Source of the DNA: Nocardioides panacisoli
GTDB taxonomy: Bacteria; Actinomycetota; Actinomycetes; Propionibacteriales; Nocardioidaceae
Length of the DNA: 64,000 nucleotides
Assembly (NCBI RefSeq): GCF_019448235.1
Contig: NZ_CP080409.1
Span: forward strand, 1,302,001-1,366,000
Direction of reading: 5' to 3'
Shown here: piece by piece, positions 1 through 64,000 of the stretch
How positions within the stretch are numbered: the first letter of the stretch is position 1
Layout of the letters: the number at the start of each line of letters is the position of its first letter
The notes under the pieces: model-generated
Database searches by the model: none
What the model was told of the DNA's origin: nothing
What the model saw: only the letters and a program-made list of their open reading frames with translations
Position numbers and translations under genes: made by a program

Positions 1-131
1 ACCGCGCTGCCCACGACGACCGCTTCGAGCTGCACCACCTCGGTGCGAGCGAGTGGATCCTCCACCGACGACGCAGACCGCCGCCACAGGATTCCTCCCG
101 CCGCATCACGGTGGCCCGACCACCGACCTAG
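1..131 (+). CDS. C-terminal fragment of an unidentified protein (5' truncated by window edge)
   Basis: The frame beginning at base 3 is open from the window edge to a TAG at 129-131. It encodes about 42 residues that start RAAHDDRFELHHLGASEWIL and end in an Arg/Pro-rich tail. The first 20 or so codons nearly all end in G or C, as in real genes here, while the tail is less biased. It converges on the sugar-dehydrogenase gene that follows. Too little remains to name a family, and it could be spurious. Confidence 0.35.
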   Translation, partial: RAAHDDRFELHHLGASEWILHRRRRPPPQDSSRRITVARPPT

Positions 132-156
132 CCGACGGAGTCGGCGACGGTCCCCG

Positions 157-1317
157 TCAGCTCGGGGTCAGTCGCAGCAGCCGGCCCGCGCCCTCGTCCT
201 CGAGCAGCCAGATCGCACCGTCGGGGCCCTCCTCGACCGCGCGGATGCGCTCACCCAGGTCGAAGGTCTCGGTGTCCCCCGCCGTGGCGCCGTCGAGGTC
301 GACACGGACCAGGGCCTGCCCGGACAGGCCACCCAGCAACGCATCCCCCTGCCATTCCGGGAACAGGTCCCCGCCGTAGACGAGCAGGTTGCCCGGCGAG
401 ATGCTCGGGTTCCAGGAGACAGCGGGAGCGGCGTACCCGTCGCCCTCCTCGTGGTCGGGGATCTCGCCGCCCCCGTAGTTGCTGCCGTCGGAAGCCTCCG
501 GCCAGCCGTAGTTCTCACCGCGCTCGATCAGGTTCAGCTCGTCGCCACCCTCGGGCCCCATCTCCGAGGACCACAGCCGTCCGTCCGGCGCGAAGTCCAG
601 CCCCAGCGGGTTGCGGTGGCCCCACGTCCAGATCTCCGCCGTCGGACCGCCCTCCTCGGCCAGCGGATTGCCCGGCGCCGGGTCGCCGTCGAGGGTGAGA
701 CGCACGATCGACCCCAGCGTGTTGGAGGTGTCCTGCGCCGGGTCCTGCATCTGACGTTCACCCGAGGTCACGTACAGGTGCTTGCCCTCGGGGTCGAACT
801 CGATGCGGTGCCCGAAGTGGCCGTTGCCCGACGTCTTCGGGGTCTGGCGCCAGATGACCTCGAGGTCCTCCAACGACGCCTCGCCCCCGGAGGTCGCCAG
901 GCGTCCGCGACCCACGACGGCACCCGATCCACCGTCCCCCTCCTCGACCCAGCTCAGGTACACCTGACGGTCCTCGGCGAAGTCGGGACCCGGCTGGACG
1001 TCACCCAGGCCGCCCTGGCCGGCGTCCACGACGTCGGGTACGCCGTCCACCTCGACGCGGTCGCCCGTCTCGGCATCCCGCAGGTGCAGGGTGCCGCCCC
1101 GCTCGCTGATCAGGAGGTCGCCGCTGTCGGGCAGGAAGGCCATCGCCCACGGCTCGGCGAACTCGTCGACCTCTTCCATCACGAACGGTCGGTCCGCCAC
1201 GTCGGCACCACTGGTGAGACCGGCGGTGTCGGCAGCGCAGGCGGCGGCGAGGGCGCCGACGAGACCCAGTGCCACGATCGACGGCGAGCGGCGGGGGCGG
1301 TGGGAGCGCGAACTCAT
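157..1317 (-). CDS. PQQ-dependent sugar dehydrogenase-like lipoprotein (glucose/sorbosone dehydrogenase fold)
   Basis: A 386-residue protein predicted to be exported and lipid-anchored. The start at 1317 gives a basic N-terminus, a hydrophobic stretch (about residues 14-27) and a lipobox-like ALAAAC; longer upstream starts would bury this signal. The mature part is a six-bladed beta-propeller of the glucose/sorbosone dehydrogenase family, with EPWAMAFLPD near the start, GNGHFGHRIEFDP, WGHRNPLGLDF and GPEGGDELNLIERGENYGWPE-type blocks in family order. Family members oxidise aldose sugars with PQQ, but many actinobacterial members have no known substrate. No PQQ biosynthesis genes are in the window. 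Probably transcribed alone; clgR lies upstream on the same strand. Confidence 0.85.
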   Translation of the reverse strand: MSSRSHRPRRSPSIVALGLVGALAAACAADTAGLTSGADVADRPFVMEEVDEFAEPWAMAFLPDSGDLLISERGGTLHLRDAETGDRVEVDGVPDVVDAGQGGLGDVQPGPDFAEDRQVYLSWVEEGDGGSGAVVGRGRLATSGGEASLEDLEVIWRQTPKTSGNGHFGHRIEFDPEGKHLYVTSGERQMQDPAQDTSNTLGSIVRLTLDGDPAPGNPLAEEGGPTAEIWTWGHRNPLGLDFAPDGRLWSSEMGPEGGDELNLIERGENYGWPEASDGSNYGGGEIPDHEEGDGYAAPAVSWNPSISPGNLLVYGGDLFPEWQGDALLGGLSGQALVRVDLDGATAGDTETFDLGERIRAVEEGPDGAIWLLEDEGAGRLLRLTPS

Positions 1318-1381
1318 GCCTCCATCGTGCGCAACCGGTCCAAGACCGGGGCGATCCCGACCGCTTCGCAGCGGTTGGGAC

Positions 1382-1690
1382 TCAGGCCGCGGACGCGACG
1401 ACGTCGTCGGTGCGACGAGCACCGATCGGCGTGGGCACCGGCTCGACCGAGGCGCTCTCGACGACCGCGATCGCGTCCGCCACGTCGCGCAGGACCTGCG
1501 ACAACGGGACGTCGAGCGCCACGCACAGCGAGCCGAGGAGCTCGGAGGAGGCCTCCTTCTGCCCGCGCTCGATCTCGGAGATGTAGCCGAGGCTGACCTG
1601 GGCCTCCTTGGAGACCTCACGCAGGGTGAGACCGAGCTCTGCGCGACGCTCACGCAGGACGTCACCCAACTGGGTGCGGAACAGCGCCAT
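1382..1690 (-). CDS. clgR: ClgR-type XRE-family transcriptional regulator
   Basis: A 102-residue protein with a helix-turn-helix over about residues 9-65 ([16 protein letters not shown], then [15 protein letters not shown]), followed by a short acidic and Ser/Ala tail ending in VVASAA. Length, sequence and position immediately downstream of cinA identify it as the ClgR regulator. In Streptomyces, Corynebacterium and Mycobacterium ClgR activates clpP/clpC and other proteostasis genes and is itself degraded by ClpP through its C-terminus; the small hydrophobic end is compatible with that. The 67-base gap to cinA may hold its own promoter, but I see no convincing ClgR box. Confidence 0.9.
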
Positions 1691-1757
1691 GCCGGTCTCC
1701 TCTCATCTCGCTGGGACCAACGCTACCGGAGTCGGATAACTTCCGGGCGAGGGTGGG

Positions 1758-2255
1758 TCACTCCGTCCCCATCATCGCTGCCAGCTCCGACACTGCCGCC
1801 ACGAGCGCCCGCGCCTGGATCGCCGCACGATCGCCGGTCAGGGCCAACTGTCGGACCTCCGTGGCGTCCGCGTCGGCCACGGCGACGAACACCGTGCCGA
1901 CCGGGTGCCCCTCCTGCTGCTCCGGTCCCGCGACCCCCGTGGTGGCGACGCCGTACGACGTCCCGACGAGCTCGCGGACCCCGCTCGCCATCGCGCGGGC
2001 GCAGGCCGCCGAGACCACGCCGTGCTCGGCGACGAGCTCCTCGGGAACCCCGAGCAGCGACACCTTCACGGCCGTCGCGTAGCTGACCACGCCGCCGGCG
2101 AAGGCGGCCGACGCCCCGGGCACGGAGGTCAGGGCTGCGGCCAGCTGTCCGCCGGTCAGCGACTCCGCGGTCGCGACGGTGGCCTGCCGCTCGCGGAGCA
2201 CGGGCAGCAGTCGCGCCCACTCCTCGGCAGCCTCGGCGGCGCCGGTCCCGTGCAT
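1758..2255 (-). CDS. cinA: CinA C-terminal domain protein (nicotinamide-nucleotide amidohydrolase)
   Basis: A 165-residue single-domain CinA/PncC-type protein. Members deamidate nicotinamide mononucleotide to nicotinate mononucleotide in the pyridine nucleotide salvage cycle. Visible family blocks are TVATAESLTGGQLAAALT, FAGGVVSYATAVK, GVATTGVAGP and PVGTVFVAVAD. It lacks the N-terminal molybdopterin-binding-like (COG1058) domain of full-length CinA, which is normal for actinobacteria. The start codon overlaps the pgsA stop by one base (TGATG), indicating translational coupling in a pgsA-cinA unit. Confidence 0.9.
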   Translation of the reverse strand: MHGTGAAEAAEEWARLLPVLRERQATVATAESLTGGQLAAALTSVPGASAAFAGGVVSYATAVKVSLLGVPEELVAEHGVVSAACARAMASGVRELVGTSYGVATTGVAGPEQQEGHPVGTVFVAVADADATEVRQLALTGDRAAIQARALVAAVSELAAMMGTE

Positions 2256-2893
2256 CAGCGTGCGGCGTCGTCGGCCGGTGCGCGCAACTCGTGGCGCTGG
2301 TCCCACACGCCCTTGAAGAACTGGTAGCCCGAGACCATCGTGAGCGCGACCGCGACGGCCAACAGCACGAGCGCGAGGTAGTACCAGACCTCGAAGGGCG
2401 TCTGGAGCCCCGACGGCAGGTCCGGGTCCAGCAGCGGCAGGCAGAGGGCACCGAGCGCGCCTCCCTGTGCGGTGGTCTTCCACTTGCCCAGCTTGTCGGC
2501 GGGCACGACGACCTTCTTCAGGATCGACAGCCGCAGCAGGGTCACGCTCCACTCGCGGAAGAGCACGACGGCGGTGATCGCCCACCACCACCAGGTGGCC
2601 TCGACGATCGAGAGGCCGATGAAGGCCATGCCGGTGATGGCCTTGTCCGCGATCGGGTCGGCGATCTTGCCGAAGTCGGTGACCAGGCCTCGGGCGCGGG
2701 CCAGGTCACCGTCGATCTTGTCGGTGATCATCGCGGCGGCGAAGAGCGCGAACGCCACGCAGCGCCACAGGATCGACTCGCCACCGTCGACCAGCAGCGC
2801 CCACCCGAAGAACGGCACCATGACGATGCGCAGCGTGGTGAGCGCGTTGGGCAGGTTCCAGTTGCTCGGCGGTGCCGGCGTGGCCTCGGTCAT
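2255..2893 (-). CDS. pgsA: CDP-diacylglycerol--glycerol-3-phosphate 3-phosphatidyltransferase
   Basis: A 212-residue integral membrane enzyme that makes phosphatidylglycerol phosphate from CDP-diacylglycerol and glycerol-3-phosphate, the committed step to phosphatidylglycerol and cardiolipin. The CDP-alcohol phosphatidyltransferase signature is complete: [12 protein letters not shown] followed by [10 protein letters not shown] (D-x2-D-G-x2-A-R-x8-G-x3-D-x3-D), about residues 60-85. It begins with [10 protein letters not shown], typical of the family, and has several hydrophobic helices. It overlaps rimO by 4 bases and cinA by 1. A related enzyme making phosphatidylinositol phosphate is possible but less likely in this gene order. 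Confidence 0.92.
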
Positions 2894-4323
2894 GCGGATC
2901 CTCCCGCTGCGGCGATCAGGTCGACCCCGTCGTGGTCGGTCACCGTCGCGGTCACGATGTCACCCACGCGCGCCCTCTCGGCGCCGGTGACCACGGTGGT
3001 GCCGTCGACCTCGGGCCCCTGGTGGGCAGCGCGGCCCTCGACGGCACTGGCCGGGTGGTCCTCGGGCTCGAGGTCCTCGACCAGCACCTCCACCGTGGTG
3101 CCGATGCGTTCCTCGGCGCGGGCGTTGTTGAGCTCGCCGACGAGGTCGGTGACGTGGCGCACCCGCGCCGCGATCTCCTCCTCGTCGTGCTTGCCGTCGA
3201 AGCCCGCCGCCTCGGTGCCGTCCTCGTCGGAGTAGCCGAACACACCCGTCACATCCATCCGCGCGGCGACCAGGAAGTCGCACAGCGTCTGCAGGTCCTC
3301 CTCGGTCTCCCCGGGGAACCCGACGATCACGTTGGAGCGCACGCCCGCCTCGGGGGCGTAGCGGCGTACCTGCTCCAGCAGGCCGAGGAAGCTCTCGGGG
3401 TCACCGAAGCGACGCATCCGGCGCAGCACCGTCGGCGCGGCGTGCTGGAAGGACAGGTCGAAGTACGGCGCCACTCCCGGCGTCGTCGCGATGCGCTCCA
3501 CCAGGCCGGGGCGGGTCTCCGCCGGCTGCAGGTAGGAGACCCGCACCCGCGCGATGCCGTCCACGGCCGCCAACTCGGGCAGCAGCGTCTCCAGCAGCCG
3601 GATGTCGCCGAGGTCCTTGCCGTAGGAGGAGGAGTTCTCCGAGACCAGGAACAGCTCGCGCGCGCCCTCGTCGGCCAGCCACCGGGCCTCGGTGATGACG
3701 TCGGAGGGGCGCCGGCTCACGAAGGACCCCCGGAACATCGGGATCGCGCAGAACGTGCACCGGCGGTCGCAGCCGCTGGCGAGCTTCAGCGGCGCCATCG
3801 GCCCGCTGTCGAGCCGGGTACGCGCCGCGCTCGTCGGGGCGGCCGCGGCGGGCCGCTCCGCGGGACTGATCGGGAGCAGCTTGCGACGGTCCTGCGGCGT
3901 GTGCGGGTGTGGGCGCTCGCCGGACACGATCGACCGCAGGCGTCCGGCGATGTCGTCGTAGTCGTCGAAACCCAGGACCGCGTCGGCCTCGGGCAGGGAG
4001 TCGGCGAGCTCGCTACCGTAGCGCTCGGCGAGGCAACCGACGGCGACCACGGCCTGGGCCCGGCCGCCGTTGCCGGCCGAGTCCTTGAGGTCAGCGGCTT
4101 CCAGGACGGTGTCGATGGAGTCCTTCTTGGCCGCCTCGACGAAGCCGCAGGTGTTGACGACCACGGTGTCGGCCTCGCTGGCGTCCTCGACCAGCCGGAA
4201 CCCGTCGGCGGCCAGTCGTCCGGCCATCTCCTCGGAGTCGACGTCGTTGCGGGCACAACCCAGCGTCAGCAGGGCCACGGAGAGCGGCTCGGCGGAGCGG
4301 TCGGATGGGATGGAGGTGGTCAT
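2890..4323 (-). CDS. rimO: Ribosomal protein uS12 methylthiotransferase RimO
   Basis: A 477-residue radical-SAM methylthiotransferase that modifies the beta-carbon of a conserved Asp in ribosomal protein S12. Domain order is a UPF0004 N-terminal domain with the first cluster Cys residues ([33 protein letters not shown]), a radical-SAM core with CDRRCTFC (CxxxCxxC, about residue 185), and a C-terminal TRAM domain ([10 protein letters not shown] and following). The first Cys block and S12-type sequence favour RimO over the tRNA enzyme MiaB. The stop overlaps the pgsA start in an ATGA. Confidence 0.93.
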
Positions 4324-4376
4324 GGCTGTCCATGAGTATGGCGCGTGGACGGGCTGGGCGACGAAATCGGGTGGCG

Positions 4377-6116
4377 CTACGGGACGAGGGTCTTCGTCAC
4401 GTTCTCGCCGGTCTCACCCAGCCGCGAGGCCTCCGCGCCGTCCAGCGAGGCGGTCACCGAGCCGTCGGAGCTCGAGATCCGCACCGGCGGTGCCACGTCG
4501 AGCTGCGTGCTCTGGCCGAACGCGAGTCGGCCGTCGAAGACGATCTCGCCGCCACCGTCGCGCACGACCAACTTGGCGCCGCCGCCGACTGCGGTGAGCG
4601 TGACCGGGACGGCCTCGGCCGCCGGCGCCTGGTTGGTGATGCCACCGCTCTGGTTGAGCACGGGCGCGTCACCGACCGGGGCCGGGTCGTCCATGACCAG
4701 ACTGGCCACCGACCAGATGAGCACCGCGCCCATGACGGCCGCGATGAGCACCGACCAGTTGCGACCACCGCGGGTGCCGCGGATGGCACCGCCGGCACCG
4801 GTGGCGAGCTCGGACTCGAACACCCGCTTGGGGTCGATGGGCGCGTCGGCGTGGGTCTCGTCGTACGCCGCCACGAGCGGAGCCGACTCCAGGCCGAGGA
4901 CGCGGCTGATGGTGCGCAGGTGGCCGCGGGCGTAGAAGTCGCCACCGCACGCGGCGAAGTCGTCGGCCTCCATGGCCTCCAGCACGTGGGGGCGGATGCG
5001 GGTGCGCTCGGAGAGCTGGTCGATGCCGAGCCGGAGGCGTTCGCGGGCGCGCCGCAGCTCACCACCGATGACCGCGTCCTGGGCAGCGGTGGCCGGGGCG
5101 ATCACCTCGGTGTGCGCGGTCTCGTCCGCCGCGGGGGCGCCGAGGACCCGGACGCCGAAGACGTGGGTCTCCTCCTCGTCGACATCGACCTCCTCCACGT
5201 CGACTTCCTCGGCCACGACGGTGCGGGTGAGCTCCTCGTACTCCGGCAGCGTCTCGGTGACCGGGTCGTGGTCGAGGGCCGTGGCGCCGTCGGTGCGCGG
5301 GGCGTGCGGGAGGGCACGGTGCAGCAGGGAGCTGACCCGGTCCACGGCCCGGCGGCCCCGGTCGGCCAACGGCGCGGTCTGGCCGGCCAGCGAGCTCTCG
5401 GTCGTCACGACGGTCACGCCCTCGCGCGGCGTGGGCAGCCGCGGCACGTCCGCGGTCAGGTCACTCCAGTGCTGGTCGCCCTCGCGGAGCTCGGGCATGA
5501 AGCGGGTGTCCTCGTCCCGGGACGCCGCAGGCGCACCACCGGTGTCGCCACCGGGTCCGTCGGAGCCGTCGTCGTGGTCGTCACGCTCGTCCTCGTCCAG
5601 GCCGGGCACGACCTCGACGACGTCGGCCTGGCCGTCGGCCATGCCCGCGAGCTCGTCACTGAGCGAGTCGGCATCGGCGCCGCCGACCCGCGTCGCCAGC
5701 GTCAGTGGCACGAGCAGCTGGTCGCGGTCGGGACCCAGGAGGAGCAGGTGGCCATCACGCAGGCCACGCCGCGGGAGGTACTCCAGGCACTCGACGTCGC
5801 GCCAGCCGATGCCGTGCCAAGCGCTGCCCTCACGCAGCCGCACGCCCTGGTCGTCGGCGACCAGCAGCGGGGCACGGCTGTCCAGCAGGCCTGCGAGGTG
5901 CACCACGCCCACCAGCGCCATCACGCCGAACAGCGCCCAGGCGAGCATGCCGCCGCCGTCGACGGCGCGCAGCCCGAAGGCCACCGCCAGCGCACCGGCC
6001 GCGAGGACCAGTACGCCGGACAGCCCGGCATTGCGGCGTACCTCGATCGTCTCCGGTGCGGTCGCACCGGTCTCCACACCCTCGCCCTGCTCGGCCTCGG
6101 TCTCTGTCGTGTGCAC
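4377..6116 (-). CDS. RodZ-like membrane protein with helix-turn-helix and DUF4115-type domain
   Basis: A 579-residue protein. The N-terminus has two predicted membrane helices (about 30-75) with a PH-like segment after them, then an acidic, low-complexity linker. A RodZ-type HTH (about 345-420: [28 protein letters not shown]) follows, then one membrane helix (about 453-475) and a C-terminal beta domain of the DUF4115 kind. RodZ links MreB to the cell envelope in rods. In actinobacteria this family lies between ftsK and rimO and its role is poorly defined. The extra N-terminal membrane pair makes it longer than E. coli RodZ. It is 6 bases downstream of ftsK, so probably cotranscribed. Confidence 0.8.
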
Positions 6117-6122
6117 CGGTGC

Positions 6123-8696
6123 TCACCCCTCCCCTTGGATCGTCGCGATGACGCCATCGACCTCGTCGGGCTTGACGAGGACGTCTCGTGCCTTCGAACC
6201 CTCGCTCGGCCCGACCACGCCGCGGCTCTCGAGGATGTCCATCAACCGCCCGGCCTTGGCGAAGCCGACGCGGAGCTTGCGCTGCAGCATCGAGGTCGAC
6301 CCGAACTGCGTGGAGACCACGAGCTCGATGGCTTGCACCACCAGGTCCATGTCGTCGCCGATGTCGTCGTCGAGCACCTTGTTGCTCTGCGCGGGCGCGG
6401 TGACGTCCTCGCGGTAGACCGGGTCCAGCTGACCCTTGCAGTGCTTGACGACCTGGGCGATCTCGGCCTCGGTGACCCAGGCACCCTGCACACGGATCGT
6501 CTTCGACTCCCCCATCGGGAGGAAGAGTCCGTCACCCTGGCCGACCAGCTTCTCGGCTCCCGGCTGGTCGAGGATGACCCGGCTGTCGGCGAGGCTGGAG
6601 GTCGCGAAGGCGAGCCGCGAGGGCACGTTGGCCTTGATCAGGCCGGTGACGACGTCGACCGAGGGACGCTGGGTCGCGAGCACCAGGTGGATGCCGGCGG
6701 CACGCGCCAGCTGGGTGATGCGGACGACCGCGTCCTCGACGTCACGCGGGGCGACCATCATCAGGTCGGCCAGCTCGTCGACGATGACCAGCAGGTACGG
6801 GTAGGGCTGCAGCACGCGCTCGCTGCCCGGGGGCGTCTCGATCGTGCCGGCACGGACGGCCTTGTTGAAGTCGTCCAGGTGGCGGAACCCGAAGTGCGCC
6901 AGGTCGTCGTAGCGCATGTCCATCTCGCGCACGACCCACTGCAGCGCATCGGCTGCCTTCTTCGGGTTGGTGATGATCGGCGTGATCAGGTGCGGCACGC
7001 CCTCGTAGGCGTTGAGCTCCACCCGCTTGGGGTCGACCATGATCATCCGCACCTCATCGGGCGTGGCCCGCATCAGCACCGAGGTGATCATGGAGTTGAT
7101 GAAGCTCGACTTGCCCGAGCCGGTCGCACCGGCGACCAGCAGGTGGGGCATCTTGGACAGGTTCGTGACCACGAAGCCGCCCTCGACATCCTTGCCCAGT
7201 CCGGTGACCAGCGGGTGGTGGGCGCTGCGGGCGCCGTTGGAGCGCAGCACGTCACCCAGCGAGACGATCTCCTTGTCGGTGTTGGGGATCTCCACACCGA
7301 CCGCGGACTTGCCCGGGATCGGGCTGAGGATGCGCACGTCGGAGGAGGCCACCGCGTAGGCGATGTTCTTCTGGATGTTGGTGATCTTCTCGACCTTCAC
7401 GCCCGCGCCGAGCCCGATCTCGTAGCGCGTCACGGTCGGACCGCGGGTGTAGCCGATGACCTCGGCGTCGATCCCGAACTCGTCGAGCACCTGCGTGAGG
7501 CGGTTGACGACCTCGTCGCTGGCCTTGGAGCGCGCCCGGTGGGGCGTGCCCGGCTTGAGCACGTCGCCCGCGGGCAGCGTGTAGGTGACGTCGCCGGCCA
7601 GGGCGAGCTGCTCCACGCGCTGGGGCAGGTCCGCGTGCGGCGGCGGCTCGATCTCGCCGGTCTCCGGCTCGACCGCCTTCGAGGACGCAGCCGCGGGGGC
7701 CTCGTCGCCGGCGGCCTTGTTGACGACTGCGCTCTCCTCGGTGGCGTCGGGGTCGCCGTCCTTCTTGCGGCGCCGCTTCTTCTTCGGCTCCGCCACGACC
7801 GGGGTGTCGTAGGCGGGGTCGCCCATCTCGGGGTCGATGTCGCCGGCGTGGCGCTTGCCCCGGCCGATCGGCTGGGTGTCCTCGCCGTCGGCGTCGGCGG
7901 GGTGCAGGCCGAACACCGAGTCACGCAGGTCGCGCAGTCGCTCGGGCACGCGGTAGACCGGCGTCGCCGTGATGACGAGCACGCCGAAGCAGGCCAGCAG
8001 CACCAACAGGGGCACCACCACGAACGGCGTCCGCAGGAGGTCCAGCAGGAGCGCGGAGACGACGTACCCGACGGCGCCGCCGCCCTCGCGCAGCGGCGTG
8101 GTGTCGCCGGCCACGGGCTCGGGGCTGCCGTTGGCGATGTGGACGATCCCGAGGATGCCGAAGGCGAACGACGCCCAGCCGATGACCTGCCGTCCGGCGG
8201 GGCCGTTCTGCACCGGGTCGCGCATGACCCGCCAGGCAGCGAGCAGGACCAGCAGTGGCACCAGCCACCCGATCTTGCCGACCGTGCCCGAGGTCGCGGC
8301 ACGCATGAAGTCCATGAAGCCACCCGGCACCTGGAACCACACCGCGGCGGCGACCACGACCGCCAGTGCGATCAGCAGGAGCCCGGCGCCGTCACGGCGC
8401 TGCTCGGGCTCGATCTCCCTCGCGCTCTGGCCGATCCCGCGCGCCATGGCGCCGATGCCGTGCGCCAGGCCGAGCCAGACCGCGGCGATGCCGCGCGCAA
8501 GGGCCTGGAACACCGTCGCGATCGGGCCGGGGCCGTTGCGGACAGCACGAGGGGCCGGTCGCCGGGCCGCGGTGCTGCGCGGCTTGCGGGACCGGTTCTG
8601 GGACGTACTCCGCGACCGCGAACTCGTCGAGCCCTTCTTCTTGGACTGACTCGACTTGTTGCGCGACCGCGGCGGGGAAGACGTACGGGTCGCCAT
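6123..8696 (-). CDS. ftsK: DNA translocase FtsK/SpoIIIE
   Basis: An 857-residue septal DNA pump that clears chromosomes from the division plane. Order: a basic Ser/Lys-rich cytoplasmic leader, four membrane helices (about 95-265), a charged linker with KKKRRRKK, the RecA-like motor (PLVTGLGKDVEG and the Walker A GATGSGKSS near residue 525; Walker B-like LVIVDELADLMM), and a C-terminal gamma winged-helix domain (about 780-857) for polar DNA sequence recognition. Length is normal for actinobacteria. It heads a tight cluster with the rodZ-like gene and rimO. Confidence 0.95.
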   Translation of the reverse strand: MATRTSSPPRSRNKSSQSKKKGSTSSRSRSTSQNRSRKPRSTAARRPAPRAVRNGPGPIATVFQALARGIAAVWLGLAHGIGAMARGIGQSAREIEPEQRRDGAGLLLIALAVVVAAAVWFQVPGGFMDFMRAATSGTVGKIGWLVPLLVLLAAWRVMRDPVQNGPAGRQVIGWASFAFGILGIVHIANGSPEPVAGDTTPLREGGGAVGYVVSALLLDLLRTPFVVVPLLVLLACFGVLVITATPVYRVPERLRDLRDSVFGLHPADADGEDTQPIGRGKRHAGDIDPEMGDPAYDTPVVAEPKKKRRRKKDGDPDATEESAVVNKAAGDEAPAAASSKAVEPETGEIEPPPHADLPQRVEQLALAGDVTYTLPAGDVLKPGTPHRARSKASDEVVNRLTQVLDEFGIDAEVIGYTRGPTVTRYEIGLGAGVKVEKITNIQKNIAYAVASSDVRILSPIPGKSAVGVEIPNTDKEIVSLGDVLRSNGARSAHHPLVTGLGKDVEGGFVVTNLSKMPHLLVAGATGSGKSSFINSMITSVLMRATPDEVRMIMVDPKRVELNAYEGVPHLITPIITNPKKAADALQWVVREMDMRYDDLAHFGFRHLDDFNKAVRAGTIETPPGSERVLQPYPYLLVIVDELADLMMVAPRDVEDAVVRITQLARAAGIHLVLATQRPSVDVVTGLIKANVPSRLAFATSSLADSRVILDQPGAEKLVGQGDGLFLPMGESKTIRVQGAWVTEAEIAQVVKHCKGQLDPVYREDVTAPAQSNKVLDDDIGDDMDLVVQAIELVVSTQFGSTSMLQRKLRVGFAKAGRLMDILESRGVVGPSEGSKARDVLVKPDEVDGVIATIQGEG

Positions 8697-8937
8697 GGTG
8701 AGGACCCTACTCAGAAGTCACACCAGTCCCATGGATCACAGGTGCGTGTCGGCCGCGGGAGTCGAGGTGAGCGCCCGCCGCGGTGGCGACGTGCGGCGCG
8801 ACGAGCCCGTGGAGCATCGCCGGAGACGCGCGCGGCGCGCCACCATCCGCTTCCCCGATCCGTCGCGCCGTGCGTGGCGCAGGTGCTCTGCGACGGAAGG
8901 GCTCGTCGCGACGCGCGGCGTCACCGCGGCACGAACA

Positions 8938-10623
8938 TCAGGCTTCCACGACCACCGGGATGATCATCGGGCGGCGCTTGTGGGTCTTGTTGACCCAGCG
9001 GCCGATGGTGCGCCGGATGGTCTGCTGCAGCTGGTAGGTGTCGGTGTTGCCCTCGTTGATGGAGCGGTTGACCGCATCGATGATCGGCTGGGTGATCTCG
9101 TGGAAGTCCGAGTCCTCCCAGGCGTGGCCGCGGGCGTGGATCTCGGGGCCTGCCGAGACCTTGCCGGCCACGGAGTCGATCACCACGATCACCGAGATGA
9201 ACCCCTCCTCGCCGAGGATGCGACGGTCCTTGAGCTCGGACTCGGTGACGTCACCGACGGTCTGGCCGTCGACGAACACGTAGCCGCAGTCGACCTTGCC
9301 GGTCACCGATGCCACGCCGTCGACCAGGTCCACCACCACACCGTCCTCGGCGATGACGACATTCTCCACGCCGGTGGCCCTGGCGATGTCGGCGTTGGCG
9401 AGCATGTGCCGCATCTCGCCGTGGACCGGCAGCACGTTGCGCGGCTGGACGATGTTGTAGCAGTAGAGGAGCTCGCCGGCGCTGGCGTGGCCGCTGACGT
9501 GGACGAGCGCGTTGGCCTTGTGCACCACGCGGGCGCCCCAGCGGGCGAGGCCGTTGATGACGCGGTAGACGGCGTTCTCGTTGCCCGGGATCAGGCTGGA
9601 GGCGAGGACGACGGTGTCGCCCTCCTCGAGGTGCACGAAGTTGTGGTTGCGCTGGGCGATGCGCGAGAGCGCACTCAGCGGCTCCCCCTGGGAGCCGGTG
9701 GAGATCAGCACCTGCTTCTCCGGCGGCAGCTCGGCGAGCTCCTTGGCGTCGACCATCACGTCCGGGGGGACGGTGAGGTGGCCGAGGTCGCGGGCGATGC
9801 CCATGTTGCGCACCATGGAGCGGCCGACGTAGGCGACCTTGCGGTCGTGCTTGACCGCGGCGTCCAGCGCCTGCTGGACACGGTGCACGTGGGAGGCGAA
9901 GCAGGCCACGATGATCCGTTGGTCGGACTCGCGGAACACCTGCTCCAGCACGGGCCCGATGTTCTTCTCAGCGGTCGTGAACCCGGGGACCTCGGCGTTG
10001 GTGGAGTCGACCAGGAAGAGGTCGACCCCCTCCTCCCCCAGTCGGGCGAAGGCGCGCAGGTCGGTGATCCGGCCGTCGAGCGGCAACTGGTCCATCTTGA
10101 AGTCACCGGTGTGCAGCACGGTGCCGGCGCCGGTGCGGATCGCGACCGCGAGGGCGTCGGGGATCGAGTGGTTGACGGCGACGAACTCGAGCTGGAACGG
10201 CCCGAAGTCGATGGTGTCGCCCTCGGCGACCTGGTGCTGCACGGTCTGCTTGAGCCGGTGCTCGCGCAGCTTGCTGCCCACCAGGGCCAGGGTGAGCTCG
10301 GAGCCGACCAGCGGGATGTTCTCCCGCTCGCGCAGCAGGTAGGGCACCGCGCCGATGTGGTCCTCGTGGCCGTGCGTCAGCACCAGGGCCTCGATCGCGT
10401 CGAGGCGGTCCCGGATCGCGGAGAAGTCCGGCAGGATCAGGTCCACGCCGGGCTGGTGGTCGTCGGGGAAGAGGACGCCGCAGTCGACGACGAGCAGGCG
10501 GCCGTCGTACTCGAACACGGTCATGTTGCGACCGACCTCGCCCAGGCCACCCAGGGGGATGACGCGGAGTCCGCCCTTGGGCAGCTCCGGTGGCGCGGTC
10601 AGGTCGGGGTGGGGGTGACTCAA
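8938..10623 (-). CDS. rnj: Ribonuclease J
   Basis: A 561-residue metallo-beta-lactamase/beta-CASP ribonuclease acting in 5'-end-dependent RNA decay and rRNA maturation. Motifs: GGLGEVGRNM near the N-terminus, the zinc motif THGHEDHIGA (about 78-88), HTGDFKMD, and the beta-CASP blocks STNAEVPGFT and SGHAS. The start is TTG at 10623 with GAGGAG 4 bases upstream. It lies 42 bases downstream of dapA on the same strand, the standard actinobacterial dapA-rnj pairing. Confidence 0.93.
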   Translation of the reverse strand: MSHPHPDLTAPPELPKGGLRVIPLGGLGEVGRNMTVFEYDGRLLVVDCGVLFPDDHQPGVDLILPDFSAIRDRLDAIEALVLTHGHEDHIGAVPYLLRERENIPLVGSELTLALVGSKLREHRLKQTVQHQVAEGDTIDFGPFQLEFVAVNHSIPDALAVAIRTGAGTVLHTGDFKMDQLPLDGRITDLRAFARLGEEGVDLFLVDSTNAEVPGFTTAEKNIGPVLEQVFRESDQRIIVACFASHVHRVQQALDAAVKHDRKVAYVGRSMVRNMGIARDLGHLTVPPDVMVDAKELAELPPEKQVLISTGSQGEPLSALSRIAQRNHNFVHLEEGDTVVLASSLIPGNENAVYRVINGLARWGARVVHKANALVHVSGHASAGELLYCYNIVQPRNVLPVHGEMRHMLANADIARATGVENVVIAEDGVVVDLVDGVASVTGKVDCGYVFVDGQTVGDVTESELKDRRILGEEGFISVIVVIDSVAGKVSAGPEIHARGHAWEDSDFHEITQPIIDAVNRSINEGNTDTYQLQQTIRRTIGRWVNKTHKRRPMIIPVVVEA

Positions 10624-10665
10624 GAGTCTCCTCGGATCAGGGGTGGGAAGGGGTGCGGTCGTGGG

Positions 10666-11559
10666 TCACAGGACGCCGGCGGCGTCCAGCCCTGCCCGCA
10701 GGACGGCGACCTCGGCCTCGTCGAGCTCGACCAGCGGCGGCCGCACGCGACGGTTGTCCAGCACGCCGAGGAGCTGCAGGGATGCCTTGGCGGTCGTGGC
10801 GCCGTAGTTGTCGGGCCCCATGATGGCGTCGATGGCGGGCAGCATCGAGGTGTAGATGTCCAGCGCGGAGCGCGGGTCGCCGTGGTGGAAGGCGTCGTAC
10901 ATGGCCCGGAGACGGTCGCCGACCACGTGGCCACACACCGACACGAAGCCGGAGGCGCCGTGGGCGAGCCAGCCGAGGTTGGCGATGTCGTCCCCGGAGT
11001 AGATGGCGAAGCCGAGCTCAGCGATCCGGATGCCGCGGGCATAGTTGCCCACGGCGTCCTTGACCGCGAGGACCTGCTCCCACGAGGACATCTCGAGGTA
11101 GGACTCGAGCGCGATCTGGCTGCCGGTGCGGCCGGGGATGTCGTAGAGCATCACCGGCAGCTCGGCGGCGTCGACCGCGTGGCGGAAGTGGGTGAGGATG
11201 CCGCGCTGGCCGGGCTTGTTGTAGTACGGCGTCACCAGCAGCACGCCGTCGGCGCCGACCTTCTTGGCCTGCTGGGCGAGCCAGGTCGAGGTGCTGGTGT
11301 CGTTGGTGCCGATGCCGGCGACGATGACGGCGTCGTCCTTGACCTCGTCCTTGATGGCGGCGAGCAGCTCGCCGTCCTGCTCCTTGGTCGTGGTCGCCGA
11401 CTCACCCGTGGTGCCGGAGACGACGATGCCGTCGTGGCCGTGGTCGATCAGGTGACGCGCGACCCGCTGTGCGGACTCCAGGTCCAGGGTCCCGTCGGAC
11501 TTGAACGGCGTGGCCATGGCAGTCAGCACGGTGCCGAAGGGGGCGTGGGGCGCGTTCAT
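10666..11559 (-). CDS. dapA: 4-hydroxy-tetrahydrodipicolinate synthase
   Basis: A 297-residue TIM-barrel lyase condensing pyruvate with aspartate semialdehyde, the first committed step to diaminopimelate and lysine. Key features: GTTGESATTTKEQ substrate loop, YYNKPGQRG, the catalytic Tyr in MLYDIPGRTG (about 138) and the Schiff-base Lys in AVKDAVGN (about 166). Length matches the family. It precedes rnj. Confidence 0.94.
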   Translation of the reverse strand: MNAPHAPFGTVLTAMATPFKSDGTLDLESAQRVARHLIDHGHDGIVVSGTTGESATTTKEQDGELLAAIKDEVKDDAVIVAGIGTNDTSTSTWLAQQAKKVGADGVLLVTPYYNKPGQRGILTHFRHAVDAAELPVMLYDIPGRTGSQIALESYLEMSSWEQVLAVKDAVGNYARGIRIAELGFAIYSGDDIANLGWLAHGASGFVSVCGHVVGDRLRAMYDAFHHGDPRSALDIYTSMLPAIDAIMGPDNYGATTAKASLQLLGVLDNRRVRPPLVELDEAEVAVLRAGLDAAGVL

Positions 11560-11581
11560 GGGTGCAGGCTATCCCTTCGCA

Positions 11582-12520
11582 TCAGACATGGGGCATGACG
11601 TCGGCCGCGACCTGCCGGAGGTGATCCAGGTCGCCCAGGTCGAGCACCTGCAGGTACAGCCGCTCGGTGCCGAGGGCGGCGAACCGCCCGGCCTTGTCGA
11701 TGACCTCCTCGGGCGTGCCGGCGAACCCGTTCTCCCGCAGTTCGGCGACGTCCCGGCCGATCGCGGCGGCGCGGCGGGCGAGCTCGTCCTCGTCGGAGCC
11801 CACGCAGAGCACGAGGGCGTTGGACCAGGTCAGGTCGTCGGGGTCGCGGTCGATCTCCTCGCACGCGGCGCGGACGCGGCCGAACTGCGCGGCGGTGAAG
11901 TCCTCGTCGACGAAGGGCAGGTTGAACTCGTCGGCGTAGCGGGCCGCGAGGGCCGGCGTACGGCGTGGCCCCTTGCCGCCGATGAGTACCGGCGGGCCAC
12001 CTCGGTGACCGCCGTCCTGGGTCGGCTTGGGCAGTGCCGGGGAGTCGGTGAGGTCGTAGTGTTCGCCGTGGAAGGAGTAGGTCTCCCCCGCCGTCGTGCC
12101 CCACAGCCCGGTGATGACCTCGAGCTGCTCGGCGTAGCGGTCGAAGCGCTCCTTGGTGTCCGGGAACGGGATGCCGTAGGCGGTGTGCTCCTCGGTGAAC
12201 CAGCCGGCACCGATGCCGAACTCGACCCGTCCGCCGCTCATCTGGTCCACGCCGGCGGCCTGGATGGCGAGCACGCCGGGGTGGCGGAAGGTGGCGCTGG
12301 TCATCAGCGTGCCGAGCCGGATCGTGCTGGTGTCGCGTGCGAGGCCGGCCAGCGTGGTCCACGCGTCGGTCGGGCCGGGCAGGCCGTCTCCGCCCATCTG
12401 CAGGTAGTGGTCGGACCGGAAGAAGGCCCCGAAACCCAACTCCTCGGCAGTGCGGGCGACGGCCAGCAGGTCGTCGTACGTCGCGCCCTGCTGGGGCTCG
12501 GTGAAGACGCGCAGTTCCAT
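11582..12520 (-). CDS. LLM-class F420-dependent oxidoreductase
   Basis: A 312-residue luciferase-like TIM-barrel protein. The sequence shows the LLM blocks AEELGFGAFFRSDHYL, DAWTTLAGLARDTSTIRLGTLMTSATFRHPG, GRVEFGIGAGWFTEEHTAYGIPFP and PVLIGGKGPRRTP. Actinobacterial members of this subgroup usually use deazaflavin F420, though FMN use cannot be excluded from sequence. Substrate is unknown. It follows the importer operon at a distance and is not obviously coupled to dapA, 22 bases downstream. Confidence 0.82.
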   Translation of the reverse strand: MELRVFTEPQQGATYDDLLAVARTAEELGFGAFFRSDHYLQMGGDGLPGPTDAWTTLAGLARDTSTIRLGTLMTSATFRHPGVLAIQAAGVDQMSGGRVEFGIGAGWFTEEHTAYGIPFPDTKERFDRYAEQLEVITGLWGTTAGETYSFHGEHYDLTDSPALPKPTQDGGHRGGPPVLIGGKGPRRTPALAARYADEFNLPFVDEDFTAAQFGRVRAACEEIDRDPDDLTWSNALVLCVGSDEDELARRAAAIGRDVAELRENGFAGTPEEVIDKAGRFAALGTERLYLQVLDLGDLDHLRQVAADVMPHV

Positions 12521-12537
12521 GGCGACAGCCTGCCAGA

Positions 12538-12572
12538 ACGGTCCCGCCGTTGGTCGAGCCTGTCGGGACCGT
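12538..12572 (-). terminator. Inverted repeat after the ehu operon, overlapping a REP-like palindrome
   Basis: A 9-base perfect stem (12538-12546 with 12564-12572) in the 67-base gap after ehuA. There is no T-run, so if it terminates transcription it is a weak or GC-only hairpin. Bases 12550-12570 resemble the short palindromic intergenic elements common in Nocardioides-type genomes; that resemblance is from memory. Confidence 0.35.
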
Positions 12573-12587
12573 CGACCTCGCCGGGCC

Positions 12588-13403
12588 TCAGTGCCCCTTG
12601 ACCGCGCCGAGGAACGCCTGGGTGCGCTCGTGCCGCGGGTTGTCCAGGACGTCGGCCGGGCGCCCCTCCTCGATGATCTGGCCGCCGTCGAACATCAGGA
12701 GGCGGTCGGCCATCTCCCGGGCGAAGCCCATCTCGTGGGTCACCAGCAGCATCGTGGTGTTGCCCTCCTCGGCGATGTCGCGCAGCACGTTGAGCACCTC
12801 GCCGACCAGCTCGGGGTCGAGCGCGGAGGTGACCTCGTCGAAGAGCATCACGCGCGGCTCGCAGGCCAGTGACCGGGCGATCGCGACGCGCTGCTTCTGG
12901 CCACCCGAGAGCTGGCCCGGGGTCTGGTTCGCCGCGTGCGCGAGCCCGACCTGGTCCAGCAGCCGCATGCCCTTCTCGCTGGCCTCGTCGCGGGACTTCC
13001 CGTGCACCTTCATCGGCGCCAGCATGATGTTCTCCAGCGCGGTCATGTGCGGGAACAGGTTGAAGTGCTGGAACACCATCCCGATGTCGGAGCGCACCTC
13101 GGAGACGTGCTTCTCCCCCGCCGGACGCAACTTGTCGCCGTGCGGCTCGTGGTAGAGGTGCCGGTCGCCGATCTTGACGGTGCCCGAGTCCGGCCGCTCC
13201 AGGGTCATGGTGACCCGCAGGATGGTGGTCTTGCCGGAGCCGGAGGGCCCGATGATGACGACCTTCTCCCCCGGCGCGACGTCGAGGTCGAGGTCGCGCA
13301 GCACCACGTTGGTGCCGAAGGCCTTGTTGACGTTGCGGAAGGTGACACCGGCGGCACTCTTGTCGGCAGCCGTCACGGATGCGGTGGTCTCAGACGCGCT
13401 CAT
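12588..13403 (-). CDS. ehuA: Ectoine/hydroxyectoine-type ABC importer, ATP-binding protein
   Basis: A 271-residue polar-amino-acid-type ABC ATPase. Walker A is GPSGSGKTT (about residue 50), the signature is LSGGQKQRVAIARSLA, Walker B is VMLFDEVTSALDPE, and the switch His lies in LLVTHEMGFA. It energises the importer formed with the two permeases and the binding protein encoded just upstream. Its start overlaps the preceding permease gene by 14 bases. Assignment to ectoine rests mainly on the binding protein; the ATPase alone would only be called amino-acid type. Confidence 0.85.
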   Translation of the reverse strand: MSASETTASVTAADKSAAGVTFRNVNKAFGTNVVLRDLDLDVAPGEKVVIIGPSGSGKTTILRVTMTLERPDSGTVKIGDRHLYHEPHGDKLRPAGEKHVSEVRSDIGMVFQHFNLFPHMTALENIMLAPMKVHGKSRDEASEKGMRLLDQVGLAHAANQTPGQLSGGQKQRVAIARSLACEPRVMLFDEVTSALDPELVGEVLNVLRDIAEEGNTTMLLVTHEMGFAREMADRLLMFDGGQIIEEGRPADVLDNPRHERTQAFLGAVKGH

Positions 13404-14247
13404 AGGCGATCTTCCTCTCGAGTTGTCGGACGGCCCACGCCGCCGGGAGGCTCAGCATCAGGAAGCCGAGGCCGATCAGCAGGTAGGGCTCGGTGTCGCG
13501 GAAGGTGTCGGCCCGCACTTGGTTCGCAAAAAAGAGCATGCCGTGGACGTTGACGGCCACGCCCATCGGCGCGTCCTTGAACGCCGCCACCAGGAAGTTG
13601 CCCAGCGCGGGCAACACGTTCGGCACGGCCTGCGGGATGATCACCCGCGTCCACTTCGTCGTGGGGCCGAGGTTGAGGGCGGTAGCGGCCTCCCACTGAC
13701 CGGCATCGACGGAGTTGATGCCGGCACGGTAGGCCTCCGAGCAGTACGTCGCGTAGTGGATGCCGAGGCCCACCATCAGGATCGTCATCGGGCTGAGACC
13801 GACCTCGACGTAGCGGAAGAAGGCCTGCCAGAAGAAGAGCTGGACCAGCAGCGGCGTCGAGCGGATGAACTCGATGAGGAACGCCGTGGGCCAGCTGACC
13901 GGCTTGAACGTCGTGCGTCGTCCGAGTGCCAGGAAGAAGCCGAGGACGATCGCCACTGCGAACCCGAGCAGCGCACCCTTGGCAGTGACCAGCATGCCCT
14001 GCACCATCAGCGGCACCATGTGGAAGAAGAAGGCCCAATCGAACGTGACCAGGCCGCCGGGTGCCTCCATCGAGGTGTCGTAGGAGTTGACCCGGTCCAC
14101 ACCGCCGACGAGCAGGGAGTAGCCGAGCAGCACCAGCACCAGCGGCACCATGATGTCGGGGCGGCGGTACCACTTGCGGTGCGGCCGGAACTCCTCGATC
14201 TGCGGCTCGTCGCGCACGTCGGTGTCGGTCGTCATGTCCGCGCTCAT
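13390..14247 (-). CDS. ehuD: Ectoine/hydroxyectoine-type ABC importer, permease EhuD-like
   Basis: A 285-residue inner-membrane permease of the HisM/GlnP type. After a cytoplasmic leader of about 30 residues there are several hydrophobic helices. The coupling loop that docks on the ATPase is visible as EAYRAGINSVDAGQWEAA followed by a LGP...IIPQA block. ELIRSTPLL-like EFIRSTPLLVQLFF is typical of the family. It overlaps its neighbours on both sides (4 and 14 bases), so the operon is translationally coupled. Confidence 0.83.
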   Translation of the reverse strand: MSADMTTDTDVRDEPQIEEFRPHRKWYRRPDIMVPLVLVLLGYSLLVGGVDRVNSYDTSMEAPGGLVTFDWAFFFHMVPLMVQGMLVTAKGALLGFAVAIVLGFFLALGRRTTFKPVSWPTAFLIEFIRSTPLLVQLFFWQAFFRYVEVGLSPMTILMVGLGIHYATYCSEAYRAGINSVDAGQWEAATALNLGPTTKWTRVIIPQAVPNVLPALGNFLVAAFKDAPMGVAVNVHGMLFFANQVRADTFRDTEPYLLIGLGFLMLSLPAAWAVRQLERKIAYERV

Positions 14248-14990
14248 CCTCCTGCTCCCGGCTGTTGGCTACGGATGGAGGCGGGGAGTTCGTCGGCCGA
14301 GAGGGTCGGCCCGCCCTTGAACCGCTTCGTGTTCTGCCACTCCAGGAACCGGAACGCGATGCTCACGACCTGGGAGAGGATGAAGTAGAGGACCAGCACG
14401 TTGAGGTAGAGGATCGGCAATGAACCAGAAGCGTTCGCGAGCTGCTGCTGGCGGATGTTGTTGGCCATCCCCATGATGTCGGTGACCCCGATCAGGCTCA
14501 CCAGCGCCGTGCCCTTGAGGATCTCGATGGTCAGGTTGCCCATCGGCGGCAGGATCACCGTCATCGCCTGCGGCAGCACCACGTGGCGCAGCCGCTGGAA
14601 CGGGCTGAGGTTGAGCGAGATCGACGCCTCGTTCTGCCCCTTCGGCACCGAGAGGATGGCGCCGCGGATGATCTCCGCGCCGTAGCCACCCATGTTGATG
14701 CCGAGTGCCACGATCGCGGCGTACTGCAACGGTGGCTGGTCGATGTCCAGGATCGCCGGGAGGGCGTACGCCGCCATGAACAGCAGGATGATCGAGGAGC
14801 TGCCACGCGCCAGCTCGACGAACACCAACGCGGCGCCGCGCACCCACTCCACGTCGGACAGCCGGGCCACGCCGAAGATCAGCGAGAGCACGATGCCGAG
14901 GACGAAGGCGCCGACGAGGATCCGGATCGTCATCAGCGACGACTCGATGAGGAGCTCGTACTGGCTCGGCTCGAGCAGGAGGTCACCCAC
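14244..14990 (-). CDS. ehuC: Ectoine/hydroxyectoine-type ABC importer, permease EhuC-like
   Basis: A 248-residue permease partner of the preceding protein. It has about five hydrophobic helices, the ELARGSSSIILLFMAAY block and the coupling loop AEIIRGAILSVPKGQNEAS followed by LSPFQRLRHVVLPQA. The cytoplasmic C-terminus is about 30 residues. It lies 80 bases after ehuB and overlaps ehuD by an ATGA. Together the two permeases would form the heterodimeric membrane pore. Confidence 0.83.
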   Translation of the reverse strand: MGDLLLEPSQYELLIESSLMTIRILVGAFVLGIVLSLIFGVARLSDVEWVRGAALVFVELARGSSSIILLFMAAYALPAILDIDQPPLQYAAIVALGINMGGYGAEIIRGAILSVPKGQNEASISLNLSPFQRLRHVVLPQAMTVILPPMGNLTIEILKGTALVSLIGVTDIMGMANNIRQQQLANASGSLPILYLNVLVLYFILSQVVSIAFRFLEWQNTKRFKGGPTLSADELPASIRSQQPGAGG

Positions 14991-15070
14991 GGTTTTCAGC
15001 CTTTCCGACCGCGCGCCGCGGGCCCGGGGCCGACCCCGTGGGGTCCGGCCCGGGGCCCGAGCGCGTCAGC

Positions 15071-15973
15071 TCACTTGAAGTCGTCGGCCGTGAGCTCGTT
15101 GGCCTGCTCGACGTTCTCCGTGGAGAAGCCCGGGTAGCCGGTGATGATCTCCTCGGTCGTGCCGTCCTCCTTGTACTCGGTCAGCACGTCGTTGAAGGCG
15201 TCCCTGAAGGCCTGGTCCTCGAGGTTGAAGGCCACACCACCGCAGGGCTGCACGATCGGGTCGTTGCCCTCGGCGGCCTCGGGGTAGAACGGCTCGATGG
15301 CCTCGACCGCGCCGCGGCCCTTGACCTGGCCGTCGACGGTCGGCGCGGTGCCGGTCACGGCGTCGACCTCACCGGCCTCCAGCGCGTTGTACATCTGGTC
15401 GATGCCGGAGAAGGTCTTCACCTGCTCCTTGGGCACTCCTGCGGACTCGGCGTAGCCGACCTCGACCGTGCCACTGGCGACGGCCAGCGTGAGGTCGGAG
15501 TTCTCCCGGAACGTCGCGTAGCTCTCGATGCCCTCGGGGTTGCCCTTGGCGACCGCGAGGCCCTCGGGGATGCAGTAGTTCGGGTCGGTGAACAGCACCT
15601 GCTTGGACCGCTCGGGGTTGAGGTACATGCCGGCCGCGACCATGTCGAACTGACCGGCGTTGATGCCGCTGATCAGCTGGCCGAACTCGACCACGCTGAA
15701 CTCCAGGTCGGTGTAGCCCATGTCCTCGAGCACGGTCCGCGCGATGTCGGGCGAGAAGCCCGTGGCCTCGCCGTCGTCGCCCATGTAGCCGTAGGGCTGC
15801 TCGTTGGCGATGCCGATCTGGATCGTCTCGTCCTTGGGCGGGAGGTCCCCCTCGGCCCCGTCGCCGCCGCCGTCGTCGCTGCCGCACGCAGCGAGGCCGA
15901 CGCTCATCAGTGCCGCCACGCCGGTCAGCGCCAGCATCTTCGTCCGAGTCCTGCCATTGCGGTTGGGCCGCAT
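15071..15973 (-). CDS. ehuB: Ectoine/hydroxyectoine ABC transporter substrate-binding lipoprotein
   Basis: A 300-residue solute-binding protein. The signal peptide carries a perfect lipobox LAAC, so it is a lipoprotein. The mature protein has the EhuB-type opening IGIANEQPYGYM with GEATGFSPDIAR, then FDMVAAGMYLNPERSKQVLF and a conserved TDPNYCIPEGLAV. These blocks resemble the EhuB family more than generic polar-amino-acid binders. I start at ATG 15973, because GAGGAG lies 8 bases upstream; the in-frame GTG at 15982 has no room for that SD. First gene of ehuBCDA. Confidence 0.88.
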   Translation of the reverse strand: MRPNRNGRTRTKMLALTGVAALMSVGLAACGSDDGGGDGAEGDLPPKDETIQIGIANEQPYGYMGDDGEATGFSPDIARTVLEDMGYTDLEFSVVEFGQLISGINAGQFDMVAAGMYLNPERSKQVLFTDPNYCIPEGLAVAKGNPEGIESYATFRENSDLTLAVASGTVEVGYAESAGVPKEQVKTFSGIDQMYNALEAGEVDAVTGTAPTVDGQVKGRGAVEAIEPFYPEAAEGNDPIVQPCGGVAFNLEDQAFRDAFNDVLTEYKEDGTTEEIITGYPGFSTENVEQANELTADDFK

Positions 15974-16039
15974 GGGATCCACTCCTCGTCCCTCGATGTC
16001 GTTTGCACCTCACCCTAGGGGGCTCGTCGGGGGTGGGCA

Positions 16040-16075
16040 GGTATCAATCCGGTCAACTTTTCAACACCGGCGAGT
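16040..16075 (-). promoter_or_regulatory. Candidate promoter/operator of ehuBCDA
   Basis: On the minus strand this stretch reads TTGAAA then, 15 bases later, TACCTG, and also contains TTGACC. On the plus strand it holds CCGGT (16049-16053) and ACCGG (16066-16070) as an inverted repeat around two TCAAC copies. It is the only A/T-richer patch in the 199-base gap before ehuB. No regulator gene is adjacent. Confidence 0.35.
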
Positions 16076-16172
16076 CCGCCACGGCACCCCGAGCTGGCCC
16101 GATGGGCACGACCACGACCCTGCCGCATGCGTCGATCGGGCGCAGTGTCGGGGCCCCGGCCCCGCGGTCCGC

Positions 16173-16694
16173 TCAGCTCCCACCGCAGCCGAAGGTGCGC
16201 TCCCAGCGCACCACGGTGAAGCCGTCGCGGGGCTCCCGACTGGCCTCGGACCAGCGGCGACGGTCGAACTCCGGGTAGTGGGTGTCGCCCTCCGGCGACA
16301 CCGGGATCTCGCTGAGCACCTGGACGTCGGCGTAGGGCAGCGCCGCCTCGTAGACGACCGACCCACCACCGATCATCACCTCGCACTCCTCTTCGCGCCC
16401 GTCGATGACCCGGTCCGCCAGCTCGAGTGCCTCGGTGATGTCGTGTGCGACGTCGACGCCCTCGCCGCGCCAGTCGCGGTTGCTCGTGAGCACGATGGTG
16501 TGGCGGTCCGGCAACGGCCTGCCGATGCCCTCGTGCGTGGTCCGTCCCACGATGAGCACGTGGCCCGACGTGGTGGCCTTGAAGTGCTGGAAGTCGGCCG
16601 GCACGTGCCAGGGGATGTTGCCCTCGGCACCGATCACGCCGTTCTCGGCGAGCGCGGCGACCATCGTCACGCGGCGTCCTCGAGGCGTGCTCAT
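16173..16694 (-). CDS. folA: Dihydrofolate reductase
   Basis: A 173-residue NADPH-dependent enzyme regenerating tetrahydrofolate, needed because ThyA oxidises methylene-tetrahydrofolate to dihydrofolate. Visible landmarks: VAALAENGVIGAEGNIPWHVPADFQHFK (substrate site with Trp and Asp), IVGRTTHEGIGRPLPDR (cofactor loop) and EVMIGGGSVVYEAAL. The start at ATG 16694 is preferred. It follows thyA, separated by a 31-codon insert that is coupled at both ends. Confidence 0.93.
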   Translation of the reverse strand: MSTPRGRRVTMVAALAENGVIGAEGNIPWHVPADFQHFKATTSGHVLIVGRTTHEGIGRPLPDRHTIVLTSNRDWRGEGVDVAHDITEALELADRVIDGREEECEVMIGGGSVVYEAALPYADVQVLSEIPVSPEGDTHYPEFDRRRWSEASREPRDGFTVVRWERTFGCGGS

Positions 16695-16786
16695 ACGGCA
16701 CTCGTCTCGCACTCGCCCTGCGGTGCCTCACTCCGGCACACCTCGCTGGCGCTCGCCGTACCTCCGTGGGGGCTCCTCGCGCTCAT
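16691..16786 (-). other. Insert with 11-bp direct repeats; forms a 31-codon ORF coupled to thyA and folA
   Basis: The 11-mer GCTCATACGGC occurs at 16689-16699 and again at 16781-16791. Its minus-strand reading contains ATGA, serving once as the thyA stop and once as the folA start. Between the copies a frame runs from ATG 16786 to TGA at 16691-16693: [17 protein letters not shown], then RSEAPQGECETSAV. Removing one repeat and the insert would restore a direct thyA-folA ATGA overlap. So either a small mobile or repeat sequence landed in the junction, or a small coupled peptide is made. I do not recognise the peptide. Confidence 0.4.
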
Positions 16787-17577
16787 ACGGCGATGGGCGC
16801 CTTGATCCCCGGGTGCGGGTCGTACCCCTCGACGGTGATGTCCTCGAGCTCGAACTCGTCGATGGCGGTGACCGCTGGGTTGAGCCGCAGCGTCGGGAGC
16901 GGCCGCGGCTCGCGGGTGAGCTGGAGCCGCGCCTGCTCCAGGTGGTTGGAGTAGAGGTGCGCGTCCCCGAGGGTGTGCACGAAGTCGCCGACCCGCAGTC
17001 CGGTCACCTGCGCCACCATGTGGGTGAGCAGCGCGTAGGAGGCGATGTTGAACGGCACACCGAGGAACACGTCGCCCGAACGTTGGTAGAGCTGGCAGCT
17101 CAGGCGTCCGTCGGCGACGTAGAACTGGAACAGGCTGTGGCACGGCGCGAGCGCCATGTCCGGCACGTCCGCGGGGTTCCACGCCGAGACCACGTGCCGC
17201 CGGCTGTCGGGATGACTGCGGATCTGCTCGATGACCTGTGCCAGCTGGTCGATGTGGCGCCCGTCGGGCGCGGGCCAGGAGCGCCACTGCGCGCCGTACA
17301 CCGGCCCGAGGTCGCCCTGCTCGTCGGCCCACTCGTCCCAGATGGAGATGCCGCGCTCCTGGAGCCACCGCACGTTGGTGTCGCCCCGCAGGAACCACAG
17401 CAGCTCACCGAACACCGAGCGCGTGTGGACCTTCTTGGTCGTCACCAGCGGGAAGCCGGCCCCGAGCTCGAAGCGCATCTGGTGCCCGAAGACGCTCAGC
17501 GTGCCGGTGCCGGTGCGGTCGGACTTGGCCACGCCCTCGTCGAGGATGCGGCGGACGAGATCGAGGTAAGCCTGCAC
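16783..17577 (-). CDS. thyA: Thymidylate synthase (ThyA type)
   Basis: A 264-residue enzyme converting dUMP to dTMP with methylene-tetrahydrofolate. The catalytic Cys is in [12 protein letters not shown] (about Cys146). Other landmarks are [17 protein letters not shown], the [23 protein letters not shown] stretch, [21 protein letters not shown] and HLYSNH. The start is GTG at 17577. Pairs functionally with folA. Confidence 0.95.
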
Positions 17578-17586
17578 GCGACCAGC

Positions 17587-17856
17587 CTAGGCGCTCAGCG
17601 ACATGGGCCCGTAGACCACGCGATCGACCTCGAGGAGGGTCACCTGGGCGACCCCGGCATCGAGCAGGTCCTGCCAGGTCTCGCCGATCCAGGACTCGGC
17701 GTCGGACTGGCTGGCGAACCGCTCGTCGGCCAGGTCCGCCGCTTCGGTGGTGCTGAGGTCGACCTCGGCGCCGTCGGCGGTCTCGTGACGCCACGACCAC
17801 GGCCGCTCACTCGGGGTCGGGGCGCGGAAGGCGCTCGGGGGCTCGGGCAGGTTCAT
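17587..17856 (-). CDS. Conserved hypothetical protein
   Basis: An 89-residue soluble protein without signal peptide or membrane helix. It is Trp- and acidic-rich (ERPWSWRHETADGAEVDL, SDAESWIGETWQDLL). It starts one base before the gcvT stop and ends 9 bases before thyA, all same strand, so it is probably cotranscribed. I recall similar small proteins beside gcvT in other Nocardioidaceae, but know no function. Confidence 0.65.
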   Translation of the reverse strand: MNLPEPPSAFRAPTPSERPWSWRHETADGAEVDLSTTEAADLADERFASQSDAESWIGETWQDLLDAGVAQVTLLEVDRVVYGPMSLSA

Positions 17857-17857
17857 C

Positions 17858-18973
17858 TCAGGACTCCTTCACCGACGGGTCGACGAACGGGGGCTTGGTC
17901 ACCCGGAACACCTCGCGACGCCCCCGGACGTCCACCGAGACCTCGGCGTCGTCGTCGACGCTGGTCGCCAGCAGGGCGAGGCCGACGCCCTTGCGCAGGG
18001 TGGGCGAGAACGTGCCGGAGGTGATCTCTCCGAGCGGTACGTCGGGCAGCAGGCTGACCTGCATCTGCGGGCGGGGAATGGCTCGCCCGGTGGCCACCAG
18101 ACCGACCAGCTTGCGGCGGGCGCCCTGCTCCCGCTCCGCGAGGAGGGCGTCGCGGCCCCAGAAGGACTGCTTCTTCCAGCCGACCGCCCAACCCAGCCGT
18201 GCCTCGTTGGGCGTGACGGCCGGCGAGATGTCCTGCCCGTGCAGCGGGTAGCCCATCTCGGTGCGCAACGTGTCGCGGGCGCCGAGCCCGGCCGGGGTGA
18301 GGCCGTGAGGCTCCCCCGCCGCCAGCAGGGCGTCCCAGACCGCGGCCGCGGCGTCGTTGGGCACGATCAGCTCGTAACCACGCTCGCCGGTGTAGCCGCT
18401 GCGGCACACGACCACGGATGCGCCGTCGACCTCGGCGTCGGCGAAGCTCATGAAGTCGTGGTCCGTGGGCAGGCCCAGGTCGCGCAGCAGGTCGGCGGAG
18501 CGAGGTCCCTGGACGGCGAGGACGGCGAGGTCGTGGTGCTGGTCGACCACCTCGACGCCCTCCGGCGCCGCGGCCTGCAACCGACCCACGACACCGGAGG
18601 TGTTCGCGGCGTTGGGGACCAGCAGCACCTCGTCGTCGGCGCGGTAGTAGCTGATCAGGTCATCGAGGATCCCGCCGTCGTCGTCACAGCACAGCGTGTA
18701 CTGCGCCTTGCCGGGAGCTACCTTGCCGAGGTCGTTGGTGAGCGTCGCGTTGACGAACTCCGCTGCCCCGGGGCCGCGGACCACGGCCTTGCCGAGGTGG
18801 CTGACGTCGAAGATCCCGGCGGCGCTGCGCACGGCCTTGTGCTCGGTGACGACGCCGGTGGGGTACTCCAACGGCATCGACCAGCCGCCGAACTCGGCGA
18901 ACTTCGCGCCCAGCGCCTCGTGGCGCTCGTGCAACGGCGACCGGTGGAGGTGGCTGCTCGTCGTATCGGCCAT
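17858..18973 (-). CDS. gcvT: Aminomethyltransferase, glycine cleavage system T protein
   Basis: A 371-residue T protein that transfers the aminomethyl carbon from lipoyl-H protein to tetrahydrofolate, releasing ammonia. Family blocks: [26 protein letters not shown] at the N-terminus, [47 protein letters not shown] and [19 protein letters not shown]. No gcvH or gcvP is in the window. It is divergent from pepA with a 53-base gap. The product methylene-tetrahydrofolate is the ThyA cofactor, so the neighbourhood is one-carbon themed. Confidence 0.93.
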
Positions 18974-19026
18974 GCCGCCGAACCTATCCGAACCCCACGA
19001 CGTGGCGGCTGGCTATCCTGCGGCGT

Positions 19027-20538
19027 GTGACGTCCTATGCACTCCGCAACGCCAGCCCGGCCAAGTCCCGCGCCGACGCCGTCGTGATCGGGGTGGTTCC
19101 CGGCAAGGGTCGCCGGGGCACCCCGCAGCTCGCGGAGGGTGCCCAGGACGTGGCGTCGGCGTACGGCCGCAGGCTCGCGCCGATGCTGTCCTCCCTGGGT
19201 GTCCGCGGCAAGGCCGGCGAGGTGGCCAAGGTCCCCACCCACGGCACGATCAAGTCCCCGCTGCTGGTCTTCGTCGGGCTCGGCGAGGAGCCCGGGCCGC
19301 GTGAGGTGCGCGCGGCCGCGGGCAACGCCGCCCGCGCGGTGACCAACGCCGCGTCCGTCGCGCTCGCGCTGCCCGCCGACGGCGTCGAGCTGGTGCGCGC
19401 CGCGATGGAGGGCTACCTGCTCGGGGGCTACACCTTCACCGACTACCGCAGCAACGGCGCCGAGCGCGAGAGCGCGGCCGAGATCGTGCTGCTGACCCCG
19501 CTCGCCCGCCGCAAGGAGGCGACGGCGGCGCTGGAGGCGGCGCTCGCCGTCACCACCGCCACGACCACCACGCGCGACTGGGTCAACGTCCCCGGCGCCG
19601 ACCTGACCCCACCGGTGTTCGCAGAGTCGGTGACCCGCGCCGTCCGCGCGGCCACCAAGGCCTCGGGCAGCAAGGTGCGGGTCACGGTGCGCGACGAGAA
19701 GGAACTCGCGAAGCTCGGCTGCGGCGGCATCCTCGGCGTGGGCCAGGGCTCCGCCGCTCCCCCGCGTCTGCTGGAGATGGAGTACAGGCCCAAGGGCGCG
19801 ACCACGCACCTGGCGCTCGTCGGCAAGGGCATCACCTACGACTCCGGTGGGCTCACGCTCAAGCCCGGCAGCGGCATGGCCACGATGAAGAGCGACATGG
19901 CCGGCGCCGCTGCGGTGGTCATGGCGACCCTCGCGATCGCCGAGCTCGGGCTCCCCGTCCGGGTGACGACGTACGCCGCGATGGCCGAGAACATGGTCAG
20001 TGGCGCCTCGATGCGCCCCGGCGACGTGCTGCGCACGTACTCGGGCAAGACCGTGGAGATCACCAACACCGACGCCGAGGGCCGCCTCGTGCTCGCCGAC
20101 GCGCTGACGATGGCGACCGAGAAGGAGCCGGACCTCATCGTCGACGTCGCCACCCTGACCGGCCACATGGTCCAGGCCCTGGGTGACCGGATCGCCGGCG
20201 TGCTCGGGGACGACCCGTCGGTCGCCCAGGTGCTCGCGGCTGCCGAGACGGCGGGCGAGGACGCCTGGCCGATGCCGATCCACGAGTACATCGAGTCCCG
20301 GGTGCACGGCAGCAAGATCGCCGACCTCGCCCAGCACGACTGGGTCCGGTGGGGTGGCGGCCTGATGGCGGCCGCGTTCCTGCGTGAGTTCACGGCCGGC
20401 CGGCCCTGGGCCCACCTGGACATCGCCGGCCCCGGCTACAACTCCGGCGGGGCCGTGGGTCACTGGACGCCGGGTGGCACCGGCTACGGCGTGGCGACGC
20501 TGGTGGAGCTGGCGCGCTCGCTCGCCGAGTCGGACTGA
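19027..20538 (+). CDS. pepA: Leucyl aminopeptidase (M17 family)
   Basis: A 503-residue cytosolic dizinc/manganese aminopeptidase. The M17 signature NTDAEGRL is at about residues 345-352. Metal and substrate residues are also visible in GKGITYDSGGLTLKPGSGMATMKSDMAGAAAV. The N-terminal macro-like regulatory domain occupies about residues 1-165. The start is GTG at 19027. It faces a convergent hypothetical gene with a 44-base gap. Confidence 0.93.
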   Translation: MTSYALRNASPAKSRADAVVIGVVPGKGRRGTPQLAEGAQDVASAYGRRLAPMLSSLGVRGKAGEVAKVPTHGTIKSPLLVFVGLGEEPGPREVRAAAGNAARAVTNAASVALALPADGVELVRAAMEGYLLGGYTFTDYRSNGAERESAAEIVLLTPLARRKEATAALEAALAVTTATTTTRDWVNVPGADLTPPVFAESVTRAVRAATKASGSKVRVTVRDEKELAKLGCGGILGVGQGSAAPPRLLEMEYRPKGATTHLALVGKGITYDSGGLTLKPGSGMATMKSDMAGAAAVVMATLAIAELGLPVRVTTYAAMAENMVSGASMRPGDVLRTYSGKTVEITNTDAEGRLVLADALTMATEKEPDLIVDVATLTGHMVQALGDRIAGVLGDDPSVAQVLAAAETAGEDAWPMPIHEYIESRVHGSKIADLAQHDWVRWGGGLMAAAFLREFTAGRPWAHLDIAGPGYNSGGAVGHWTPGGTGYGVATLVELARSLAESD

Positions 20539-20582
20539 CCCGCTCGGGGCGCCGGCGACCGCCGGGCTCCCCCGGGTCCGGC

Positions 20583-20978
20583 TCAGTCGGTCGCGTCGCG
20601 GCGCTCGGCGGCCTTGCGCCGTTGGCGGACCCGCGAGTTGTACTCCCGCATGCGCTGCGGCACGCCCACCACGGCGGCGTCGTAGGACGGCAGTCGCTGG
20701 TCGTTGCAGAAGTCGTGGGCCCACTTCACGCTCGGCACGCGGCGACGCGTCCACTCCCCGTCATGGGCGACCAGCAGCAGCGTCACCTCGCTGACGGCGG
20801 TGCGCGGCTCGACGAATCCCTCGACGCCGCGCCGCTCGCTCACCCACGACGTCAGGTGCTCGGTGTCGGCCTTGTCCGACGCCCGTACCCGGGTCGAACC
20901 GGTGCGAGCGGCGTCGCGCGCCGGCTTGCTCATCCGAGGACGACGCCGACGGAACCGGTCCCACATGCCCATGCACAC
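20583..20978 (-). CDS. Conserved actinobacterial hypothetical protein
   Basis: About 131 residues, soluble and basic, with Arg-rich ends. The central part (ERRGVEGFVEPRTAVSEVTLLLVAHDGEWTRRRVPS) is followed by AHDFCNDQRLPSYDAAVVGVP. The start is uncertain: GTG 20978, ATG 20972 and ATG 20966 are all in frame and none has a good SD. It is divergent from sucB, a position I recall for this uncharacterised family in other actinobacteria. Confidence 0.7.
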   Translation of the reverse strand: MCMGMWDRFRRRRPRMSKPARDAARTGSTRVRASDKADTEHLTSWVSERRGVEGFVEPRTAVSEVTLLLVAHDGEWTRRRVPSVKWAHDFCNDQRLPSYDAAVVGVPQRMREYNSRVRQRRKAAERRDATD

Positions 20979-21106
20979 CAGTGTGCCGCATGGCTCGGCG
21001 GGGGTCGTACGGCGACCGGATCGGGACGCGTGAGCACGGGGCCTTGCACATGGGTTGCCGACGTGCGCGATACTCGTCCCGACACCCGATGTGAGACGAG
21101 GAATTC

Positions 21107-22867
21107 ATGGCGACCGAAGTCACCCTCCCCGCCCTCGGAGAATCCGTCACCGAGGGCACTGTCACCCGCTGGCTCAAGCAGGTCGGTGAGGAGGTCGCGG
21201 TCGACGAACCCCTACTCGAAGTGTCCACCGACAAGGTCGACACCGAGATCCCGTCCCCGGTCGGCGGCACCCTGCTCGAGATCAAGGCCGAGGACGACGA
21301 GACCGTCGAGGTCGGCGCCGTCCTGGCGCTGATCGGCGAGTCCGACGAGGCCACCTCCGACGGTGGCGACGACGGCGACGACGAGGACGAGGCCGGCGGC
21401 GAGGCCGAGGCCGATTCCGGCGCGGACGAGGAGCAGTCCTCGGAGCCGGAGGAGCAGCCGGCGGCCCAGGAGGACTCCGAGGAGTCCGGCGGATCCGACG
21501 ACTCCGGAGGCTCCGGCGGCGGCGAGGGTACGCCGGTCACGCTGCCGGCGCTGGGTGAGTCCGTCACCGAGGGCACGATCACCCGCTGGCTCAAGCAGGT
21601 CGGCGACGAGGTCGAGGTCGACGAGCCGCTGCTCGAGGTCTCCACCGACAAGGTCGACACCGAGATCCCCTCCCCCGTGGGCGGCACCCTGCTCGAGATC
21701 AAGGCCGACGAGGACGAGACCGTCGAGGTCGGCGCCGAGCTGGCCGTCGTCGGCTCCGGGAAGCCGGCTGCGAAGCCCGCCGAGGAGAAGAAGCCCGAGC
21801 CGGAGCCCGCGAAGGCCGAGGAGCCCGAGCCGGAGCCGGAGCCGAAGAAGGCCGAGGAGCCGGCACCCAAGCAGGAGTCGGCACCCGAGCCCGCTGCGCA
21901 GAAGTCCGCACCGTCCGCGGCGAGCAGCTCCTCCGGCGATGGCCACGGCTACGTCACGCCGCTGGTGCGCAAGCTCGCGTCCCGGCACGGCGTCGACCTG
22001 GCCACGGTCGAGGGCTCCGGGGTCGGCGGCCGTATCCGCAAGCAGGACGTGCTCGACGCCGCGGAGCGCGGCACGCAGGAGTCCGCGGCCCCCGCCGCGT
22101 CGGCTCCGGCGGCGAGCAGCCAGGCGCCGAGCGCGCCCAGCGACAGCCCCTCCCCGCTGCGGGGCAAGACCGAGAAGATGTCGCGCCTGCGCAAGGTCAT
22201 CTCGGCCCGGATGGTGGAGTCGCTGCAGCAGTCGGCCCAGCTCACCCAGGTCGTGGAGATCGACGTCACCGGGATCGCGCGGTTGCGGGAGAAGGCCAAG
22301 GAGGACTTCCTCGCCCGCGAGGGCGTGAAGCTGTCCTACCTGCCGTTCTTCGCCAAGGCAGCGATCGACGCGCTGAAGCAGCACCCGTCGATCAACGCCA
22401 CGATCGACACCGACGAGGGCACGGTCACCTACTACGACCACGAGAACCTCTCGATCGCGGTCGACACCGAGAAGGGCCTGCTCACCCCGGTGATCCGGGA
22501 CGCGGGCGACCTGTCCATCTCGGGGCTGGCGAAGAAGATCGCCGACGTCGCGGAGCGGACCCGTACCAACAAGATCGGTCCGGACGAGCTGACCGGGGGC
22601 ACGTTCACCATCACCAACCTCGGCAGCGTCGGCGCGCTGTGGGACACCCCGATCATCAACCAGCCCCAGGTCGCGATCCTGGGTCCCGGTTCGGTGGTCA
22701 AGCGCCCGGTGGTCATCGACGACCCGAACCTCGGCGAGACCATCGCGGTGCGGCACATGGTCCACTTCGCGCTGACCTACGACCACCGGCTGATCGACGG
22801 CGCCGACGCGGGCCGGTTCCTGCAGGAGGTCAAGCAGCGCCTGGAGTCGGCCGAGTTCCAGGTGTGA
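21107..22867 (+). CDS. sucB: 2-oxoacid dehydrogenase E2 component, dihydrolipoamide succinyltransferase
   Basis: A 586-residue E2 with two lipoyl domains (about 1-78 and 144-220), each with the lipoylated Lys in STDKVDTE (about Lys42 and Lys181). Ala/Glu/Pro/Lys-rich flexible linkers follow each. The E3/E1-binding domain is at about 283-320 ([17 protein letters not shown]). The catalytic CAT domain (350-586) has the active-site His in [10 protein letters not shown]. It transfers the succinyl group to CoA in 2-oxoglutarate (or pyruvate) dehydrogenase; actinobacterial members can serve both. GAGG lies 5 bases before the ATG. lipB and lipA downstream make its cofactor. Confidence 0.93.
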
Positions 22868-22892
22868 GTCCTCGGCTCAGGAAGGACCGGAC

Positions 22893-23792
22893 GTGAGCAT
22901 GCAGGTGGCCGTCGGTGGGAGCTCCGGCTTCCTCGGCGGCCACCTGTGCGCCGAGCTCGAGCAGCGCGGCCACCGGGTCGTCCGCCTGGTCCGTCGTGCC
23001 CCCGAGGGGCCGGACGAGTCGCGCTGGGACCCGGCCGCCGGTGACATCGACACCCATGTCATCCATGAGTCCGACGTGGTGGTGAACCTCGCGGGCTCGC
23101 CGACCATCGGCAACCCGCACTCCTCGCGGTGGGCGACCGAGCTCCGGGAGAGCCGGGTGATGAGCACCGGCCTGCTCGCCGAGGCGATCGCCACCGCACC
23201 CGGCGCCAAGCCCGCCTTCCTCGCCGGCAACGGGATCAGCTGGTACGGCGACCACGGCACCACCGAGCTGCCCGAAACCGCCGACACCCGTGGCCACGGC
23301 CTCCTCACCGAGGTGTGCCGCGACTGGCAGGCGGCGACCGCTCCGGCGCAGGACGCCGGCGCCCGCGTGTGCATCCTGCGCACGTCGCCGGTGATGGACG
23401 GCGCCAGCATGCCGCTGAAGGCGATGCGGCTGCAGTTCCGCGCCGGACTGGGAGGTCGCCTGGGCAGCGGCCGTCAGCACATGCCCATGATCTCGCTGCG
23501 CGACTGGATCGGTGCCGTCGCCTTCCTGGCCGAGCACCCGACCGCTGCGGGGCCGGTCAACCTGTGCAGCACCCGCACGCCGACCAACGCCGAGTTCACC
23601 GCGGCCCTCGCCCGCGCGGTGGGTCGCCCAGCGTTCGCCCACGTGCCGGGTCCCGCGATCCGGCTCGCGGCGGGTCCGATGGCCCCCGAGGTGCTCAACT
23701 CACTCAACACGGTGCCGGCGGCGCTCGCCGACTGGGGTCACGAGATGTCCGACCCCGACGTCGCCGCGATCGTGGCCAACGGCCTGTCGTAG
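22893..23792 (+). CDS. TIGR01777-family NAD-dependent epimerase/dehydratase-like protein
   Basis: A 299-residue extended-SDR protein. The nucleotide-binding loop GGSSGFLGGHL is at the N-terminus, and later blocks VVNLAGSPT, RWATELRESRV and the C-terminal DUF1731-like end (APEVLNSLNTVPAAL) match the YfcH/TIGR01777 group. The biochemical role of this group is unsettled. It starts 25 bases after sucB, with AGGAAGGA 6 bases before GTG 22893, so cotranscription with sucB is likely. Its last 55 bases overlap the 3' end of the gene on the opposite strand. Confidence 0.85.
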   Translation: MSMQVAVGGSSGFLGGHLCAELEQRGHRVVRLVRRAPEGPDESRWDPAAGDIDTHVIHESDVVVNLAGSPTIGNPHSSRWATELRESRVMSTGLLAEAIATAPGAKPAFLAGNGISWYGDHGTTELPETADTRGHGLLTEVCRDWQAATAPAQDAGARVCILRTSPVMDGASMPLKAMRLQFRAGLGGRLGSGRQHMPMISLRDWIGAVAFLAEHPTAAGPVNLCSTRTPTNAEFTAALARAVGRPAFAHVPGPAIRLAAGPMAPEVLNSLNTVPAALADWGHEMSDPDVAAIVANGLS

Positions 23793-24388
23793 GCCGCGGC
23801 CAGCACCCACCCCGACGTCGTACGCCGGAACACCAGCCGCCGCGTCTCCGCCCGGTCGGCGGGCAGCTCCCACCGTCGGCCGTCGTCGACCCGTTCGGCG
23901 ACCGCTCCCGTCAGCCGGTCGGTCACGTGCACCACGACCCGTCGGTCGGTGGCGCGCCGGACGTCGACGTCGAGGACCTGCATCCGCATCCCGTGCACCC
24001 GCAGGCCGCGATCGTTCCACCGGCGCAGCATCGCGACGTCGCGTCGTCCGGCCTCGGCGCCGTCGGCGTACAGGCGGGCCAGCCCGGCCGCGTCTCCTGT
24101 CGACCACGCGTCGGCGCGCCGCCGGTCCCACGCCCGCAGCACCCCGACCGGCGACTCGCCGGCGACGGGCGCCGGGGCCGAGGTCGAGTCGAGCGTGGCG
24201 GCGGCGCCCGCGGTGTCGCCGGCGGTGGCATCGGCCGGGGTCCCGGACGGACCGTCGGTGGCCGCGCCCCAGAGCCACGTCGAGACCACCAGGCCCACGA
24301 CGGCGACGAGGACCGCGATCGACGCGGCCGTCACGGTGGCGCTCGTGCCACTGGTGTCGCTGGCAACCCCGGAACCCGTGTCGGACAT
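23738..24388 (-). CDS. Hypothetical single-pass membrane protein
   Basis: A 216-residue protein with a short Ser/Thr-rich N-terminus, one hydrophobic helix (about 20-42, ending VSTWLWG), a low-complexity Ala/Thr/Asp linker and an extracytoplasmic domain of about 140 residues (VLRAWDRRRADAWSTGDAAGLARLY, then VHVTDRLTGAV). The latter resembles SnoaL/NTF2-like alpha+beta folds in pattern only. It is divergent from lipB and overlaps the epimerase gene tail-to-tail. Confidence 0.72.
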   Translation of the reverse strand: MSDTGSGVASDTSGTSATVTAASIAVLVAVVGLVVSTWLWGAATDGPSGTPADATAGDTAGAAATLDSTSAPAPVAGESPVGVLRAWDRRRADAWSTGDAAGLARLYADGAEAGRRDVAMLRRWNDRGLRVHGMRMQVLDVDVRRATDRRVVVHVTDRLTGAVAERVDDGRRWELPADRAETRRLVFRRTTSGWVLAAAYDRPLATIAATSGSDIS

Positions 24389-24479
24389 GCGGTAGTCCTA
24401 CCCGGCGTCGGCCTCGCCCGCATCCCGCCGTCCACAGGCACGGCCCGGTCACGGGAGTAGTGTCGGGGAGGTGAGCGAT

Positions 24480-25211
24480 GTGGAGTTCAGTGAGGCCGGG
24501 CTCGGCGAGCACGCGATCGACTACCGCGCAGCCTGGGACCTCCAGCGCAGCGTGCACGCCGAGGTCGTGGAGGGCACGCGACCGGACACGGTGCTGCTGC
24601 TGGAGCACCCACCGGTCTTCACCGCCGGCAAGCGCACGCGTCCCGAGGAGGTGCCGGCCGATCCCGGTGGCGCGGACGTGATCGACGTCGACCGCGGCGG
24701 CAAGATCACCTTCCACGGCCCCGGCCAGCTCGTGGGCTACCCGATCGTGCGCCTCCCCGACCACGTGAAGGTCGTCGACTACGTCCGTCGGGTCGAGGAG
24801 GCCCTGATCTCGGTGTGCGCCGACTTCGGTGTCACCACCGCCCGCGTGCCGGGCCGCAGCGGCGTCTGGCTGCGCGAGGACCCCTCCCGTGGGCTGCCCG
24901 AGCGCAAGATCGCCGCGATCGGGATCCGCGTCAGTCGCGGCATCACCATGCACGGGTTCGCCCTCAACTGCGACGTCGACCTCGGTTGGTACGACCGCTT
25001 CGTGCCGTGCGGCATCGCCGACGCCGGCGTCACCTCGCTGACCCAGGAGACCGGTCGCGCCGTCACGGTCCGCGACGTGTTGCCCGGCGTACGCCGTCAC
25101 CTGGGTGGGCTGCTCGCGTGGGGTGACTACGAGGCGACTCCGGACTATCCGGCGAAGCCCGACCCGGCCCGTGAGCCGCGCATCGAACTGGTCCGTCCCG
25201 GCACCGCCTGA
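24480..25211 (+). CDS. lipB: Lipoyl(octanoyl) transferase
   Basis: A 243-residue enzyme moving octanoate from acyl carrier protein to lipoyl domains. Motifs: [52 protein letters not shown] and the catalytic Cys in [13 protein letters not shown], with the paired Lys in RKIAAIG. I use GTG 24480, because GGGGAGG ends 8 bases upstream; the in-frame GTG 24471 abuts that SD and would add three residues. Precedes lipA by 50 bases. Confidence 0.93.
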
Positions 25212-25261
25212 GCCGGCCGCGGGGAATCGGGACACGCTGGCTCCGCGCGTAGACTGGGCGG

Positions 25262-26236
25262 GTGACTTCGTCGCAGCAGTCGAGCCCCGAGTCCAACGCC
25301 GCACCAGCCCCCGAGGGCCGCAAGCTCCTCCGGCTGGAGGTCCGCAACGCCGAGACCCCGATCGAGCGCAAGCCGTCGTGGATCAAGACCAAGGCGAAGA
25401 TGGGTCCGCAGTACAAGCAGCTGCAGGACCTGGTGAAGTCCGAAGGTCTCCACACGGTCTGCCAGGAGGCCGGTTGTCCCAACATCTTCGAGTGCTGGGA
25501 GGACCGTGAGGCGACCTTCCTCATCGGTGGTGACCAGTGCACCCGCCGGTGCGACTTCTGCCAGATCGACACCGGCAAGCCGAGCCCGCTGGACCGCGAC
25601 GAGCCGCGCCGCGTGGCCGAGTCGGTGCAGCGGATGGAGCTGCGCTACGCCACCATCACCGGCGTGGCCCGTGACGACCTCGACGACGGCGGTGCGTGGC
25701 TCTACGCCGAGACCGTGCGCAAGATCCACGAGCTCAACCCCGACACCGGCGTGGAGAACCTGATTCCGGACTTCAACGCCGAGCCGGACCTGCTCGAGGA
25801 GGTCTTCTCCTCGCGGCCGGAGGTGCTGGCCCACAACGTGGAGACCGTGCCGCGGATCTTCCGCCGGATCCGGCCGGCGTTCCGCTACGAGCGGTCGCTG
25901 GGCGTCCTCACCGCGGCGCGTGACTACGGGCTGGTGACCAAGTCCAACCTGATCCTGGGCATGGGCGAGACCCGTGAGGAGGTCAGCGAGGCGCTGCGCG
26001 ACCTGCACGAGGCCGGGTGCGAGCTGGTGACCATCACCCAGTACCTTCGTCCCTCGGCGCGGCATCACCCGGTGGAGCGCTGGGTGAAGCCCGAGGAGTT
26101 CGTCGAACTCCACGACGAGGCCCTCGAGATCGGCTTCTCCGGCGTGATGTCCGGTCCGCTGGTGCGGTCGTCGTACCGGGCCGGGCGGTTGTACCGTCAG
26201 GCGATGGACGCGCGCGCCGACCAGGCGACCGCCTGA
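25262..26236 (+). CDS. lipA: Lipoyl synthase
   Basis: A 324-residue radical-SAM enzyme inserting two sulfurs into octanoyl groups on E2 and H proteins. Auxiliary cluster Cys residues are in [16 protein letters not shown], and the radical-SAM cluster is CTRRCDFC. The C-terminal RSSYRAG carries the Ser/Arg motif that ligates the auxiliary cluster. The start is GTG at 25262. With lipB it completes endogenous lipoate synthesis for sucB and gcvT products nearby. Confidence 0.96.
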
Positions 26237-26309
26237 GCGCAACTCCACCGGTGGTCGCGCCCGGCGAGACCTCCGCACCACCCACCAGCAGAAGGCAGCA
26301 CCACTGACG

Positions 26310-27047
26310 ATGGCGAAGAAGGACAAGAAGGCCGAGAAGGCCGCCAAGCCCAGCGACCCCGCAGCGATGAACCGTCGCCAGCAGATGGTCGAGACCTACC
26401 GCATGACCAAGCGGGTCGACCCCGTCATCGGCTGGTTGCTGCTGGGGAGCTTCCTGCTCGCCGGCCTCGTCGGTGGCTACCTGATCTACCTGATCCCGCC
26501 GCAGGGCACCTTCGGCCTGGTCATGGCCGTCATTTCCGGCATCCTGCTGGGCCTGTTGGCCGCGATGATCATCTTCGGTCGCCGCGCCCAGAAGGCCGCC
26601 TACCGCCAGATGGAGGGCCAGCTCGGCGCCGGCGCCCGTGCCCTGACCATGCTCCGCCGCGGTTGGAAGATCGAGGAGATGGTCGGCTTCAACAAGCAGC
26701 AGGACATGGTCCACCGGGTGGTGGGGCCGCCGGGGATCGTGCTGGTCGGTGAGGGCAACCCGCAGCGGCTCAAGCAGCTGCTGGCCGGCGAGCGCCGCAA
26801 GCACGAGCGGGTGCTGGACGGCGTGCCGGTGCACGAGGTGATGGTCGGCGACGGAGACGGGCAGGTCCCGCTCCCCCGCCTGGTCAAGCATGTGCGCAAG
26901 CTCGGCCGCAACGTCAAGCCCGCCGAGATCACCGACATCCTCCACCGCCTCAAGGCGCTGGACTCCCAGCGTCCGAAGGTGCCGATGCCCCACGGCCCGA
27001 TGCCCACCAGCATGAAGGGCATGCGGCAGAACCTCCGTGGTCGCTGA
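26310..27047 (+). CDS. DUF4191-family membrane protein
   Basis: A 245-residue protein: a Lys-rich N-terminus (KKDKKAEKAAKPS), two adjacent membrane helices (about 48-90, short basic loop) and a cytoplasmic domain of about 150 residues (RALTMLRRGWKIEEMVGFNKQQDMVHRVVGPPGIVLVGEG). The family is actinobacterial, almost always next to lipA and an RDD gene, and uncharacterised. Its end overlaps the RDD gene by 11 bases. Confidence 0.85.
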   Translation: MAKKDKKAEKAAKPSDPAAMNRRQQMVETYRMTKRVDPVIGWLLLGSFLLAGLVGGYLIYLIPPQGTFGLVMAVISGILLGLLAAMIIFGRRAQKAAYRQMEGQLGAGARALTMLRRGWKIEEMVGFNKQQDMVHRVVGPPGIVLVGEGNPQRLKQLLAGERRKHERVLDGVPVHEVMVGDGDGQVPLPRLVKHVRKLGRNVKPAEITDILHRLKALDSQRPKVPMPHGPMPTSMKGMRQNLRGR

Positions 27048-27459
27048 CCCGACGTTCGCGACCGCCTCGTGGGGCCGGCGCGCCGCCGCGCTCTTCGTGG
27101 ACTGGATCGCCTGCACCCTGGCCGTGATCGCGGTGGTCGGGCTGGACGCCTACTCCGAGCCCGCCTCCTCGGCACAGTGGTGGGTCCTGGCGGCGTACGT
27201 CGCCCAGTCGGCACTGCTCACCTGGCTGGTGGGCGGCTCGTTCGGCAAGCTGCTGCTCGGCCTGCGCGTCGTGCCGGCGGACGGTCGGATGCTGTTCATC
27301 AACCCGCTGCGCATCCTGGTGCGTCAGGCCGCCATCGTGCTGGTGATCCCGCCGCTGGTCTTCCGCCCCGACGGCCGCGGCCTGCACGACCTGATGGCTG
27401 GCACGGCCACCGTCTCGCGCACGACGTTCCAGGAGTTGATGGGCCGGGCCGGGCACTGA
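27037..27459 (+). CDS. RDD-family membrane protein
   Basis: A 140-residue protein beginning ATASWGRRAAALFVDWIACTLAV, the RDD hallmark (Arg, then Asp in the first helix, later RPDGRGLHDLMAGTATV). Three to four membrane helices. The GTG start at 27037 overlaps the preceding gene by 11 bases, indicating coupling. Some RDD proteins act as ion/proton exchangers, but most, including this one, lack a known substrate. Confidence 0.85.
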   Translation: MVADPTFATASWGRRAAALFVDWIACTLAVIAVVGLDAYSEPASSAQWWVLAAYVAQSALLTWLVGGSFGKLLLGLRVVPADGRMLFINPLRILVRQAAIVLVIPPLVFRPDGRGLHDLMAGTATVSRTTFQELMGRAGH

Positions 27460-27477
27460 GCGTCCGCCTCCGAACCT

Positions 27478-27515
27478 GTTACATGCACGAAACACGGCGA
27501 TGACCGTCGAGAAAC
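27478..27515 (+). promoter_or_regulatory. Tandem GlnR boxes upstream of glnA1
   Basis: Two GlnR half-site pairs follow the actinobacterial consensus gTnAC-n6-GaAAC: GTTAC (27478-27482) n6 GAAAC (27489-27493), then n6, then ATGAC (27500-27504) n6 GAAAC (27511-27515). Each element recurs at an 11-base step, one helical turn. The site lies 125-162 bases before the glnA1 start, where Streptomyces and Mycobacterium GlnR activates glnA under nitrogen limitation. The GlnR gene itself is not in the window. Confidence 0.82.
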
Positions 27516-27639
27516 TGGCGCTCCCTAGGTTTCGAACAGGTGGAACCCGCGCCACGTGGCGTCGGTAACATCCCCCACGACGTTCTCGATCCCGAGGCGA
27601 CCTGACAGAGCTGGCCCGAGCCGGCCGAGGAGGAGATGC

Positions 27640-29058
27640 ATGTTCAGCAACAGCGACGAGCTGCTCAAGTACGTCAAGGATGAGGGGGTCGAGTTCGTTG
27701 ACATCCGCTTCTGCGACCTGCCGGGCATCATGCAGCACTTCACCGTGCCCGTGTCCTCCTTCGACGCCGACGTGTTCGAGACCGGCCTCGCCTTCGACGG
27801 CTCCTCGATCCGTGGCTTCCAGGCCATCAACGAGTCCGACATGGCGCTCTTCCCGGACCCGACCACGGCGTACCTGGACCCGTTCCGTGACTCCAAGACC
27901 CTCGTGGTGAACTTCTTCATCCACGACCCGATCACCGGCGAGGCCTACTCCCGCGACCCGCGCAACATCGCGCGGAAGGCGCTGGCCTACCTCGACACGA
28001 CCGGCATCGCCGACACCGCTTTCTTCGCGCCGGAGGCGGAGTTCTACATCTTCGACAAGGTGCGTTACAACACCTCGCCGAACGAGTCGTACTACCACAT
28101 CGACTCCGTCGAGGGCTGGTGGAACACCGGCGCCGACGGCGACAACCTGGGCTACAAGACCCGCTTCAAGGGCGGTTACTTCCCGGTCGCGCCGTACGAC
28201 CACTACAGCGACCTGCGCGACGAGATGGTGAAGAACCTCGAGCAGTCCGGGCTGCTGGTCGAGCGCGCCCACCACGAGGTCGGCACCGCGGGCCAGGCGG
28301 AGATCAACTACAAGTTCGACACGCTGCTCAAGGCCGCCGACGACGTGATGAAGTTCAAGTACATCATCAAGAACACGGCCTGGCAGAACAACAAGTCGGT
28401 CACCTTCATGCCCAAGCCGATCTTCGAGGACAACGGCTCCGGCATGCACGTGCACTCCTCGCTGTGGAAGGGCGGCGAGCCGCTGTTCTACGACGAGTCC
28501 GGCTACGGCGGCCTGTCGGAGACGGCTCGCTGGTACATCGGCGGCATCCTCAAGCACGCTCCGTCGCTGCTGGCCTTCACCAACCCGTCGGTGAACTCCT
28601 ACCACCGCCTGGTGCCGGGCTTCGAGGCCCCGATCTCGCTGGTCTACTCCTCGCGGAACCGCTCCGCGTCGGTGCGGATCCCGATCACGGGTGCGAACCC
28701 GAAGGCCAAGCGCGTGGAGTGCCGCTTCCCGGACCCGTCGGCCAACCCGTACCTGGCCTTCTCGGCGCTAATGCTGGCCGGTGTGGACGGCATCAAGAAC
28801 AAGATCGAGCCGCCGGCCCCGATCGACAAGGACATCTACGAGCTCCCGCCGGACGAGATGTCGGAGATCGACCAGGTCCCGACCTCGCTGGACAAGGTGC
28901 TCGACGCACTCGAGGACGACCACGAGTTCCTCACCGAGGGCGACGTGTTCACCCCCGACCTGATCGACACCTGGATCTCCTACAAGCGTGACGAGGAGAT
29001 CGCGCCGGTGCAGCTGCGGCCGCACCCGCACGAGTTCGAGCTCTACTACGACATCTGA
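27640..29058 (+). CDS. glnA: Type I glutamine synthetase
   Basis: A 472-residue ATP-dependent glutamate-ammonia ligase, normally a dodecamer. Landmarks: [11 protein letters not shown], the metal-binding [47 protein letters not shown] and the C-terminal ELYYDI. Tyr400, in DKDIYELPP, matches the Tyr that GlnE adenylylates, and glnE is in this window. The ATG at 27640 has GAGGAGGA just upstream. Expression is probably GlnR-controlled. This is the main assimilatory enzyme (GlnA1). Confidence 0.96.
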
Positions 29059-29081
29059 TCAGCCCCGTTAGCTGACCAGCG

Positions 29082-29131
29082 ACGACGTTTCCGCAGGCAC
29101 TCTGACCTGCGGAAACGTCGTTCGTTGTTTT
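29082..29131 (+). terminator. Rho-independent terminator after glnA1
   Basis: A perfect 16-base stem (29082-29097 pairs with 29106-29121) with an 8-base loop, followed by TCGTTGTTTT. It lies 24 bases after the glnA1 stop and insulates the following low-GC gene pair. Confidence 0.88.
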
Positions 29132-29218
29132 CCATCAGTCTCCCCCTTACAGAGAGCACACACTGCCCAACTAGCCCCAACGCCCCCAAGCGCGTCGGCG
29201 AGCGACTAGGCTCATGAG

Positions 29219-29863
29219 ATGCTGTGGAAGCGTCAGGTTTCGACCTCGCCACCGGACATCGAGACTGTCCGCAAGCGCGCCCGTGTTCTGGTGATCGACG
29301 ATCATGCTTTTCCCGCGCAGAAGAGCTTCGAGCGAGACGGGTATCATTTCGAGCGGTGGCCGGACATCAAGAACCTGTCTCAACTCACCGATGGTCACTG
29401 GGACGTAATCCTGCTCGACATCCAAGGCGTGGGGCTCAAAGAGAGTCCGGACTTGCAGGGCCTGGGGATTCTTCAGCACGTCAAACACTCCAATCCGGCT
29501 CAGGCCGTCATCGTGTATTCCGCCCAGCGACAGTTGGTCTCCTCCAGTGAGTACCTGTTTCTGGCCGACGCCGTGTTCGACAAGGGACAAAGTTATGTCG
29601 ACTACAAGGCGAAGATCGACGACCTCCTCGTACGTCACGCTTCACCCGGCTACTTCATCGCGGCCATGAATCGGGAACTCGGGGAGAGTGCGGCCCTGGC
29701 GCCGCGGGCCGTGTCGAAGGCGCTCCGAGCTTTCAATACTGGGAAAACCGATGACCTACAACGATACCTAGGATCTCACTTACCAGATCGCGATCGAGTC
29801 GACACCGTTGTCCATCTAATCTCGGTCGGCATCAAGGTTGTCTCGACCATCGCAGCCGCATGA
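29219..29863 (+). CDS. Receiver-domain protein without DNA-binding output (stand-alone response regulator)
   Basis: A 214-residue protein. Residues about 21-135 form a CheY-like receiver: acidic pair Asp27-Asp28 (RVLVIDDH), phosphoacceptor Asp67 (WDVILLDIQG), Ser101 in the Thr/Ser switch position (VIVYSAQ) and Lys122 (VFDKG). All catalytic positions are intact. The remaining 80 residues are helical, match no output domain I know, and end in a hydrophobic segment (VVHLISVGIKVVSTIAAA). Base use is unlike the neighbours: 29761-29820 is 48 percent GC and codon 188 is TTA. The next gene's start overlaps its stop (ATGA). Partner of the ATPase; the output is unknown. Confidence 0.85.
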   Translation: MLWKRQVSTSPPDIETVRKRARVLVIDDHAFPAQKSFERDGYHFERWPDIKNLSQLTDGHWDVILLDIQGVGLKESPDLQGLGILQHVKHSNPAQAVIVYSAQRQLVSSSEYLFLADAVFDKGQSYVDYKAKIDDLLVRHASPGYFIAAMNRELGESAALAPRAVSKALRAFNTGKTDDLQRYLGSHLPDRDRVDTVVHLISVGIKVVSTIAAA

Positions 29864-31002
29864 CGGGAAACGTCTGGAACTTGTTTCCATTTCCAACAAT
29901 GACCCGTGAGCAGCTGACTGATGGAACGCTCATTAGTTCTCATCCCGACTGCTCGTCTTGCACTACGCGCGAGTGTCTTGACGACGGAACGACACCCATC
30001 GGCGAGGCATCGACTTGTCGGTACGGCTTGACATACGCCCGCATTGACGATTCGCGCCTCATCAATGGAGTGGTGGCGGTCGACCTTCCTTCGAACACGA
30101 AGCGATCCAAGAAGCGGGCACGAACCGAGCGGAGCAGACATGTCCGCAAGCATGACCTTGAAGAATCCGCACAACGCGCGCGACGCCTTGGGCCAGGTGT
30201 CATCGACGACTACGAGTTGATGCAGACTGCTCTTCTACACGACTTGGAGAGCAAGCCCGCGGTCTATGACGCGATCGCTCGAAAGCTCCGTGAAGATTTC
30301 GCCGACAACTTGAACCAGAGTCACGATTTCCTGCAGCTCGTGAAGTTGGTCCGCGGGCACGCCGAACAACTTCTTCACGCTCAACACCCAAAACTGGCGC
30401 CAGAAGAAGCAGCGAACAAACTCCCAACGGAGGGGGCGATCTTCTACTCAACCGAGTTGATGCTGGTAAAAATGGACTCGATGCTGTTTCTCAACGAGGC
30501 CAACAGGGCGGCCGGTGGAGAAAGGCGATTCCAGATTCACCCGTTCGCGCTCAAGTACCTCCGCATATACAGGTGGCAAGCCGAGCAAAAACATTTGCAG
30601 ATTGATTTGCTTGGAACGTGTTATGCATATTCGTACTACAACAACGATGCCATTGGAGCGGTAATCCAAGGTCTACTCGATAACTTGGTCAAGTATGCTC
30701 CGGCGAATTCGCAAGCGGCCGTGATCCTCGAGGAGACGGAGGAACACGTCGCCCTCACGTTTGAGTCACTCGGACCCAAGATCGAGCCATCTGAGCGGAT
30801 CAAGATCTTTCTTCCTCAATACAGAGCGGAAGCCGCCCGTCGGGTCGAACTCAGTGGGCTCGGGGTCGGCCTAGCGACTGCGAGGCAGATCTCAGACGTA
30901 CTCAACCTCGACCTAAGAGTTGATCAAGCTGAGACGGAAGACGACACTTTCCCCGCCCGCTATCTCACCCGATTCACTCTTCGCCTAAATCGCATCGGTT
31001 AG
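29860..31002 (+). CDS. Cys-rich histidine-kinase-like ATPase (HATPase_c protein), partner of the receiver protein
   Basis: A 380-residue soluble protein. The N-terminus has four Cys spaced C-x2-C-x4-C-x13-C (31, 34, 39, 53), ending in CRYGLTY, which could bind Zn or an Fe-S cluster. A basic linker (about 80-108) follows. Two HD-containing helices could be a dimerisation/phosphotransfer region (His127 in LLHDLES, His155 in SHDFLQLV). The C-terminal GHKL ATPase shows an N-box (GLLDNLVKYAP) and G-box (SGLGVGLATARQIS). No membrane helix or signal peptide. Low GC (30601-30660 is 42 percent) marks it as acquired. Coupled to the receiver gene by ATGA. The stimulus is unknown. Confidence 0.82.
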   Translation: MTGNVWNLFPFPTMTREQLTDGTLISSHPDCSSCTTRECLDDGTTPIGEASTCRYGLTYARIDDSRLINGVVAVDLPSNTKRSKKRARTERSRHVRKHDLEESAQRARRLGPGVIDDYELMQTALLHDLESKPAVYDAIARKLREDFADNLNQSHDFLQLVKLVRGHAEQLLHAQHPKLAPEEAANKLPTEGAIFYSTELMLVKMDSMLFLNEANRAAGGERRFQIHPFALKYLRIYRWQAEQKHLQIDLLGTCYAYSYYNNDAIGAVIQGLLDNLVKYAPANSQAAVILEETEEHVALTFESLGPKIEPSERIKIFLPQYRAEAARRVELSGLGVGLATARQISDVLNLDLRVDQAETEDDTFPARYLTRFTLRLNRIG

Positions 31003-31146
31003 TCGTGCCCAGGGGACGGGTGGGTCCGCCCCCCGCTCCGCCGTGCGCGAGCGGACGCGCCCCTAGAGCACTTGTGCATGTCAGAGGCTCGTCTTGTTGT
31101 CCACGAGGCTCCATTGCGACATGCGATCGGTTGAGGCTCCGAGCAG

Positions 31147-31185
31147 ACGCCCCCGAGCAACCCACGGTCGCTCGGGGGCGTTTCT
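31147..31185 (+). terminator. Rho-independent terminator after the receiver/ATPase pair
   Basis: A perfect 12-base stem (31147-31158 pairs with 31170-31181) with an 11-base loop, followed by TTTCT. It lies about 145 bases after the ATPase stop. Nothing else recognisable is seen in 31003-31146; its base use is closer to the high-GC backbone in the first half and to the island in the second. Confidence 0.8.
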
Positions 31186-31214
31186 CGTGGGGGGGCAGTG
31201 GCTAGGGTCGGCGC

Positions 31215-31715
31215 ATGGGCCACCACTCGGACTGGACCGACCGTGCCGCGATGCACGCCGACGGCGTGTGTGACGTCGTCGTGGAGATCCCGCGCGGCAG
31301 CCAGAACAAGTACGAGGTCGGCGACGACGGGGAGATGTGGTTCGACCGCCGCCTCGGCGGGCCGGCCGGGTTCCCCGGCGACTACGGCTACGTCGTCGGC
31401 GTCGACGGCGAGGACGGCGACGAGCTCGACGCGCTCGTGCTGCTCGACGAGCCGACCTTCCCCGGCATCCACATCCGCTGCCGGGTCATCGGATCGTTCC
31501 TGCTCCGGGTGGGCGACATCGACGAGTCCAAGATCATCGCCGTTCCCCTGCACGACCACCATGCCGACCACCTCGGGGACCTGCACGACCTGCCGTCAGC
31601 ATTCCTGGAGGAGCTCGACGCCTTCTTCCGCGCCTACCGGATGTTGGAGGACAAGGTCGTCGACGTGCTGGACCACCAGGACCGCGACCGCGCCGTCGCG
31701 CTGCTGACGGACTAG
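31215..31715 (+). CDS. ppa: Inorganic pyrophosphatase family protein (family I)
   Basis: A 166-residue soluble protein with family-I pyrophosphatase blocks: VVVEIPRGSQNKYEVG, GDYGYVVGV and the active-site signature DGDELDALVLLDEPTFPG, with its Asp residues intact. The canonical D-x2-K near the C-terminus is not obvious, and the N-terminus (HHSDWTDRAAMHADGV) is atypical. It may therefore be a second, diverged pyrophosphatase rather than the housekeeping copy. Hydrolysis of pyrophosphate is inferred. Confidence 0.83.
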   Translation: MGHHSDWTDRAAMHADGVCDVVVEIPRGSQNKYEVGDDGEMWFDRRLGGPAGFPGDYGYVVGVDGEDGDELDALVLLDEPTFPGIHIRCRVIGSFLLRVGDIDESKIIAVPLHDHHADHLGDLHDLPSAFLEELDAFFRAYRMLEDKVVDVLDHQDRDRAVALLTD

Positions 31716-31775
31716 TCGTCGCCGCGCCGGTCGGCGTACGTCGACGCCGTCGGTGGTCGGGGGTAGGACGGTCCC

Positions 31776-32360
31776 ATGGCCTTCGACGTCCGCCCGCTGA
31801 CCACCGACCGGTTCGAGGACTTCGCCGACGTGGTCAACCCCAACCGTCGTGCCACCCACTGTTGGTGCCTCTCCCACCGGCTCCCCGCACGCCGCATCGA
31901 GGAGCTCGGTGACGGCGACCGCGAACGGGCGATGCGGTGCCTGGTCGCGGGTGACGTACCTCCGGGTGTCATCGGGTACGCCGACGGCGAGCCGGTCGGC
32001 TGGTGCTCGATCGCCCCGCGCTCGGAGATCCCGAAGCTGGAGGCCTCGCGGCTCATCCGGCCGGTCGATGAGGTCGCCGTGTGGAGCATCATCTGCGTGG
32101 TCATCCGCGGCGGACACCGCAAGCGGGGTCACACGCTCCCGCTGCTCGAGGGCGCCGTCGCGTACGCCGCCTCCCGCGGCGCACCCGCGGTCGAGGCCCA
32201 TCCGGTCGAGCCGACCGGACGGATGGACACCACGATGGCGTTCGTCGGCACGCGCGCGATGTTCGCGGCCGCCGGCTTCGAGGTCGTCGGCACCACCGAC
32301 GCGGTGGCCAGCCGGCTCCCACGACTGGTGATGCGGCGGACCATGGGGCCGACGCGGTGA
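31776..32360 (+). CDS. GNAT-family N-acetyltransferase
   Basis: A 194-residue protein of the GNAT fold. RRATHCWCLSHRLPA lies near the N-terminus, VGWCSIAPR is a central beta strand, and the acetyl-CoA loop is approximated by CVVIRGGHRKRGHTLPLLEGAV (R/Q-x2-G-x-G/A-like). The substrate is unknown. This W/C-rich N-terminal subgroup is common in actinobacteria. It follows ppa on the same strand by 60 bases. Confidence 0.8.
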   Translation: MAFDVRPLTTDRFEDFADVVNPNRRATHCWCLSHRLPARRIEELGDGDRERAMRCLVAGDVPPGVIGYADGEPVGWCSIAPRSEIPKLEASRLIRPVDEVAVWSIICVVIRGGHRKRGHTLPLLEGAVAYAASRGAPAVEAHPVEPTGRMDTTMAFVGTRAMFAAAGFEVVGTTDAVASRLPRLVMRRTMGPTR

Positions 32361-32388
32361 CCCGCGCCGGCCCCACCGGTCCGACGCC

Positions 32389-32898
32389 TCAGGCCTCGCC
32401 CCGCGCCGGGTAGTCGTTCTCGACGACGAACGTCACGGCGTTGAGGACGTCGTCGAGGTGCGGACGACCGAACGGCATCGACCCGAGGACCTGCCAGTAG
32501 ATCGTCCCGTCGGGGCGGATCAGGAAGACGCCGGGCTCGCCGAAGAGCTCCGGCTCCTGGTCGTTGATGCCCTTGCTGACGAACAGGCCCCACTCACGCA
32601 TCGACTCGACGGTCTGGCCGTGGGCCACCGGCAGCTGCTCGAGGTGCCACTTCTCCACGCTCCGGGCAGCGCGCTCGGCACTGTCACCGCTGACGGCGAC
32701 CGGCGTGATGCCGGCCGCTCGGAGCTCGTCGTGGCGACGGTCGATCTCCTTGAGCTGCTGGCTGCAGATCGGACAGTGGAGTCCCCGGTAGAACACCACG
32801 AGCGTGAAGTTCTCCGGCTCCTGGTCGGCGAGGCGGAACCGGCCGCCGGAGACGAGCGGGAGGTCCAGGGACGGGGCCGGCGACTGCGGCAGGGGCAT
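32389..32898 (-). CDS. Peroxiredoxin-like (AhpC/TSA) thioredoxin-fold protein
   Basis: A 169-residue cytosolic thioredoxin-fold protein. It has FYRGLHCPICSQQLKEID with a CxxC in place of the usual peroxidatic Thr-x-x-Cys loop, then VAVSGDSAERA and FLIRPDGTIYW. Members of this group are assumed to reduce peroxides or act as thiol-disulfide proteins. I start at ATG 32898, because GAGGAG sits 8 bases upstream; GTG 32907 abuts the SD. Convergent with the acetyltransferase gene. Confidence 0.82.
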   Translation of the reverse strand: MPLPQSPAPSLDLPLVSGGRFRLADQEPENFTLVVFYRGLHCPICSQQLKEIDRRHDELRAAGITPVAVSGDSAERAARSVEKWHLEQLPVAHGQTVESMREWGLFVSKGINDQEPELFGEPGVFLIRPDGTIYWQVLGSMPFGRPHLDDVLNAVTFVVENDYPARGEA

Positions 32899-32983
32899 GG
32901 TGCTCACTCCTCGACGTTGTCGTACCTACGCCGTGGGGAACCCGCGGACCGATCCCTGCCATTCCGTGGGTTCCGTCACTCCC

Positions 32984-33685
32984 TCAGTGGCCGGCGAAGA
33001 GGTCGGCGAGCTCAGTCATCGACGACGCCTCCACCTCGGCCGCCGGGAAGTGGCCGGGGTAGGCCGCGCTCCCCCGCGCGATCCAGGCCGTGCGCAGGCC
33101 GGCCCGCCGAGCCCCGGCGAGGTCCCACGGGTGCACCGCGACCAGCATCGCCCGCTCCGCCGGGACGCCGGTCTCACTCAGGGCATACGCGTAGGCGCTC
33201 GGGTGGGGCTTCCACGCTCCCGCGTCGGTGACCGAGAGGTAGCGCTCGATCACCGCGTCGGCCTCGGTCCCCTCCAGCAGCGCGCGGGCGACCGCGGACG
33301 AGCCGTTGCTCAACGTGACGATGCGGCACCCCGAATGGGCCAGACCGACCAGCGCCGGCACCACGTCGGGGTGCGGACGCAGCGCGAGGAACTGCGCCAT
33401 CACCTCCTGTGCCAGCGCCTGTTGGGTCTCCGACGAGTTCACGCCGATCCCGGCCGCGCTCAACCGCGCCTGCAACGAGGCCGACGCGATGTCGGCGAAC
33501 TCGGGGTTGTCCCCCAGCACGGTCAGCGCGAAGGCGTCCCGCAGCAGGCCGGCGAACCACGCCTCCACCTCGTGCTCGCCGAGCCCCACCGAGGCGAAGG
33601 CGTCACGCAGCGGTGCGAGGTCCGACAGCGTCTCGTTGACGTCGAGCACCACGAGCTCGGGACGGGGCGGCACTTCGGGGGCCAT
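32984..33685 (-). CDS. HAD-superfamily hydrolase, haloacid dehalogenase type II-like
   Basis: A 233-residue protein. HAD motif I is VVLDVNETLSDL, with the nucleophile Asp; motif II is IVTLSNGSS, motif III KPHPSAY and motif IV VHPWDLAGA. The DVNETL opening and a helical cap after LAPLRDAF are typical of (S)-2-haloacid dehalogenases. A phosphatase role cannot be excluded. The ATG at 33685 is preferred over an upstream start that would add an unlikely basic leader. Divergent from the ligase gene at 33760. Confidence 0.85.
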   Translation of the reverse strand: MAPEVPPRPELVVLDVNETLSDLAPLRDAFASVGLGEHEVEAWFAGLLRDAFALTVLGDNPEFADIASASLQARLSAAGIGVNSSETQQALAQEVMAQFLALRPHPDVVPALVGLAHSGCRIVTLSNGSSAVARALLEGTEADAVIERYLSVTDAGAWKPHPSAYAYALSETGVPAERAMLVAVHPWDLAGARRAGLRTAWIARGSAAYPGHFPAAEVEASSMTELADLFAGH

Positions 33686-33759
33686 GGCACGACGATAGTG
33701 CGCATCGCGCCGCACCACGGTCCGCGACGGCGCGACGCGCCGGAGTGTGACAATGAGGC

Positions 33760-34926
33760 ATGGCCTCCACGTCGATGAGCTCCGGCACCCTGGACCCCGC
33801 CCACCGCACCGGACGCCTGCCCGCCAGCCCCGCCTGGGTCCGGCTCGGCGACACCACCGTCTCCGCCGTCGGCACCGCCCGCGTCTACGTCTGCGGCATC
33901 ACCCCCTACGACGTCACCCACCTCGGCCACGCCGCGACCTTCGTGTGGGCCGACGTGCTGTCCTCGGTGCTGGAGAGCACCGGCCTGGCCACCAGCGTGT
34001 GCCGCAACGTCACCGACGTCGACGACGTACTCACCGCCGCGGCAGCCGAGCGCGGCCGCCACTACGACGAGCTGGCGCTGCTCCAGGAGGGCGTCTTCGA
34101 CCAGAGCATGCGTGCGCTCCGCGTCGCCACGCCCACCCACCAGCCGCGTGCCCGCCACCACGTCGACGCCGTGGTCCAGCTCGCGGCGGCGCTGCTCGAG
34201 TCGGGCGCGGCGTACGAGCGCGACGGCACGGTCTGGTTCCGCGGCCGCGACGTGCTCGACCGCGCCGGACTGGCGCGCGAGGAGGCGTTGTCGCTCTCGC
34301 GGGAGTACGGCGACGACCCGGACGCCACGGACAAGGACGACCCGTTCGACGTCCCGGTGTGGCAGCCGTCGCCGGCCGACCATCCCGCGTGGTCCAGTCC
34401 GTGGGGCTGGGGCCGTCCGGGATGGCACGCCGAGTGCGCCGCGATGGCCCTGGCGATCCACGGGGCCGCGGTCGACGTGCTCGTCGGTGGCGAGGACCTG
34501 CGCTTCCCCCACCACGCCTACCAGTCGGCGATGGTCGAGGCAGCCAGCGGCGTACGACCGTTCCAGCGGGCAGCTCTGCACGTCGGGGAGGTCCGCGTCG
34601 GCGGGCAGAAGATGGCCAAGTCCACCGGTAACCTGGTCCTGGTCGACGATGTCCTCGCCTCCCACTCCCCTGCCGCACTGCGCACGCTGCTCATCGACCG
34701 ACGCCACGACGAGCCGTGGAACTATCGCGAGGACGACCTCGCGGCCGCGCAGTCACGGCTGGAGCGGCTCTACGCGGCCGCCGGTCGCGCCGGTGACCAG
34801 GACGGCGACGACCGGGTCGTCGCGCCGTTGCGCGACGGACTCGACGTCCCGACCGCCCTCGACCGCGCCGAGGAGGTCGGCGGTGGGCCGGCACGGCGCC
34901 TCCTCGCGCTCCTGCGGCTCGGCTGA
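33760..34926 (+). CDS. Class I CysRS/MshC-like ligase (diverged)
   Basis: A 388-residue Rossmann-fold adenylate-forming ligase. VYVCGITPYDVTHLGHAATF contains the zinc Cys and the HIGH-like HLGH. NVTDVDD, GRPGWHAECAAMA (second zinc Cys) and FPHH follow, and the KMSKS loop reads KMAKS. The ITPYD-THLGHAAT wording matches mycothiol ligase MshC (Cys to GlcN-Ins) better than cysteinyl-tRNA synthetase. However, it is shorter than usual MshC and clearly diverged, and no other mycothiol gene is nearby. Either the mycothiol ligase or a paralogue with another amine acceptor. Confidence 0.72.
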   Translation: MASTSMSSGTLDPAHRTGRLPASPAWVRLGDTTVSAVGTARVYVCGITPYDVTHLGHAATFVWADVLSSVLESTGLATSVCRNVTDVDDVLTAAAAERGRHYDELALLQEGVFDQSMRALRVATPTHQPRARHHVDAVVQLAAALLESGAAYERDGTVWFRGRDVLDRAGLAREEALSLSREYGDDPDATDKDDPFDVPVWQPSPADHPAWSSPWGWGRPGWHAECAAMALAIHGAAVDVLVGGEDLRFPHHAYQSAMVEAASGVRPFQRAALHVGEVRVGGQKMAKSTGNLVLVDDVLASHSPAALRTLLIDRRHDEPWNYREDDLAAAQSRLERLYAAAGRAGDQDGDDRVVAPLRDGLDVPTALDRAEEVGGGPARRLLALLRLG

Positions 34927-34977
34927 CCGGGTCGGCCGATCACGGGTCGCGCGCCAGTCGCCTCGTAGGTTGGCGAC

Positions 34978-35541
34978 GTGACCACCGAACCGTCGATGCT
35001 GGCCCGCATGCGCGCCGGTGAGCCCTACCTCGCCGACGACCCCGAGATCGCTGCCGCGTCCGCGCGCGCCCAGGGCCTCACCCATCGGATCAACACGACC
35101 GAGCCCACCGACGGGGAGTCCTTGCGTGCCCTGTTCGTGGAGCTGCTGGGCGAGTACGGCGACGGCGCCGAGATCCGCCCGCCGTTCCGGTGCGACTACG
35201 GCTCGCAGATCACCTTCGGTGCCGGCTCCTTCGCCAACTTCGGGCTGGTCGTGCTCGACGTCGTCCGCGTCGATATCGGGAAGGACGTGCAGATCGGTCC
35301 CCACGTGCAGCTGCTCACCGCCACCCACCCGCTCGACGCCGCCCAACGGCGCGAGAAGTGGGAGTCGGGCATCCCCATCACGATCGGCGACAACGTCTGG
35401 CTCGGCGGTAGGGTCATCGTGTGTCCCGGCGTCACGATCGGCGACGACACCGTCGTGGGTGCGGGATCGGTGGTCACCCGTGACCTCCCGGCCGGCGTCC
35501 TCGCCGCGGGGTCACCGGCACGGGTGGTCCGCCGGACCTAG
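34978..35541 (+). CDS. Sugar O-acetyltransferase (maltose/galactoside acetyltransferase type)
   Basis: A 187-residue left-handed beta-helix acetyltransferase. It opens with MLARMRAGEPYLADDPEI, the mac-domain pattern, then the hexapeptide repeats with FGAGSFANFGLVVLDV, LTATHPLDAAQRR (catalytic His) and IGDNVWLGGRVIVCPGVTIGDDTVVGAGSVV. It O-acetylates sugars or thiogalactosides from acetyl-CoA in vitro; a detoxification role is often assumed. GTG start. Follows the ligase gene by 51 bases, same strand. Confidence 0.9.
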   Translation: MTTEPSMLARMRAGEPYLADDPEIAAASARAQGLTHRINTTEPTDGESLRALFVELLGEYGDGAEIRPPFRCDYGSQITFGAGSFANFGLVVLDVVRVDIGKDVQIGPHVQLLTATHPLDAAQRREKWESGIPITIGDNVWLGGRVIVCPGVTIGDDTVVGAGSVVTRDLPAGVLAAGSPARVVRRT

Positions 35542-35576
35542 CAGGCAGCGCCGGTGCGACCGGCGATCGGGGGCGC

Positions 35577-35996
35577 TCAGGGGGTGTGGTTCTCCTCCCA
35601 GGCGCGCCCGACCAGCTCCTCCAGCGCCTGCGCGTCGAGGTCGCCGAGCCGCTTGACGTAGAGGCACCCCTTGCCGGTCGTGTGCGGACCCAGCCGATCG
35701 AGCAGGTCCTCACGGGAGCCGTAGTAGGTCAGCCCGTAGAAGGTGAGCGCCTGCTTGCGCGGGGAGAACCCCACGGCGAACCACTCCCGCTCCTTGCCGT
35801 CGGCCGTCGTGTAGGGCTGCCGACCGAAGCCGACGATCGACGCTCCCCACATCACCGGCTCCTCACCGGTGACGCGGCTCAGCAGGTCAAGTGCGGCGTA
35901 CCCGTCCTCGCGGCGTCGCTCGGGGGTCACGCCGTCGAGGAATGCCTCGACGCTGCCGTCGTTGCGTTCGGTCATCCGGTCGCCGCGCTTGCTCAT
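35577..35996 (-). CDS. DUF1801-family protein
   Basis: A 139-residue soluble protein with the DUF1801 pattern: VEAFLDGVTPERRRED, PVMWGASIVGFGRQPY, WFAVGFSPRKQALTFYGL and GKGCLYVKRLGDLD. Some relatives are annotated as iron chaperone-like or YdhG-like, without direct biochemistry for this branch. Convergent with the acetyltransferase and divergent from the SRPBCC gene. Confidence 0.85.
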   Translation of the reverse strand: MSKRGDRMTERNDGSVEAFLDGVTPERRREDGYAALDLLSRVTGEEPVMWGASIVGFGRQPYTTADGKEREWFAVGFSPRKQALTFYGLTYYGSREDLLDRLGPHTTGKGCLYVKRLGDLDAQALEELVGRAWEENHTP

Positions 35997-36071
35997 GGCA
36001 ACACCGTAGGCCGCCGGCAGCCGCCCTCGTCACCCCTCCCGCGCAGCGCATCGCGGGACTAGGATCGGCAG

Positions 36072-36527
36072 ATGCCCGACTTCGCCAGCACCCACCGCAT
36101 CACCATCGTCGCCGACCAGGCCACGGTGCACGCGCTGATCAACGACCTGCGTGCCTGGCAGCGCTGGTCGCCGTGGGAGGACCTGGACCCCGACCTCCAG
36201 CGCACCTACCGCGGCCCGGACGCCGGCGTGGGCGCCCGCTACGAGTGGTCGGGCAACAAGAAGGCCGGCAGCGGCACGATGGAGATCACCGACTCCACGC
36301 CGGAGCGGATCGACATCGACCTGGAGTTCACCGCCCCCTTCAAGGCGCGCAGCAAGATCGTGTTCGACCTTCGGCCCTCCGGCACCGGCACCGACGTGGC
36401 GTGGACGCACTCGGGACAGCGCAACCCGGTGATGCACGTGGTCGGCAAGCTGCTCTTCGACAAGCGTGTCGGGCAGGACTTCGACCGCGGTCTCGCCCAG
36501 CTCAAGGACGTCGCCGAGGGCAGGTGA
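36072..36527 (+). CDS. SRPBCC/START-like family protein
   Basis: A 151-residue protein with the polyketide cyclase/START-like pattern: VHALINDLRAWQRWSPWEDLDPDLQRTYRGPDAGVGARYEWSGN, a lipid/ligand-binding grip, then EFTAPFKARSKIVFDL and a long C-terminal helix (DFDRGLAQLKDVAE). No catalytic residues can be assigned. It ends 13 bases before the 3' end of the convergent acyl-CoA dehydrogenase gene. Confidence 0.85.
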   Translation: MPDFASTHRITIVADQATVHALINDLRAWQRWSPWEDLDPDLQRTYRGPDAGVGARYEWSGNKKAGSGTMEITDSTPERIDIDLEFTAPFKARSKIVFDLRPSGTGTDVAWTHSGQRNPVMHVVGKLLFDKRVGQDFDRGLAQLKDVAEGR

Positions 36528-36540
36528 GGAGCGGTCCCCC

Positions 36541-37707
36541 TCAGCGGAAGGCGGCCTCGCCGGTCAACGCCCGCCCGATGACCAGCTGGTGGACCTCGGA
36601 GGTCCCCTCGTAGGTCAGCACCGACTCGAGGTTGTTGGCGTGGCGCATGACCGGGTACTCCAGCGTGATCCCGGCGGCGCCGAGGATGGTGCGGCACTCG
36701 CGCGCGATGTCGATCGCCTCGCGGACGTTGTTGAGCTTGCCGAGGCTGACCTGCTCCGAGGAGAGCGTGCCGGCATCCTTCTTGCGCGCCAGGTGGAGCG
36801 CCAGCAGCATGCCCTTGCCCAGCTCGAGTGACATGTCGGCGAGCTTGGCCTGGGTGAGCTGGTAGGACGCCAGCGAGCGGTCGAAGATCTCCCGCTCCCC
36901 GGCGTACGCGATCGCGGTGTCCAGGCAGGTCCGGGCCGCGCCCAGGGCACCGAAGACGATGCCGAACCGGGCCTCGTTGAGGCAGGAGAGCGGGCCCTTC
37001 AGGCCCCGCACCTCGGGAAAGGCAGCATCGGCCGGCAGCCGGACGTCCTCGAGCACCAGCTCGCTGGTCACCGAGGCCCGCAGCGACATCTTGCGGGTGA
37101 TCTCCGGCGCGGAGAACCCGGCGGTGTCGGTCGGCACGACGAAGCCGCGGATGCCCTCCTCGGTCTGCGCCCACACCACCGCCACGTCGGCCACCGAGCC
37201 GTTGGTGATCCACATCTTGGTGCCGTTGAGGACCCACCCGTCGCCGTCGGCGACCGCCCGGGTCCGCATGCCGGCGGGGTTGGAGCCGAAGTCGGGCTCG
37301 GTGAGCCCGAAGCACCCGATCGCCTCGCCCGCCGCCATGGCGGGCAGCCACCGCTCCCGGTGCTCCTCGCTCCCCCACTGCCAGATCGCATACATCGCCA
37401 GCGACCCCTGCACCGAGACCAACGACCGCAGCCCGGAGTCGGCGGCCTCGAGCTCCAGGCACGCCAGGCCGTACGCCGTCGCACTGGTGCCGGCACAGCC
37501 GTATCCCTCCAGGTGCATCCCCAGCACGCCGAGCCCGCCGAGCTCGCGGGCGAGGTCCCGAGCGGGGATCGCGGCCTCCTCGTACCACTGCGCCAGGTGG
37601 GGGCTCACCTTCGCCTCGACGAAGGAACGCACCGTGTCGCGCATCGCGCGCTCCTCGTCCGAGAGCAGGGAATCGATGTCGAAGAGCTCGAAGGTCGACT
37701 GGGGCAT
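36541..37707 (-). CDS. Acyl-CoA dehydrogenase, glutaryl-CoA dehydrogenase-like
   Basis: A 388-residue FAD enzyme. FGLTEPDFGSNPAGMRT binds FAD, WITNGSVADV is the second signature, and the catalytic Glu lies in LTYEGTSEVHQLVIGRALTG at the C-terminus, the position used by glutaryl-CoA dehydrogenases. If so it would oxidise and decarboxylate glutaryl-CoA to crotonyl-CoA in lysine/tryptophan catabolism. No CoA-transferase or other glutarate gene is adjacent, so the substrate is inferred. The ATG at 37707 is chosen over a much longer open frame because homology begins here. Confidence 0.85.
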   Translation of the reverse strand: MPQSTFELFDIDSLLSDEERAMRDTVRSFVEAKVSPHLAQWYEEAAIPARDLARELGGLGVLGMHLEGYGCAGTSATAYGLACLELEAADSGLRSLVSVQGSLAMYAIWQWGSEEHRERWLPAMAAGEAIGCFGLTEPDFGSNPAGMRTRAVADGDGWVLNGTKMWITNGSVADVAVVWAQTEEGIRGFVVPTDTAGFSAPEITRKMSLRASVTSELVLEDVRLPADAAFPEVRGLKGPLSCLNEARFGIVFGALGAARTCLDTAIAYAGEREIFDRSLASYQLTQAKLADMSLELGKGMLLALHLARKKDAGTLSSEQVSLGKLNNVREAIDIARECRTILGAAGITLEYPVMRHANNLESVLTYEGTSEVHQLVIGRALTGEAAFR

Positions 37708-37878
37708 GGTGGTCACTTTCCGGCAGGTGGCGGCGGCGGTGGGCGTCGGTGACGCTGCCCCCCTTCCTATCGCGTCACCGAAACTCTGCCTGCCGCTCTC
37801 CCGTTCGTCACCCGTTTGGGGCACGATGAGCCTGTCCGGGGCCAGCCGGCCCGTTCGCAGCGACCTCCCGGAGTTCTC

Positions 37879-40362
37879 GTGCGCTCTCCCCTCCCCGTCC
37901 TCGTTGGCGGACTGGCCCTCGTGGCCGGCCCCCTCGCCGTGCCGGCGCTCGCCGCCGATCCCGCCACCGACGGGCTCGTCCTCACCGAGTACGTCGAGGG
38001 CTCCAGCTTCAACAAGGCCGTCGAGATCTACAACGGCACCGGAGCGGCGGTCGACCTCGCCGACGTCGAGTTCCGGCTCTACTCCAACGGTCGCCCGCTC
38101 GCCGACGGCCCCACGGCCACGCATGCCTTCACCGGGACGCTCGCGGACGGCGACACCTACGTGCTGGCCAACCCGCGGTTCAACGACGACGAGGGCTTCA
38201 CCCTGGCCGGCGAGGTGGACGCCACCTCGTCCGCGGTGAACTTCAACGGCAACGACGCCGTCGTCCTGGCCGACGCCGCCAGCGACGCCGTGCTCGACAG
38301 CATCGGACAGGTCGGCGACGACACCAGCTTCGCCGCCGACGTGACGCTGCGGCGTACCGACCTCACCCGGGACACCGCACCCGAGGACGCCTTCACCCTC
38401 GACGCGTTCACCTCCCACCCTGCCGACACCGTGGACCAGCTGGGCGCCTACCCCGACGGTGGCGGCGACCCGGACCCCGAGCCGGAACCGGCCACCTGCG
38501 ACACCTCCGACGGTGACCTGACCCGCATCAGCGCGATCCAGGGCAGTGGCGCGGACCCGTCCCAGCGCTACGACTCCCCCCTCGACGGCGAGACCCACAC
38601 GGTCCGCGCCGTGGTGACGATGGGCGACACCGACCTGGACGGCTACTTCGTGCAGGAGGAGCCGGCCGACCATGACGACGACCCGACCTCCTCGGAGGGA
38701 CTCTTCGTCTTCCAGCCCGACGGAGAGCTGCCCGAGGCGGGCAGCACCGTGGAGCTCACCGGACGCGTGACGGCGTACTTCGGCCTCACCCAGCTCTCCT
38801 CACCCGAGACCGCGGTCTGCGATGTCGCGCCGACCTCGATCGACCCGACGCCGCTGGCCCTCCCGCTGGACGACGCCGGACGCGAGGCGCTGGAGTCGAT
38901 GCTGGTCACCACCAGCCAGGACCTCGCGGTGAGCGGCCTCTTCGCCGCCTACGCCTTCGGCGAGCTCGGGCTCGCCCACCCCGACGTGCTGGAGCAGCCC
39001 ACGTCGGCGTTCGCGCCCGACGACCCGGCGGCGACCGCGCTGCTGGAGCAGAACGCGGCCTCCTTCCTCAAGGTCAACGACCGGCAGGAGGCACCCGGCT
39101 CCTACGACCCCTACCCGTGGGAGCGCTTCGACGAGGACCTCTCGGCCGGCGACACGATGCGCGCCGGCAGCGTCACCGGTGCCCTGGGGTACTCCTTCGA
39201 CGAGTTCAAGGTCGAGCCGCTGCCCGACCGCGACTTCCCCGAGAGCGAGGACACCAGCCCGGTGCCCGCCGCGCCGGAGCTGCGCAAGGGCAACGACGTC
39301 GTGAGCTTCAACGTGCTGAACTACTTCAACACCTTCGGTGACTCCGAGGTGCTGCGCGGCGCGCAGAACGAGGCCCAGTTCCGCCGGCAGACCGACAAGA
39401 TCGTCGCCGCCATCACCGAGATGGACGCCGCGGTCTACGGCCTGATCGAGATCGAGAACGACTACGAGGACCTCTACGACGGTGACCCCACCACGGTGCC
39501 CTCGGCACAGACCTTGGTCGACGAGCTCAACGCCGTCGCCGGGGCCGGCACCTACGACTGGATCAAGCCGCGCGAGCGCGACCTCACCACCGAGGGCCTC
39601 GGCGGTGGCGGACTCGGGACCGACGCGATCGCCCAGGCACTGATCTACCAGCCCGACCGCGCCCGCCCGATGGGCCCGGCCGCGACGTTCGACATCGACA
39701 GCGAACTCAGCGGCGACGCCGAGAACAACCGTTGGCCGCTGGCGCAGACCTTCAAGGTCGACCGCCAGAAGGTCACGGTCGTGGTCAACCACCTGAAGTC
39801 GAAGGGCTCGACCTGCACCGACACCGCCGGCCCCGACTTCGCCCTCGGCGAGGACGTCGAGACCGCGCTGACCGGCAACTGCAACCTGACCCGCACCCAC
39901 GCGGCGCGACGCCTCGTCGACTGGGTCCAGGACGGCCCCACCCGCCCCCGCGCGAAGGACACCCTGCTGCTGGGTGACTTCAACTCCTACGAGGAGGAGG
40001 ACCCGATCGAGGTGCTCGTCGACGCCGGCTTCACCGACCTGGTCCAGGAGCAGGGCGACGACGCCTTCACCTACAAGTTCGACGGACGCTACGGCCGACT
40101 CGACTACGCATTCGCCTCGCCCTCGCTCGCCCGACGCGTGGCCGACGCGGAGGTGTGGCAGGTGAACTCCCGGGCGCCGGTCGGTCACCTCTATTACAAC
40201 GACCCGGTCGACTCCTCCGCCCAGGCCTCCTCCGACCACGACCCGGTGCTGGTGTCGCTGGACCGTCGCGGACACGGCCACCACCAGGGCAACGGGAAGG
40301 GTCACCGGAAGGGCCACGGCGACGAGCGTCGCGGCGGCCCGACCCGGGCCGGGGGCCGCTGA
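37879..40362 (+). CDS. Secreted ExeM/NucH-type endonuclease with lamin-tail domain
   Basis: An 827-residue exported protein. GTG 37879 has CGGAG 5 bases upstream and gives a Sec signal (VLVGGLALVAGPLAVPALAA). Next come a lamin-tail domain (about 30-150: LVLTEYVEGSSFNKAVEIYNGTG), an OB-like domain (about 175-290: ISAIQGSG with DGYFVQEEP), and an endonuclease/exonuclease/phosphatase domain (about 470-800). The last has VVSFNVLNYFNTF, IEIENDY, VVVNHLKSKGS, LLGDFNSYEEEDP and SDHDPVLVSL. The tail is His/Gly/Lys-rich. It probably degrades extracellular DNA for phosphate, nitrogen or biofilm turnover. No LPXTG-type anchor is visible. Confidence 0.9.
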   Translation: MRSPLPVLVGGLALVAGPLAVPALAADPATDGLVLTEYVEGSSFNKAVEIYNGTGAAVDLADVEFRLYSNGRPLADGPTATHAFTGTLADGDTYVLANPRFNDDEGFTLAGEVDATSSAVNFNGNDAVVLADAASDAVLDSIGQVGDDTSFAADVTLRRTDLTRDTAPEDAFTLDAFTSHPADTVDQLGAYPDGGGDPDPEPEPATCDTSDGDLTRISAIQGSGADPSQRYDSPLDGETHTVRAVVTMGDTDLDGYFVQEEPADHDDDPTSSEGLFVFQPDGELPEAGSTVELTGRVTAYFGLTQLSSPETAVCDVAPTSIDPTPLALPLDDAGREALESMLVTTSQDLAVSGLFAAYAFGELGLAHPDVLEQPTSAFAPDDPAATALLEQNAASFLKVNDRQEAPGSYDPYPWERFDEDLSAGDTMRAGSVTGALGYSFDEFKVEPLPDRDFPESEDTSPVPAAPELRKGNDVVSFNVLNYFNTFGDSEVLRGAQNEAQFRRQTDKIVAAITEMDAAVYGLIEIENDYEDLYDGDPTTVPSAQTLVDELNAVAGAGTYDWIKPRERDLTTEGLGGGGLGTDAIAQALIYQPDRARPMGPAATFDIDSELSGDAENNRWPLAQTFKVDRQKVTVVVNHLKSKGSTCTDTAGPDFALGEDVETALTGNCNLTRTHAARRLVDWVQDGPTRPRAKDTLLLGDFNSYEEEDPIEVLVDAGFTDLVQEQGDDAFTYKFDGRYGRLDYAFASPSLARRVADAEVWQVNSRAPVGHLYYNDPVDSSAQASSDHDPVLVSLDRRGHGHHQGNGKGHRKGHGDERRGGPTRAGGR

Positions 40363-40532
40363 CCGACACGGCCGGGCCAACGTGTGGTCTCGACGGGACG
40401 TACGAGGCCGGAGGATGTACTCTTGAGTCGCAGGGCTCGACCACTCGGTCGAGCACGTGACGAGGACCCGCCCCGGGCGCAGGCAGCCCGAGCGCAGCAG
40501 GTCCGTCGCCGACGACGACAGCGTGTCGTGCG

Positions 40533-40549
40533 AGAAGGAGTACCGGTTG
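40533..40549 (+). promoter_or_regulatory. SD sequence fixing a TTG start for the SNF2 helicase
   Basis: AGAAGGAG (40533-40540) is followed after 6 bases by TTG (40547-40549), then the protein ATTGQRRSGRNR. The upstream in-frame extension to 40457 has no SD, so TTG is the likely initiator. Confidence 0.7.
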
Positions 40550-42676
40550 GCCACAACAGGTCAGCGCAGGTCCGGTCGCAACCGGTCCGCGCAGCGTGGG
40601 CGTCGCCGCCCGCAGGACAACGAGGGGATCATCCCCGTCCTCGCGCAGGCGGTGCGCTCGGTCGAGAACGCCATCAAGCGAGGACGGGTCGAGCGCACCC
40701 GCTTCCAGGCCATCGCGCTCATCGCGCGGGAGGAGCGGGCCCGGCTCAAGTCCGACGCCGACCTCAACGACTCCCAACGTGACGCCCAACTCAAGCGCCT
40801 CGACGGGATCGCCACGATCCTGGCGCAGTCCGCCGCGCGCGAGCCGTCGCTGTTCGACCTGCTCCAGGAGGACGCCGACGTCAGCGACGCCACGCGGCGC
40901 CTCAAGCGCGAGATGGAGCTCGACGCCGGCCTCAAGCCGACTCCCGAGCCCCAGCGGCAGACCACCAATGGCACCGACACGCCACGCCCGGAGCGGCGTA
41001 CGCCGCCGCCCGCCTCGGTCACCCGGGCCCAACTGGCCAACCCGTTCATGGTGCCGGACTTCAGCGCCGCCCCGGCGAAGAAGAAGTCCACCGACCGGCG
41101 ACTGATGGGCTGGGAGCTCATCGAGCCGCTGCTGAAGTCGTTCGAGAACGCCGAGCCGGGCGCCTCCTCGTGCCTGGAGCTGCCCGAGCCGAAGCCGCTG
41201 CTGCTGCCCGAGGGCATGGAGCTGATGGCCCACCAGTCGCGCGTGCTCGCGGCCGTGGCGGAGGGGCACCGCACCTTCCTGCTCGCCGACGAGCCGGGTC
41301 TGGGCAAGACCGCGCAGGCGCTGCTCGCGGCCAAGGCCGTCGACGCCTACCCCCTGCTCGCCGTGGTGCCCAACGTGGTCAAGCAGAACTGGGCCAACGA
41401 GGCGCGCATGTGGACGCCGCACCGCAGCGTCACGGTCGTGCACGGCGACGGCGACAACGTCGACGGCTTCGCCGACATCATGGTCGTCAACTACGAGATC
41501 CTCGACCGGCACGTCGACTGGATCGGCGAGCACGGGTTCCGCGGGATGATCGTGGACGAGGCCCACTTCATCAAGAACAAGAAGTCCCAGCGCTCCCAGA
41601 ACGTGCTCGACGTCGCCGACCGGATCCGGCAGCGCGTCGCGCGACCGCTGATGATGGCGCTGACCGGCACGCCCCTGATCAACGACATCGAGGACTTCCT
41701 CAACATCTGGCAGTTCCTGGGCTGGATCGACGAGAAGAAGCCGCGCAGTGAACTCATGGGGAAGCTGGAGGAGACCGGCCTGACCCCGGCCGACCTCGGC
41801 TTCTACCCGGCCGCCCGGCAGGCCGTGGTGGACATGGGCATCGTCCGTCGCCGCAAGGTCGACGTCGCCTCCGACATCCCCGCCCGGCGGATCGCCGACC
41901 TGCCGGTCGAGCTGGATGCCGCCGAGGCACGCTCGATCCGCGAGGCCGAGCGCGAGCTCGCCGAGCGACTGGTCAAGCGCTACGAGATGGCCCTGGCGAC
42001 ACGTCGCAGCGGCGGCGAGCAGGACGGCGTGGACCAGGACCTGGTGCGCCAGGTCGCGCAGTGGGAGCTCTCCGACGCCGACGACTCCGAGTCCGGGGAC
42101 AACGTGTTCGCGATGGTGCGCACCATCGGCCGCGCCAAGGCCGCCCCGGCGGCGGACTACGCCGCCCAGCTGGCCCGCAGCGCCGGCAAGGTCGTCTTCT
42201 TCGCCAAGCACCTCGACGTCATGGACGCCGCGGGTGAGGTGTTCGCCAAGCGCGACGTGGGCTACACCGAGATCCGGGGGGACCAGACCAAGGCCGCCCG
42301 CGAGGAGGCGATCCGCGCCTTCACCGAGGACCCCGAGGTGCAGGTCATCGTCTGCTCGCTCACCGCGGCCGGCGTGGGCATCAACCTGCAGGTCGCCTCC
42401 GACGTCGTGCTCGCCGAGCTGTCGTGGACCGACGCCGAGCAGACCCAGGCGATCGACCGCGTCCACCGCATCGGCCAGAGCGAGCCGGTCACGGCGTGGC
42501 GGATGATCGCCGCGCAGACGATCGACGCGCGGATCGCCGGTCTGATCGACGCCAAGGCGGGGCTGGCAGCACGAGCGCTGGACGGGTCCGGCGAGGAGAT
42601 CGCCTCGACCGAGGACATCCGCCTCGAGGCGCTCGCCGCGCTGCTCACCGACGCCCTGGCCGACCGCGAGGCCTGA
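40547..42676 (+). CDS. Stand-alone SNF2-family DEAD/DEAH helicase/translocase
   Basis: A 709-residue SF2 protein. A basic N-terminus (RRSGRNRSAQRGRRRP) and a helical region of about 170 residues of unknown function come first. The two RecA-like lobes follow, with HQSRVLAAVAEGH, Walker A DEPGLGKTAQ, DEAH in IVDEAHFIKN, MALTGTPLIN, motif V CSLTAAGVGINLQ and motif VI QAIDRVHRIGQ. There is no bromodomain, nuclease or methylase fusion. It probably moves on double-stranded DNA or remodels DNA-protein complexes. No restriction or phage-defence partner gene is adjacent. Confidence 0.88.
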   Translation: MATTGQRRSGRNRSAQRGRRRPQDNEGIIPVLAQAVRSVENAIKRGRVERTRFQAIALIAREERARLKSDADLNDSQRDAQLKRLDGIATILAQSAAREPSLFDLLQEDADVSDATRRLKREMELDAGLKPTPEPQRQTTNGTDTPRPERRTPPPASVTRAQLANPFMVPDFSAAPAKKKSTDRRLMGWELIEPLLKSFENAEPGASSCLELPEPKPLLLPEGMELMAHQSRVLAAVAEGHRTFLLADEPGLGKTAQALLAAKAVDAYPLLAVVPNVVKQNWANEARMWTPHRSVTVVHGDGDNVDGFADIMVVNYEILDRHVDWIGEHGFRGMIVDEAHFIKNKKSQRSQNVLDVADRIRQRVARPLMMALTGTPLINDIEDFLNIWQFLGWIDEKKPRSELMGKLEETGLTPADLGFYPAARQAVVDMGIVRRRKVDVASDIPARRIADLPVELDAAEARSIREAERELAERLVKRYEMALATRRSGGEQDGVDQDLVRQVAQWELSDADDSESGDNVFAMVRTIGRAKAAPAADYAAQLARSAGKVVFFAKHLDVMDAAGEVFAKRDVGYTEIRGDQTKAAREEAIRAFTEDPEVQVIVCSLTAAGVGINLQVASDVVLAELSWTDAEQTQAIDRVHRIGQSEPVTAWRMIAAQTIDARIAGLIDAKAGLAARALDGSGEEIASTEDIRLEALAALLTDALADREA

Positions 42677-42731
42677 GCCCGGAGCCACCCGGCGGCGTAC
42701 CGCTGCCGGCCGGGTGACCTCCGTCCTGCGT

Positions 42732-42810
42732 GGGACCGCGCGTCCTCTCCCAAATCGGCGATGACAACCGCACCGGTTGGTCGCCCAATGATCTCTGGGA
42801 GGACGGTCCC
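42732..42810 (+). promoter_or_regulatory. Structured 5' leader (nested inverted repeats) of the ScyD/E-like gene
   Basis: Nested pairings lie 25-103 bases before the start codon. The outer arms GGGACC and GTCCTCTCCCA (42732-42752) pair imperfectly with 42796-42810. Inner arms GGCGA (42757-42761) and TCGCC (42781-42785) enclose a perfect CAACCG/CGGTTG hairpin with a 3-base loop (42765-42779). It matches no riboswitch class I know. Confidence 0.4.
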
Positions 42811-42834
42811 CCCGCGCAGACCAAAGGACTCCGC

Positions 42835-43989
42835 ATGAACAGGACGGCGGTACGGATCGGAACGGGGGTGGCCGCCCTCGCACTCGCGACGGCGGGCGCC
42901 CCGGCACTGGCAGGACACGGTCACGGCGGCAACGGCGCGACCCCGCAGACCATCACCGAGCTCGACGGCCCTCGCGGGGTCGACATCGTCGGGCGCGGCA
43001 AGACCCTGGTGACCGAGACCGGCGGTGCCTTCAGCCTGGTCATCGAGCGCAAGCGCGGCCCCGCGAAGGTGATCGAGCTCGGCACGGTGCCCAGCGGCAT
43101 CCCGCCGGCGATCGCCCAGGGCCGCCACGGCACCATCTACCTGCTGGTCGGTGCGGCCGGGCCACCGGAGGAGGAGACCGTGCCGGAGCTGGGCACCGAC
43201 GCCGAGCCCGCAGCCAGCCCGACCCTCTACAAGTGGCGCTGGGGCTGGTCGGCACCGCGCCCGGTGGCCGACATCGGCGCCTACCAGGCCCGCGACCTGG
43301 ACCCCTACGACCAGGAGGGCCATCCCGAGGAGAGCAACCCGTTCGGGCTCGCCGCTCTCAAGGACGGCACGGTGCTGGTCGCGGACGCGGCCGGCAACGA
43401 CCTGCTGCGGGTGTGGCCGGGCGGTCGCATCAAGACGGTGGCCCGGTTCACCCCGCGAGTCGTCGAGACCCCCGAGGGGCTGCCGGAGGTGCCGCCGGAG
43501 GAGGGCGGGCCGCTGCCCCCGGCCGGCACGCCCATCCCGGCCGAGTCGGTCCCGACGTCGGTCACGGTCGGCAAGGACGGCTACTGGTACGTCGGCGAGC
43601 TGCGCGGCTTCCCGGCGACACCGGGCACCTCCCAGATCTGGCGGATCAAGCCGGGCAGCACCGATGCGGTCTGTGACTCCGAGCGCTGGTGGCGGGGGCG
43701 CTGCACCCGCTACGCCGACGGCCTGACCTCCATCACCGACCTGGCGACGGGCAGTCGCGGCATCTATGCCCTCAGCCTGTCCAAGGCCGGGTGGCTGCCG
43801 CTGGAGTTCGGTGCCCCCGGTGCCGAGGTCGGTGGGCTGTACCTCGTCGGCAAGCGGGGCCACCGCACGTGGACCCGGGAGATCGCGCCCGACCAGCTGA
43901 TGATCCCGGGCGGGGTGGACGTGCGCGGCCACCAGATCCGCGTGGTCGGCCCGCTGTTCGGTCCCGGGGCGTTGCTACGGGTCCGCTGA
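42835..43989 (+). CDS. ScyD/ScyE-family secreted beta-propeller-like protein
   Basis: A 384-residue exported protein. The ATG at 42835 has AAAGGA 6 bases upstream and gives a Sec signal ending ATAGAPALAG. The mature protein is an NHL/SMP-30-like repeat protein: ELDGPRGVDIVGRGKTLVTETGG, ESNPFGLAALKDGTVLVADAAGNDLLRVWPGG and a C-terminal DQLMIPGGVDVRGHQIRVV. It is named after cyanobacterial scytonemin-cluster proteins, but actinobacterial members are abundant and their role is unknown. Confidence 0.82.
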   Translation: MNRTAVRIGTGVAALALATAGAPALAGHGHGGNGATPQTITELDGPRGVDIVGRGKTLVTETGGAFSLVIERKRGPAKVIELGTVPSGIPPAIAQGRHGTIYLLVGAAGPPEEETVPELGTDAEPAASPTLYKWRWGWSAPRPVADIGAYQARDLDPYDQEGHPEESNPFGLAALKDGTVLVADAAGNDLLRVWPGGRIKTVARFTPRVVETPEGLPEVPPEEGGPLPPAGTPIPAESVPTSVTVGKDGYWYVGELRGFPATPGTSQIWRIKPGSTDAVCDSERWWRGRCTRYADGLTSITDLATGSRGIYALSLSKAGWLPLEFGAPGAEVGGLYLVGKRGHRTWTREIAPDQLMIPGGVDVRGHQIRVVGPLFGPGALLRVR

Positions 43990-44023
43990 CCCGAGCCGCG
44001 GCGTACGGGTGCTGCCGGGGGCG

Positions 44024-44626
44024 TCAGGTCCTCGGCAGCACCCGCTCCACGATGGCGAGCAGCGCCTCGCACAACAGGTGGTGCGCCTGGTCGCGCGTCA
44101 GCCGGCCGCCGCGGGACCACTCGCGGATGGACTCGCGCACCAGGCCGCCGTAGGCGCGCATGACGGCACGCGCGGTCTCGTCCTCGGCGTCGACCCCGAC
44201 CATCTCCAGGACGCGGCGGGCCGCGAGGTCGGCCGCCTCGTCCAGGATCGCGGTGACCTCGGGGTCCTCCCCGAGCCCGACCGCTCCGCTCACCGTGAGG
44301 TACGTCGTCCGGTGGGGCTCGATGGAGTCCAGGAACCATGCCACGCTCTGGTCGACGCGCTCGGCCAGCGGGCCCTCGGCGACCACCAGATCCTCCAACG
44401 GCGTCAGCAGCGCCGACCGGCGTACGACCTCGAGGTAGAGGGATCGCTTGTCGCCGAAGTAATGGTTGAGCAGGCCGCGGGCGACGCCCGCCCGTCGGGC
44501 GATCTCGGTCGTGGACACGTCGGCGTAGGCGCGGTTGGCGAAGAGCGCCTCGGCGCAGTCGACGATCTGCTCGCGCCGTTCGTCCGGCGGCAGCCGCCTG
44601 CCCCGCACCACTCGTTGCGCCGTCAT
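44024..44626 (-). CDS. TetR-family transcriptional regulator
   Basis: A 200-residue regulator. The N-terminal HTH is clear (DERREQIVDCAEALFANRAYADVS, then TEIARRAGVARGLLNHYFGDKRSLYLEV), and a helical ligand domain follows. It is divergent from an acyl-CoA dehydrogenase gene with an 85-base gap containing a palindrome over a -10-like box. It probably represses that gene and itself, relieved by an acyl-CoA or related ligand. Confidence 0.9.
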   Translation of the reverse strand: MTAQRVVRGRRLPPDERREQIVDCAEALFANRAYADVSTTEIARRAGVARGLLNHYFGDKRSLYLEVVRRSALLTPLEDLVVAEGPLAERVDQSVAWFLDSIEPHRTTYLTVSGAVGLGEDPEVTAILDEAADLAARRVLEMVGVDAEDETARAVMRAYGGLVRESIREWSRGGRLTRDQAHHLLCEALLAIVERVLPRT

Positions 44627-44663
44627 CGCTCCACCCTCTCTGGAATCCCTGCCGACTCCATCC

Positions 44664-44683
44664 TATTATTGGCACTCCGCCAA
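44664..44683. promoter_or_regulatory. Candidate TetR operator overlapping a -10 element
   Basis: TTGGC (44669-44673), 5 bases, then GCCAA (44679-44683) form a perfect palindrome in the divergent gap. TATTAT (44664-44669), a good -10 for the acyl-CoA dehydrogenase gene at 44712, overlaps its left arm, a geometry suited to repression. Confidence 0.6.
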
Positions 44684-44711
44684 CAAGCGCCACCCCGAAG
44701 GATGTCTCACC

Positions 44712-45902
44712 ATGGACTTCGACCTCCCCGAGACCGCCGTCGCCGTGCGCGACGGCGTCGCCGCCGTCGCCGCCAAGTACGACCACGAGTACTGGTCGCG
44801 CTGCGAGGAGGAGCACCGCTTCCCCACCGAGGCGTGGCAGGACCTCGCCGACGGCGGCTGGATCGGCCTGTGCATCCCCGAGGAGTACGGCGGCGGTGGC
44901 GCCGGCATGCTCGAGCTCGCCGTCGCGTGCGAGACGCTCGCCGCCTCCGGCGGCACGGCGGGGATCTTCCTCTACATCCTCACCCCCGGGTTCGGTGCGA
45001 TGACACTGGCCCGTCACGGCACCGAGGAACAGAAGCAGCAGATCCTCCCCGGCGTGGCGACGGGAGAGACGCAGTTCTGCATGGCGCTCACCGAGCCCGA
45101 CGCCGGTTCGAACGCGATCGAGATCACGACCTCCGGACGCGTCGACGGCGACGAGCTGGTCATCAAGGGCCAGAAGGTCTGGATCTCGGGCGTGGAGAAC
45201 GCTCGCTGGATGCTGGTGGTCGCCCGCACCACGCCCGCCGACGAGGCGCAGGACAAGCTGGGGTCGCGGACGGGCGGCTTCACCCTCGCCCTGGTCGACG
45301 TACCGGAGGCGCTCGCCGCCGGCACGCTGGAGTACGCCCCGATCCCCAAGCTCGGCGGCAACGTCGTGACCTCCAGCCAGGTGTACTTCGACGACGTCCG
45401 GGTGCCACTCAGCAACGTCATCGGCGCTGTCGACGAGGGGTTCCCGGTGCTGTGGGACGTGCTCAACCCCGAGCGGATCCTCGCCGCAGCCGGCGGCGTG
45501 GGCGGCGCCGAGGTCGCCCTGCGCCTGGCCGCGGAGTACGCGCGCGAGCGCGAGGTCTTCGGGCGGCCGATCGGCGCCAACCAGGGGGTGCAGTTCCCGC
45601 TCGCCCAGCTCAAGGCCAAGACCGAGCTCGCACGGCTCATGACCTACAAGGCGGCATGGCTCTTCGACCAGGGCCGCCCCTGCGGCAACGAGACCAACGT
45701 CGCCAAGCTCACCGGAGCCCAGGTGGCGTGGGAAGCGGCGGACCGGGCGTTCCAGACCTTCGGCGGGATGGCCTACTCCAAGGAGTACCCGATCGAGCGA
45801 CTCTTCCGTGACGCGCGGATCGGCAAGAACATCCCCGTCGCCGAGGAGCTGATCCTGGCCCACATCGGCACGCAGATGCTCAAGCTCCCCCGCAGCTACT
45901 GA
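44712..45902 (+). CDS. Acyl-CoA dehydrogenase family protein
   Basis: A 396-residue FAD enzyme of the medium-chain acyl-CoA dehydrogenase type. FCMALTEPDAGSNAIEITT and KVWISGVENA are the FAD signatures, PERILAAAGGVGGAEVALRLA is the central helix, and FQTFGGMAYSKEYPIERLFRDARIGKNIPVAEELI the C-terminal dimer/FAD segment. There is no Glu in the YEGT-type C-terminal position (NIPVAEEL instead). The catalytic base may therefore be elsewhere, or the enzyme atypical. GAAGGA lies 9 bases before the ATG. Likely controlled by the adjacent TetR protein. Confidence 0.88.
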   Translation: MDFDLPETAVAVRDGVAAVAAKYDHEYWSRCEEEHRFPTEAWQDLADGGWIGLCIPEEYGGGGAGMLELAVACETLAASGGTAGIFLYILTPGFGAMTLARHGTEEQKQQILPGVATGETQFCMALTEPDAGSNAIEITTSGRVDGDELVIKGQKVWISGVENARWMLVVARTTPADEAQDKLGSRTGGFTLALVDVPEALAAGTLEYAPIPKLGGNVVTSSQVYFDDVRVPLSNVIGAVDEGFPVLWDVLNPERILAAAGGVGGAEVALRLAAEYAREREVFGRPIGANQGVQFPLAQLKAKTELARLMTYKAAWLFDQGRPCGNETNVAKLTGAQVAWEAADRAFQTFGGMAYSKEYPIERLFRDARIGKNIPVAEELILAHIGTQMLKLPRSY

Positions 45903-45917
45903 CACACCGGTCCGTGC

Positions 45918-46472
45918 TCAGAGCAGGTGGGCGAGCAGGATCCGCAGCCCGATGAGCACCAGCACCGTCCCGCCGGCCAGGGTCGCCCACCGACCGAGGT
46001 GCTCGCCGACGCGCGCGCCGAGCAGCACCGCGCCGAGGGAGAGCACGAAGGTCACCACGCCGATGAGGACCACGGCGGGCAGGACCGCGACGTCGAGGAA
46101 GGCGAAGGTCACCCCGACCGCGGCGGCGTCGATCGAGGTCGCGATCGCCAGCGGCAGCAGGACCAGCACGGTGACGTCGCCGAAGGCGTCCTCCGTCTCG
46201 TCACGGATCCCCTCCAGCACCATCTTTCCGCCGATCAGCGCCAGCAGCACGAAGGCCACCCACGGCGTCACCGCCGAGACCGCGTCGGCGAACCAGAACG
46301 ACAGGCCCCACCCGAGCACCGGCATAAGGCCCTGGAAGCCGCCGAACATGGCCGCCGCCAGCAGGGCGACACGTCGGTCCGGACGCTGCAGCTGCAGGCC
46401 GAGCGCCAACGACACCGCCACGGCGTCCATCGCCAGCGCCACCGCGACGGCGAGCAGTTCGGCGTGGCTCAT
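45918..46472 (-). CDS. mntP: Manganese efflux pump MntP
   Basis: A 184-residue, six-helix membrane protein exporting Mn(II). The paired family motifs with key Asp residues are seen as ALAMDAVAVSLALGL (helix 1) and IATSIDAAAVGVTFAF (helix 4), plus GGKMVLEGI. It is downstream of glnE behind a strong terminator. I looked for a yybP-ykoY manganese riboswitch in the 125-base leader and did not find one. Confidence 0.9.
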   Translation of the reverse strand: MSHAELLAVAVALAMDAVAVSLALGLQLQRPDRRVALLAAAMFGGFQGLMPVLGWGLSFWFADAVSAVTPWVAFVLLALIGGKMVLEGIRDETEDAFGDVTVLVLLPLAIATSIDAAAVGVTFAFLDVAVLPAVVLIGVVTFVLSLGAVLLGARVGEHLGRWATLAGGTVLVLIGLRILLAHLL

Positions 46473-46501
46473 GGCACCTGCTCGTCGTGCGGCCCCGGAG
46501 G

Positions 46502-46550
46502 AAAAAAGGAGTCGGGCCGTGACCTCTGGGGGGGTCGGTCACGGCCCGAC
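46502..46550 (-). terminator. Rho-independent terminator after glnE
   Basis: A perfect 14-base stem (46511-46524 pairs with 46537-46550) with a 12-base loop, followed on the minus strand by TCC and six T (46502-46507). It lies 48 bases after the glnE stop, between glnE and mntP. Confidence 0.88.
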
Positions 46551-46597
46551 GACGACATCATGGCACACGAGAGCAACGACGTCGCAACTATGGACCC

Positions 46598-49570
46598 TCA
46601 TCCCCAAAAAAGGTGCTCGACCACTCGCCGGGCCCGCCGTGTCGCCTTCAGGTAGTCGTTGATCATTGCATCAGTTTCGAGGGCGGAGAAGCCCATGATC
46701 TGGGCGACGGCGCGGCGCTCGGTGGAGTCCCGCGGCACGTGGTCGGCCGCCTTCCCCCGGGCGAGGGTGACCGCGTTGCGCAGCCTGCTGGCCATGCGCC
46801 ACGCGGTGAGCAGGGTGCCCGCGTCCTCCTCGGTGAGCAGACCGTGCTCGCGGGCGGCGTCCAGTGCGGCAAGGGTGCGCGGCGTGCGCAGGTCGGCCAC
46901 CGCTGCGCCGTGGCGCAACTGCAGCAGCTGCACGGTCCACTCGATGTCGGCGAGTCCCCCGCGCCCGAGCTTGAGGTGCATCTTCGGATCCACGCCGCGC
47001 GGCATCCGCTCGTTGTCCACCCGCGCCTTGATCCGCCGGATCTCAGTGATGTCCTTCTCGCTCAGACCGCCCTCGGGGTAGCGCAGCGGGTCGATCATCG
47101 CGATGAACCGCTGGCGCAGACCGTCATCACCGACCACTGCGTCCGCCCGCAGGAGCGCCTGGGCCTCCCAGACCTCCGACCACTTCGCGTAGTAGCCCGC
47201 GTAGGAGTCCAGCGTCCGCACCAGCGGCCCCTGTCGCCCCTCGGGACGCAGGTCGGCGTCGACCTCCAGCGGCGGATCACTGCCCGGGGCGCCCAGGGTG
47301 CGCCGCAGCTCGTTCGCCACCGCCTGCGCGAAGGAGGCGGCCTCCTCCGGCTCCGCCCCCTCCTCGGGGTCGTGCACGAACATGACGTCCGCATCGCTGC
47401 CGTAGGACAGCTCGAAGCCGCCGTAACGCCCCATGGCGATGATCGCGAAGCGGGTGGGCGCACGATCGATGCCCTTCTCCCGTCGCACCGCCTCCTCGAC
47501 CACCGTCAGCGTCGCCTCGAGCGTGGCATCGGTGAGCGAGGAGAGACCGCGCTCGACCTCGGCGACCTCGGTCAGCCCCAGCACGTCGCCGGCGGCGATG
47601 CGCAGCAGCTCGCGGCGGCGTACGGCGCGGACGGCACGGACCGCCTCACCGGGGTCGTCCTGGCGGCGTCCGGTGGCGAGCATCTCCCCCACCACGTCCT
47701 CGCCGCGCTGCGGCTGCAGGTCACCACCGAGGAGGCGTACGCCGGCCGGTTCCCGCTCGAGCAGGTCGGTGCAGTAGCGCGAGGTCGCCAACAGGGTGGC
47801 GAGACGCTCGGCGACCTGCCCCTCGTCCCGCAGTGTCTTGAGGTACCACGGGGTCCGGCCGAGGGTCTCGCTGATCCGGCGGAACCCGAAGAGCCCGGCG
47901 TCGGGATTGGCCCCCTCGGCGAACCACTGGAGCATCGCCGGCAGGAGGGCGCGCTGGATGGTCGCAGTGCGGGAGACGCCCGCGGTCAACGCGTCGAGGT
48001 TGCGCAGGGCGGCCGTGGGGTCGCCGTACCCGAGGGCCTTGAGGCGGTCGGCCGCGGCGTCGGAGGAGAGCCGTACCTCGTCACCGGCGATGCGCGCGAC
48101 GGCATTGAGCAGCGGCCGGTAGAAGATCTTCTGGTGCAGTCGGGTGACTTCGCGCCGGTGGTGCTCCCACGCCCGCTCGACCTCCTCGGCCGGTTGGGCC
48201 GCAAACCCCAGGCTGCGCCCGAGCAGTCGCAGGACCCGCGGGTCCTCGGGCACCAGGTGGGTGCGCCGCATGCGGTGCAGCTGGATGCGGTGCTCCAGGC
48301 GCCGCAGGAAGGCGTAGGCCTCGTGGAGCGCCTCCCCGTCCTTGCGGCCGATGTAGCCGTGCTGGGTGAGTTCGTGCAGCGCACTGAGCGTGGTGGGTTG
48401 CCGGATCCGCTCGTCGGCGCGTCCGTGCACCAACTGCAGCAACTGGACCGCGAACTCCACGTCGCGCAGCCCACCCTCACCGAGCTTGAGCTCACGCGCG
48501 ACCGACCGGGCCGGGATGTGGTCGACGACCCGCCGCCGCATGGCGCGGGCGGCGTCGACGAAGCCGTCGCGCTCGGCCACCGACCACACCAGCGGATCGA
48601 CCATGGCGACGAACCGCGTGCCGAGGTCGCGATCGCCGGCCACGGGCCTGGCCTTGAGCATCGCCTGGAACTCCCACGGCTCGGCCCAGCGCTCGTAGTA
48701 GCGCTCGTGGCTGGCGAGCGTCCGGCTCAGCGGACCCGCCTTGCCCTCGGGACGCAGCGCGGCGTCGACCTCCCAGATGCTGCCCTCGCGCGTCGGGGTG
48801 GAGCAGGTCCGGATCAGGTGGGAGGCGAGCTTCGCCGCGATGCGAGCGGCATCCTGTTCATCGGTCTCGCCGACCGGCTCGTGGACGAACACGACGTCGA
48901 CGTCGGAGAGGTAGTTGAGCTCGTGCCCACCGCACTTGCCCATGCCGATCACGGCGAGGCTGACCGTCCGGGCGTCCTCGCCCACGTGCTGCCGCGCGAG
49001 GGCCAGCGCCGCCTCCAGGGTGCCCGCCGCGAGGTCGGCGAGCTCGGCGGCCACGTCGTCGACGCGTACGTCGTGGGCCAGGTCCCGCGCCGCCAGCAGC
49101 ATCAGCTGGCGCCGGTAGTCCACGCGGAGGGCGTCGACCGCCTCCGCGTCGGGCACCGTCGCCACCGGTGCCTCGTCGCCCGGGTCCGCCCCGACCGCGT
49201 CAAGCAACGATGCCCGCATCGCGAACGCCGGCACGCGGGTCGTGGCCAGCGTCGGATCGGTGAGGTCTCGCCAGTGCTGCGGGTGCGTGACCAGGTGGTC
49301 CGAGAGCGCGGTGCTGGCACCCAGCACCGCGAGCAGCCGGGTCGCGGCGTCCGGGTCCTCGGCCAGGTGACCGAGGAAGTCGGCGCGGTCCTCGACCGCG
49401 TCGGCGAGCCGGACCAGGCCGGCCAGTGCGAGGTCGGGGTCGGCCGTCCGGTCGAAGTGACCCAGCAGCGGCTCCCCGTCGGCGCCCAACCGCGCGAGCG
49501 CGTCCGTGGCGGCGTCGACGTCGGTGAAGCCGACTCGCAGGACCTCGCTGCGTCGGGTCAGCCGCGTCAT
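46598..49570 (-). CDS. glnE: Bifunctional glutamine synthetase adenylyltransferase/deadenylase
   Basis: A 990-residue enzyme that adenylylates GlnA1 on Tyr to inactivate it and removes AMP again. Two nucleotidyltransferase domains are visible, each with G-S/L-D-x-D-x-D-type active sites: GKCGGHELNYLSDVDVVFVH in the N-terminal half (deadenylase) and GRYGGFELSYGSDADVMFVH in the C-terminal half (adenylylase). Each is followed by a helical regulatory domain (RELKLGEGGLRDVEFAVQLLQL and HLKLGRGGLADIEWTVQLLQL). Length is normal. It lies 4 bases after glnA2 on the same strand, a likely glnA2-glnE operon. Confidence 0.96.
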   Translation of the reverse strand: MTRLTRRSEVLRVGFTDVDAATDALARLGADGEPLLGHFDRTADPDLALAGLVRLADAVEDRADFLGHLAEDPDAATRLLAVLGASTALSDHLVTHPQHWRDLTDPTLATTRVPAFAMRASLLDAVGADPGDEAPVATVPDAEAVDALRVDYRRQLMLLAARDLAHDVRVDDVAAELADLAAGTLEAALALARQHVGEDARTVSLAVIGMGKCGGHELNYLSDVDVVFVHEPVGETDEQDAARIAAKLASHLIRTCSTPTREGSIWEVDAALRPEGKAGPLSRTLASHERYYERWAEPWEFQAMLKARPVAGDRDLGTRFVAMVDPLVWSVAERDGFVDAARAMRRRVVDHIPARSVARELKLGEGGLRDVEFAVQLLQLVHGRADERIRQPTTLSALHELTQHGYIGRKDGEALHEAYAFLRRLEHRIQLHRMRRTHLVPEDPRVLRLLGRSLGFAAQPAEEVERAWEHHRREVTRLHQKIFYRPLLNAVARIAGDEVRLSSDAAADRLKALGYGDPTAALRNLDALTAGVSRTATIQRALLPAMLQWFAEGANPDAGLFGFRRISETLGRTPWYLKTLRDEGQVAERLATLLATSRYCTDLLEREPAGVRLLGGDLQPQRGEDVVGEMLATGRRQDDPGEAVRAVRAVRRRELLRIAAGDVLGLTEVAEVERGLSSLTDATLEATLTVVEEAVRREKGIDRAPTRFAIIAMGRYGGFELSYGSDADVMFVHDPEEGAEPEEAASFAQAVANELRRTLGAPGSDPPLEVDADLRPEGRQGPLVRTLDSYAGYYAKWSEVWEAQALLRADAVVGDDGLRQRFIAMIDPLRYPEGGLSEKDITEIRRIKARVDNERMPRGVDPKMHLKLGRGGLADIEWTVQLLQLRHGAAVADLRTPRTLAALDAAREHGLLTEEDAGTLLTAWRMASRLRNAVTLARGKAADHVPRDSTERRAVAQIMGFSALETDAMINDYLKATRRARRVVEHLFWG

Positions 49571-49574
49571 GGGC

Positions 49575-50912
49575 TCAGATCACCGGCAGCATCTGGTCCC
49601 GCTCGTAGCTGGAGACCTGTCCGCGATAGTCGTCCCACTCCTTGCGCTTGTTACGCAGGAAGTAGTCGAAGACCTGTTCGCCGAGGGTGTCGGCCAGCAG
49701 TTCGGAGGACTCGGCGACGTGGATGGCCTCGTTGAGGCTCTTGGGCAGCGGCTCGATGCCGAGGGCCTCGAGCTCGCGGTCGCTGAGCGACCACACGTCG
49801 TCCTCGGCCTCGCGCGGGAGGTCGTAGTCCTCCTCGATGCCCTTCAGGCCCGCCCCGAGCATGACCGCGAAGGCGAGGTAGGGGTTGCAGGCGGCGTCGA
49901 CGGTGCGCAGCTCGATGCGCGTGGACGGCCCCTTGTTGGGCTTGTACATCGGCACGCGCACCATGGCGGAGCGGTTGTTGTGCCCCCAGCACACGTGGGA
50001 GGGGGCCTCGCCGCCGAACATGGTGCGCTTGTAGGAGTTCACCCACTGGTTGGTGACCACGGTGATCTCCTTGGCGTGGGTCAGGATGCCGGCGATGAAC
50101 TGCCGGCCGACCTTGGAGAGCTGGTACTCCGCGCCCGCCTCGTGGAAGGCGTTCTGGTCGCCCTCGAACAGCGAGACGTGGGTGTGCATGCCCGACCCGG
50201 GGTGCTTGGTGAAGGGCTTGGGCATGAACGTCGCCCAGATGCCCTGGCTCAGGGCGACCTCGCGGATCACGCTGCGGAAGGTCATGATGTTGTCCGCGGT
50301 CGAGAGCGCGTCGGCGTAGCGCAGGTCGATCTCCTGCTGTCCCGGCCCGGCCTCGTGGTGGCTGAACTCGACCGAGATGCCCATGGCCTCCAGCACCGAG
50401 ATCGCCTCGCGGCGGAAGTCGGTGCCGTGGGAGTGGGCGGTGTGGTCGAAGTACCCGCTGCGGTCGACGGGGACCGGGACGCGGCCGCGCTGCGGCGCGT
50501 CGTCGAGGAGGTAGAACTCGATCTCGGGGTGGGTGTAGAAGGTGAAGCCCTTGTCGCCGGCCTTCTCCAGGGTGCGCTTGAGCACGTTGCGCGGGTCGGC
50601 GTAGGAGGGCGACCCGTCCGGCATCACGATGTCGCAGAACATCCGCGCGGTCGCCGGGCCCTCACTGGCCCACGGCAGGATCTGGAACGTCGAGGGGTCG
50701 GGCAGGGCGAGCATGTCGGACTCGTAGATGCGGGCGAAGCCCTCGATCGCGGAGCCGTCGAAGCCGATCCCCTCGGCGAAGGCGCCCTCCAACTCGGCGG
50801 GCGCGACCGCGACCGACTTCAGCGAACCGAGCACGTCGGTGAACCACAGCCGGACGAATCGGACGTCTCGTTCCTCGAGCGCCCGCAGCACGAAGTCCTC
50901 TTGCTTGCTCAT
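49575..50912 (-). CDS. glnA2: GlnA2-type glutamine synthetase-like ligase
   Basis: A 445-residue glutamine synthetase fold: GIGFDGSAIEGFARIYESDM, THPEIEFYLL, HPGSGMHTHVSLF and MFGGEAPSHVCWGHNNRSAMVRVP. The Tyr that GlnE adenylylates in GlnA1 is replaced by Trp374 (DDVWSLSD), so it should escape GlnE. In Streptomyces coelicolor the GlnA2 orthologue glutamylates polyamines rather than ammonia; that function is possible here but not shown by sequence alone. No GlnR box is seen upstream. Heads the glnA2-glnE unit. Confidence 0.9.
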   Translation of the reverse strand: MSKQEDFVLRALEERDVRFVRLWFTDVLGSLKSVAVAPAELEGAFAEGIGFDGSAIEGFARIYESDMLALPDPSTFQILPWASEGPATARMFCDIVMPDGSPSYADPRNVLKRTLEKAGDKGFTFYTHPEIEFYLLDDAPQRGRVPVPVDRSGYFDHTAHSHGTDFRREAISVLEAMGISVEFSHHEAGPGQQEIDLRYADALSTADNIMTFRSVIREVALSQGIWATFMPKPFTKHPGSGMHTHVSLFEGDQNAFHEAGAEYQLSKVGRQFIAGILTHAKEITVVTNQWVNSYKRTMFGGEAPSHVCWGHNNRSAMVRVPMYKPNKGPSTRIELRTVDAACNPYLAFAVMLGAGLKGIEEDYDLPREAEDDVWSLSDRELEALGIEPLPKSLNEAIHVAESSELLADTLGEQVFDYFLRNKRKEWDDYRGQVSSYERDQMLPVI

Positions 50913-50924
50913 GCCAGCAGCCTA

Positions 50925-50955
50925 GGGCCTCGGACGCCGCGGGCATCCGAGGCCC
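50925..50955 (-). terminator. GC-rich hairpin between the MerR gene and glnA2
   Basis: A perfect 10-base stem (50925-50934 pairs with 50946-50955) with an 11-base loop, in the 57-base gap. There is no T-run. It could attenuate read-through from the MerR gene into glnA2. Confidence 0.45.
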
Positions 50956-50969
50956 AGCCGCCAGACGCC

Positions 50970-51767
50970 TCAGGCCACCGGCTGCTGCAGCTCGGTGACC
51001 CAGCCGTCGGGGTCGCCCTCGGGCATGTCGAGGTAGACCTCACGGCACGGGCCGGCGAACTCGTGCTCGGACTCGGCCACGTGGCGGCTCAGCTCCTGCC
51101 ACGCGGCACCGATGCCGGCCATGGAACCGCGGTAGGTCGCGGTGACCGCACGCGGGATCGCCGGGAGGTCGGTGACCTCGGCGTCGGCGAGTGCTCCCTC
51201 GGTCAGCGGAGCGGCCGCGGCGAACCGCATGCCGTCGCCGTCCGGGGCATACCAGGCGACCGAGGGCCCCGTGGGCGTCAGCCCGGCCGCCCCGAGGTCG
51301 GCGTAGAGCTGCTCGAACATCGGGCCGATCCGCTGGCCGATCTCGGCCACGTCCTCGACCCGACCGGTCCGTTGGACCAGCCGCAGCGCGGGTAGCGGCT
51401 TCTCGACGTACTCCAGTGTGGACATGGTGCCTCCTTCGATCATCCGGAGACGTCGCTCGACCTCGCCGAGGCGCCGGCGGTCCTGCCGCAGCTGGTCCCG
51501 CAGCTCGTCGCGTCGCCGCGCCAGGAGCGCGAGCAGCTGCTCGGGCTCCTCGCCGCGGTCCAGCAACGCACCGACCTGCTCGAGGCTGAAGCCCAGCTCC
51601 TTGAACGCGACCAACGCGTCGGCCCGCGCCAGCAGTGCGGGGTCGTAGGAGCGGTGCCCCGAGAACGGGTCGACCCGCGACGGCGACAACAGGCCGAGGG
51701 AGTCGTAGTGGCGCAGCATGCGCACCGACACCCCGGCAAAGCGTGCGAACTCTCCGATACTCAACAT
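50970..51767 (-). CDS. MerR-family regulator with GyrI-like effector domain
   Basis: A 265-residue regulator. The MerR HTH opens at the ATG 51767 (MLSIGEFARFAGVSVRMLRHYDSLGLL), then a dimerisation helix (about 75-115, RRDELRDQLRQDRRRLGEVERRL). A GyrI/AraC-effector-like ligand domain (about 125-265: VEKPLPALRLVQRTGRVEDVAEIGQRIGPMFEQLY) follows, as in BmrR-type multidrug sensors. The ligand and targets are unknown; no efflux gene is adjacent. Confidence 0.88.
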   Translation of the reverse strand: MLSIGEFARFAGVSVRMLRHYDSLGLLSPSRVDPFSGHRSYDPALLARADALVAFKELGFSLEQVGALLDRGEEPEQLLALLARRRDELRDQLRQDRRRLGEVERRLRMIEGGTMSTLEYVEKPLPALRLVQRTGRVEDVAEIGQRIGPMFEQLYADLGAAGLTPTGPSVAWYAPDGDGMRFAAAAPLTEGALADAEVTDLPAIPRAVTATYRGSMAGIGAAWQELSRHVAESEHEFAGPCREVYLDMPEGDPDGWVTELQQPVA

Positions 51768-51843
51768 GACGAGGACCACTCCAGGACCTGACACCGTGTG
51801 AGGTGCAAGCACGGCCCGTCGCGGGGTGTCGTGCCCTGCGGCG

Positions 51844-52578
51844 TCACGGCATCACCAGCACGAGCGTGGCGAGCGCGACCAGCCACGACACGAAGCTGCC
51901 CAGCAGGAAGTACTCGGTGACGTCGGTGATCGAGGGGCCGCCGTCGGAGCGACGGAAGGACTGGATCTCCGGCCACCGGATCAGGCCCTTGGCCGCGATG
52001 ACCAGGCTCGCGGCGGTGACCTGCCCGGCCAGGCCGAGTCCGAGGATGACCACGCGCTCCATCGGGCCGAGCAGGCGGCCGCCCTTGAGTGCCGTGCCGA
52101 CGCCGGCGGCGTCGACGGGGTTGGTGGTGTCGGTCAAGGACAGGACCAGACGCACCACCAGGTTGCCCGTCGAGCACTGCACCAGCAGACCGCCGGTCAC
52201 GGCCAGCAGCTGGCCCACCTCCACGCCCGCGAGCGCCTGCCACGGCGCCGCGGCGAGCCACTCCCCGAGCGGTCCGCCGCCCTCACCTGCCCACGGCGCA
52301 CAGGCCACGGCCGCCGTCACCGCGCCGCCGAGCAGGGTCAGCGGCAGCCACGGCCGGTCGCGGTCGAGGCCGTGGCGCACGGCCGTCGCCCAGCCGAGCA
52401 CCACCACGAGGACGAGCGCTGCGGCGAGCAGGTCCCACGGGCCCACGAGTCCCGCGAGGAGGACGGTCACCACGACGGCTGCGGCTCCCGCGATCTCGGG
52501 CAGCCACGGGCGTGGACGCAGGGAGTGGCCGAGGTCGGTGACGGCGACGCCGATCAGCAGCAGGCCGAGCCAGCTCAT
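51844..52578 (-). CDS. Multi-pass membrane protein, partner of SatD
   Basis: A 244-residue protein with about seven membrane helices. The C-terminal part (GGRLLGPMERVVILGLGLAGQVTAASLVIAAKGLIRWPEI, then TEYFLLGSFVSW) matches the DUF3307-associated membrane proteins that accompany SatD genes. Function unknown. The SatD gene overlaps its start by 4 bases (ATGA), so the two are coupled. Confidence 0.78.
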   Translation of the reverse strand: MSWLGLLLIGVAVTDLGHSLRPRPWLPEIAGAAAVVVTVLLAGLVGPWDLLAAALVLVVVLGWATAVRHGLDRDRPWLPLTLLGGAVTAAVACAPWAGEGGGPLGEWLAAAPWQALAGVEVGQLLAVTGGLLVQCSTGNLVVRLVLSLTDTTNPVDAAGVGTALKGGRLLGPMERVVILGLGLAGQVTAASLVIAAKGLIRWPEIQSFRRSDGGPSITDVTEYFLLGSFVSWLVALATLVLVMP

Positions 52579-53243
52579 GCCTCCCCCTCGGGGTCGTCCA
52601 GCCCGGCCAACAGCTCATCGACCCGCACCACCGCGGCCAGGCCGTCACGCCGGATGCGCTGCGAGACCGCCGAGGCACTCACCCCCAGCTGCTCGGCGAG
52701 GTGTCGTTGGCTCATGCCCGCGAGCATGCCGCCCACCACCGACACGGACTCCGGTCCCAGCCCGGCCACGAGCTGGTCGCGAGCGACCAGCGCGGCGTTG
52801 ACGGCAGCGGGATCGGGACCGCGGCACCCGTCGGCGCGGTGGTACGCCGTCCGCAGTGCCCGCGAGGCCGGCCGCTCCTCGGCGTCGTGGACGGTCTCGA
52901 TGGCCGTCCGCGCGGACCACCAGCCGGGGCCGTCCTCGACCCGGGGCTCCTCGCTGAGCACCTCGACGGGTCCCCAGCCGACGCCGTGGCGGACGGCGAC
53001 GTCCGCGGACTCCTGCAGCCGCAGACGGAGGCGGAAGGCCGCGCGGAGCGCGCTCCCGACGTCGGCGAAGGCACCTTGGTACTCATCACCGACGGTGATG
53101 CGGAGCGGGGCGACCGGGTCCGTCTCGTCATTGACCTCCGCGAGCGCGGCGGCCAGTGCCTCGTGCAGTGCGGGACGGTCCTCGGCCCCGCGGGATCCCA
53201 GGACGTCGCCGATGACGGTGGCGACAACGGTGGTTGCGGTCAT
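52575..53243 (-). CDS. SatD-family protein with C-terminal helix-turn-helix
   Basis: A 222-residue protein. The N-terminal SatD domain shows VVATVIGDVLGSRGAEDRPALHEALAAAL, TVGDEYQGAFADVGSAL and RHGVGWGPVEVL, a fold reminiscent of nucleotidyl-cyclase-like domains. The C-terminus has a sigma-4-like HTH (QRHLAEQLGVSASAVSQRIRRDG). SatD was named from an acid-tolerance locus of Streptococcus; its biochemistry is unknown. I start at ATG 53243 (AAGG 8 bases upstream). Palindromes cover its promoter region, so autoregulation is plausible. Confidence 0.82.
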   Translation of the reverse strand: MTATTVVATVIGDVLGSRGAEDRPALHEALAAALAEVNDETDPVAPLRITVGDEYQGAFADVGSALRAAFRLRLRLQESADVAVRHGVGWGPVEVLSEEPRVEDGPGWWSARTAIETVHDAEERPASRALRTAYHRADGCRGPDPAAVNAALVARDQLVAGLGPESVSVVGGMLAGMSQRHLAEQLGVSASAVSQRIRRDGLAAVVRVDELLAGLDDPEGEA

Positions 53244-53250
53244 GGGCCTC

Positions 53251-53285
53251 ACCTTCATTCCTCGCCAATGAAGGTATCACCTTCA
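53251..53285. promoter_or_regulatory. Candidate SatD-locus operator: three alternating AAGGT/ACCTT half-sites
   Basis: ACCTTCATT (53251-53259), 7 bases, AATGAAGGT (53267-53275) form a 9-base inverted repeat. The same middle arm also forms TGAAGGT-ATC-ACCTTCA (53269-53285). The array lies directly upstream of the SatD gene, overlapping its leader, the expected place for an autoregulatory site. Confidence 0.6.
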
Positions 53286-53310
53286 CTTGACCAGAAGGAA
53301 GTCCATCGCT

Positions 53311-55371
<2,061 letters not shown>

Positions 55372-55388
55372 GCGGTGAGTCTAGGAGT

Positions 55389-55432
55389 CCTCACGCCTCC
55401 CGCGTCGAGTGTGCGCGCTCGGTGGCGTGAGG
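55389..55432. repeat. Inverted repeat in the nadE-panB divergent gap
   Basis: CCTCACGCC (55389-55397) and GGCGTGAGG (55424-55432) are perfect 9-base arms 26 bases apart, just upstream of nadE. A regulatory site or a leader hairpin for nadE is possible. Confidence 0.35.
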
Positions 55433-55539
55433 AGGCTCACGCCCACGCGACCCGCCGCGCGGACTAGCCTCGGGGGGTCCGTGCACATGTCCGTGGACTC
55501 CCCCGGCGGAGCCGCGAGTCGAGAGAGACGGAGGCCGCC

Positions 55540-56397
55540 ATGGCCGAGGAGACCGCGCCGTACGGCGCCGGAGCAGCGAAGCCGACCGAGCCCGCGAAGC
55601 CGGTGGCGAAGGTCCGCACCGCCCACCTGCGGGAGATGAAGGAGCGCGGCGAGCGCTTCTCGATGCTCACCGCGTACGACATGTACGCCGCCGCGACCTT
55701 CGACGAGGCGGGCATCGACGTCCTCCTCGTGGGTGACAGCGCGTCGAACAACGTCTACGGGCACGCGACCTCGCTGCCGGTGACCGTGGACGAGCTGCTG
55801 CCGCTGACCCGTGCGGTCGCCGGCGCGGCCTCGCGCGCGCTGGTGGTGGGCGACCTGCCCTTCGGCTCCTACCAGGCCTCGCCCGAGCAGGGCTACCTGA
55901 CGGCGGCGCGCTTCATGAAGGAGGGCCTCGCCCACGCGGTCAAGCTCGAGGGCGGCGCGGAGATGGCGCCCCAGATCGAGCGGATGACCTCTGGAGGCAT
56001 TCCGGTGATGGCCCACATCGGCTTCACGCCGCAGGCCGAGCACGCGCTCGGCGGCTACCGCGTGCAGGGCCGTGGCGAGACGGCGGACCGCATCCTCGCC
56101 GACGCCCACGCGGTGCAGGAGGCCGGCGCGTTCGCCGTGGTGATGGAGATGGTGCCCGGCGACGTCGCCGCCCGCGTCACCGAGGAGCTGGCCATCCCCA
56201 CGATCGGCATCGGCGCCGGCGTGGAGTGCGACGGCCAGGTGCTGGTGTGGCAGGACGCCTTCGGCCTCCGCACCGGGCGGATGCCGCGCTTCGTCAAGCA
56301 GTACGCCGACCTGCACGGAGTGCTCCTCGAGGCGGCCCGCGCCTACGACGCCGACGTCAAGGGCGGCACGTTCCCGGGGGCCGACCACACCTTCTGA
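55540..56397 (+). CDS. panB: 3-methyl-2-oxobutanoate hydroxymethyltransferase
   Basis: A 285-residue TIM-barrel enzyme making ketopantoate from 2-oxoisovalerate and methylene-tetrahydrofolate, the first step to pantothenate and CoA. Motifs: [29 protein letters not shown], metal-binding Asp and Glu, [27 protein letters not shown] and [17 protein letters not shown]. The N-terminal 25 residues are an Ala/Pro/Lys-rich extension. Convergent with the PucR gene, 5 bases apart. Confidence 0.95.
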
Positions 56398-56402
56398 GGC
56401 GT

Positions 56403-57617
56403 TCAGCCCAGCGCGTCGAGGCCGTGCCAGGCGAGCCATGCCAGCGCGATCTCGAGCTGCGCGGGCCTGTCACCGATGCGGCGCCCGAGCGCACTCTCGG
56501 CCTTGCCGATGCGGTAACGGACGGTGTTGGGATGGATGAAGTGCGTCCGGGCGGTCGACTCGACGTCCTGCCCGTTGCGCAGGTGCGTCAGCACGGTGGC
56601 ACGCACCGCCTCGTCGCCGCGGCGTACGCCGGTCAGCCCGGCGATCTCCCGGCGCACCATCTCCTTGGTCAGCTCGCCCTCCCCCACCAGGGCGAGCAGC
56701 TCGAGGTCGGCGTAGCGCTGGGCGGGCTCCTGCCCGGCCAGTGCCAGGCGGTGCGCGGCGCGGGCCTGCAGGTGGGTGGTGCGGAACCCGGCGACACCGT
56801 GCGCGGGCCTGCCCCAGGCGACGCGGAGTCCCCGCGCCTCGAGCGTGGGCGCAGCGGCCTCGGGGATCACCGGCTCCGTCACCGTCGAGACCCAGCCCCA
56901 GACCTCGCGACTGCCGGCGAGGGTCGTCAGGGGCCGGCCGAGGTCGAGCTCGTCGCACATCCGGGCGGCGGTGTCCGAGAGCGCGAGCTGCTCCTGGGAC
57001 GAGGACTCGGCCGCCCAGAGCACGAAGGCGGTGTGCCACCGGTCCAGCGGCTGCCCCAGCGCCTGCTCGGCGCCGGGGCCGGGGTCGGTCCCGGCGATCA
57101 ACGCCTCGATGGTCTCCTCGCGTCGGGCGAGTGCGCCCTCCTGCAGCCGGTCGACCTCGGCGGTGAAGTCGTCGATGAGGTCCTCGACGGAGTCGTCGAT
57201 CCAGCGGGCGGCGCGGTTCCACAGGTGGACCAGGACCTCGTCGCGCGGCAGGCCTTCCGGCAGCGCGTCGGCGTGGGTGCGCTCGGTGAGGTGCCGGAAC
57301 ACGCCCATGTTGGCGACGCGGTAGATCTTGAGCAGCACGTTGATGTCCAGGTGCCGACGCGCGATCGACTGCGACAGCGCCACCGCCGCCGGCGGCAGGG
57401 CGAGCCGGTAGTCGTCGGCGAGCGTCACCAGGAAGTTGCGCCAGTGGGCGCGCGTGGAGGCGTGGAGCTCCTCGACCAGGACCCGGTCCGCGGCCACCTC
57501 CGGCACGGCGTCGAGGATCTCGGCGTCGATCTCGTCGACGAACTGCTCGACCGATGCCGGCTGCAGCGCCTCCTCGGTGAAGTCGCTCAGCCATGCGGCC
57601 AGCTCCGACTGCGCCAC
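56403..57617 (-). CDS. PucR-family transcriptional regulator
   Basis: A 404-residue regulator starting at GTG 57617 with GGGAGG upstream. The N-terminal RsbRD-like helical domain (about 1-165) contains HLDINVLLKIYRVANMGVF. A central GGDEF-like CdaR segment follows, then the C-terminal PucR HTH (VLTHLRNGQDVESTARTHFIHPNTVRYRIGKAESALG). It faces the GMC oxidoreductase gene across 170 bases and probably controls that gene pair; the inducer is unknown. Confidence 0.88.
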   Translation of the reverse strand: MAQSELAAWLSDFTEEALQPASVEQFVDEIDAEILDAVPEVAADRVLVEELHASTRAHWRNFLVTLADDYRLALPPAAVALSQSIARRHLDINVLLKIYRVANMGVFRHLTERTHADALPEGLPRDEVLVHLWNRAARWIDDSVEDLIDDFTAEVDRLQEGALARREETIEALIAGTDPGPGAEQALGQPLDRWHTAFVLWAAESSSQEQLALSDTAARMCDELDLGRPLTTLAGSREVWGWVSTVTEPVIPEAAAPTLEARGLRVAWGRPAHGVAGFRTTHLQARAAHRLALAGQEPAQRYADLELLALVGEGELTKEMVRREIAGLTGVRRGDEAVRATVLTHLRNGQDVESTARTHFIHPNTVRYRIGKAESALGRRIGDRPAQLEIALAWLAWHGLDALG

Positions 57618-57713
57618 GGCTCCTCCCCGGGTTGTGTTGCCCCACAGGCCCTGCGGCCCCGTCCCCCGAGCGACCGGCGCGCCGTTGTGGCAGCAGACAA
57701 GCACGCTAGCGAG

Positions 57714-57756
57714 GTGTGGAGCACGTCACAAGCAGCCGCGCTGTGGTGCGTGTCAC
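57714..57756. promoter_or_regulatory. Direct repeat in the PucR/GMC intergenic region
   Basis: Two related 16-mers (57714-57729 and 57741-57756) share TGTGG, GC and GTCAC at the same positions (12 of 16 matches) and begin 27 bases apart. They sit 32-74 bases before the oxidoreductase start, a plausible activator-binding arrangement. Confidence 0.4.
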
Positions 57757-57787
57757 GGTGGAAGCCGTCGAGGAGAGGACGCATCGC

Positions 57788-59380
57788 ATGAGCGAGACCT
57801 ACGACTACATCGTGGTCGGCAGCGGATCGGGCGGCGCCGTGGTGGCGGGCCGCCTCAGCGAGGACCCGGGCGTGAGCGTGCTCGTGCTCGAGGCCGGCGG
57901 CCGGAGCCGCCCGCACATGAACGTGCAGGTCCCCGCGGCGTTCGCCAAGCAGTTCAAGACCGACCTGGACTGGGAGTTCTACACCGAGCCCGAGCCGCAC
58001 CTCGACGGTCGCGAGATCTACCAGCCGCGCGGCAAGATGCTCGGCGGCTGCAGCGGCATGAACGCCCAGATGTGGGTGCGCGGCAACCGGTCCGACTACG
58101 ACAACTGGGCCAAGGCCGGGGCCACCGGCTGGTCCTACGACGAGGTCCTCCCCCTCTACAAGCGCGCCGAGCACCACGTGCTCGGCCCCGACGAGCACCA
58201 CGGCGGGTCGGGCCCGCTGCACATCGAGTACCACCGTTCGCTCAACCCCGCGAGCGAGCAGCTGCTCGACGGCATGGTCGAGACCGGGCTGGAGCGCATC
58301 GACAACTACAACGGCGAGCGCCAGGAGGGCGTCGCGGAGTACCAGGTGACCCAGAAGTCCGGCCAGCGCTGGACGACCTACGACGGCTACCTCCGCCCGC
58401 ACCGCAAGCGGCCCAACCTGACCATCCGCACCGGCGCGTTCGTACGCCGCGTCCTGCTCGCCGGGGACGTCGCCACCGGCGTGGAGGTCGAGATCGACGG
58501 GACGACCCGGACGGTGCACGCCGCCAAGGAGGTGATCCTCGCCGCCGGTGCCTACCAGACGCCGCAGCTGCTGATGCTCTCCGGCATCGGCCCGGCCGAC
58601 CACCTGCGCGAGCACGGCATCGAGGTGGTCGTGGACAACGACCACGTCGGCGCCCACCTGATGGACCACCCGCTCTACTGCGTGAACTACGAGACCAGCG
58701 CCACCGGCACCCTCTTCGAGGCGGAGAAGCCGAAGTCGCTGCTGCAGTACCTCACCACGCGCAAGGGCCTGCTGACCTCCAACGTCGGCGAGGTCGGCGG
58801 CTTCTTCCACACCCGCGACGGCGACGAGGCGCCGTACATGCAACTGATCGCCGGCCCGGTCTACTTCTGGCAGGGCGGCACCGTCGCCTACGAGGAGAGC
58901 CCCGTGGTGTGCATCGGGCTCTCCATGGTGGGCGCGGAGAGCGAGGGTCGGGTCTCGCTGGCCAGCGCCGATCCGCACGACAAGCCGAAGGTGCGGCACA
59001 ACTACTTCGCCGAGCGCTCCGACATGGACGCCATGGTCACCGGCATCGAGCGGGCTCGGGAGGTCTTCGCGACCAACGCGGTCAAGGGCTCGATCGGCAA
59101 GGAGGTGCACCCGGGGCCGGGAGTCGGCGCCGGGCGCGACGAGGTCGAGGCCGAGATCCGCCGCAACGTCACCCACACCTTCCACCCCTCCTGCACGGCG
59201 CGGATGGGGACCGAGGACGACGGTGTCCTCGGGGCCGACCTCCGGGTCCACGGAGTGCGGGGCCTGCGCGTCGTGGACGCCTCCGCGATGCCGCGCATCA
59301 CCCACGGCAACACCCACGCCCCCACCGTCCTCATCGGCGAGAAGGCTGCCGACATGATCCGCACCGGGAGCCGCGCATGA
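57788..59380 (+). CDS. GMC-family FAD-dependent alcohol/choline dehydrogenase-like oxidoreductase
   Basis: A 530-residue flavoenzyme. The Rossmann motif VVGSGSGGAVVAGRLSE is at residues 8-24 with LEAGG at its end. The GMC signature PRGKMLGGCSGMNAQMWVRG follows, then GAYQTPQLLMLSGIGP, and the C-terminal active-site region HPSCTARMG with HGNTHAPTVLIGEKAA. It should oxidise a primary alcohol to an aldehyde for the downstream dehydrogenase. Choline is not certain; no glycine-betaine genes are adjacent. The stop overlaps the next start (ATGA). Confidence 0.9.
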   Translation: MSETYDYIVVGSGSGGAVVAGRLSEDPGVSVLVLEAGGRSRPHMNVQVPAAFAKQFKTDLDWEFYTEPEPHLDGREIYQPRGKMLGGCSGMNAQMWVRGNRSDYDNWAKAGATGWSYDEVLPLYKRAEHHVLGPDEHHGGSGPLHIEYHRSLNPASEQLLDGMVETGLERIDNYNGERQEGVAEYQVTQKSGQRWTTYDGYLRPHRKRPNLTIRTGAFVRRVLLAGDVATGVEVEIDGTTRTVHAAKEVILAAGAYQTPQLLMLSGIGPADHLREHGIEVVVDNDHVGAHLMDHPLYCVNYETSATGTLFEAEKPKSLLQYLTTRKGLLTSNVGEVGGFFHTRDGDEAPYMQLIAGPVYFWQGGTVAYEESPVVCIGLSMVGAESEGRVSLASADPHDKPKVRHNYFAERSDMDAMVTGIERAREVFATNAVKGSIGKEVHPGPGVGAGRDEVEAEIRRNVTHTFHPSCTARMGTEDDGVLGADLRVHGVRGLRVVDASAMPRITHGNTHAPTVLIGEKAADMIRTGSRA

Positions 59381-61092
59381 GCACCGACAACCGTGACCGC
59401 GCCGAGCGGATCGTCACCCGCGCGCGGGAGGGCGAACAGGCCTGGGGGCGGCTCGGCGTCGCCGAGCGCCGGGCGATGCTGCAGCGCTTCGTCGGGCTCA
59501 CCCGCGCCCGCGCCGCCGAGTGGGTCGAGATCGCCGCCCGCATCAAGGGGCTGGCGGCCGACTCGCCACTGCTCGGTGAGGAGTGGATGTCCGGGCCGTG
59601 GGCCACGGTCCACTACGCCCAGCACCTGAGCGAGACCCTCGAGCGGATGGAGCGGGGTCGCGGTCCCACCGACGGCTTCGACGTCCGCGACGTGCCCGGC
59701 GACCGGGTGGCCGTCGAGGTGCTCCCCCACTCCACGTGGGACCGCCTGCTGCTGTCGGGCTTCTCCGCCGAGGTGTGGTGCGAGCCCGGCGTCACCGAGG
59801 ACGACGTACGCCGCCACGCCGGTCTGGGCAGCGCGGAGCCGGAGAAGACGCGGGGCACCTGCCTGGTGCTCGGGGCGGGCAACATCTTCTCCATCGCGCC
59901 GCTGGACGCGCTCTACGTGCTGCACGCCGACAACCGGTCGGTCGCGCTCAAGCTCAACCCGATCACCGACGACCTGCTCGGTGTCCTCGAGACGATCTTC
60001 GCGCCCTACATCGAGGTCGGCGCGGTCCAGGTCTTCACCAGTGACGTCGAGCTCGGCGGGATCCTGGCCCAACACGAGGGCATCGACGCGGTCCACATGA
60101 CCGGCTCGGAGCAGACGCACGACGCGATCGTGTGGGGGCCGGGTGAGGAGGGGGACGCCAACAAGTCGGCCGGCACGCCCCGCCTGACCAAGCCGATCTC
60201 CAGCGAGCTCGGCGGTGTCTCACCGGTGATCGTGGTGCCCGGTGAGTGGTCACGCCGCGACCTGGAGTTCCAGGCCCAGCACGTGGCCACCCAGCGGCTG
60301 CACAACTCCGGGGCCAACTGCGTCGCCTCGCAGGTCGTCGTGGTCAGCGAGGACTGGCCGCAGAAGAGGGAGTTCCTGGCGGCGCTGCGCCGTGCGCTGG
60401 CCGATGCCCCGGCGCGACCGGCGTGGTACCCCGGCATGGCCGACCGCGCGGAGGCCGCCCGGTCGACGTACGCCGGCCGCACGCAGGCGGTCGGCGGGAC
60501 GCCCGAGCGCACGCTGCTGACCGGCCTCGACCTCACCGATGCCACCGAGAGCGCCTTCAGCCAGGAGTACTTCGGTCCCGTGCTGGGTGTCGCCGAGGTC
60601 GCCGGGACCGGGGCGGACTTCCTCGCCGAGGCGATCGAGCACGCCAACCAGCGGCTGCGCGGCACGCTCGGCGCCAACGTCATCGTCCGGCCCGAGGACG
60701 AGCAGGCCATCGGCGCCGACCGCTTCGAGGAGCTGCTGGCCGACCTGCGCTACGGCACCGTCGCGGTGAACTGCTGGACCGCGGTGGGCTACCTCGCGCC
60801 GTACGCGACCTGGGGAGCCTTCCCCGGCCACCCGCTGGATGACGTGCAGTCCGGCCGGGGCGTGGTGCACAACGCGCTGCTGCTCGCCGACGCCGAGCGC
60901 ACCGTCGTCCGCGGCCCGTTCCGCCCCTACCCGCGCTCGGTGCTGCACCGCGAGATGTCGTTGACGCCGAACCCGCCGTGGTTCGTCGACAACAAGACTG
61001 CCGCCACCACCGGCCGTCGCCTCGTCGACTTCGCCGCCGCCCCCGCCTGGCGCAAGCTCCCCGGGGTCTTCGCCTCGGCCCTGCGCGGCTGA
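59377..61092 (+). CDS. Aldehyde dehydrogenase family protein (long form)
   Basis: A 571-residue NAD(P)-dependent dehydrogenase, about 70-90 residues longer than typical ALDHs. It has a helical N-terminal extension (VTRAREGEQAWGRLGVAERRAMLQRF) and a long C-terminus. The catalytic Cys lies in NSGANCVASQ and the general-base Glu in SSELGGVSPV. FSQEYFGPVLGV and VNCWTAVGYLAPYATWGAF are later family blocks. It is translationally coupled to the GMC gene, so it probably converts that enzyme's aldehyde product to an acid. Confidence 0.9.
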   Translation: MSTDNRDRAERIVTRAREGEQAWGRLGVAERRAMLQRFVGLTRARAAEWVEIAARIKGLAADSPLLGEEWMSGPWATVHYAQHLSETLERMERGRGPTDGFDVRDVPGDRVAVEVLPHSTWDRLLLSGFSAEVWCEPGVTEDDVRRHAGLGSAEPEKTRGTCLVLGAGNIFSIAPLDALYVLHADNRSVALKLNPITDDLLGVLETIFAPYIEVGAVQVFTSDVELGGILAQHEGIDAVHMTGSEQTHDAIVWGPGEEGDANKSAGTPRLTKPISSELGGVSPVIVVPGEWSRRDLEFQAQHVATQRLHNSGANCVASQVVVVSEDWPQKREFLAALRRALADAPARPAWYPGMADRAEAARSTYAGRTQAVGGTPERTLLTGLDLTDATESAFSQEYFGPVLGVAEVAGTGADFLAEAIEHANQRLRGTLGANVIVRPEDEQAIGADRFEELLADLRYGTVAVNCWTAVGYLAPYATWGAFPGHPLDDVQSGRGVVHNALLLADAERTVVRGPFRPYPRSVLHREMSLTPNPPWFVDNKTAATTGRRLVDFAAAPAWRKLPGVFASALRG

Positions 61093-61095
61093 GGC

Positions 61096-61158
61096 GATAG
61101 TCCCTGACAAAAAGCAGCCGAATCGGCCCGACCGAGGTGCTTTTCGTCAGGGACTATC
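61096..61158. terminator. Long bidirectional terminator between the ALDH gene and tdk
   Basis: Arms of 21 bases (61096-61116 and 61138-61158) pair with one mismatch. The outer 13 (GATAGTCCCTGAC) are perfect and the inner part is A4-GCA against TGC-T4, which provides a T-run on either strand. The right arm includes the last codons and TAG stop of tdk. Confidence 0.82.
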
Positions 61159-61801
61159 CGAACGGGAGCGGCTCGGAGACGAGTGACACCGCCCGCGCGC
61201 GGGCGGCGGTCATGCCCCGCCGGTGGTGCTGGCGGCACAGCACCTCGTAGGAGACCTCGGTCTCCGCGGGCGCGGCGACGTCGCCGACGACGATGACCTC
61301 ACCCTCGGTGATCATGACGCCGTTCTCGGTGCGGGCGTTGTGCGTGGCACGCTCCCCGCACCAGCACAGCGTCTGGACCTGGAGCACCTCGGTGCGGTCG
61401 GCGAGCTCGACCAGCCGGGCAGCCCCCGGGAAGAGCCGGGTGCGGAAGTCGGTGAGGATGCCGAAGCAGAACACGTCGATCTGCAGCTCGTCGACGACCT
61501 TGGCGAGGGCGTCGATCTGCTGCGGCTCGTAGAACTGCGCCTCGTCGCAGACGAAGTAGTCGATCCGGGCGCCGCGGGTGAGCGCGTCGACGGTGTAGCG
61601 CCAGAAGTCGAAGTCGGGCGCGACCTCGACCGCGGTGCGGGTGAGCCCGAGCCGGGAGGAGACCGTGGCGTCCCCGGCCCGGTCCTGGCAGGTGAAGAGC
61701 CGCCCGATCCGCCCGCGCGCGGCGTGGTTGTGGTCGGTCTGCAGCGCGAGGGTGGACTTCCCCGCATCCATCGTCCCGGTCCAGAAGGTCAGTTCCGCCA
61801 C
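61154..61801 (-). CDS. tdk: Thymidine kinase (type II)
   Basis: A 215-residue salvage enzyme phosphorylating thymidine. The P-loop is GTMDAGKSTLAL, Walker B-like IDYFVCDEAQFYEP contains the catalytic Glu, and the zinc lasso Cys residues are in TLCWCGERATHNAR and LCRQHH. Length matches bacterial TK1-like enzymes. Complements thyA elsewhere in the window. Its 3' end is embedded in the long terminator hairpin. Confidence 0.95.
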   Translation of the reverse strand: MAELTFWTGTMDAGKSTLALQTDHNHAARGRIGRLFTCQDRAGDATVSSRLGLTRTAVEVAPDFDFWRYTVDALTRGARIDYFVCDEAQFYEPQQIDALAKVVDELQIDVFCFGILTDFRTRLFPGAARLVELADRTEVLQVQTLCWCGERATHNARTENGVMITEGEVIVVGDVAAPAETEVSYEVLCRQHHRRGMTAARARAVSLVSEPLPFG

Positions 61802-61864
61802 GCGGCCGATCCTGCCACGCGTACGACCGACCGGTGACCGGCAGGCGACGATGGCAGCGTCGGG

Positions 61865-63007
61865 TCAGTCGACCAGGACCGGGATGAGCATCTCCGCGGG
61901 AGTCAGCGAGCCGTGCATCCCGACCAGGTGGTGCTCGTAGGGGAAGGTGTCGCTGCACAGCACGGCGGTGTCCCCGCTGCAGGCCACGACCACGTCGCCG
62001 ATGCGCGGCAGGACGGTGCTGTCGACGGCGCCGAACCAGCCGCGCCGGATCGCCTCGGGGCGCGTCAGGACCTCAGCCCGCTCCCCCAGCGTGGCGCGCC
62101 AGGCGGCGGCGACGTCCTCGACGGCACCGCCGCGGCAGTAGAGGTGGCGGAAGCGAGCCTCGCCGCCCACGAGGGCCACGCCGTCGGAGAGCTCGGGGTG
62201 GTCGGCCACGTCGACGCGGGAGCCGTCCGGCACGTCGACCATGCCGTGGTCGGCCACGACCACGAGGCGACGGTCCGCGGGCAGCGCCTCGCGGAGCTGC
62301 TCGGCCTCGGCGTCGATCATCGCCAGCTGCTGCAGCCACTGGCTCGACGCGACACCCCACCGGTGACCGGTCCAGTCCAGGTCACCGTCGTAGACATAGG
62401 TCAGCGACGGCCGCTCCGCCGACACCTGCGCCACGGCGGCGATCCGCTCACCGACCCGGTCGGCGCCGACGAAGGTGCCGCCGCGCTGGGAGGCGACCGT
62501 GAGGCCGCTGTGCTCGAACTTGCGCTCGCTGACCACGCTGACCTGCACGCCCGCGGCCTGCAGCGTCCCGAACGCCGTCGGGTGCGGCTGCCACTCCTGC
62601 GGGTCGACGTCGGCGTCCCACAGCAGCGCGTTGAGCAGTTCGTCGGTGCCGGGCACCCGCGAGGAGAACCCGACCAGCCCGTGTCCGCCGGGCGTCAGCG
62701 CCGTGCCGAGCGAGCTGAGGCTGGTGACGGTCGTGGACGGCACACCGGCGGTCGCCGGGGTCGAGGCCGCCAGCAGCGAGGAGAGGTACGGCGCGGCCGC
62801 GGCGTACCTCTCCAGCAGCCGGTGGCCGAGCCCGTCGACGAGGAACACCACGTAGGAGGCGGCCTCGGGCAGCTCCAGGCCGGTGGGCCAGGAGGCCATC
62901 GGACGGCCCAGTGCCCGCGCCACGGCGGGGACGACGTCCCCCAGCGACCGGTCGCCGTACGCCGGCTCGCACCAGTCGTGCGGGGGCGGCCCCGGCGGCG
63001 TGGTCAT
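61865..63007 (-). CDS. Alkaline phosphatase superfamily (nucleotide pyrophosphatase/phosphodiesterase-like) protein
   Basis: A 380-residue protein without a clear signal peptide. The metal/nucleophile region VVFLVDGLGHRLLERYAAAAPYLSS is followed by AGVPSTTVTSLSSLGTAL with the likely Thr nucleophile, VGFSSRVPG, TYVYDGDLDWTGHRWG (metal Asp and His) and VVADHGMVDVP (metal Asp, His). This is the NPP-type order. The substrate is unknown. The ATG at 63007 overlaps the preceding gene's stop by 4 bases. The family is typically next to DUF5998 in actinobacteria. Confidence 0.87.
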   Translation of the reverse strand: MTTPPGPPPHDWCEPAYGDRSLGDVVPAVARALGRPMASWPTGLELPEAASYVVFLVDGLGHRLLERYAAAAPYLSSLLAASTPATAGVPSTTVTSLSSLGTALTPGGHGLVGFSSRVPGTDELLNALLWDADVDPQEWQPHPTAFGTLQAAGVQVSVVSERKFEHSGLTVASQRGGTFVGADRVGERIAAVAQVSAERPSLTYVYDGDLDWTGHRWGVASSQWLQQLAMIDAEAEQLREALPADRRLVVVADHGMVDVPDGSRVDVADHPELSDGVALVGGEARFRHLYCRGGAVEDVAAAWRATLGERAEVLTRPEAIRRGWFGAVDSTVLPRIGDVVVACSGDTAVLCSDTFPYEHHLVGMHGSLTPAEMLIPVLVD

Positions 63008-63591
63008 CCGTGGGTGCTCGCGGAGAGGGCGCCGGCGAAGGCGAGCAGTCCGTCGACGGCGTCGGGCCCGTCGGCGGCGGCGGAGACCCGCAGCGAGAAG
63101 TCGTCCGAGCTCAGCACGCCGGTGTAGCCGTGGTCGGCCTCGCACTGCGGATCACTGCAGGCGGCGGGCTCGAGCTCGACCCGGCCGACACCACCCCAGC
63201 CGATGGTCACCAACGCCTCGGCGGGCGGCTTCGGTCCGCCGCTGGGGTCGGTGCTCATCCGGGTGATGACCACCGACTTCACCGAGTCCAGGCTGACCGC
63301 CTCGGTGGTGGTGGAGGTGTAGGGCTCGGGCAGCAGGTCGTCGCCGGCGTGCTCGTCGGTGTGGGCGAAGAGGAGCCGGCTGGGGGTGAGCACCAGCACG
63401 CTCTGGTGGCGGCGCACCTCGTCGCGGTCGAAGGTCGGCTCGTGGTGGACGTAGTAGGACACCACGGCCTCGCCGGCCAACGACTCGTCGACCGCCTCCG
63501 CCACGACCTCCGGGTAGAACCCGGTGCGGTCCAGCGCCTTGCGCAGCGACCCCGCACGGTCGCGACCGATGCCCCTGTCACGCACAGCCAT
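63004..63591 (-). CDS. DUF5998-family protein
   Basis: A 195-residue soluble protein, uncharacterised and actinobacterial. Features: SLRKALDRTGFYPEVVAEAVDESLAGE, SYYVHHEPTFDRDEVRRHQSVLVLTPSRLLFAHTDEH and a mid-protein Cys pair in PAACSDPQCEADHGYTG. The pattern resembles a PH-like beta domain. It is coupled (ATGA) to the phosphatase-like gene downstream and follows the acyl-CoA synthetase gene by 12 bases, so it is likely in one operon. Confidence 0.82.
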   Translation of the reverse strand: MAVRDRGIGRDRAGSLRKALDRTGFYPEVVAEAVDESLAGEAVVSYYVHHEPTFDRDEVRRHQSVLVLTPSRLLFAHTDEHAGDDLLPEPYTSTTTEAVSLDSVKSVVITRMSTDPSGGPKPPAEALVTIGWGGVGRVELEPAACSDPQCEADHGYTGVLSSDDFSLRVSAAADGPDAVDGLLAFAGALSASTHG

Positions 63592-63603
63592 GCCCCGATC
63601 CTG

Positions 63604-64000
63604 TCACTGCGGCAGCGTCGCGGTGACGTCGGGCATCCGGCGCACGTGGGAGTCGGGCCGGGGGTCGGTCACCCGGGCCAGGGTCGCCGAGCCGGTCAGC
63701 ACCTGCAGGCCCTCGACGCCGACCAGCACCAGTGAGAGGTCGAGCGCCTTGATCTGCGGCAGGTCGTCCTTCATCTCCGCCACCTGGGCGATGAGTGCCT
63801 CGATGGCGGCGACGTCGACGTGCTCGGCGCCGCGGTAGCCGAACAGCAGCGGCGAGCTCTTGATCTCGCGCACCATCGAGGAGAGGTCCTTCTGCCCCAG
63901 CGGCGGGATCCGGTAGGCGCGGTCGCCGAGCAGCTCGACGACGGGGCCGGAGACGCCGAAGGAGACGACGGGGCCGAAGAGGCTGTCCTCGAAGCACCGG
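63604..64000 (-). CDS. Acyl-CoA synthetase (NDP-forming)/Pat-type protein, 3' end only
   Basis: The gene enters from beyond the right edge. The visible C-terminal 131 residues include CFEDSLFGPVVSFGVSGPVVELLGD, RIPPLGQKDLSSMVREIKSSPLLFGYRG and DLPQIKALDLSLVLVGVEG. These are the ATP-grasp C-terminal subdomain of NDP-forming acetate-CoA ligases. In actinobacteria this domain is commonly fused to a GNAT domain (Pat, protein lysine acetyltransferase), which would lie outside the window. The TGA stop is at 63604-63606. Confidence 0.85.
   Translation of the reverse strand, partial: RCFEDSLFGPVVSFGVSGPVVELLGDRAYRIPPLGQKDLSSMVREIKSSPLLFGYRGAEHVDVAAIEALIAQVAEMKDDLPQIKALDLSLVLVGVEGLQVLTGSATLARVTDPRPDSHVRRMPDVTATLPQ

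Follow-up and report, generated by a model that had tools for sequence, protein, structure and literature searches.

Detocs is encoded by three genes (DtcA, DtcB and DtcC), and its effector is an ATP-cleaving enzyme of the PNP type. The name stands for a defensive two-component system (PMC11249213). A further point of comparison is PDC-M43, a two-gene candidate for which PADLOC holds a receiver model (PDC-M43A) and a HATPase model (PDC-M43B). PDCs are putative candidates that came out of a guilt-by-embedding approach, most of them without experiments, and M43 is not mentioned in the passages that describe them (PMC12988326). A search of the open-licence literature returned no published test of PDC-M43 and no paper naming it.

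The locus described here is a pair of genes, A and B, in a 3.57 Mb genome of the genus Nocardioides (Table 1). Positions refer to the window, that is, the whole 64-kb stretch of DNA that was analysed. A first-pass annotation of this DNA had given the two open reading frames, their coordinates and their ATGA overlap, all of which were found again. In contrast to Detocs, the locus has two genes and no effector enzyme domain was found in it: there is no third gene, neither A nor B has a PNP domain, and the next gene, which encodes an inorganic pyrophosphatase, lies beyond a hairpin. Detocs was therefore rejected, in agreement with the first-pass annotation. In comparison to classical HisKA kinases of the PhoR, SrrB and WalK type, B has the HATPase core and an H-box-like His, but no transmembrane, HAMP or PAS part was found in it and the Asp of its G1 box is replaced; in addition, the partner receiver A carries no recognised DNA-binding domain. 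We give about even chances to the reading that the pair is an acquired anti-phage module, a divergent relative of PDC-M43 in which the receiver, with its helical tail, would serve as the effector.

Table 1. Features of the A/B locus and its borders (positions in the window).
Feature	Position	Strand	Remarks
glnA1	27556..29058	+	Conserved neighbour; its 3' side is the variable site
glnA1 terminator hairpin	29081..29122	+	Upstream border of the cassette; contains the genome-wide repeat CTGACCTGCGGAAACG (29102-29117)
Gene A	29219..29863	+	Receiver protein, 214 aa; receiver at about residues 20-136, then helical C-terminal segment
Asp67 codon of A	29417..29419	+	Predicted phospho-acceptor; opens the family motif D-x-x-G-V-G
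C-terminal helical segment of A	29645..29854	+	Residues 143-212; last helix (191-212) hydrophobic, moderately amphipathic
TTA codon within A	29780..29782	+	
ATGA overlap	29860..29863	+	Couples A and B
Gene B	29860..31002	+	Soluble kinase-like protein, 380 aa
N-terminal domain of B	29860..30129	+	Residues 1-90, with C31, C34, C39 and C53; no family match found
Helical hairpin of B	30211..30495	+	Residues 118-212, DHp-like; contains H155
His155 codon of B	30322..30324	+	H-box-like QSHDF
HATPase domain of B	30517..30990	+	Residues 220-377
Ser303 codon of B	30766..30768	+	At the position of the G1-box Asp
Downstream terminator-like hairpin	31148..31185	+	11-bp arms, T-rich tail; read from sequence

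Acquisition of the pair

Comparative analyses indicate that the pair was acquired horizontally, since A occurs in 2 of 215 genomes of the genus (E up to 1e-8) and in 1 of 394 genomes of the class (E up to 1e-15), its own genome being included in both counts and the only one in the second. Of 30 loci, the own one among them, 24 retain the gene 5' of glnA1, and A/B lie beside glnA in the own locus and in none of the 29 loci from other relatives. What was found is thus no fixed chromosomal regulator of the genus, present in all relatives at native GC, and the earlier description of it as acquired and self-contained agrees with these counts.

The base composition, likewise taken as foreign in the first-pass annotation, departs strongly from that of the surroundings. 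The GC content of the pair is 0.562 (A, 0.58; B, 0.55), as compared with a mean of 0.714 and a minimum of 0.642 in other windows of the same size across the 64 kb (n = 587; z = -8.6); the values of 48 and 42 percent quoted earlier are right for the single lines that were counted, but the whole pair is at 56%. A/T-ending codons do mark the pair, with a GC3 of 0.70 in A and 0.64 in B versus 0.96 for both glnA and the pyrophosphatase gene. The TTA codon is also real, A having one and none of 44 well-scored native ORFs carrying any.

The pair had also been described as a cassette between two terminators. At the glnA1 terminator, two 16-nt arms form a perfect inverted repeat (29082-29097/29106-29121), and it is on this repeat, and not on the consensus terminator scan, that the evidence rests, because the scan found one terminator against a mean of 1.8 in shuffled sequences. 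The downstream hairpin was read from the sequence as a stem-loop at 31148-31180 followed by TTTCT, and is absent from the list of the scan, which takes loops up to 8 nt. A consensus scan found no sigma-70-type promoter, and Rfam gave no match in 28900-31400. Even with up to 3 mismatches allowed, the 19-mer that follows glnA1 occurs just once in the window, and no exact 18-mer from the first 170 bases 3' of glnA1 is repeated downstream in the window or in congeners; consequently, no element ends were found.

Homologous pairs and their genomic neighbourhoods

The protein database holds 151 relatives of B and 182 of A, own included, and residue counts below refer to the best 120 of each set, again with the own protein. 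Contigs bearing A and contigs bearing B coincide in size 32 times where 0.4 would be expected by a rough estimate (80 B and 68 A contigs taken from the listings), so that A and B travel together. A pattern-based scan of an 84,980-species collection returned seven loci, namely six with a full-length B relative, in each of which A precedes B, and one with a partial kinase match. The six named hosts are Nocardioides Soil805 (L022), a Corynebacterium-like bacterium (L023), Arthrobacter silviterrae (L024), Curtobacterium (L025), Phycicoccus flavus (L026) and Schumannella soli (L027), and in all of them both genes are GC-poor (0.45-0.57 versus 0.62-0.72 in the surroundings).

Some of these pairs have defence or mobility genes as neighbours. 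To one side of the Curtobacterium pair are McrB, McrC, a C5-methylase and a GIY-YIG gene; to the other, beyond one uncharacterized gene, is AbiU/AIPR (AbiU, 4e-132). The Arthrobacter pair lies 3-6 kb from the conjugation-type genes SCO6880 and TraG-D_C, and that of Phycicoccus adjoins a partial PDC-M36A match (6.6e-11) and has a tyrosine recombinase 7 kb off. Similarly, a related Shewanella pair has a cyclase/2TM-effector pair at a distance of about 4 kb and HigB close by, and one of E. coli lies about 5 kb from a gene annotated as NACHT. By eye, the pairs of the window, Soil805 and Schumannella are single insertions among housekeeping-type genes. When defence islands are sought around the homologues, as the first-pass annotation had proposed, one pair (Curtobacterium) is therefore in a McrBC/methylase/AbiU island, but two of the six named pairs (Soil805 and Schumannella) are among housekeeping-type genes. 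For the Corynebacterium-like contig, one neighbour was scanned and had no defence match. Directly after that pair is a gene of similarly low GC (L023:9179-10045; 288 aa) that contains RNCITH, which by eye we take to be an HEPN RNase motif; the protein has no match in Pfam, NCBIfam or PADLOC.

These neighbourhoods bear on a different reading, in which the pair would be an ordinary, non-defensive stress regulator that happens to have been transferred: the four-Cys domain of B would sense redox state or a metal, B would phosphorylate A, and A would contact a host protein target. The scarcity of A in the genus and the low GC in all six named hosts speak against it, as do the relatives that lie on mobile elements or, in one clear case, in a defence island, and the fact that the closest named model is a defence candidate. 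On the other hand, the complete receiver and the kinase-like core are in keeping with such a regulator, the four invariant cysteines described below would fit a metal or redox site, and so would the single placement among housekeeping-type genes in the window, Soil805 and Schumannella. Overall, we regard a stress regulator as rather unlikely, yet as an alternative to be taken seriously.

Carriage as prophage or phage cargo was considered and rejected. No relatives were found in viral contigs by two family-alignment scans and one scan with the Shewanella protein, all of them pattern-limited; among 50,697 annotated phage records there were no B relatives, and A had one weak partial receiver match in annotated phages (H66; 25% over 58%).

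The receiver protein A

As claimed in the first-pass annotation, all phosphotransfer residues are present in A: among the listed homologues (best 120 of 182), D27, D28, D67 and K122 do not vary (120 of 120), and position 101 is Ser in 117 and Thr in 3. The Pfam match of the receiver (7e-4) is under the Pfam cut-off. The motif D-x-x-G-V-G, which was defined in this analysis and not by PADLOC, is present in 117 of the same 120.

No DNA-binding or enzymatic output domain was found after the receiver (best E 0.1, to weak SnoaL-type matches; nothing in Pfam), and a sequence search for a solved structure resembling the tail gave a best E of 0.11. The view of A as a receiver with no recognisable output domain is correct in that no known output domain was matched, but the segment is not featureless. 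An AlphaFold2 model (34 sequences; pLDDT 86.9; pTM 0.82) places four helices after the receiver (143-160, 164-174, 178-187 and 191-212), the last of which is hydrophobic. Among the best 120 of the 182 A proteins, the most hydrophobic 19-mer is at the C-terminal end in 119, and the best 19-mer in the last 35 residues reaches a Kyte-Doolittle value of 1.6 in 80. Because this C-terminal 19-mer has a mean moment of 0.36, and two charged residues in 73 of the 120, the helix would be only borderline or moderately membrane-like, and a membrane role for it is a guess.

Shedu (SduA, DUF4263) resembles the family in one respect, namely that a PADLOC SduA model is matched in its N-terminal part by the receiver of Schumannella and by a protein of Clostridiaceae at L028. 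DUF4263 itself gave no Pfam match in A of the window and does not occur among the Pfam domains precomputed for the 120 listed homologues. The two SduA-model matches are at L028:9098-11119 (674 aa, which also has a HATPase part) and L027:9351-10004, and point to a possible receiver-Shedu link; judged from these matches, receivers of the A sort may also front a known defence nuclease.

The kinase-like protein B

The first-pass annotation described B as a soluble HATPase with a four-Cys N-terminus, and both parts of this description are borne out. The hydrophobicity maximum of B is 1.18, with no strongly hydrophobic stretch. C31, C34 and C39 are kept in all 107 listed homologues with letters at these positions and C53 in all 111, the rest being gaps. 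The N-terminal domain has no family match, and a search by sequence up to E 5 found no solved structure for it. However, a helical hairpin had been overlooked, and it holds H155 within QSHDF. H155 and D156 are present in 120 of 120 listed homologues (best 120 of 151), and the AlphaFold2 model has helices at 133-175 and 189-212 around the H155 region (30 sequences; pLDDT 84.9), although with a pTM of 0.58 the domain arrangement is uncertain. B thus has the conserved, putatively phospho-accepting His in a helical hairpin that characterizes HisKA kinases.

The ATP-binding boxes follow the HisKA pattern only in part. The N-box is kept, N275, K278 and Y279 are invariant in the best 120 of 151, and the G2 glycines are kept in all 119 with letters there, but the G1 Asp is replaced by Ser (115 of 120) or Gly (5 of 120). 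In a profile alignment with the solved kinase SrrB, the Ser303 position falls on the SrrB Asp. Among 23 HATPase matches in the own genome, of which one is out of frame, the G1 Asp was read by eye in 20 of the 22 readable sequences; the other two are B itself and a sequence with Asn. In GHKL ATPases this Asp makes contact with adenine, and B may make weak or no use of ATP. Its loss is the main doubt about B, which may use ATP in another way, bind another nucleotide or work as a binding switch.

A further reading builds on this position: B would be a nucleotide-sensing pseudokinase whose altered G1 pocket binds a non-ATP ligand and so holds or releases A, with phosphate coming from elsewhere or not being used. 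It would account for the Ser or Gly in the listed homologues and the Met in two gamma-proteobacterial relatives, while other HATPases of the own genome mostly keep the Asp. However, the invariance of H155, D156, N275, K278 and Y279, together with the G2 glycines, is as expected of a working Mg-nucleotide site and phospho-acceptor, and the receiver residues of A are kept too; a pseudokinase is therefore considered improbable.

Relationship to PDC-M43

In PADLOC, with matches up to E 1, A matches only PDC-M43A (best 1.4e-15) and B only PDC-M43B (best 7.9e-14). Both matches fall short of most of the model, A covering 67-197 of 203 positions and B 185-328 of 347. Plasmid relatives cover PDC-M43A more widely (E. 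coli, 16-194; Shewanella, 3-200; Kosakonia, 14-194), and the HATPases of E. coli and Shewanella match PDC-M43B over nearly its full length. Across 396 genomes of the phylum, the PDC-M43A model detected the own genome only (E up to 1e-10).

Four plasmid records were matched by A, from E. coli, Shewanella baltica, Kosakonia cowanii and Phaeobacter inhibens, and three of the four are typed as conjugative. The HATPase is the next gene after the receiver in E. coli, Shewanella and Phaeobacter, and no partner is annotated on the small Kosakonia plasmid. At the DNA level, the E. coli-plasmid pair was not matched by any of 5,426 E. coli genomes. Mobility of this kind could also suggest a maintenance or exclusion module resembling a toxin-antitoxin pair, with A toxic and B its controller, that serves plasmids and integrative elements and not the host; although it would suit the pairs that are carried by conjugative plasmids or lie close to genes for conjugation or recombinases, we consider it very improbable given the pairs alone in chromosomes (window, Soil805 and Schumannella) and the strongly conserved 214-aa receiver and 380-aa kinase-like protein, which are unlike a small toxin-antitoxin pair.

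The window pair has much in common with PDC-M43 of the E. coli and Shewanella plasmids. The receiver gene is directly 5' of the HATPase gene and the genes overlap, the receiver has the D-x-x-G-V-G motif, the HATPase partner has no Asp at G1, and the settings include mobile elements and defence genes. An alignment of 12 receivers from three lineages contains 13 invariant columns, including D-x-x-G-V-G at the phospho-site, and A of the window shares both the motif and these columns. There are also differences. The hydrophobic helix of A is C-terminal and there is no N-terminal one, whereas the three gamma-proteobacterial PDC-M43A proteins have a hydrophobic 19-mer near the N-terminus (Kyte-Doolittle 1.84-2.08). 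Additionally, B of the window adds the four-Cys N-terminal domain, and its G1 sequence is SLGP as compared with MHS in E. coli and MQS in Shewanella, both of which have Met at the G1 position.

The Phaeobacter inhibens plasmid pair (L030) is like the window pair in having a receiver with a C-terminal hydrophobic tail (Kyte-Doolittle 1.55) followed by a HATPase with Ser at G1 (SSKGP), and it scores on the same PADLOC models. It differs in that there is no four-Cys domain and the genes are 113 bp apart, with no overlap; identity to the window proteins is 23% (A) and 22% (B).

Since the pairing, the motif and the altered box are common to these pairs but the PADLOC models are covered in part, the comparisons suggest that the window pair is a divergent actinobacterial branch of PDC-M43 and not a clean member. 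Homologues already described as a named system would, by the first-pass annotation, have counted against its reading: a PADLOC candidate name does exist for the wider family, but the match to it is partial. The tie between an actinobacterial branch and the PDC-M43 candidate is new here, and the receiver motif and the altered ATP box are handles for finding further members.

Possible function

In the preferred reading, an acquired anti-phage module related to PDC-M43, B would be the sensor, its four-Cys N-terminal domain or a bound partner detecting a change linked to infection. The core around H155 and the HATPase domain would then phosphorylate A on D67, a step that a nucleotide in the altered pocket may control. 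Phosphorylated A would be the effector: its helical, hydrophobic C-terminal segment would rearrange or assemble, probably at the membrane, and activated A would halt or kill the infected cell (abortive infection).

Several lines of evidence argue for this anti-phage reading, namely the PDC-M43 matches in PADLOC, the motif and pairing in plasmid relatives, the mobile and defence context, the patchy distribution, the invariant phosphotransfer residues and the hydrophobic helix. Against it stand the partial PADLOC matches, the pairs that are alone among housekeeping-type genes (window, Soil805 and Schumannella), the borderline helix of A, the missing G1 Asp, the lack of relatives in pattern-limited scans of viral contigs and, for B, in 50,697 phage records, and the strong defence matches at just 3 of the 11 glnA1 sites scanned, with metabolic-type genes at many of the 20 sites. 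The first-pass annotation had suggested a stress- or phage-responsive switch. As far as sequence comparison goes, a phage-responsive switch is supported rather than proven: the PDC-M43 match, the Curtobacterium island and Septu-, Wadjet- and PbeA-type genes at the glnA1 site of three congeners favour it, but three pairs, including that of the window, sit singly.

A bolder and doubtful version would make the pair an immune two-component system in which the remodelled pocket of B, having lost the adenine-contacting Asp, senses a non-ATP nucleotide changed by infection, and in which the receiver is a membrane-acting effector whose hydrophobic helix has swapped ends between lineages. H155, D67, S303 and the C-terminal helix are named parts that make the mechanism testable. 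If the anti-phage reading were confirmed, the pair would, to our knowledge, join Detocs as a second case of bacterial immunity that works by two-component phosphotransfer, here with a receiver that is also the effector.

The 3' side of glnA1

The region just 3' of glnA1 varies between genomes and in some of them carries defence genes. In 20 congeners, A and the five genes 3' of the window pair were absent within 8 kb 3' of glnA1, two of the contigs ending after 1.6-1.7 kb; B had one weak 25% match in the same 20 flanks (L112). PADLOC was run on 20 ORFs from 11 of the 20 sites, the first ten ORFs having been picked as foreign-looking, partly by eye. Three sites gave strong matches: L101 has PtuA of Septu (6e-115) and a type IV restriction match (4e-16); L102 has PbeA (2e-252), Orf5 (5e-205) and a weak MzaA match (5e-4); and L109 has JetC of Wadjet (3e-171) and an NsnA-like protein (1.5e-32). 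Among the eight remaining sites, seven had no match, and the match of L104 to Csa3/CasR regulator models (best 3e-16) was taken for a generic winged-helix one. Many of the 20 sites carry metabolic-type genes. No enrichment is claimed, as the ORFs were partly chosen by eye and there were no random-site controls; nevertheless, in Nocardioides the site is a place to seek defence genes. In 3 of the 20 congeners, glnA1 has a tyrosine recombinase no more than 1.3 kb away; L101 and L109, besides their defence genes, have one next to glnA1.

The pyrophosphatase gene downstream of the pair (31215-31715) is a second, divergent copy, the other being at G000:C1:3181827 (45%). Of 38 other relatives, G013 alone has an orthologue (73%), and other matches are at 39-47%. 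The G013 orthologue has no pair beside it, and a link between the pair and the pyrophosphatase was rejected.

Finally, the repeat within the glnA1 terminator (29102-29117) corresponds to the pattern CTGACC[TA]GCGNAAACG, which has 9 exact and 2 one-mismatch sites in the own genome and 0 in a reversed control. It may be either terminator-related or attachment-like. At 3 of 7 distinct places the 3' end of a tRNA is no more than 20 bases away (L116, L123 and, on the opposite strand, L118); among 20 congeners, 6 have the exact pattern after glnA1 and others have variants of it.
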